In this document: positions 1-26,256 of the stretch, in pieces
Layout: the number at the start of each line of letters is the position of its first letter
Position numbering within the stretch: position 1 is the first letter of the stretch
IMG/VR virus record: IMGVR_UViG_3300010391_000167
Span: 1 to 26,256 of that record
Strand: one strand, 5' to 3'
Source: a virus
Length of the DNA stretch: 26,256 nt
The notes under the pieces: model-generated
Seen by the model: the letters and a program-made list of their open reading frames with translations, nothing else
What the model was told of the DNA's origin: nothing
Databases searched by the model: none
Translations under genes and position numbers: made by a program

Positions 1-72
1 ACTGTAGCATTATTGACACACATCTTGCGCATCTACGGAATCGGAATACCACTCCCACCATCCGACTTGATA

Positions 73-99
73 GGGGGTTTAAGGGTTTAGGGGGATGGG
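73..99 (+). other. G-quadruplex motif, telomere-like G runs
   Basis: Four runs of three or more G (73-77, 83-85, 90-94, 97-99) are separated by loops TTTAA, TTTA and AT. This fits the standard G-quadruplex pattern with short loops, and the TTTAGGG units resemble telomere repeats. Whether it folds, and in DNA or RNA, cannot be told from sequence. Confidence 0.6.
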
Positions 100-155
100 A
101 AGGAGGTTAGGGTCCCCTAATCCAATATATGCCCTTCCCAGTGATTTCAATCACT
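96..155. repeat. Nested and tandem inverted repeats upstream of terS
   Basis: TGGGAAGG (96-103) is matched by its exact complement CCTTCCCA (133-140). Inside lies TTAGGG-TC-CCCTAA (107-120). Immediately to the right is AGTGATT-TC-AATCACT (140-155), a perfect 7-bp palindrome with the same two-base TC centre. These could be protein-binding sites (repressor or terminase) or a transcript hairpin. No U-tract follows, so a terminator is not the obvious reading. Confidence 0.6.
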
Positions 156-288
156 TGCCTTTACGGGGTGTCGCGAAATGCCGGGAAAACACTTTTGCCT
201 AGAGGGGGCCCCATGGGATCCGGAGGGGCGTGCTACTGACCTGGCCGAGATAACGAGACGGGAAAATAGTTAGGGGACGCTTAATTCC

Positions 289-323
289 TTGACATCCATA
301 AATAGTGTGATATATTGCGGTCA
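289..323 (+). promoter_or_regulatory. Sigma70-type promoter, leaderless start
   Basis: A consensus -35 box TTGACA (289-294) is followed after 16 bases by TATATT (311-316), which matches five of six consensus -10 bases. The expected transcription start is near 322-324, which coincides with the ATG at 323. The first transcript is therefore probably leaderless, in line with the lack of a Shine-Dalgarno before this ATG. It probably drives the packaging operon. Confidence 0.75.
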
Positions 324-505
324 TGGTGACACGACTGCGATGTGCGAAGTGTGACGAGCTGGTGTGGGACGCGGATACGATGTCGGGAACGGCGACGAAC
401 GCGTGCCTGGAACACAGGAACCAGTGCGCGGGACCGGTGATGGTGAAACGGGATGTGTACGTGAAGGAAGAGGAGCCTGAGGAGAGCGGAGGGGTACCTG
501 TATGA
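323..505 (+). CDS. Small zinc-ribbon-like protein
   Basis: A 60-residue protein with CxxC at residues 7-10 and a second group (Cys28, His31, Cys34) spaced like a small zinc-binding knuckle. The C-terminal third is acidic. I do not recognise a family. It starts at the ATG right at the predicted transcription start and has no Shine-Dalgarno. Its TGA overlaps the ATG of the small terminase gene (ATGA at 502-505), so the two are probably translationally coupled. A DNA- or RNA-binding regulatory role is possible but unproven. As the first gene after the promoter it could be expressed ahead of packaging genes. Confidence 0.6.
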   Translation: MVTRLRCAKCDELVWDADTMSGTATNACLEHRNQCAGPVMVKRDVYVKEEEPEESGGVPV

Positions 506-1053
506 TGAATAGGGCGGCGGAGGCATATCCTGGGGTGGGTAAAAAGGCGGGAGGGGCTAAAAAGGCCCTTTCCGGCAAAATAGGGGGTCCCCGGAAAAAG
601 GCGAAGGGGGTCCCGGAAAAAAAATCGGAGGCGGGTGTGCCGGCGGTAATTGAGGTTGTCGGTACAGTTATGCCGGTGGAGATAACGTCGGAGCTCTTGG
701 ATAAGATCTGTTATCACATTGCGACGGAGGATGACGGGGCGAAGGCGACGGCGGAGAAGTTCGGGACGACTGTCGGGAAGCTTATTTACTTTTTGACGAA
801 GAAGGGGAACGAGGAGGCGATGGCGCGGTATCAGATGGCGAAGGTGGCGCAACTCGAACGGATCGGAGAGGAGATCATCGAGATGGCGGATACGGCGTCG
901 AACGAGAACTTCAAGTTCATGCGGATAAAGATCGATGCGCGGCAGTGGGTGTTAAGTCGTTTGCTGCCGAAGTACTCGGATCAGAAGAACGTCAAAATGA
1001 CACACTCGGTCGAGACGTATGAGGAGAGGCTGAGGCGGTTAAGGGGAAAGTGA
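502..1053 (+). CDS. terS: Terminase small subunit
   Basis: This 183-residue protein would recognise the phage packaging site and recruit the large terminase. Residues about 62-100 look like a helix-turn-helix segment. Residues 103-160 carry the pattern typical of Sf6-like small terminases: a helical stretch with ARYQMAK and IGEEIIEMAD, then RIKIDARQWVLSRLLPKYSDQ. The first 45 residues are an unusual Lys/Gly/Pro-rich basic extension encoded by short direct repeats. GGAGGGG lies upstream of ATG 502; a second ATG follows at 505. The family assignment rests on the C-terminal core and on position just upstream of the packaging and portal genes. An 8-A run at 617-624 lies in the extension but the frame stays open. 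Confidence 0.85.
   Translation: MMNRAAEAYPGVGKKAGGAKKALSGKIGGPRKKAKGVPEKKSEAGVPAVIEVVGTVMPVEITSELLDKICYHIATEDDGAKATAEKFGTTVGKLIYFLTKKGNEEAMARYQMAKVAQLERIGEEIIEMADTASNENFKFMRIKIDARQWVLSRLLPKYSDQKNVKMTHSVETYEERLRRLRGK
583..625 (+). repeat. Short direct repeat inside terS
   Basis: Two near-identical units, GGGGGTCCCCGGAAAAA (583-599) and GGGGGTCCCGGAAAAAAAA (607-624), lie 23-24 bases apart in the basic N-terminal extension of terS. In P22 the pac site lies inside the small terminase gene, so this is a candidate packaging site, but only by analogy. Confidence 0.4.
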
Positions 1054-1262
1054 TGTCCCGGACGAGGCACCATGGGACGGTTAATAAAAAGCGGGAGTTC
1101 GGAGAGGACTGGCACTGGATGCGGCAGGAGCCAAAAGCATGGAGGCGCGAATATAAGCATGTGCCTAGGCGGGCGGAGTTGAAGCGGTCCATTGTGAAGT
1201 TCAAGCGCGGCGAGGAGACTGTCTGGCCGCTTGATAAAAAACCCTGGATATACTACTGGTGA
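1053..1262 (+). CDS. Small basic conserved phage protein
   Basis: A 69-residue, strongly basic protein starting MSRTRHHG and ending WPLDKKPWIYYW. This pattern (SRTRHHG near the start, Trp-rich middle, Pro-x-x-YYW at the end) recalls small hypothetical proteins found near terminase genes of many tailed phages; I know of no assigned function. Either GTG 1050 or ATG 1053 could be the start. I prefer ATG 1053, which overlaps the terS stop (TGATG) and has AAGGGGA upstream. High Arg/Lys content suggests nucleic acid binding. Confidence 0.75.
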   Translation: MSRTRHHGTVNKKREFGEDWHWMRQEPKAWRREYKHVPRRAELKRSIVKFKRGEETVWPLDKKPWIYYW

Positions 1263-1269
1263 GGTGAAT

Positions 1270-1593
1270 ATGAAGATACTGGGTCACGAGGTGCGTATAA
1301 TCGAGATCGATCCAGGAATGATGGGTGGACACACAAGCGGGACAACGGCTATGGGGAGGTCGTCTATCGGGAAGGGGCAGATCGAACTGGATGCCGGATT
1401 GAAGGATGACGTAAAGGCGTCTACGTTGATGCATGAGATGGTTCATGTCATTGCGGATCATATGTACTTGAGGATGACGGAAGAGCAGGTGTCTGGTTTG
1501 GCGGTCGGGCTGTATGCCTGCATGAAGGACAACCCGCATATTTTTTGCCCCATAGCACGAGGGGAAGATCTAAAATTCATCGAAAGGCGGTAA
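1270..1593 (+). CDS. HExxH metallopeptidase, ImmA/IrrE-like
   Basis: A 107-residue protein with a zinc-protease motif HEMVH at residues 55-59 on a predicted helix and glutamates at 71-72 that could supply the third ligand. The sequence around it (STLMHEMVHV, then EEQVSGLAVGLYACMKDNP) fits the minimal ImmA/IrrE-type domain seen in many phage genomes. ImmA-type proteases cleave repressors, but whether this one does is unknown. A longer frame is open from 1231, but ATG 1270 has GAGGTG just upstream and gives the normal N-terminus. It lies among small genes before the large terminase, so an early host-takeover or anti-defence role is an inference. Confidence 0.8.
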   Translation: MKILGHEVRIIEIDPGMMGGHTSGTTAMGRSSIGKGQIELDAGLKDDVKASTLMHEMVHVIADHMYLRMTEEQVSGLAVGLYACMKDNPHIFCPIARGEDLKFIERR

Positions 1594-1598
1594 ACAAC

Positions 1599-1799
1599 AT
1601 GTCATACTCAGTGGTTCAGAAGTGCGGGTCCTGCGCGAAGGAACCGAGGTGTGCAGACGGGTATGTGATTCGAGGTGCAGTTCAAGGCATCATTCACCCG
1701 ATGCCGGCGCCGTGGTCTCCCCCGGGGATTCACCTGGGCGGCGGAACGGTTACCCATGAATGCGTGAATTTTGAGGAAAAACCCAAGGTGGAGGCATAA
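1599..1799 (+). CDS. Small cysteine-rich phage protein
   Basis: A 66-residue protein with cysteines at 9, 12 and 18 (QKCGSCAKEPRC) and a later THEC, a likely zinc site. The pattern of a CxxC start, IRGAVQ, and GGGTVTHECVN near the end recalls small phage proteins of unknown function that accompany the metallopeptidase and RyR-type genes. ATG 1599 is chosen over the open frame from 1545 because AAAGGCGG lies just upstream and translation from there begins with the conserved segment. Its TAA overlaps the next ATG (TAATG, 1797-1801). Confidence 0.75.
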   Translation: MSYSVVQKCGSCAKEPRCADGYVIRGAVQGIIHPMPAPWSPPGIHLGGGTVTHECVNFEEKPKVEA

Positions 1800-2131
1800 T
1801 GACGATCGAGCATAGCGCGCGTTTGCCATGAGGTCAATCGGGCGTATTGCGAGTCGATGGGCGATACGTCGCAGGTGCCGTGGGAGGACGCCCGGAGTGG
1901 CAGAAGCAGTCGGAAAGGATGGGCGTGGATCTGCATCTGTCGGTGAACGCTGGGCCGGAAAAGAGTCATGAGTCCTGGATGAAGGTGAAGGAGATCGACG
2001 GATGGAAATGGGGACCCGTAAAGGACCCGGAAAAGAAGGAGCACCCCTGCATGGTGCCGTTCTCGGAGCTGCCGAAGGAGTAGCAGGCGAAGGACTTTAT
2101 CTTCAGAGCGGTGGTGCTGGCGCTGGGATGA
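1799..2131 (+). pseudogene. Broken RyR-domain phage protein gene
   Basis: The intact gene should run from ATG 1799 to TGA 2129-2131, overlapping both neighbours (TAATG and ATGA). Three lesions break it. The frame shifts after codon CAT 1811-1813: MTIEH is followed in frame 3 by ARVCHEVNRAYCESMGDTSQ and then VPWEDA. It shifts back near the CCC run at 1890-1893, giving PEWQKQSERMGVDLHL in frame 2. An in-frame TAG at 2081-2083 interrupts ELPKE and QAKDFIFRAVV, where a glutamine codon is expected. The segment SHESWMKVKEIDGWKWGPVKDPEKKEHPCMVPFSELP, described here by its key residues W, GW, GP, KK, HP and PF, has the RyR-domain pattern. Decay is the simplest reading; consensus errors are the alternative. 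Confidence 0.8.
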
Positions 2132-3858
2132 CGGAAAAGACAGTTGACGAAATAGAGCAGGAGATCCTGACGGACTTCCCGACGTATGCCGAATGTGTCC
2201 TGAAAATTCAGACACTTGGAGGAAAGCTTGCCCCATTTAAGATCAATCCTGTCCAGAAAGTGCTACTCGACATTATGGCGGATATCGAGTCGAGCGGCCG
2301 GCTGGTTCGAATCCTGGTGCTTAAAGCTCGACGAGAAGGTATATCCACCCTTATCACCGGGCGAAATTACTGGCGAACGTCAACCAACTTTAACCGTCAC
2401 GCAATGGTTATCACACATGAACCAGAGGCTACAGACTTCCTCTTTGCAATGGTTAAGCGGTACCACATCCACTGCCACAAAGACTTCAAACCCCTCGACA
2501 AGTACAACAACAAGAAAATGCTCGAGTTCAACGATGTCGCCGGTACTGGAGGACTTGACTCTGCTATTCGAGTCGGAACCGCTGGCAAAGAGGACTTCGG
2601 GTCAGGACAGCTTATCCATTACCTACACCTGTCAGAGGTTGCCAAGTGGCCAGCTAATACTGCTTCCGATCTCCTCACCTCTATCCTCCAGACAGTACCA
2701 GATCTACCAGATACTGAAGTCATCTTCGAGAGCACAGGTAGAGGCATTGGTGGAGAATTTTACCTCAGGTACTGGGCAGCACGGTACCAGTACGACGTCT
2801 ACCTTGACGGTGGGGTCGTTAAGTTCAGGTGTAAAATTAACGAAGACGCGTCGCCGGAAAACAAGTTCGCCTCGGTCTTCATCCCCTGGTACGTCTTCCC
2901 GGACTACCAAAGCAACGTCCCGCACGACTTCAAAAAAACCAAAGAAGAAGAAGAGCTAGTAAGACTCTACGGTTTCACTGACCGGCAACTATGTTGGAGA
3001 CGGGACGCGATCGAGAACAAGTGCGACGGTAAGCTCGACAAGTTCAAGCAGGAATACCCCTCGAATGCCCGGGAAGCCTTTATCGCTTCCGGCATGAATG
3101 TCTTTGATGCAAATCAGGTAGAAGCCCTTCGGAAAGCGTCAAAGCCTCCGAAAAAGAGATTTGAGATATCCACATCGAACGGCGCCCTGACCGATAAGGC
3201 AGATGGTCGGTTCAAGATGTGGGAGGATCCGAAGCCCGGGATGGGGTATGTCATCGGAGCGGATGTCGCCGAAGGTCTACAGGAAGGCGACTTTTCGTGT
3301 GCCGTTGTCCTGGAGCATCAGACCGGAAAGCAGGTCGCTGAGTGGCATGGGCACATAGCCCCAGATCTGTTCGCCGATATCCTCATGATTATCGCGAAGA
3401 AGTACAACATGGCATGGCTAGTCCCTGAGCGGAACAACCACGGAATTCTGGTGGTTACGAAGCTTATTGACGCAAGATACCCCAGGGTGTTCGCCGAAAA
3501 ACAGATCGAGCCCCCGAACATAGTGAGGAGGCGCTTTGGCTGGCTGACCACGAAAAAGACTAAACCGGCGGCTATAGACTCCCTTGTCGAGGATATGAGG
3601 GAGGGGTCCCATGGGATCGTGTCCGCCGATCTCTTTAACGAGATGTTATCCTTCGTGCAGCATGATGACGGCACCCTGGGGGCCGAAGAAGGCATGCATG
3701 ACGACTGCGTCATGTCGATCGCGATGGCGAAATACGCCATAAAGCACAACAAGCTTCCAAGGCCGAGGTCGTTCAAAGCCAGGTCAGAGGCGGAGAACGC
3801 CGTCAACGGGAAACCCATAGCTTCAAAAAGGAGGCCGAGTGCGTCAGCCTGGACTTGA
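2128..3858 (+). CDS. terL: Terminase large subunit
   Basis: A 576-residue packaging motor with an ATPase followed by a nuclease domain. The arginine-type Walker A is LKARREGIST (65-74). A Walker B-like strand ends in YLHLSEVAKW (165-174), with Glu170 as the probable catalytic carboxylate. The RNase H-like nuclease supplies Asp379 (GADVAEG), Glu434 (PERNNHG) and Asp525/Asp526 (GMHDDC). The length is normal for the family. A longer frame is open from 2002, but ATG 2128 forms an ATGA overlap with the ancestral end of the preceding gene and begins the normal N-terminus. The last 20 bases overlap the next gene. The protein would dock on the portal and move DNA into the prohead. Confidence 0.95.
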   Translation: MTEKTVDEIEQEILTDFPTYAECVLKIQTLGGKLAPFKINPVQKVLLDIMADIESSGRLVRILVLKARREGISTLITGRNYWRTSTNFNRHAMVITHEPEATDFLFAMVKRYHIHCHKDFKPLDKYNNKKMLEFNDVAGTGGLDSAIRVGTAGKEDFGSGQLIHYLHLSEVAKWPANTASDLLTSILQTVPDLPDTEVIFESTGRGIGGEFYLRYWAARYQYDVYLDGGVVKFRCKINEDASPENKFASVFIPWYVFPDYQSNVPHDFKKTKEEEELVRLYGFTDRQLCWRRDAIENKCDGKLDKFKQEYPSNAREAFIASGMNVFDANQVEALRKASKPPKKRFEISTSNGALTDKADGRFKMWEDPKPGMGYVIGADVAEGLQEGDFSCAVVLEHQTGKQVAEWHGHIAPDLFADILMIIAKKYNMAWLVPERNNHGILVVTKLIDARYPRVFAEKQIEPPNIVRRRFGWLTTKKTKPAAIDSLVEDMREGSHGIVSADLFNEMLSFVQHDDGTLGAEEGMHDDCVMSIAMAKYAIKHNKLPRPRSFKARSEAENAVNGKPIASKRRPSASAWT

Positions 3859-4123
3859 GTTCTACCTGGAGGCCCGGGAGTTATATGCGAACGATGCGTA
3901 TGACCCGTACAAGGAACTTTCTTTTAAAATCATAGAGAATGCGCTTGACGACATCAAGAAATACAGATACAGTAAAACCGCAACGGGCAGGAGACTGTAC
4001 TCGGCTGCCATGGAGTTTTTGTGCGGAGGTCCAATGCTGACTTTCTGGTGTTCCGTGATGACATTCGATCCTACTGTAGTAGCAAAAGGAGTACGCGATG
4101 GGAATGTTCACTCCCAACTCTGA
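3839..4123 (+). CDS. Small conserved phage protein between terL and portal
   Basis: A 94-residue protein starting with GTG at 3839, supported by AAAGGAGG (3827-3834) at good spacing inside the end of terL. The sequence is mostly helical, with LEARELYANDAYDPYKELSFKIIEN-type charge patterning and a hydrophobic FLCGGPMLTFWCSVMTFDP segment near the C-terminus. Similar short proteins sit at this position in podovirus-like genomes, but I know of no function. It overlaps both neighbours: 20 bases with terL and 26 with the portal gene, so it is probably coupled to them. Confidence 0.7.
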   Translation: MRQPGLEFYLEARELYANDAYDPYKELSFKIIENALDDIKKYRYSKTATGRRLYSAAMEFLCGGPMLTFWCSVMTFDPTVVAKGVRDGNVHSQL

Positions 4124-6239
4124 GCTTGTCAAGCAAGAGGTGGATGCCGCGGTCGCCGCGGAAAAGACAGCAACGGATGCAGCAGCAGCAGCGGATGCCC
4201 AGGCGAGAGTCATTGCCGGGCTATCGTCGTTTCTGGATACACAGTGGGCCAAGGCAAAACGCGAAAAAATCACGATCGAGCAGAGGATGCTCGAATCAAA
4301 GCGGGCCCGTAATGGACAATACGAGGCTTCGAAGCTCGCCGCAATCAGAGCTCTTCATGGACAAGACTACGTTCCCGTCTTTGCCATGCTCACCGAGACC
4401 AAGTGCAGAGCAGCTGAGTCATGGATAAAAGAGATCATATTCCCCGCCGGCAAGATACCGTGGGACCTCGAGCCTACCCCGATACCTGATTTAAATCCTG
4501 AATTAAAACAAATAATTGCGAGCAACGTCATGCAGGAGGTGTCGAACATCTTCATGACGTCGATGATGACATCACCGGATCCGCTCGGGACACAGTCGAT
4601 GGTGATGGCGAAGTCGGCCGAGATCACCCCGCTTGTCGAAGACGCCATCAACGACGAGATCATGAATCGCGCCAAACAAGCCGCTCAGCGCATGAAGCTT
4701 AAGATTGCCGACCAGTTCGCCGAAGGTGGGTGGGAGGAAGCGGTCCAGGAAGCGGTTCACGACCTGTGCACTTACCAGGCGGCCTTTGTAAAGGGACCGT
4801 ATGTTGTAAAGGAGTCCACGAGAAAGCGCGCGGCAAACGCGACAACTGGAATGTGGGAAAATAAGATCGAGGACGCATTCATCACGAAGTTCGAGAGGCG
4901 CTCCCCGTTTAATATCTACCCAGGCCCGGGCGGATGCACCATCGACGACACCTACCTGTTTGACAAGATATCGCTCACTCCGAAAAAATTACAGTCCTTG
5001 CTGGGAGTCAGAGGCTACAACGACGCCGAGATCACCGCGGTGCTCGAAGAGGGCCGGTCCGGCAAGCTTAAAGAATGGACGGCGATAGACACCGAGAAGG
5101 CTTATGCGGAGAATCGCGAGTCGGCCGCGGTGTACGATACCGACACCATAGATTGCCTTGAGTACTGGGGATCAGCCTCCGGCAAAGACCTGCTGGAGTG
5201 GGGCATGACCACAGCGGAGGTGCCGAACTCGGCGCTGTATTACGACATCTGCGCGTGGAAGATCGGCGGGCATGTCATTAAAGCGATGATGAACCCCGAC
5301 CCATTGGGCGGGAAGCCGTATTCGAAGATATGCTTCATCGAAGATCCCGACAACTTCTGGAACAAATCACTTCCCGAAATCATCAAACATATCCAGGACA
5401 TGTGTAACGCGGTCTGCCGCGCTATGGTGAATAATGTTGGTATCGCCTCCGGACCGCAGGTGGAGGTGAACGCTGACCGGTTCCCGGACGGTACGGACTT
5501 CTCGATATGGCCATGGAAGGTCTGGGAATCCACGAATGCTCAGATGCAGGAAGGCAAAGCTGTTGACTTCTACGCCCCTCAGCTCATCACAACCCAGCTC
5601 ATCGAGCTCTATAACTTCTTCTTGACCATGGCGGACGACGAATCCGGAGTGCCCAGATTTGCAAGCGGATCTCCCGTTTCTGGCGGGGCCATGGATACAG
5701 CCTCCGGCTTTTCGATGTTGATATCACAGGCGGCGCGCGGGATCAAGTCGGTTATCGCGAACATCGACCAGAAGCTCATCGAACCCACCGTAAGGCGCCA
5801 ATATTACTACAATCTTGATTTCGAAGACATTTCCGAGAACATGGTCGGTGACGTGAAGATCATCGCGAAGGGAACAGCGTCGCTTGTCTCTAAAGAGCAG
5901 CAGGCAGTCAGAAAGCGCGAGCTCTTGGGCGAAACGAACAACCCGATTGACATGCAGATCATCGGGACGAAGGGCCGGCACGAGATGCTCAAGGACATGC
6001 TCATCGCCCTCGACATGGACGCTGAGAAGATTTTGCCTGGAGAGCAGGAGCTTGACAGGCTGGCCGCAATGATACAGGCCGGAATACCGCAGGGACAGCC
6101 CGGATTGCCCGCCCCAGGTCAGCCTCCCATGGCAGGCCCTGGAAAAGCACCGTCTCCGGCGTCAGAAACGACAGCAATAGACGGAGGGCAGCCATCAGGT
6201 GGTGACGCCGCCGTATCCCGTGACCAGGAGAAGCCATGA
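4098..6239 (+). CDS. Portal protein
   Basis: A 713-residue protein expected to form the ring at the DNA-entry vertex, docking the terminase and later the head-tail adaptor. Its size and its content fit podovirus-type portals: an N-terminal Ala-rich helical extension (about 1-60), ALHGQDYVPVFAMLTETKCRAAE in the stem-facing region, a mid-protein PFNIYPGPG segment, and late PRFASGSPVSGG with TASGFSMLISQAARGIKSVI (about 515-555). The C-terminal 60 residues are Pro/Gly/Gln-rich and probably disordered. AAAAGGAG lies upstream of ATG 4098. The gene ends in an ATGA overlap with the next one. Confidence 0.92.
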   Translation: MGMFTPNSELVKQEVDAAVAAEKTATDAAAAADAQARVIAGLSSFLDTQWAKAKREKITIEQRMLESKRARNGQYEASKLAAIRALHGQDYVPVFAMLTETKCRAAESWIKEIIFPAGKIPWDLEPTPIPDLNPELKQIIASNVMQEVSNIFMTSMMTSPDPLGTQSMVMAKSAEITPLVEDAINDEIMNRAKQAAQRMKLKIADQFAEGGWEEAVQEAVHDLCTYQAAFVKGPYVVKESTRKRAANATTGMWENKIEDAFITKFERRSPFNIYPGPGGCTIDDTYLFDKISLTPKKLQSLLGVRGYNDAEITAVLEEGRSGKLKEWTAIDTEKAYAENRESAAVYDTDTIDCLEYWGSASGKDLLEWGMTTAEVPNSALYYDICAWKIGGHVIKAMMNPDPLGGKPYSKICFIEDPDNFWNKSLPEIIKHIQDMCNAVCRAMVNNVGIASGPQVEVNADRFPDGTDFSIWPWKVWESTNAQMQEGKAVDFYAPQLITTQLIELYNFFLTMADDESGVPRFASGSPVSGGAMDTASGFSMLISQAARGIKSVIANIDQKLIEPTVRRQYYYNLDFEDISENMVGDVKIIAKGTASLVSKEQQAVRKRELLGETNNPIDMQIIGTKGRHEMLKDMLIALDMDAEKILPGEQELDRLAAMIQAGIPQGQPGLPAPGQPPMAGPGKAPSPASETTAIDGGQPSGGDAAVSRDQEKP

Positions 6240-6496
6240 TACGACCGAGCGACAAAGCACTCAGGGCAATGATAGCGCTGGAAGACGACAATGCTTTCAA
6301 AGATTTGGTAGACTGGCTGTCAGAGCAGTCGGTGCTATCGGCCCTGGACTCCATCATGGTCAAGGACGAGATCCCGATGAGGTGGACGCAGGGGGAAGCG
6401 CAGGCCTTCATTGAGCTCAAGAAGGTCATCAAAGATGCCAGAAAGCTTATTACACTGCGGGAGACGGCGCGGGAGAGGCCCAATGGAAAAACTTAA
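6236..6496 (+). CDS. Small hypothetical protein after portal
   Basis: An 86-residue, mostly helical charged protein, starting at ATG 6236 in an ATGA overlap with the portal stop. Small proteins at this location are common in podovirus-type head clusters. I do not recognise a domain. Its end overlaps the start of the next gene by 14 bases, implying co-translation. Residues about 12-75 could form a short helical hairpin. It may be a minor head factor, which is inference from position only. Confidence 0.65.
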   Translation: MIRPSDKALRAMIALEDDNAFKDLVDWLSEQSVLSALDSIMVKDEIPMRWTQGEAQAFIELKKVIKDARKLITLRETARERPNGKT

Positions 6497-6845
6497 CCTC
6501 ATAGATCTTGCGCTGATATACGTTGCTGGGATCGTTACCACGTTCGCAGTCGTTGCGTTTCTCAAGAAAACGATAAGCACAAAATACATCACATCGCAAG
6601 ATTTGAACGCAAAGTGTTCCGGGTGCAACAGGGACATGAAGGTTCTGAAGGACGAGATAGTGCAAGCCACGACAGAGGAGAGACGCGCCGAAATGAAGCG
6701 CTTCAAGGACGATGTCCATGACAAGCTTTCGAAGATAATGGGCGTATTGCTCATCATCGCACTCAAGAAAGAGGGAGAGGCTTTATCGCAGGATGACAGG
6801 GACAAGGTCATCGCGCTCATCACCGGACAGGCCCATCAGCAATAA
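6483..6845 (+). CDS. Membrane-anchored coiled-coil protein
   Basis: A 120-residue protein with one clear transmembrane helix near the N-terminus (about residues 6-27, LIDLALIYVAGIVTTFAVVAFL), then a CxxC pair (CSGC, about 43-46) and a long charged helix likely to form a coiled coil. ATG 6483 has GGGAGAGG just upstream; the frame is open from 6411 but has no better start. A single-span phage membrane protein could be a lysis factor (holin or spanin-like) or a cell-entry or ejection protein. The CxxC is unusual for a holin. It lies in the middle of head genes, which does not favour lysis strongly. Confidence 0.6.
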   Translation: MEKLNLIDLALIYVAGIVTTFAVVAFLKKTISTKYITSQDLNAKCSGCNRDMKVLKDEIVQATTEERRAEMKRFKDDVHDKLSKIMGVLLIIALKKEGEALSQDDRDKVIALITGQAHQQ

Positions 6846-7588
6846 TGACAGAATACAACAAAGAAAATAGTGGGTTCTATACATCGTTTAACAAGGTATG
6901 GGATCCCGGCATTCTCGACTGGGTAGCCATGGAGCAGCCCAGCGTCACCACTGGGGATCTGTTCGTAGCCCTTGATGACGTAGAAGATCTTCTGGGGGAT
7001 ATCAAGGCAAACCAGACGAATGGCACGCAGAACGTGCAGATAGGTCCTGGCGATCCGATAAGCAACATTCCTGTTTTCATGCCATACGACCATCACCAGA
7101 TACACGAAGGTGAAACGTGGCATTGGGATGTAAAGATTGACAATCTTGCGGCAGCGGCAACTTATGATATTGTCTTCACCGTACCTGTCATAACTCCTGG
7201 TGCTGGTGAAAGCATAATAGTAAGATGCCCACATTTTAGATATAGTGCTGAGGCTAATGACTTATGTAGTTTTCTATTCTACGAGGGTCCAACGGTTACT
7301 GGGGCAACGGGTACGGCAAAAACTCCTATTAATCTTGAAAGAAACGGGAGTTATACCCCGAAACTTGCAATTCTTGACCAACCCACAGTAACGGTAGTCG
7401 GTACTTTAATAGATGCTGAGTACACCATAACACCGGCCGTAGGTGTTTCGTCAGGTGGTGGAACCGTGGATGCAGTAAATGAGTTTGTGTTAAAAAGTAA
7501 TACAAAGTATTTATTCAGAGTAACATCGGGGTCTAACGGTTGTGACATTCACGTTGACTTCCATTGGTACGAGGATTTGGGAGTGTAA
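6845..7588 (+). CDS. Putative virion structural protein
   Basis: A 247-residue beta-rich protein with a pattern that recurs in virion proteins of many tailed phages: an early FMPYDHHQIHEGETWHW segment, a central FEGP-like element (FYEGPTVTGATGTA) and a C-terminal LKSNTKYLFRVTSGSNGCDIHVDFHWYED. The fold is probably a jelly-roll or TNF-like trimer, typical of fibre heads or decoration proteins. Start ATG 6845 overlaps the preceding TAA. Bases about 7140-7560 are clearly more AT-rich than flanking genes, suggesting that this C-terminal half was acquired by recombination. The exact virion location is unknown. Confidence 0.7.
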   Translation: MTEYNKENSGFYTSFNKVWDPGILDWVAMEQPSVTTGDLFVALDDVEDLLGDIKANQTNGTQNVQIGPGDPISNIPVFMPYDHHQIHEGETWHWDVKIDNLAAAATYDIVFTVPVITPGAGESIIVRCPHFRYSAEANDLCSFLFYEGPTVTGATGTAKTPINLERNGSYTPKLAILDQPTVTVVGTLIDAEYTITPAVGVSSGGGTVDAVNEFVLKSNTKYLFRVTSGSNGCDIHVDFHWYEDLGV

Positions 7589-7833
7589 TGGCAAGTTACG
7601 TTACAGTGTCAAGGAAGTGGAATAGGCCCAGGATATATCATCAGATAACATTTGATGAGCTTGAGTACAGCATGTCACTCGAGGACTTCTTTGAGGCGCT
7701 GATGATCGAATTGGGCAATCCGGCCACGATAGTGACGAGAAAGCGACTTGAGGAGCGCATGAAGAAGGCCTTTGTGGATATAGCTGATGGAATAAAGGCC
7801 GAGTCTAACAAGACGGCTGGAAAGAAACCATAG
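7588..7833 (+). CDS. Small virion-associated hypothetical protein
   Basis: An 81-residue protein beginning MASYVTVSRKWNRP and containing a short beta segment (RIYHQITFDELEYSMSLEDFF) followed by a helix LEERMKKAFVDIADGIKAE. Paired small genes of this type commonly follow the beta-rich virion gene upstream. The function is unknown; a chaperone or connector is possible. ATG 7588 is in a TAATG overlap with the preceding gene; the frame is open from 7564. It ends with TAG, which shows TAG acts as a stop in this phage. Confidence 0.65.
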   Translation: MASYVTVSRKWNRPRIYHQITFDELEYSMSLEDFFEALMIELGNPATIVTRKRLEERMKKAFVDIADGIKAESNKTAGKKP

Positions 7834-7841
7834 GAGGACGT

Positions 7842-8240
7842 ATGGCTATCGTAAGAAAAGGTGAACTAATGTTGATGTTGGGTGACGATCTGGACACGTT
7901 CACCCAGTTCTTGTTCAGTCCGGAAGGGGCGATGTTTAAATGGCAGTTCGAGCAGGCGGATGGATTTGATCTCGACAGTCCGTTGCTGCTCAAGAAGATC
8001 CAGTCGCTCGTAGAGGCGAAGATTGTCTCTCAGGCGACGGTCGATACTATCATTTCTGGCAACGTTCAGGTGAACCGAGAGTCTGCGCTGCTCAAGAAGT
8101 TCGACATGAGCTCGATCGCGGGAGACTGGCCTGTGTGGGTCGCGGAGAATATCGAGCCCAAAGGGACGCCATTCTCCATCGCCGGAGTGGAGAACACGGT
8201 CATTACCACGGGGAATCTTCCCTTGAAGGAGATCAAATAA
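7842..8240 (+). CDS. Hypothetical protein
   Basis: A 132-residue protein with GGAGG six bases before ATG 7842. The first 70 residues look helical with FLFSPEGAMFKWQFEQADGF. The C-terminal part (about 105-132, WVAENIEPKGTPFSIAGVEN) looks beta-rich. I do not recognise a family. Position between small virion genes suggests a head or tail component or chaperone. It is separated by just one base from the next gene, so it is part of the same operon. Confidence 0.6.
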   Translation: MAIVRKGELMLMLGDDLDTFTQFLFSPEGAMFKWQFEQADGFDLDSPLLLKKIQSLVEAKIVSQATVDTIISGNVQVNRESALLKKFDMSSIAGDWPVWVAENIEPKGTPFSIAGVENTVITTGNLPLKEIK

Positions 8241-8241
8241 C

Positions 8242-8856
8242 ATGGCACAGTCACTCACAAAGACAATACAGTCCGAACTACAGGGCATCACCTCTGTTGC
8301 GGCGAATGCCGCTCCCAGCATATCCGCGGTGAAAGACGTTTCTACGCTGATCTCGGGCCTTATCTGCATAGATTTCGGTCTTGATTCCGCAACCACCCCG
8401 GTGGGGACGGAATTCAAGGTCGATTGTTCTATGGAGGCATCCGGGAATGACGCCTGGAGAACATTGCCGGGCGGCAGGTTCATCACCGGCACGGTGGCGC
8501 CATCAGCGATCACGTCGGATGGAACGGACGCTTCTGGGGCGACAACCATTCCCATCGGAGCGACCACCCCTGCCCTCGGAGATTTGGTTTTCAGGAAGCA
8601 CGGGACTATCGCCTTGTCCGAGTGGTGCCGCGTCGTTGCTATTTCTGCCGGCGTGTCATACGCAATCCAGGACGCCCTGACGAACGACCAGGCGACTACG
8701 GTTCACTATAACAAAGCGGAGTACTTCATGGCCCTGTTCAACTTCGAAGGGGTAAAGCGTATCCGCGTGGTCTGCAACAACAACTATGCGGCATCCTCGG
8801 CTTCGTGTGTATGGCGCTGTGCCTTAATCACGACCGATAACGTTACGGTGGTCTAA
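8242..8856 (+). CDS. Putative virion structural protein
   Basis: A 204-residue, Ala/Thr/Ser-rich, probably all-beta protein. It contains FKVDCSMEASGNDAWRTLPGG and a C-terminal AEYFMALFNFEGVKRIRVVCNNNY segment, which looks like a beta-sandwich repeated strand pattern. It starts at ATG 8242 two bases after the preceding TAA; an upstream AAGGAG (8226-8231) serves as the ribosome site. No known domain is recognised. Composition and context favour a virion surface protein. Confidence 0.6.
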   Translation: MAQSLTKTIQSELQGITSVAANAAPSISAVKDVSTLISGLICIDFGLDSATTPVGTEFKVDCSMEASGNDAWRTLPGGRFITGTVAPSAITSDGTDASGATTIPIGATTPALGDLVFRKHGTIALSEWCRVVAISAGVSYAIQDALTNDQATTVHYNKAEYFMALFNFEGVKRIRVVCNNNYAASSASCVWRCALITTDNVTVV

Positions 8857-10059
8857 TTGTCCAGGATCTCTTCAAGGGGGGCGGTACGTCGCCACCGTTC
8901 CCCCGCCGAGTATTTCGCAGGCCCATACCTGAAACACGCATGGGACTTGCGGGATAATTTGCTTGACTCAGTAGGTGGCAATCACCTGATAGCGGCGGAT
9001 GTGCTGAATGGTCATGGAGATTTTGCTATAGATGCAGATCCATTTTTTGCACTCAATGCAGGTTGGACGATAAGCGGAGGAGTGGCTAATTATAATACGG
9101 GAGGCTCATCAACAAACTTAGCAAAGGCATCAATTTTAGTAGGTGGCAAAACTTATATAATAACTTATACAGTAGTTTCAATTTCAGCCGGTGCTTTTAG
9201 AGCGCAAGCAGGTGGGACGCAAGGAACTTCGAGAACTACGACTGGTACATATACTGAGACATTAGTATGCACAATTACTACGACTCTTGCTATAAATGGA
9301 AGTGTTACTTGCATAGGCTCTATTGATAATCTAACTTGCCGTGAAGTCTACGATGGCAACATAGGCTCAGACGGTGCTACATTCAACGGAGTATCAAATT
9401 GCTTGCAGACTACTCGCTCGATAGACTTAACGGCTTACAATAAAGTCTGCTTGCTGATGGACTTGAAGGTGCTGACGTATGGATTAATAGTAAACCAGGT
9501 AATAATAGAAACATCTGTAAGTCCAGCCACGAATGCAGGGTCTATAAATATATCAATACAGGCTACGGTTGCGAATGACCCATTACAGATATTTGCACTA
9601 GGTAACGTAGGAACTACAAATGCCTATTTTAATTTGCAAACAAACAGTTTGCCTGATAAAAATTTCCATACAATAGCAAGTACTTTTGATTTTTCACTTT
9701 CGACAAGTGAAGTAAATGAATATATAGATGGTCAATTCAAAGTACCATCGTTAAGGTCTGTCAATGCAAATAACACCGGAAATTTCGGAAACTTCCATTT
9801 ATACACTGGCGCAAGAGCCGGGACACTTTTGTTTTCCAACATAGCCGTTAAGAACATGGCATTGATAGCAGGACGTATCCCATCGAGTGAAGAGATAGCG
9901 GCTTATCAGGCGTGGAAGAGTGCTGTTGCCTCACTCGCCAGAATCGTCGTCCTTGACACCTACAGTGGGAAAGCCGGGGATGCTCCGGTGAGGGGTGCGA
10001 TGCCATACGTCGGAAGTACGAACAAACTGTCAAATGATCCAAAGAAAAACATTGGATAG
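8857..10059 (+). CDS. LamG-like virion lectin with nested CBM-like domain
   Basis: A 400-residue protein starting at TTG 8857 directly after the preceding TAA; no good Shine-Dalgarno is seen, so translation is probably coupled. A concanavalin/LamG-like fold starts at about 28 (AWDLRDNLLDSVGGNHL), breaks at about 52, and resumes at about 168 (GSDGATFNGVSNCLQTTRSIDLTAYNKV) to 345. Between the two parts lies a separate domain (52-165) with the GWTISGGVANYN pattern of carbohydrate-binding modules. Bases about 8990-9900 are AT-rich. A glycan-binding role in host attachment is likely. The last 60 residues are a conserved-looking tail, possibly the virion anchor. Confidence 0.65.
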   Translation: MSRISSRGAVRRHRSPAEYFAGPYLKHAWDLRDNLLDSVGGNHLIAADVLNGHGDFAIDADPFFALNAGWTISGGVANYNTGGSSTNLAKASILVGGKTYIITYTVVSISAGAFRAQAGGTQGTSRTTTGTYTETLVCTITTTLAINGSVTCIGSIDNLTCREVYDGNIGSDGATFNGVSNCLQTTRSIDLTAYNKVCLLMDLKVLTYGLIVNQVIIETSVSPATNAGSINISIQATVANDPLQIFALGNVGTTNAYFNLQTNSLPDKNFHTIASTFDFSLSTSEVNEYIDGQFKVPSLRSVNANNTGNFGNFHLYTGARAGTLLFSNIAVKNMALIAGRIPSSEEIAAYQAWKSAVASLARIVVLDTYSGKAGDAPVRGAMPYVGSTNKLSNDPKKNIG

Positions 10060-10067
10060 GAGATCCC

Positions 10068-11114
10068 ATGAGACAATATAAGCCAGGCCAGGCATTCTAC
10101 ACCGAGTTCACGGTCCACAATGAGGCGAATAACCTCGTCAATGCGGACGCCTTGCCGAGTGTGTCGGCGTACAAGAACGGAGTGGTTGACGCAGGGTTCG
10201 TCCTGACTGCCGCAAACATCTCAACCGGCTTCTACAAGATCACCGGCACTATCCCAATCGGGTATGCCGACGATGACCGAGTGGGGATTTACGTCTCATG
10301 CGCTGTCTCCGGTGCTACGAAGGGTGGGATCGTTGACCAGATCACCATTGTAAGCAGCGACATGAGCGACCTGGCGTCCGGGATATCGGTTGTTGGTGCA
10401 TATGTAGACACGGAAATAACGACTATCATCAACGCGCTCACGGCTCTCCAGGCAGACCTCGGGGATCCATCGGCTGATGCGACTACCATCTATGCAAAGA
10501 TACAGGAAGCTATTGCTTTAATAGAAACAACCGGTCACACGGGCTTGAGGGAGCTGACCATACAGCTTTACGAGACCGCCACTACTACTCCGATTGCCGA
10601 TGCAACAATAACGGTGATGAATGCTACTGACGATCTTGCCTTGGCTATTCTCGTGACAAACACGCTCGGCCAGGCGGTATTTGCCGTTGATGACGGGACG
10701 TACAAGCTGAGAATCAGAAAGGCTGGGGTTACGTTCACCGTTCCGGAGACCATGGTGGTCACGGCCGATGCGACAGACCCGAACTACGGCACCCCGATAA
10801 GCACAAATCCTCCCAGCTTGGGAACGTGCCGGGTGTATGACTACCTGTTCCAGCAAGACGGCGTAACCCCCGTTCCCGCCAACAAGGTGCACTCATGGGC
10901 AATGATCCTGGAGCAGCCCACCGGGGCGGATGCCACGTCATTTGCCGGCAAGGTGGCCGGTACCTACTCGGTTGCCACAGGGCTGATTTACTGGGATATC
11001 GTCTATGGCGCCTACGTCCAGTTCTCGATAGAGGCCTTCACCAGCATCAACGAGCGGCATACTATACCGGCATTGGCGTCTGTGCGCATATCGGAAATAG
11101 TCGAACCTGCGTAA
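10068..11114 (+). CDS. Virion protein with CnaB-like domain
   Basis: A 348-residue protein. Residues 1-95 look like an Ig-type sandwich (PGQAFYTEFTVHN, then STGFYKITGTIP). A helical linker (95-160, including ALTALQADLG and IYAKIQEAIALIE) may trimerise. Residues about 163-225 fit a carboxypeptidase-regulatory/CnaB-like domain: TIQLYETATTTPIADATITV, a DGTYKLRIRKAG strand. The C-terminal 100 residues are beta-rich and end in the conserved RISEIVEP. GGATAGGAGA precedes ATG 10068. It is probably a fibre, spike or head-surface component; the arrangement is typical of such proteins but does not say which. Confidence 0.6.
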   Translation: MRQYKPGQAFYTEFTVHNEANNLVNADALPSVSAYKNGVVDAGFVLTAANISTGFYKITGTIPIGYADDDRVGIYVSCAVSGATKGGIVDQITIVSSDMSDLASGISVVGAYVDTEITTIINALTALQADLGDPSADATTIYAKIQEAIALIETTGHTGLRELTIQLYETATTTPIADATITVMNATDDLALAILVTNTLGQAVFAVDDGTYKLRIRKAGVTFTVPETMVVTADATDPNYGTPISTNPPSLGTCRVYDYLFQQDGVTPVPANKVHSWAMILEQPTGADATSFAGKVAGTYSVATGLIYWDIVYGAYVQFSIEAFTSINERHTIPALASVRISEIVEPA

Positions 11115-11122
11115 AAGTAAAG

Positions 11123-11158
11123 AACCCGCTTGACAAGGCCGGGTTGATTGTGTACATT
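11123..11158 (+). promoter_or_regulatory. Candidate promoter before capsid genes
   Basis: TTGACA (11130-11135), a consensus -35, is followed after 17 bases by TACATT (11153-11158), matching four of six -10 bases. The -35 sits in the loop of the inverted repeat AACCCG (11123-11128) / CGGGTT (11140-11145), which could be an operator or a weak terminator. A start near 11165 would give a leader of about 115 bases before the scaffold gene. Confidence 0.45.
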
Positions 11159-11191
11159 CACTTTAAGATTGGACGTATATCCTACTGAATA

Positions 11192-11272
11192 GAGGGCACT
11201 CCCTCCTCAGGGGATCAAGATACTCGGAACACCGCAAGGGCTCCGAAATGGGCGAAGACCTAAAGGCTCGCC
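11192..11272 (+). promoter_or_regulatory. Structured 5' leader of scaffold-capsid operon
   Basis: Three consecutive hairpins can be drawn. GAGGG (11192-11196) pairs with CCCTC (11201-11205) over a four-base loop. TCGGA (11224-11228) pairs with TCCGA (11242-11246) and encloses CC-GCAA-GG, a GNRA tetraloop. GGCGA (11251-11255) pairs with TCGCC (11268-11272) and encloses CC-TAAA-GG. The ATG at 11282 follows with GGGGG as a weak ribosome site. This looks like an RNA element that could control scaffold translation. I do not recognise a named class. Confidence 0.5.
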
Positions 11273-11281
11273 GGGGGTAGT

Positions 11282-12226
11282 ATGGCAATTCCTGAAGCAG
11301 TGCAGAGGCAGTCAGACGCAGCGGATGCAATGATTAAGCAGGCGGCAGGGAATATCTCGCAAGAGCCTCCGACGCCACCCGCGGTGGTAGAGAACCAGGA
11401 ACCGGCACCTCCGGCTCCGCCAGTTTCAACTGAACCGGTTGAACCAGCACCACAACCGGTAGTAGCCCCTGAAAAGGACTACAAGCAGTTGTATGACAAT
11501 CTGGTGTCGCAGCTTGGAGAGCAGCCCTACAAGGTTTTGCAGGGCAAGTATAATGCCGAAGTCCCGAGAATGGCAGCCGAGATCAGAGGATTGAGGGAGC
11601 AAATTGCGAATATGCAAGCGGCTCCTGCCCAACCTTCAGCTCCGGCAACCGGTGAAGCAGTCGCCAAGATGAGAGAGGATTACGGAGAAGATTTCGTAAA
11701 CTCGCTCGTGAGCATAGTCAGAGGGGAGCTCAAGACCGAAATGGCCCCCATGACTGAGAGCGTCAAACGGACGGAAAAGGACATGTACCTTGACCGCCTG
11801 ACGGCGCTGGTACCGAATTGGCAGGTTCTTATGAACGATGCCCAGTTCGGCGCCTTCCTGGATGAGGTAGACCCATTGTCGGGCCGCTCGCTCAGGGATA
11901 TGGCCATAGAGGCCGATGCTTCCGGTGACGCAAATCGTGTAGCCAAGTTCTACCAAAAGTTCATTGACCGCAATCAGACTGGTCAGCCAGCTCAGCCATC
12001 CCCCGCACCCACTCAGGATAGAAGGGAAGCACTCGTTGCACCGGCAGCCCAGAAGGGCCAGCCAGCGGCTCCCGCGAATGCGGGACCTAAAATCTATCAA
12101 GCAAGTGAGATCAAGCGGTTTCACGACGAAGTGTCGCGCGGGGTGTATGCAAACAAGCCGGAAGAGCTCAAAAGGCTCACGGCTGAAATGAACCTCGCCA
12201 TATCACAGGGACGTGTAAGCCGCTGA
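11282..12226 (+). CDS. Capsid scaffolding protein
   Basis: A 314-residue, acidic, helical and Pro/Ala/Gln-rich protein directly before the coat gene, the normal place for scaffold. Residues 30-65 and 115-125 and 230-262 are Pro/Ala-rich linkers. Helical stretches include DYKQLYDNLVSQLG and PRMAAEIRGLREQIANMQ, and a middle part about 135-230 with VPNWQVLMNDAQFGAFLDEVDP and the FYQKFID helix. The C-terminus (IYQASEIKRFHDEVSRGVYANKPEELKRL) is a basic helix-turn-helix likely to bind the coat protein, as in P22. It would direct shell assembly and then leave or be cleaved. It ends 16 bases before the coat start. Confidence 0.85.
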   Translation: MAIPEAVQRQSDAADAMIKQAAGNISQEPPTPPAVVENQEPAPPAPPVSTEPVEPAPQPVVAPEKDYKQLYDNLVSQLGEQPYKVLQGKYNAEVPRMAAEIRGLREQIANMQAAPAQPSAPATGEAVAKMREDYGEDFVNSLVSIVRGELKTEMAPMTESVKRTEKDMYLDRLTALVPNWQVLMNDAQFGAFLDEVDPLSGRSLRDMAIEADASGDANRVAKFYQKFIDRNQTGQPAQPSPAPTQDRREALVAPAAQKGQPAAPANAGPKIYQASEIKRFHDEVSRGVYANKPEELKRLTAEMNLAISQGRVSR

Positions 12227-12242
12227 TTAAGCGGAGGAAGCA

Positions 12243-12392
12243 ATGGCCGTATATCCTATCGCGCCCGGTCATATAGACATGGGCAGCAACAGCACGATGC
12301 AATTTATTCCCGAAATATGGTCGGGAAAAATGCTCGTCAAGTTCTACCTCGCGACGGTGTTCAGCGAGATCAGCAATATCGATTATGAAGGT
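12243..12392 (+). CDS. Major capsid protein, exon 1
   Basis: This exon encodes residues 1-50 of the coat protein, beginning MAVYPIAPGHIDMGSNSTMQ and ending SEISNIDYEG. GGAGGAAG lies before ATG 12243. Continuing the frame past GGT (12390-12392) hits TAG at 12408-12410, so the gene works only if the intron is removed. The six bases before the junction, GAAGGT, pair with the intron guide GCCTTC (12410-12415) and give the U-G pair expected at a group I 5' splice site. The joined protein reads DYEG-EIKAKGDKV across the junction, matching the usual coat motif. Codon usage here is less C-ending than in exon 2. Confidence 0.88.
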
Positions 12393-13263
12393 TATCAAGC
12401 ACTTAGCTAGCCTTCAATAAACCGGGTGAATTGCTGGGAAGCCCAAACCGCAATGCGGTGGGTAATCAGCAGCCAAGCCGATGGAAGGCCAATAGTACAT
12501 CGGAAGGTTCAACGACTAAGGGGTGAGCAGGCCAAGCAATACTCCCCACACGAGCGCCCGGCCCAATTGTTAGAGATTGACAACTTAGGCGACATGCAGT
12601 AATATGGTGGACAGGAGGAGTTCACCATGGTCGCTAAAAGGATGTTCGCCACAGAAGATGAGCTTAGATCGTCATACCAGGAGTTAGGATCTATGCTTAA
12701 GATGGCCGAGAGGTATGGAGTTTCAAAAAAACTCATTCTCGTATATCTTAACAAGTACGGCATAGATCGAAACAAGCCAGTAGGACCAAGCATGTCGGCT
12801 GAAATATCCCGGCTTCATGCCGAGAAAAAGACAGCCAAAGAAGTATCTAAGGAACTTGGACTATCAGTGACATACATCAGGAAGCTGGCTCTGGCTCTTG
12901 GATTAAAATTTGACGACACATATCACACCGGGAAGATAAGGCAAAACGGTTACATCCTTAAGCCTAGACCGGAGCACGAGGCAGCAGATGCCAAGGGATA
13001 TGTTAGAGAGCATCGGTTGGTGATGGAAACCATCATCGGAAGGGCACTACTCAAAGATGAGGTTGTCCATCATAAAAATGGCGAAAAAAGCGATAATCGA
13101 CCAGAAAACCTAGAGCTTATGAAGAAGGGCGACCATGTGTCGCATCATCATAAGGGAAGGAAAAGGCGAGTCGCGCAATCTCTTGCAATAGGTGATGATA
13201 TAGTCTGAGCTCCGGCGTAATCCGGAGAGTCCCAGGATAAAGAGCTTGGGAGATAACAAACTG
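12393..13263 (+). ncRNA. Group I self-splicing intron
   Basis: The 871-base intron interrupts the coat gene. P1 is exon GAAGGU with GCCUUC (12410-12415). Downstream are AATTGCTGGGAAGCCC and AATCAGCAGCCAAGCC, typical P/Q core elements. The R element TTCAACGACTA (12509-12516 region) and S element GATATAGTCT (13197-13206) form P7. A perfect hairpin CTCCGG (13210-13215) / CCGGAG (13222-13227) fits P9, and CCCAGG/CTTGGG follows at 13231-13250. The intron ends with a G at 13263, as group I introns require. The HNH gene lies between the two strands of P7, in the P8 region. The 12393-12626 segment has no other gene. Confidence 0.9.
12627..13208 (+). CDS. HNH homing endonuclease (intron-encoded)
   Basis: A 193-residue protein. 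Residues about 1-90 hold two helix-turn-helix-like segments (LKMAERYGVSKKLILVYLNKYG and KEVSKELGLSVTYIRKLALALG) that would bind DNA. The HNH nuclease lies at about 122-172: YVREHRLVMETIIGR, then EVVHHKNGEKSDNRPENLELM and a final DHVSHH. Candidate catalytic His residues are the HH of EVVHHKNG. AGGAGGAG lies just upstream of ATG 12627. The TGA at 13206-13208 overlaps the 3' strand of intron helix P7. It would cut intronless coat genes and so spread the intron. Its codon use is more AT-rich than the exons. Confidence 0.92.
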   Translation: MVAKRMFATEDELRSSYQELGSMLKMAERYGVSKKLILVYLNKYGIDRNKPVGPSMSAEISRLHAEKKTAKEVSKELGLSVTYIRKLALALGLKFDDTYHTGKIRQNGYILKPRPEHEAADAKGYVREHRLVMETIIGRALLKDEVVHHKNGEKSDNRPENLELMKKGDHVSHHHKGRKRRVAQSLAIGDDIV

Positions 13264-14052
13264 GAAATCAAGGCGAAGGGAGATAAAGTCATCATCCGCA
13301 CCATCCCTGACGTGACCATCCGGTCCTACGTCAAGGGCATGGACCTCAATTACACCGCGCAGGAATCGACCTCCATCAATATGGTCATCGACAAGGGCAA
13401 GTACTTTGCCTTCCCGGTGAACCGCGTTGACCAGGCTCAGGCGGACATCAATTTCTTGGAAAAGTGGTCCTCGGACGCCTCCGAGCAGATGAAGATCGCC
13501 ATCGACAGCGACGTGCTTAACGCCGTCTATGCCGATGCGCACGCCGATAATATCGGCACCACGGCCGGCAAAGTATCCGGAGGCTTCAATCTCGGAACGA
13601 CCGGCAGCCCGGTGACCCTCACCAAGGCGAACATCCTCGACTATATCGTGGATTGCAATACGGTTCTCGACGAGCAGAACGTTCCCGAGACCGATCGCTA
13701 CCTGGTGCTGCCCAACTGGGCATGCAACCTCATCAAGAAGTCGGACCTCAAGGACGCCAGCCTCACCGGCGACAGCGTCTCGGTTCTCCGCAACGGCCGC
13801 ATCGGCCGGATCGACAACTTCACCCTGTACAAGAGCAACAACCTGTCCATGGTGACGGACGGCGTGATGACCTGCAACAACATCATGTTCGGCCACAAGT
13901 CGGCGATCACCTTCGCGACCCAGGTCACCGATATGGAGACCCTGGTGAACCCCAAGGACTTCGGCAAGCTTGTCCGTGGCCTCCAGGTCTACGGCTACAA
14001 GGTCATCAAACCCGAATCCCTCGGTGTCCTCTACGCGCGGAAGGGCTACTAA
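13264..14052 (+). CDS. Major capsid protein, exon 2
   Basis: This exon supplies residues 51-312 of the 312-residue coat protein, starting EIKAKGDKVIIRTIPDVTIRSYVKG. The pattern fits a P22-type coat of the HK97 fold: INMVIDKGKYFAFPVNRVDQAQAD, LDEQNVPETDRYLVLPNW, then LVRGLQVYGYKVIKPESLGVLYARKG at the end. The frame is open a little further upstream (from 13246), but that part is intron. Codons here end mainly in C or G (ATC, GGC, AAC, GAC), as expected for the most abundant virion protein. The following gap to 14109 holds a weak CCGGG/CCCGG hairpin. Confidence 0.9.
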   Translation, partial: EIKAKGDKVIIRTIPDVTIRSYVKGMDLNYTAQESTSINMVIDKGKYFAFPVNRVDQAQADINFLEKWSSDASEQMKIAIDSDVLNAVYADAHADNIGTTAGKVSGGFNLGTTGSPVTLTKANILDYIVDCNTVLDEQNVPETDRYLVLPNWACNLIKKSDLKDASLTGDSVSVLRNGRIGRIDNFTLYKSNNLSMVTDGVMTCNNIMFGHKSAITFATQVTDMETLVNPKDFGKLVRGLQVYGYKVIKPESLGVLYARKGY

Positions 14053-14109
14053 GCGGTTATTCCAGCCCGGGGGAATGGCCCGGCATAACTTAACGAGGAG
14101 GACATAGAG

Positions 14110-14580
14110 ATGTCAACTTTTTACGCACAGACCGGCCTCTCGCTTACCGCCGTATCCACGGGTAAGCCGACCGCCGCAGCCCCGAACAGCTTCGTCAACG
14201 GCAATGCCGTTGTGTTCAAGAAGAGAATCGACCTGAATGACCAGACCTACGTGCAGAACGACGTGGTCCGGTGCATCGATGTTCCGGCAGGCTTCTACTG
14301 CCTGGGCGTGGGTGTGAACGTCGTAACCCTCTGCGCCACCATGACCGACATCGATGTGGGTGACGGCGATACGGTGGACGGCTACCAGGACGCCATTACC
14401 TTCGCCACGGCGGGGCTCAAGGTGTCCGGAAACGGCCTCGGCGCTGGCGCCTATGTTGAAGGTGGCGGCAAGATGTACATCGCGGCCGACACGATCGACA
14501 TCAAGATCAACGATGCTACCCCGACCACGGCCGGCATCGCGGTGTTCGACCTGTGGGCCTTCGGGTTCATGGCCGAGTAG
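14110..14580 (+). CDS. Probable head decoration protein
   Basis: A 156-residue, all-beta protein starting MSTFYAQTGLSLTAVS, with a central FKKRIDLNDQTYVQNDVVRCIDVPAG stretch, DIDVGDGDTVDGYQD and a C-terminal AADTIDIKINDATPTTAGIAVFDLWAFG. Proteins with this DLNDQTY/DIGDGDxxDGY pattern often follow the coat gene in environmental phages. A decoration or minor head role is inferred from position right behind the coat gene. GAGGAGGA lies before ATG 14110. Codons are strongly C-ending like the coat exon 2, implying high expression. It ends in TAG. Confidence 0.65.
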   Translation: MSTFYAQTGLSLTAVSTGKPTAAAPNSFVNGNAVVFKKRIDLNDQTYVQNDVVRCIDVPAGFYCLGVGVNVVTLCATMTDIDVGDGDTVDGYQDAITFATAGLKVSGNGLGAGAYVEGGGKMYIAADTIDIKINDATPTTAGIAVFDLWAFGFMAE

Positions 14581-14593
14581 CGACCAAGAACGA

Positions 14594-14635
14594 CTGCCGG
14601 AGGATGGAGGATGACACTCCGGCAGACCTTTTCCC
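14594..14635 (+). terminator. Intrinsic terminator or attenuator hairpin
   Basis: CTGCCGGAG (14594-14602) and CTCCGGCAG (14617-14625) form a perfect 9-bp stem with a 14-base loop, followed by ACCTTTTCC. The short T run suggests partial termination. It sits between the putative decoration gene and the beta-helix gene and would lower expression downstream of the coat region. Confidence 0.65.
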
Positions 14636-14647
14636 CAGGAGGGAACA

Positions 14648-15604
14648 ATGAGACACGAGAATTTGTCAGTAGGCAATCTCCAGGTTGACAGCATCACCGG
14701 AGACATCGGCACCATCACCGGCGGGACCAAGTTCTATCTGGATACCGTCAACGGATCGGACGGGAACTCCGGACTTTCCCCGAAACAGGCGTTCAAAACC
14801 TTGGCGACCGCGTATGCGGCGCTGACGGCGAACAAGAACGACATCCTGTACATGCTTCCGGGCGCTTCCGCGGCGACCATCACCACGGCAATCACCTGGG
14901 ACAAGAGCTACACCCATTTCATCGGCCTGGCCGCCCCGACGCAGATCGGTGTGCGCTGCCGCGTGAACACCACGACCGCCATGACGCCCATGATTACCTG
15001 GTCGGCAAACGGTTGCGTTGTCCAGGGGATCCAGTTCTCGAACAACCACACCCATGCTACGGCAGGCGCGGTCTGCTTCAAGCTGACCGGCGCGCGGAAC
15101 AACTTCTCGTTCTGCCATTTCCAGGGACTCGGAGCTCTCGGGGTTGTGGACAACTCGCACCGTGCCTTCGTGATCGATTCGTCTGATGCGGAAAATCGCT
15201 TCCAGAACTGCACGTTTGGCGCGACGACGGTCGATGGCGTGACGGCATCGAACTACGTCATGGAGTTCCAGGGGACGTCGAACACGGCTCGCAACCAGTT
15301 CATCGAGTGCATCTGGCTTGGCAACGGCTCGGCAAACTCGGCCTTCATCAAGGCTGACGGCGCGAGTTGCTTGTCAACGTTCCAGTTGTTCAAGGAGTGC
15401 CTGTTCTACAACAACATCGACGGCGACGGCGACGCGATGACGCAGGGCTTCGTTCTCACCAACAACCCTGGCGGTCAGCTCATCTTCATGGATTGCCTCG
15501 TGTACGGAGCGGCAACCCTCGAATCGACCAACAGCGGGCTGATCTTCGTCCGCAATGCTCCGGCTGCGGCCACCGGCGACATCGCCATCGCGGCAACGTT
15601 CTAA
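14648..15604 (+). CDS. Beta-helix (pectate-lyase-like) virion protein
   Basis: A 318-residue protein. The opening DTVNGSDGNSGLSPKQAFKTLATA is the classic start of a right-handed beta-helix in phage tailspikes and pectin-lyase folds. After it come repeated beta coils: GCVVQGIQFSNN, NNFSFCHFQGLG, NRFQNCTFG, NQFIECIWLGN, FQLFKECLFYNN and LIFMDCLVYG, with regular spacing of about 25-40 residues. No lyase active site can be named from sequence. AGGAGGG lies before ATG 14648. It may be a head-surface or fibre protein. Codon use is C-ending as in the coat gene. It ends at TAA before a structured gap. Confidence 0.75.
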   Translation: MRHENLSVGNLQVDSITGDIGTITGGTKFYLDTVNGSDGNSGLSPKQAFKTLATAYAALTANKNDILYMLPGASAATITTAITWDKSYTHFIGLAAPTQIGVRCRVNTTTAMTPMITWSANGCVVQGIQFSNNHTHATAGAVCFKLTGARNNFSFCHFQGLGALGVVDNSHRAFVIDSSDAENRFQNCTFGATTVDGVTASNYVMEFQGTSNTARNQFIECIWLGNGSANSAFIKADGASCLSTFQLFKECLFYNNIDGDGDAMTQGFVLTNNPGGQLIFMDCLVYGAATLESTNSGLIFVRNAPAAATGDIAIAATF

Positions 15605-15615
15605 GTCTTCTCACC

Positions 15616-15673
15616 CCCAGGTGCTCCCGGGAGTACGAGTACCCACGGGAAAGGAAAATCCGGGACACCTGGG
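15616..15673 (+). promoter_or_regulatory. Long inverted-repeat leader before 15696 gene
   Basis: CCCAGGTG (15616-15623) is exactly complementary to CACCTGGG (15666-15673). The 42 bases between contain the palindrome CTCCCGGGAG and other self-complementary segments. A run TAAATTTAAGGAGGTGG follows, with the ribosome site. The stem could be a leaky terminator or a stabilising mRNA end. Confidence 0.5.
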
Positions 15674-15695
15674 ATAAATTTAAGGAGGTGGTAGC

Positions 15696-16034
15696 ATGCA
15701 GGACGTGAAGTTCCAGTTCTCATGGGCAAGCGGCGCAAGTGCTGCTAAGACTCAGCCAATCAGCCATAACGGCTTCCTCAAGCAGTTCTACACCATCATC
15801 AACGACAATACGGGGAACCGCACGCTGACGGTAGAGATCCTTGACCAGGACAGCGTCTCGGTCTACTCTCTGGCCGGAATTGCCGAGAATGCCACGACCA
15901 CAACCCAGTTGACCACCACGACAATGGCACCGGTTGGGGAGAAATACTTCGTCAAGGTCACCCCGTCAGGGGATCCCGGTGCATCCGGAATGACCGTGAC
16001 TCTCAAGATGTTCCTTGCAACAAATCTGTTTTAA
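15696..16034 (+). CDS. Small beta-rich structural protein
   Basis: A 112-residue protein with TAAGGAGGTG-like Shine-Dalgarno upstream (AAGGAGGTGG) and ATG 15696. It looks like one beta-sandwich domain: VKFQFSWASG, FYTIINDNTGNRTLTVEILDQDSVSVYS, and KYFVKVTPSGDPGASGMTVTLKMFL. Such small proteins appear next to head genes of podovirus-like phages. The function is not known; a decoration or minor tail role is possible. The strong ribosome site suggests substantial expression. No signal peptide or membrane helix is present. Confidence 0.6.
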   Translation: MQDVKFQFSWASGASAAKTQPISHNGFLKQFYTIINDNTGNRTLTVEILDQDSVSVYSLAGIAENATTTTQLTTTTMAPVGEKYFVKVTPSGDPGASGMTVTLKMFLATNLF

Positions 16035-16068
16035 CGGGCTGGCATAGACCAAGACCCAAGGAGGCAGT

Positions 16069-16548
16069 ATGCTATTCGAGAAAGAGAAGCACCCGGAAGA
16101 CCTCGCGGCTCCGGCGGCAGTCGCGGATTACGTCAAAGGTGTAGAGCCAGAGGCGCCCGCAGTAGTAGAGCAAGACGCACCAGAAGACACCCCGAGTGAG
16201 CAGGTTGCAACGCAGCAGTTGTCGGACGAGTCAAAGGGACATCCTCCGTATCTGAGGAAGAAGGGCACGACCCAGATCTTTGCCTACAACCCGCACTTAG
16301 CAGAGCGGGATGACATGTCGGCCTGGCCGTGGCCTACGATACAGAAGCCGGCAATGAAGCCGGTTGCGGAGATAGAGAAGGGCGAACGCATCGCAGACAT
16401 CATGCGGGCCATATCGGAGCTCAAGCCTCACGAGTTCTCCGGTCAGGGAGTCCCCAAGATGGCAGCGATCAGGGACAAGATCGGCTACGTCGTCTCCGGA
16501 CAGGAGCGCGATGAGGCCTATAACTTGTACCGGAAAGGCGCACGGTGA
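16069..16548 (+). CDS. Hypothetical protein, acidic N-terminus
   Basis: A 159-residue protein. Residues 1-60 are acidic and Ala/Pro-rich and probably disordered. A middle part contains PYLRKKGTTQIFAYNPHLAERDDMSAWPWP, recalling small phage proteins upstream of head-completion genes. The last 60 residues are helical (GERIADIMRAISELKPHEF and MAAIRDKIGYVVSGQERDEAYNLYRKG). AAGGAGG lies before ATG 16069. It ends in a GTGA overlap with the adaptor gene, suggesting coupling. I do not recognise the family; a minor head or assembly factor is plausible from position. Confidence 0.55.
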   Translation: MLFEKEKHPEDLAAPAAVADYVKGVEPEAPAVVEQDAPEDTPSEQVATQQLSDESKGHPPYLRKKGTTQIFAYNPHLAERDDMSAWPWPTIQKPAMKPVAEIEKGERIADIMRAISELKPHEFSGQGVPKMAAIRDKIGYVVSGQERDEAYNLYRKGAR

Positions 16549-17237
16549 CACTCGCAGACCTTGTCGATGAAGTAAGGCGTAGGCTCGATGACAACGATCC
16601 CCAGGCATACTCCTGGAGCCCGGAAGATCTTATCGACTACACCAATGAAATCATTGATATTTTCTGTGAAAACGCATACATCATCGAGGATTCCTCGACG
16701 GCAGCGGTATGCCAGATCACTGTAAACGGAACGGGGATAGGTTCTCCGGTCCACACATACGCGGTTCACGATAGCATCGTCAGAATCAGAAGGGCAAAGT
16801 TGGCACTGGAAAGCCGGCCCATCAACCAGATCTTGAGCGTTGAAGACATGGACGCCAAGATCCCCGGGTGGGAGACCGAAGACCAGGCCACTCCGTATGT
16901 CATCATCGACGACGGTGTAGGGACGGACAACATCCGTCTTTGGCCAACCCCTGAAGTTGACGATACGCTCAATCTGATCGTGTATCGACGCCTACTCACC
17001 CCGCTCGCAGTTTCCGATATGTCCGAAGAGATCCCGATTGCCACGCGACTGCACCGCTTGCTCATTGATGGTATATGCTGGAAGGCCTACGAGAAGAACG
17101 ACGAAGAGACCGAATCCCAGCAGAAGGCAGAAAAGTACAGAACTCTGCACGTACAGAACATCGATGAGGCACGAAGGAGACGCGGTCGCAGGGAGTATAA
17201 GCACAAGACAATCGTGCCCCTAGCCGCTATGCGATGA
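16545..17237 (+). CDS. Head-tail adaptor protein
   Basis: A 230-residue protein starting with GTG at 16545 (GTGA overlap). It opens with MTLADLVDEVRRRLDD, then SWSPEDLIDYTNEIIDIFCENA, the usual start of head-to-tail connectors, followed by a beta part (RIRRAKLALESRPINQILSVEDMDAKIPGW) and IRLWPTPEVDDTLNLIVYRRL. A C-terminal helix with HRLLIDGICWKAYEKNDEETESQQKAEKYRT fits the gp6/adaptor class. It would sit under the portal after packaging. The C-terminus is basic (RRRRGRREYKHK). The TGA is overlapped by the next ATG (17234). Confidence 0.75.
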   Translation: MTLADLVDEVRRRLDDNDPQAYSWSPEDLIDYTNEIIDIFCENAYIIEDSSTAAVCQITVNGTGIGSPVHTYAVHDSIVRIRRAKLALESRPINQILSVEDMDAKIPGWETEDQATPYVIIDDGVGTDNIRLWPTPEVDDTLNLIVYRRLLTPLAVSDMSEEIPIATRLHRLLIDGICWKAYEKNDEETESQQKAEKYRTLHVQNIDEARRRRGRREYKHKTIVPLAAMR

Positions 17238-18130
17238 GCAAGAGCCAAGGGTTCGGACATTTCGCTGAGTTCACCGGCATAAACAATTATGCCGATCCTA
17301 CCCGTCTTTCCCAAAATGAGCTCATCTCAGCAGAGAACGTGAACATCGATGACATTGGTGTAGCCTATCGCCGGGACGGATATGCAAGTCTCAGCGGGAC
17401 GGCCACCAGAAGCCTCTGGTCCCAGGGCAATCTGTGCTTCTGCGTTCAGGGCAGGACGATCTATTCCGTCAGCAACACCTTTTCCCTCACAGCGGTCGTG
17501 ACCGGACTGAGCACCGTAGAGCCCGTCGTGTTCGAGCGCATCAACAATGACGTGGTCTACACGAACGGTATCGTCATCGGGTACATCACCGGACTCGCCG
17601 GAAACTCCTTCCCCGCACCATCGGATCCGCTTAAATCCATCATGCCCCCCGGCCAACTCCTCGAGTATTTCAACGGGAGGCTTTATGTGGCGCGCGGAGG
17701 GTTCGTATTCTACTCTGACCCAATGTATATCGGGGCCACCCAGAGACGCAAGAACTTCATCCAGTTCCCCGGGTACATTACCATGCTCCGCTGCGTCGCC
17801 GACGGACTGTACGTAAGTGCTGGAGATAGTACGTATTTCCTGTCAGGCCTCTCTCCGGAGAAGTTCACCCTGGTGGATATAGACACGGCCCCGGCTTACA
17901 TGGGGACAGATGTAGACATGAGCAGCGATTTGATCGGAGACGGAACCGCGATCCCCGGGAATGCCGTCATGTGGACTTCGAAGAACGGGGTCTGCGCAGG
18001 CGGTGACGGTGGACGGTTCGTCAATCTTACCCTCAAGAAGTACGTTGTATCGACAGCAGCCCAAGGGGCCGGGGTGTTCCGAGTGACCCCCGATAACATA
18101 AACCAGTACATCTCAGTCTTGCAGTCATAA
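17234..18130 (+). CDS. Tail hub or nozzle-like protein (P22 gp10-like)
   Basis: A 298-residue, all-beta protein with FTGINNYADPTRLSQNELISAENVNIDDIGVAYRRDGY at the start, the usual signature of the packaged-DNA stabilisation or nozzle proteins of podovirus-type phages. Repeated beta-propeller-like strands follow (LWSQGNLCFCVQGRTIYSVS, VVYTNGIVIGYI, LLEYFNGRLYVARGGFVFYSD, ADGLYVSAGDSTYFLSGL). It should close the head under the adaptor. ATG 17234 overlaps the adaptor stop (ATGA). No unusual features. The propeller reading is by eye. Function in P22-type phages is established for the family; its extension to this protein is inference. Confidence 0.7.
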   Translation: MSKSQGFGHFAEFTGINNYADPTRLSQNELISAENVNIDDIGVAYRRDGYASLSGTATRSLWSQGNLCFCVQGRTIYSVSNTFSLTAVVTGLSTVEPVVFERINNDVVYTNGIVIGYITGLAGNSFPAPSDPLKSIMPPGQLLEYFNGRLYVARGGFVFYSDPMYIGATQRRKNFIQFPGYITMLRCVADGLYVSAGDSTYFLSGLSPEKFTLVDIDTAPAYMGTDVDMSSDLIGDGTAIPGNAVMWTSKNGVCAGGDGGRFVNLTLKKYVVSTAAQGAGVFRVTPDNINQYISVLQS

Positions 18131-18141
18131 GGAGGAAGCAA

Positions 18142-18945
18142 ATGGCACTCTATGTCTCTACTGGCGCACGCCAGTCACTTCTCAAGGGCGACAGCCTTCG
18201 GGATATGTTCAATCGCAACACCGCCTTGATTAAGGTCTACTCAGGCGCAGCGCCTGCAACGGCCGATGCCGCGGCAACCGGGACGCTTCTGGTGACCATC
18301 TCCGCAGCTTCCGCCACTGCCGGGACAAAGCAGAAAGTGAGGTTTACTCCGACGGCCGGCGACGCTACCACGAATACATGGACGATCACCTTGAACGGTG
18401 TAGCCCATTCGTTCGTGGACTCTGGCTCACTCTCGCCGACCCAGATCTGCACGGGACTCTATAACCTCATCGGAGCTGGCAATGGATCGGCCATCACAAC
18501 CCCTGCCGGCACGATCAACATCCCGCAGCTGAATGCCAGGTTCGCCCTGACAGACAACACCGGGACGCTCGACATCGAAGCGGCAACCCTGGGTATGTCA
18601 TTTGAATACACGGCGACCGTCTCGGGCGGTGGAACGGGTTCCTGGACGACCGCGGTGCAGGCGGCCCATGCTGGCCTGGACTTCGAACTCGCATCAGACG
18701 TCGCATCTGGCATCATCGAGAAGCTCTCGAGCCAGACCTGGTCAGGTGTCGCGGGCGCCACGGGTACGGCCGGTTACTTCCGGCTGGTGCAGTACGCTGA
18801 CACCGCAGCGCTCAGCACCTCGCAGATCCGGCTCCAGGGCACGGTGAACACCTCGAATGCCGACCTGAACATGAGCAAGGTCAATGTCGTAACCGGTGAG
18901 ACGCACACTATCACCACGTTCTCGATCACCGCACCGGCCACCTAA
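18142..18945 (+). CDS. Virion protein with nested tail-type beta domain
   Basis: A 267-residue protein with TAAGGAGGAAG before ATG 18142. Its ends match a conserved phage virion protein: ALIKVYSGAAPATADAAATGTLLVTIS near the start and, from about 176, LDFELASDVASGIIEKLSSQTWSGVAGATGTAGYFRL to the end. Between them (about 56-175) lies an added domain with VRFTPTAGDATTNTWTITLNGVAHSFVDSG and QICTGLYNLIGAG, a pattern recalling Ig-like modules in phage tail proteins. The core normally carries no such insert. It is likely a tail or head surface component. Its stop overlaps the next ATG (TAATG). Confidence 0.6.
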   Translation: MALYVSTGARQSLLKGDSLRDMFNRNTALIKVYSGAAPATADAAATGTLLVTISAASATAGTKQKVRFTPTAGDATTNTWTITLNGVAHSFVDSGSLSPTQICTGLYNLIGAGNGSAITTPAGTINIPQLNARFALTDNTGTLDIEAATLGMSFEYTATVSGGGTGSWTTAVQAAHAGLDFELASDVASGIIEKLSSQTWSGVAGATGTAGYFRLVQYADTAALSTSQIRLQGTVNTSNADLNMSKVNVVTGETHTITTFSITAPAT

Positions 18946-20942
18946 TGGCCAGCGTCAAGCTGACGGGAAATATATCGCTTGCCTCAAGATGGCTTCCGTG
19001 GGCACATGATAAGCTCCGGAACTTGAGGCAGGCGACCAAACTTCGGAATGTCTACACGAACTCCGAGTACTTTCAGCCGGCGCGCGGAGTAACCGTAATG
19101 CTGAGCATCGTCTCTGGAATGGAGTCGATCCTCATAAATGCAATGGCCGGAGCCGGGGCCTTCGTAGTATGCCACGTCGGAGACTCAACATCTGGCGCGG
19201 ACTACATCAAGAAGTACTACGACGTGGATACGTGGCAGGAGATTGCAAAGCCGTTTGACTGGCAGCTCATTGATGACGGAAAGTATGGTGTGAATTTCGA
19301 TCTAATTGGGACAGTAGAGTACCAGTCGGACCCGGATGATTATGTATACTATCTCAACGGAGGAGGCATCGGGGTGGCATCGTCAGTCCTTGGCATAGAC
19401 GCAAAGAACACCTCTACCGGGACTTCTCGCAGGTTCATCATAAATGAATCTGCCGAGAGGGAAGCCTGGGATGCCATGGTTGATTTTGGTGCAATACAGT
19501 ATCTTGTTCCGTCGTTCAGGCTTACGGCGCGACAGTATCAGATCTCACCGCTTCAGCCGTTTGTCTGTAGATACACAGCGGACGGGATACTTACCATAAA
19601 CGACACAGTGAGAACGTCTCTTGCGTCTGTCATAGCTCTTAACAAGAAGGAGTTTTTGAGCTATACCGACAAGCTGATGTTCTCGGCAAAAGCTTTTCTG
19701 CACTACCTTAACACCAGCATCCCCAAGAAGTCGGTAGCGCTTACTGGCACTACTGACGACGAAGGGCACGCGGGAGCGGCGCTAGCAGCATCTGTTCAGT
19801 ATTACTCGGATGGAAGGGTTGCTCAGGACATACTACGGGCGGCTCAGTACACCATTCCGGCCGGGCCAGACACCGACGAACCTATAACGAAAAGCACGGT
19901 GAACCCGGTGGCTGGGACGTCGGTAGACTCTACCGTGTACCATAGGGGTGCTGGTGACAACCGAGACAAGTGGTATCAAGACGCATCGGCCAACTCAGAC
20001 AGAACGGTAGATGGTGATATGCTTGTCACCAACTTTGGGTTCTCTGCGGTAAAGAACGACGTGACGCTTCCGTATGGAGTAAGAGAGGACGGGGCGATAA
20101 CAGGCGTTCGGGTAGAGAAGACAACGGACGGCTCGTCTGTCAAGACGTCCCTAGTGGTGGCCGGGGATACGGTAGACACAAATGGATACGAGGATACAAT
20201 CTGGTTTCATCCGGACGATGTCGCTACCATACCGAAGACCGTTGGAGATCTTGGGCGAGCGCCGATAGTGGCGTTCAGGACGCACTTTAACATACTGCAT
20301 GTTCACCACGGGGCAAAGTTTGATGCCGTAGTGTACATCAAAACAACTTATGTAAGCAGCAGCGAGCGGTTCACCGAGCACTACACGGGCTGGCTTGGAA
20401 GCCCGCTGTATGTAGACCCAACGGCCAGGATAAGAGAGACGTTGGTTCTTTCGAGGAACAGGTATAGAGCGTGCGTCAATGGGGTCGTGTATGACCTTGG
20501 GCATGCGTTCTACCAGGTGGAGAGAAAGCTTACGGTTGCTCCGGTCACGCCTGTCGGCGGAGACGTTGCGGTTAATACCGTATATCTCGAAGGAGTCTCT
20601 GACGCGGGGTACAACGAGCTTGGAATGGCCCTGAGCGACCAGGAGCAGGTTTCAAGGATATTCACATCAGAGAACGACCGGCTGCTGCTCGCCTTTGATG
20701 CTTTCCCGATATCATGGCAGCATGAGCTTGTCGTATCGGGCACCACGTTGACGTATAACGTTATCCCTGCATCGGCGCCCACGATCCCTCCAACGGTTGA
20801 CGGTGGATATACAACGCCAAATCAGAGAAGGGTCATTCTATTCTCTTCAGACGGAGAGATAGCGCAAGACGTTGATTTCCCCGAAAAGAGTGAAGGCGTC
20901 ATGTGGAACAGGCTCAATGGAATCAGTCTCATGGAAGCGTAA
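18945..20942 (+). CDS. Large putative virion protein, unknown
   Basis: A 665-residue protein beginning MASVKLTGNISLASRWLPWAHDKLRNLRQ. It is mixed alpha/beta, with a C-terminal beta-rich part. Recognisable low-level features are QYLVPSFRLTARQYQISPLQPF (about 185-210), SVALTGTTDDEGHAGAALAASVQYYSDGRV, and late SWQHELVVSGTTLTYN. I do not recognise a family. Size and place, between the nozzle-like gene and the PKD genes, suggest a tail or appendage protein. The start is in a TAATG overlap with 18142-18945. Its TAA begins the exact 12-base Shine-Dalgarno of the next gene. Confidence 0.65.
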   Translation: MASVKLTGNISLASRWLPWAHDKLRNLRQATKLRNVYTNSEYFQPARGVTVMLSIVSGMESILINAMAGAGAFVVCHVGDSTSGADYIKKYYDVDTWQEIAKPFDWQLIDDGKYGVNFDLIGTVEYQSDPDDYVYYLNGGGIGVASSVLGIDAKNTSTGTSRRFIINESAEREAWDAMVDFGAIQYLVPSFRLTARQYQISPLQPFVCRYTADGILTINDTVRTSLASVIALNKKEFLSYTDKLMFSAKAFLHYLNTSIPKKSVALTGTTDDEGHAGAALAASVQYYSDGRVAQDILRAAQYTIPAGPDTDEPITKSTVNPVAGTSVDSTVYHRGAGDNRDKWYQDASANSDRTVDGDMLVTNFGFSAVKNDVTLPYGVREDGAITGVRVEKTTDGSSVKTSLVVAGDTVDTNGYEDTIWFHPDDVATIPKTVGDLGRAPIVAFRTHFNILHVHHGAKFDAVVYIKTTYVSSSERFTEHYTGWLGSPLYVDPTARIRETLVLSRNRYRACVNGVVYDLGHAFYQVERKLTVAPVTPVGGDVAVNTVYLEGVSDAGYNELGMALSDQEQVSRIFTSENDRLLLAFDAFPISWQHELVVSGTTLTYNVIPASAPTIPPTVDGGYTTPNQRRVILFSSDGEIAQDVDFPEKSEGVMWNRLNGISLMEA

Positions 20943-20951
20943 GGAGGTGAT
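20940..20951 (+). promoter_or_regulatory. Perfect 12-base Shine-Dalgarno
   Basis: TAAGGAGGTGAT is the exact complement of the 3' end of bacterial 16S rRNA as known from E. coli. ATG 20957 follows with good spacing. The ribosome site is among the strongest possible, yet the frame it opens meets a UGA after 18 codons. Confidence 0.85.
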
Positions 20952-20956
20952 GTTCC

Positions 20957-21946
20957 ATGGCGGCAACAGCAACAGTAACGTGCAGAGTTGACCAGAACGG
21001 CATCCAGTTCTGAGTGAACTCAGGACTCCCGGTGGCACCGGGAACACAACTTCAAGGTGGAGTAGATCCATATCAGATGGGCGGCTTCCCCACAAACTTC
21101 GGCAGTTACACATCCGGCGTCGGATATGGGCCTGGGCAGGGAGACCTTCTGCGCCAATGGGCTGTTCAACATGGATACTATCATCCGGAAACCTATACAT
21201 GGCTGTACTCAACGGTGTCATTCCCTGCACCGAACGTGCGCTTTTCGTACACACAAAAGGCCGGAGGGATGGTTGAGTTTCAGAATACCAGCAAGAACGG
21301 AGTTATCATCGCGTCCGCGTGGAACTTTGGGGATGGATCAACGTCTTCGCTCAAGAACCCCTCTCACGTATACGCTGCTGCGGGGACATACGCAGTCACC
21401 CTGAGAACGCAGAACTCAGCGGGCATCTCCTCAAAGCGCACGAATATCGTGGTCACAATAGATGCCCCAACGGCATCGATATCTGCAACAGTTGGTGGAT
21501 ACACTGCGTACGTGACATTCACTGGAAACTTCACTCCTACGGAGATATTGTGGAGCTTCGGCGACGGAAGAACAGCGACCACCACCGCAAACGCCGACAT
21601 GGAAATAACATACCCAGATGACACCAACGGAACGTTCACCATCACCGCTGTGGCTGATGGGATATCATGCTCGACGTCCATCACGATTGACCCGGGGATT
21701 ACTATAAGCTGGAAGGCCGTTTCCGGAGCCACCGGGTATAGGCTTTATTATAACTTCGACGACTGGGGAGACGGGACGTTCACGCGATGGGATCCTGATC
21801 TCGGGAATGTGACGAGCTACAGCCTGACGACGGGTCCCGGCATGGACGTTGACCGCGATTACGACAACTGGTTCTATGTCGTTGCTCTTGACGGGGTCAT
21901 GGAGTCTGCTGCGTCTGACATCATCTACATCCCGAAGGTGGTTTAA
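20957..21946 (+). CDS. PKD/FN3-like adhesin with in-frame UGA
   Basis: From ATG 20957 the frame encodes 18 residues (MAATATVTCRVDQNGIQF), a TGA at 21011-21013, then 310 more codons in the same frame to 21946. Read through, it is a 329-residue protein. PKD domain 1 is about 93-166 (WNFGDGSTSSLKNPSHVY, AAAGTYAVTLRTQNSAG). A PKD-like domain 2 has EILWSFGDGRTA near 197-206. The C-terminal 80 residues look FN3-like (ISWKAVSGATGYRLYYN). Such modules mediate surface binding. The UGA could be read through, followed by re-initiation at the adjacent GTG 21014, or be a mutation or error. The reading TGG (Trp) would be natural. Confidence 0.7.
21027..21043 (+). other. Hairpin 13 bases after in-frame UGA
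   Basis: TCCCGGT (21027-21033) and ACCGGGA (21037-21043) form a perfect 7-bp stem with loop GGC. It lies 13 bases downstream of the UGA at 21011-21013. Stem-loops at this place can aid readthrough and resemble the general layout of bacterial SECIS elements, but that model has low specificity. Confidence 0.5.
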
Positions 21947-23646
21947 TGGGAATTCAGCTATTACATGAACAGCATATCCTGATACCAGACGACGGCGGCG
22001 GGTTCGGTTTTATCCTGCCATATGTCCCCGCTACAAACGACGTCATGATATTCAAGTTCTCCAAGACGGACTCAGAGAATATCCTGATTCACAACTGGAA
22101 CGAGTTGATGTCAAACCCTCGCGCCACTCTTGACGGCCTCGGGAACGTCATCTACACCTGTTACATGAGATGGACGCGTGATTGCATCACCAAGTACGAA
22201 ACGCAAGGCAATGCAATAAAGTTCAGCCATAACTACGGTTCAGCGGAAGAGCAAGCCAGCGGCTCGATGTGGTGCTTCCGGGGTGTAAATACTTCCGGAA
22301 GTCCGTTCACGCATTCCGAGACAGGCGGGGCGAATGGAGACCATATCACGTTCTCAGACGTGACGTCAGCAGATCTAAGCGACCTCGTCGGATGCTATTT
22401 CCTGGCGTATGCCATGATTACCGAGCCCGGGCAGGGTCCGGTCTCCGATGTAGACTTCGCCAATACGGGAGACTTCCCGTTTGTAAATGTCGGTCCTGAC
22501 CACGAAGCCGCCAGGTTCTCGGCCGGCGCATACGGTTCCTATACCGGAGTGCCGAGAGCAACGTTCAGGGCCGAATTATTCATAACCGGAAGCGGTCAGA
22601 TGATGGGGACTCTCGATGCGATAGCCCCCGAGACCGCCCCGGTCGGACCTGATGTGCCAACTTCCTTCGCATGGGAATACACGCTTCCGGATCCTACAAC
22701 GGCGGGATTTACGGTTGACCAAAGCGCTGGGCCAGCCCCCTTGACGGTACAGTTCGCCGACTCCAGTACCGATTCTCCGACGACATGGGCATGGGACTTC
22801 GGTGATGGAACGACATCAACGAGCCAGAACCCGACCCATATCTTTACGCTGCCCGGGACGTATGAGGTCACGCTCACCGCGACGAATGCTCAGGGGACGG
22901 ACACCTACACATATCCGATATATGTGTCCGATCCCGCCGAGGTCACAATCCCCCATGTTGACCCGGTGGCATCGTTCACCACGGACGGGTTGCAGATCCT
23001 CCCGGGAGATACGGTCACATTTACGGACACATCTTCGGGGAGTCCGGTGTCATGGCTGTGGACATTCGGCGGAAACGAAGGGACATCGGCAAGCCAGAAC
23101 CCCACGCATCAATTTGATCTGGAAGGGCAGTATTCGGTAAGCCTCCTGGTCACAAACTCATCCGGAGACACGTCATATACTGTTCAGGTCGTCAATGTCT
23201 CGAATGCGGGTCACGCGAACGACACTATCCCGACAGCGACGATTACGGCGAGCCTGTATAAAGTCCGGACCCACACGAATGTGACGTTCACTTCGGTTGT
23301 ATCGACGCCTGACGTGTTCTACCAGTGGGACTTTGGCGATGGCAGCACGTCGTCAGAAGCTTCTCCGGTGCACGACTTCGCATTGCCGGGCAAATTGACC
23401 GTGTCGCTTACGGTGACGAATGTGTATGGCCAGACCACCTGCTCTATCGTAATTGTCGTCATCGGCAGGATAGCTTGGGGCATCTCGAGAGAGAAGACAT
23501 ATCAACTCGACCAGGACAATGACCGGGTGTCGATATACAGCTCGGCGGGGTCATTCATTAAACACTTCGGCCGGCGTGGCAGCACACCGGGAAAATTAAT
23601 AGCACCGACGACGCTTCACGTCGTTCGGCCAATCATGGGAGGATAA
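21946..23646 (+). CDS. Adhesin with three PKD domains and NHL piece
   Basis: A 566-residue protein. Residues 1-250 are a beta-rich phage module (VMIFKFSKTDSENILIHNWNEL, NAIKFSHNYGSAEEQ, MWCFRGV) of unknown fold. Three PKD domains follow: about 252-330 (WAWDFGDGTTSTSQNPTHIF), 338-420 (LWTFGGNEGTSASQNPTHQF) and 428-507 (QWDFGDGSTSS). Residues about 519-560 hold one NHL-type repeat (DQDNDRVSIYSSAGSFIKHFGRRG), after which the protein stops. PKD domains are common in surface proteins of bacteria and methanogenic archaea and mediate contacts. It probably forms part of a receptor-binding appendage. ATG 21946 overlaps the preceding TAA. Confidence 0.75.
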   Translation: MGIQLLHEQHILIPDDGGGFGFILPYVPATNDVMIFKFSKTDSENILIHNWNELMSNPRATLDGLGNVIYTCYMRWTRDCITKYETQGNAIKFSHNYGSAEEQASGSMWCFRGVNTSGSPFTHSETGGANGDHITFSDVTSADLSDLVGCYFLAYAMITEPGQGPVSDVDFANTGDFPFVNVGPDHEAARFSAGAYGSYTGVPRATFRAELFITGSGQMMGTLDAIAPETAPVGPDVPTSFAWEYTLPDPTTAGFTVDQSAGPAPLTVQFADSSTDSPTTWAWDFGDGTTSTSQNPTHIFTLPGTYEVTLTATNAQGTDTYTYPIYVSDPAEVTIPHVDPVASFTTDGLQILPGDTVTFTDTSSGSPVSWLWTFGGNEGTSASQNPTHQFDLEGQYSVSLLVTNSSGDTSYTVQVVNVSNAGHANDTIPTATITASLYKVRTHTNVTFTSVVSTPDVFYQWDFGDGSTSSEASPVHDFALPGKLTVSLTVTNVYGQTTCSIVIVVIGRIAWGISREKTYQLDQDNDRVSIYSSAGSFIKHFGRRGSTPGKLIAPTTLHVVRPIMGG

Positions 23647-23647
23647 T

Positions 23648-24580
23648 ATGGCAGTCACGGGAACACCTTCAAACCACTACAAGTATTCCAGAATGAAAGG
23701 CGATATCCGGCTCAAGGCGCAGCTCCACGAAGTCTCGCTCGCCTTTAACGAAACAGACGCCACAGTCACCAGCGCGTCGAGCTTTTCGGACGCCGGATTC
23801 GAGATTGGGGACCGCGTTGTTATCAGCGGGACCGCTACTCCCGCCCGGGAAGGCCCGTTCATCATTCAGGACATCACCGGGGCCGGTACCGTACTGTGGC
23901 TTGTTCTCGAAAATGGCCTCACGACACCTGCTTTTGGGGCTGACTCTTCTGAGACCGTCACCATTGGGACGTACATGGTCAAGGTGCTGCTCGTCAGAGG
24001 GTCTGTTGGTGCTATCCCGTTCACGTTCAATCCTGACGATCATGCGACGTTGCTGAATCTTAAAGCAATTACCGGCGCAATCACGATCGATACCGATATA
24101 GCAACTAGCGCTATAACAAGAACGTCCGGCGGGAGTTTCATCACAGACGGATTCGTTGTGGGGAACAAGATAGTCCTGGCAAACGCGGGAGCAGCGAATG
24201 GCACGTATACGGCCGCATCTGTCGGTGCGGCAACAATAACCGTGAATGAGGTCATCCCGGCAGACACCGCAGGTTCAAGCGACGAGACCCTCACCGCGGA
24301 CGATGAGCTTGGCACCGGTTCTGGATACACGCAAGATACCAAGCTCACCGGTCTTGTCACTCTGGACGAAAGCGATGCCAACAATCGGTGCGACGGAACA
24401 TTTCCGACAGTTGCGTGGACCGCGGCAGGCGGGTCTATCGGCCCGACGCCGGGAGCGATTCTCTACGACGACGCATCTCCCGATGACACGATTATCGGGT
24501 ACATCGATTTCGATGGCGACCAGACGGCTACGGACACAACGAATTTCAGCATTGCATCCGGGACGATCAGAGGAGCATAA
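23648..24580 (+). CDS. Virion protein with two inserted repeats
   Basis: A 310-residue protein with GGAGG before ATG 23648. Its ends match a conserved phage tail protein: YKYSRMKGDIRLKAQLHEVSLAF, YMVKVLLVRGSVGAIPFTFNPDDHATLL, and from about 215 TGSGYTQDTKLTGLVTLDESDANNRCDGTF with GSIGPTPGAILYDDASPDDTIIGYIDF. Two related inserts sit in it, about 42-105 (SFSDAGFEIGDRVVISGTA) and 155-215 (SFITDGFVVGNKIVLANAG). They share the pattern S-F-x-D-G-F-x-x-G-x-x-x-x-x-x-A, with further likeness in GxxxxxxV. Position between adhesin genes suggests a fibre or baseplate-like component. Confidence 0.65.
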   Translation: MAVTGTPSNHYKYSRMKGDIRLKAQLHEVSLAFNETDATVTSASSFSDAGFEIGDRVVISGTATPAREGPFIIQDITGAGTVLWLVLENGLTTPAFGADSSETVTIGTYMVKVLLVRGSVGAIPFTFNPDDHATLLNLKAITGAITIDTDIATSAITRTSGGSFITDGFVVGNKIVLANAGAANGTYTAASVGAATITVNEVIPADTAGSSDETLTADDELGTGSGYTQDTKLTGLVTLDESDANNRCDGTFPTVAWTAAGGSIGPTPGAILYDDASPDDTIIGYIDFDGDQTATDTTNFSIASGTIRGA

Positions 24581-26194
24581 ATGGCCGCTGTATCTATCAC
24601 CGCAGAGCCAATAGTCGTTACAGCGTCTATCCTTGCCGGTTTGCCCGCTGGTATAGTCGCAGCCCCAATAACGGATTACTCCCACATTGGCGCGACTATC
24701 ACGCCGTATGTCTATGTCGTTGACTCCGGGAATGACCGGGTAAATGCGTATGACTACGACGGCCTGTTCCAGTTCTCATTCGGTTCATTCGGAACGGGAG
24801 ACGGGGAGTTCGACAATCCGTACGGCATCACATCGGACGGGTCGTATCTCTACGTCACCGACTCCGGAAACAACCGGGTGCAGATCTTCACGATGTTGGG
24901 TGTGTACGTTGACCAGTTCGGTTCTTCCGGTACGGCCGACGGGGAGCTGTCGGCGCCAAAGGGCATCTCGATCAGCGACACGCACATCTACGTCGTTGAC
25001 TCAGGCAACAACCGTTTTCAGTTATTTGACATCACGACGTATGCCTGGGTGTACTCGCGCGGGTCATACGGAACCGGAGTTGATGAGTTCGACGCTCCGA
25101 CCGATAGCTCTATCGACCCGTCGTATTATTACATTACCGACTCTGGCAACGATCGCACGATAGTCTATTCCATCCCGTTCACCATCCCGGTGGTGGATGA
25201 CACTGTAAACGTCACGATAACCGCTGACCTTGAGCTTCCCGGGATGACGGTATACGCAGAGTCCCTGAGCAACGTCCTTGTCACCGTCAATGCGACGCTG
25301 CCCGGGTTCACGGTAGAGGCCTACACGGCCGGCATCATGGTCTCGGAGATAGGGGCGCTCACGTCATCCGGAACCATGCTCGCCGACCTGACGCTGTCGG
25401 CGCTGGCGTCTCTCCCGGGATTGACCATAAGCGGGGAGATAACCGCTGTAGGAATTGCCACATTCAGCGCAGAACTACCCGGACTGCAAATTCTTGCATC
25501 CGGCTCGGCGGGGTCTGTAGGCATCGCAACCCTTGAATTGCCGGGCCTGACAGCCCTTATTCGGGGATTTGGCGGTCAATTATCCGAGATGTCCGCAGAA
25601 TTGCCCGCATTGGAGAGCAGCGGGGCCATCCTTGTTGACGTTACGGCAACCGGTCTCCTTATCCTTCCCGCCTTGGAGATGGTCGCTTATGGGCACTACA
25701 GCGCTTCTGCGGGCACATTCGAGATCCTGGCCTTCAATACGGTCAAGAAGGCGGTGACAAATTATGTCACCTATCCGTTCAACAGTATGACCTACTTCAA
25801 CGGGCAGCTCCTCATGGCGGGCAGTTCCGGGCTGTTCCGGGAGACCGGAGACCTCGATGTCGCGGCGGAGATAGATGCGCACATTCGCACCAACCGGATG
25901 GACTTCTTTGCCGGATACGGAGACACCCCGAACATCATGCGCAAGGTCAGGGAAGGCCTCTTGCTCGGCAGAACGGACGGGAATCTGCTCCTCACGATAA
26001 CAGTTGACGAGGACCGTACTTATTCGCATGACATTAACGAAATAAACGATTATATTCATGACACCCGGGTGAAATTCGCCAGGGGCATGAAGGGTCGCAA
26101 CTTCGACTTCAAGATTGAGAACGTTGACGGATGTGATTTTGAGATCGTCAACTTCCGGGTGAAGGCGGAAAGCTTCCCGGGCAGGAGGAGATAA
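24581..26194 (+). CDS. Fibre protein with NHL and LPG repeats
   Basis: A 537-residue protein with GAGGAG before ATG 24581. Residues 43-198 hold four NHL repeats, each about 46 residues, with VYVVDSGND (44), LYVTDSGNN (90), IYVVDSGNN (136) and YYITDSGND (183). Residues about 215-370 hold seven short repeats centred on LPG/LPA (LELPGMTV, ATLPGFTV, ASLPGLTI, AELPGLQI, LELPGLTA, AELPALES, LILPALEM). The C-terminal part (375-537) matches conserved phage fibre ends: FNSMTYFNGQLLMAGSSGLF, EIDAHIRTNRMDFF, LLLGRTDGNLLLTI, and VKFARGMKGRNFDFKIENVDGCDFEIVNF. The design suggests a propeller, stalk and conserved anchor or tip. Confidence 0.75.
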   Translation: MAAVSITAEPIVVTASILAGLPAGIVAAPITDYSHIGATITPYVYVVDSGNDRVNAYDYDGLFQFSFGSFGTGDGEFDNPYGITSDGSYLYVTDSGNNRVQIFTMLGVYVDQFGSSGTADGELSAPKGISISDTHIYVVDSGNNRFQLFDITTYAWVYSRGSYGTGVDEFDAPTDSSIDPSYYYITDSGNDRTIVYSIPFTIPVVDDTVNVTITADLELPGMTVYAESLSNVLVTVNATLPGFTVEAYTAGIMVSEIGALTSSGTMLADLTLSALASLPGLTISGEITAVGIATFSAELPGLQILASGSAGSVGIATLELPGLTALIRGFGGQLSEMSAELPALESSGAILVDVTATGLLILPALEMVAYGHYSASAGTFEILAFNTVKKAVTNYVTYPFNSMTYFNGQLLMAGSSGLFRETGDLDVAAEIDAHIRTNRMDFFAGYGDTPNIMRKVREGLLLGRTDGNLLLTITVDEDRTYSHDINEINDYIHDTRVKFARGMKGRNFDFKIENVDGCDFEIVNFRVKAESFPGRRR

Positions 26195-26256
26195 TGGCTG
26201 TATCTGACGCAACAGTTCCGGCGCAAGTAACGGCGGCGACCGCTGCATCGCAAAAC
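26194..26256 (+). CDS. Start of next gene, truncated by window
   Basis: ATG 26194 overlaps the preceding TAA (TAATG) and has AGGAGGAG before it. Twenty-one codons are visible, giving MAVSDATVPAQVTAATAAS and onward, with no stop. The Ala/Thr/Val-rich start suits another virion protein, but nothing more can be said. Confidence 0.6.
   Translation, partial: MAVSDATVPAQVTAATAASQN

Follow-up and report, generated by a model that had tools for sequence, protein, structure and literature searches.

Among the stop codons, UGA is the leakiest, and the context in which E. coli tRNA-Trp is prone to read it is UGA followed by A (PMC5289835). The A1 protein of phage Qbeta depends on such an event, tryptophan being misincorporated at a UGA about once in 15 (PMC8067240). 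Termination followed by reinitiation offers another way past a stop codon; it is efficient only where the two reading frames overlap or lie a very short distance apart (PMC10666635). A Shine-Dalgarno site is not always essential for reinitiation, and its removal cut reinitiation substantially in four of five E. coli gene pairs (PMC6728339). Where UGA is read as selenocysteine, the associated hairpin is the bacterial SECIS, for which the published limits are a loop of 3-9 nt, a stem of 4-16 bp, a G in the first two loop positions, a UGA-to-loop distance of 16-37 nt and an MFE of -7.5 or lower (PMC13188914).

The window analysed here is an entire uncultured-virus record, a single contig 26,256 bases long. 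Its genes, which lie without exception on the + strand and are tightly joined through TAATG and ATGA overlaps, include those for terminase, an SU10-type portal, capsid, neck and the tail region. A preliminary description had pointed to a 12-base ribosome site before ATG 20957, an in-frame TGA interrupting a 329-codon PKD gene, a GTG directly after this stop and, 13 nt past it, a 7-bp perfect stem with a GGC loop. All four elements are present in the sequence (Table 1), and the frame is otherwise open until it is closed by TAA 21944-21946, the count of 329 codons from ATG 20957 including the TGA.

Table 1. Features of the interrupted gene and its neighbours, with positions in the window.
Feature	Positions	Strand	Remarks
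Preceding gene, 665 aa	18945..20942	+	Stop overlaps the ribosome site of the interrupted gene
Shine-Dalgarno site TAAGGAGGTGAT	20940..20951	+	12 bases complementary to the 16S rRNA 3' tail
18-codon coding start MAATATVTCRVDQNGIQF	20957..21010	+	Codon-usage score +4.7 bits in frame
UGA stop in frame, codon 19	21011..21013	+	TGA is a working stop elsewhere in the genome
GTG, possible reinitiation start	21014..21016	+	Abuts the stop; no Shine-Dalgarno site
Rest of the gene, 310 codons, intact to TAA	21014..21946	+	PKD domain at residues 83-148
7-bp hairpin TCCCGGT/ACCGGGA, loop GGC	21027..21043	+	-10.5 kcal/mol, 13 nt past the stop
Following gene, 566 aa, three PKD domains	21946..23646	+	Start inside a TAATG overlap

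The ribosome site occurs only once, and three of its 12 bases, TAA 20940-20942, double as the stop codon of the upstream gene. Its last G of AGGAGG (20947) is spaced 9 nt from ATG 20957, and its duplex with the 16S tail, at -19.5 kcal/mol, is the strongest among the 31 starts tested. It is nearly matched by that of gene 15696, where the near-perfect Shine-Dalgarno sequence TTTAAGGAGGTGGT (15682-15696) precedes a 112-aa gene and reaches -18.8 kcal/mol, and several further starts have duplexes of -11 to -12 kcal/mol; a strong Shine-Dalgarno site is the norm in this genome. Past the UGA, the duplex before GTG 21014 is only -1.9 kcal/mol, which amounts to no Shine-Dalgarno site and leaves ATG 20957 as the sole well-signalled start. 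GTG 21032 has a weak site (-4.4 kcal/mol), and ATG 21077 an apparent pairing of -10.5, but an internal loop breaks this pairing and its position is far upstream.

The short stretch between ATG 20957 and the UGA has the composition of a real gene. With a codon-usage score trained on the 25 other genes of the window, the value of its 18 codons is typical of true genes (in-frame mean 4.3), and out-of-frame stretches score as high in 0.1-0.2% of cases (P 0.001-0.002). The codons from 21077 onward, taken together, score +58 bits in frame and are clearly coding, with PKD domain matches to PF18911 (1.3e-17) and PF00801 (5.2e-14); the 310 codons past the UGA contain no further stop or frame damage. 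Coding signal is thus present before and after the TGA in one and the same frame, the 21 codons straight after it (21014-21076) being ambiguous to poor (lnLR -0.6). Given in-frame coding signal in the 18 codons and a GTG 21014 that lacks a Shine-Dalgarno site, the 329-codon gene begins naturally at ATG 20957 and is interrupted by the UGA. The weak score of the 21 codons would suit a different explanation, namely that the 18-codon reading frame is accidental, that translation begins at GTG 21014 or ATG 21077 and that the strong Shine-Dalgarno sequence is a relic or has another role. This is decidedly doubtful: the 18 codons would have to look coding in this frame by chance (P about 0.002), and the strongest site of the genome is correctly spaced from ATG 20957, whereas the alternative starts lack a good one.

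An alternative genetic code, in which UGA would be reassigned as a sense codon, is ruled out because TGA ends 8 of the 25 genes and occurs inside none of them (0/25); the other stops are TAA (15) and TAG (2). No tRNA gene was found in the window, which therefore holds no suppressor tRNA.

The reading that accounts best for these observations, to which we assign a probability of roughly 0.52, is that the UGA at codon 19 is a recent nonsense mutation, a strain variant or a consensus error in a PKD tail or fibre gene; that mutation or error is the cause is what we infer from the arrangement. The preliminary description had left three readings side by side (readthrough, reinitiation at the GTG or a mutated tryptophan codon), and a mutated sense codon fits best, given 18 truly coding codons and a GTG without a ribosome site. 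The locus would be an ordinary PKD tail-region gene of 329 codons, with its ATG 20957 and strong Shine-Dalgarno site, whose codon 19 was lost to UGA. Ribosomes would load efficiently at this ATG and most would terminate 18 residues later; the other 310 codons would be translated only at low level, by background misreading of UGA or by reinitiation at GTG 21014, and the hairpin would be incidental. The undamaged downstream frame suggests that the mutation is recent, and the PKD gene may be dispensable. As for the codon that was lost, TGG, CGA and GGA are used 91, 17 and 156 times, respectively, and GGA would require a transversion; since transitions are generally in excess, these counts point to tryptophan as the codon most likely to have given the TGA in one step. 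In favour of a mutation, the 18 codons look coding in this frame and in no other, and the hairpin is at chance density with no match in Rfam. Against it, the undamaged 310 codons would equally suit continued expression, and the UGA is followed at once by a GTG and, after 13 nt, by one of the stabler hairpins of the window.

How much weight this hairpin can bear was judged from a count of stems with 7 bp or more and loops of 3-8 nt on the + strand, the expectation being derived from first-order Markov simulations. Because 12 such stems were observed and about 10 expected, the hairpin is near chance and not special in itself, although it ranks second in stability among the 12. From the TGA onward the folding z values are not unusual (-1.3 over 46 nt, -0.6 over 60 nt); the hairpin is absent from the minimum-energy structure predicted for a 126-nt context, and an Rfam search at the site returned no family with E up to 5. 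The hairpin nevertheless falls within the bacterial SECIS limits, with a UGA-to-loop distance of 20 and an MFE of -10.5, so that one could imagine the UGA being read as selenocysteine. This is extremely improbable: the same model accepts 15 of the 419 TGA triplets on this strand (3.6%), only PKD and no redox domain was found in the protein, and the collections searched yielded neither a cysteine homologue nor a homologue of the N-terminus of any kind, besides the lack of an Rfam match.

A hairpin 13 nt downstream of a UGA followed by 310 open codons also invites comparison with programmed readthrough, in which a near-cognate tRNA, probably tRNA-Trp, would decode the UGA with the help of the stem and yield some full-length 329-residue protein, as for Qbeta A1. 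The short product, however, would be an 18-mer without evident use, the base after the UGA is G and not the A of the tRNA-Trp-prone context, and the stem stands at chance level, all of which makes such readthrough distinctly improbable. More speculative still, and quite a long shot, is a UGA recoding switch in a DNA-virus tail gene, where heavy initiation would be coupled to an early UGA and hairpin that let only a set fraction of ribosomes pass, with tryptophan or even selenocysteine inserted, thereby fixing a low copy number of the PKD fibre per virion.

The direct abutment of stop and start (distance 0) bears on yet another possibility, in which the strong site would drive translation of an 18-residue leader and ribosomes would restart at GTG 21014 or GTG 21032 to make a 310-aa product, the leader setting its level. 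Translational coupling works at near-zero distance (PMC10666635), which makes such a restart possible, and the tight gene junctions of this genome are in keeping with it. Of the features usual for reinitiation, the adjoining stop and start are present, whereas the Shine-Dalgarno site before the second start, usual if not obligatory, is absent at GTG 21014 and weak at GTG 21032. The codons that would open the product (21014-21076) are moreover poor as coding sequence, and the supposed leader shares the gene's frame and looks like the N-terminal part of its product. On balance, we regard reinitiation as the basis of this arrangement as unlikely.

Relatives of the gene were sought in several collections. 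The first 93 residues found no relative among viral contigs or GTDB genomes and gave only chance-level matches among phages and plasmids; a degenerate pattern with the UGA codon left free had no match. Abundant PKD matches cover the PKD part only. The neighbouring genes behave similarly, neither the preceding 665-aa gene nor the non-PKD part of the following 566-aa gene having a relative among viral contigs, and the records behind capsid, terminase and PKD loci contained no usable relative of the N-terminus. There are viruses whose capsid protein is 34-58% identical; the capsid-related records (the larger ones 32, 34 and 61 kb, several others being short fragments) contain no match to the interrupted gene, as would be expected for a dispensable, fast-changing fibre gene. 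A genome scan for the host with the capsid protein gave no match. PKD proteins of Methanosarcina plasmids align from residue 1, but the aligned parts are internal to long repeat proteins, which a search with only the 93-residue N-terminus fails to recover even at E 10; shuffles give P of about 0.01 or less, computed after the match had been selected. This alignment hints, if only faintly, that the sequences flanking the UGA may belong to one domain. A structure predicted for the read-through protein from its sequence without an alignment has strands at residues 3-12 and 15-21, of which the latter crosses the UGA (residue 19); its mean pLDDT is 39, too low for use.

Other parts of the genome have peculiarities of their own. 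The major capsid gene, whose first exon begins at 12243 and whose second ends at 14052, is split by a group I intron at 12303-13227 (Rfam RF00028, 54.2 bits), which carries an HNH endonuclease reading frame at 12627-13208. In the related records L025 (2558-3100) and L026 (9356-9898), a 44% identical HNH homologue sits between the same two capsid exons on the opposite (minus) strand, an arrangement suggestive of an independent arrival or inversion of the endonuclease or its intron at this site. Roughly 5 kb upstream of the main capsid gene, the related viruses L027 and L028 (4349-4729, 10001-10783) have another capsid-like match, which is partial and 34% identical. At 8242-10059, two reading frames of 204 and 400 aa lie in the same frame, parted by a single TAA (8854-8856) with TTG 8857 directly after it; this TTG has a GGTGG site, so that the region may be read as a close junction of two genes or as one gene that has been interrupted.

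Were the UGA fixed and in use, the locus would rank as an unusual example of stop-codon recoding in a DNA-virus tail gene; as the evidence stands, it is one interrupted gene in one uncultured-virus contig. A perfect Shine-Dalgarno site, a stop and a hairpin in a row look designed, yet the hairpin is at chance density and another gene has a near-equal site. The combination had been called striking in the preliminary description; its elements are all real, and its strikingness is weakened on these two counts and by the failure to find any relative in which conservation of the UGA could be followed.

Set beside the described systems, the locus resembles phage Qbeta A1 in that a long open frame extends beyond a UGA among virion genes. 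It differs in that the short product of Qbeta is the coat protein, where here it would be an 18-mer, and in that the next base here is G; in Qbeta there is a readthrough product, whereas here such a product is hypothetical. With termination-reinitiation systems it shares the adjoining stop and GTG in a tightly packed operon, but here the second start has no Shine-Dalgarno site and the upstream reading frame, 18 codons long, is in the frame of the gene. Bacterial selenoprotein genes with a SECIS have a UGA and hairpin whose geometry this locus reproduces within the formal limits; here, in contrast, there is no redox protein and no cysteine homologue. The nonsense-interrupted phage tail or fibre gene, whether pseudogene or strain variant, shares with the locus a standard code, a strong native start, a single in-frame stop, an undamaged downstream frame and the character of an orphan accessory gene.
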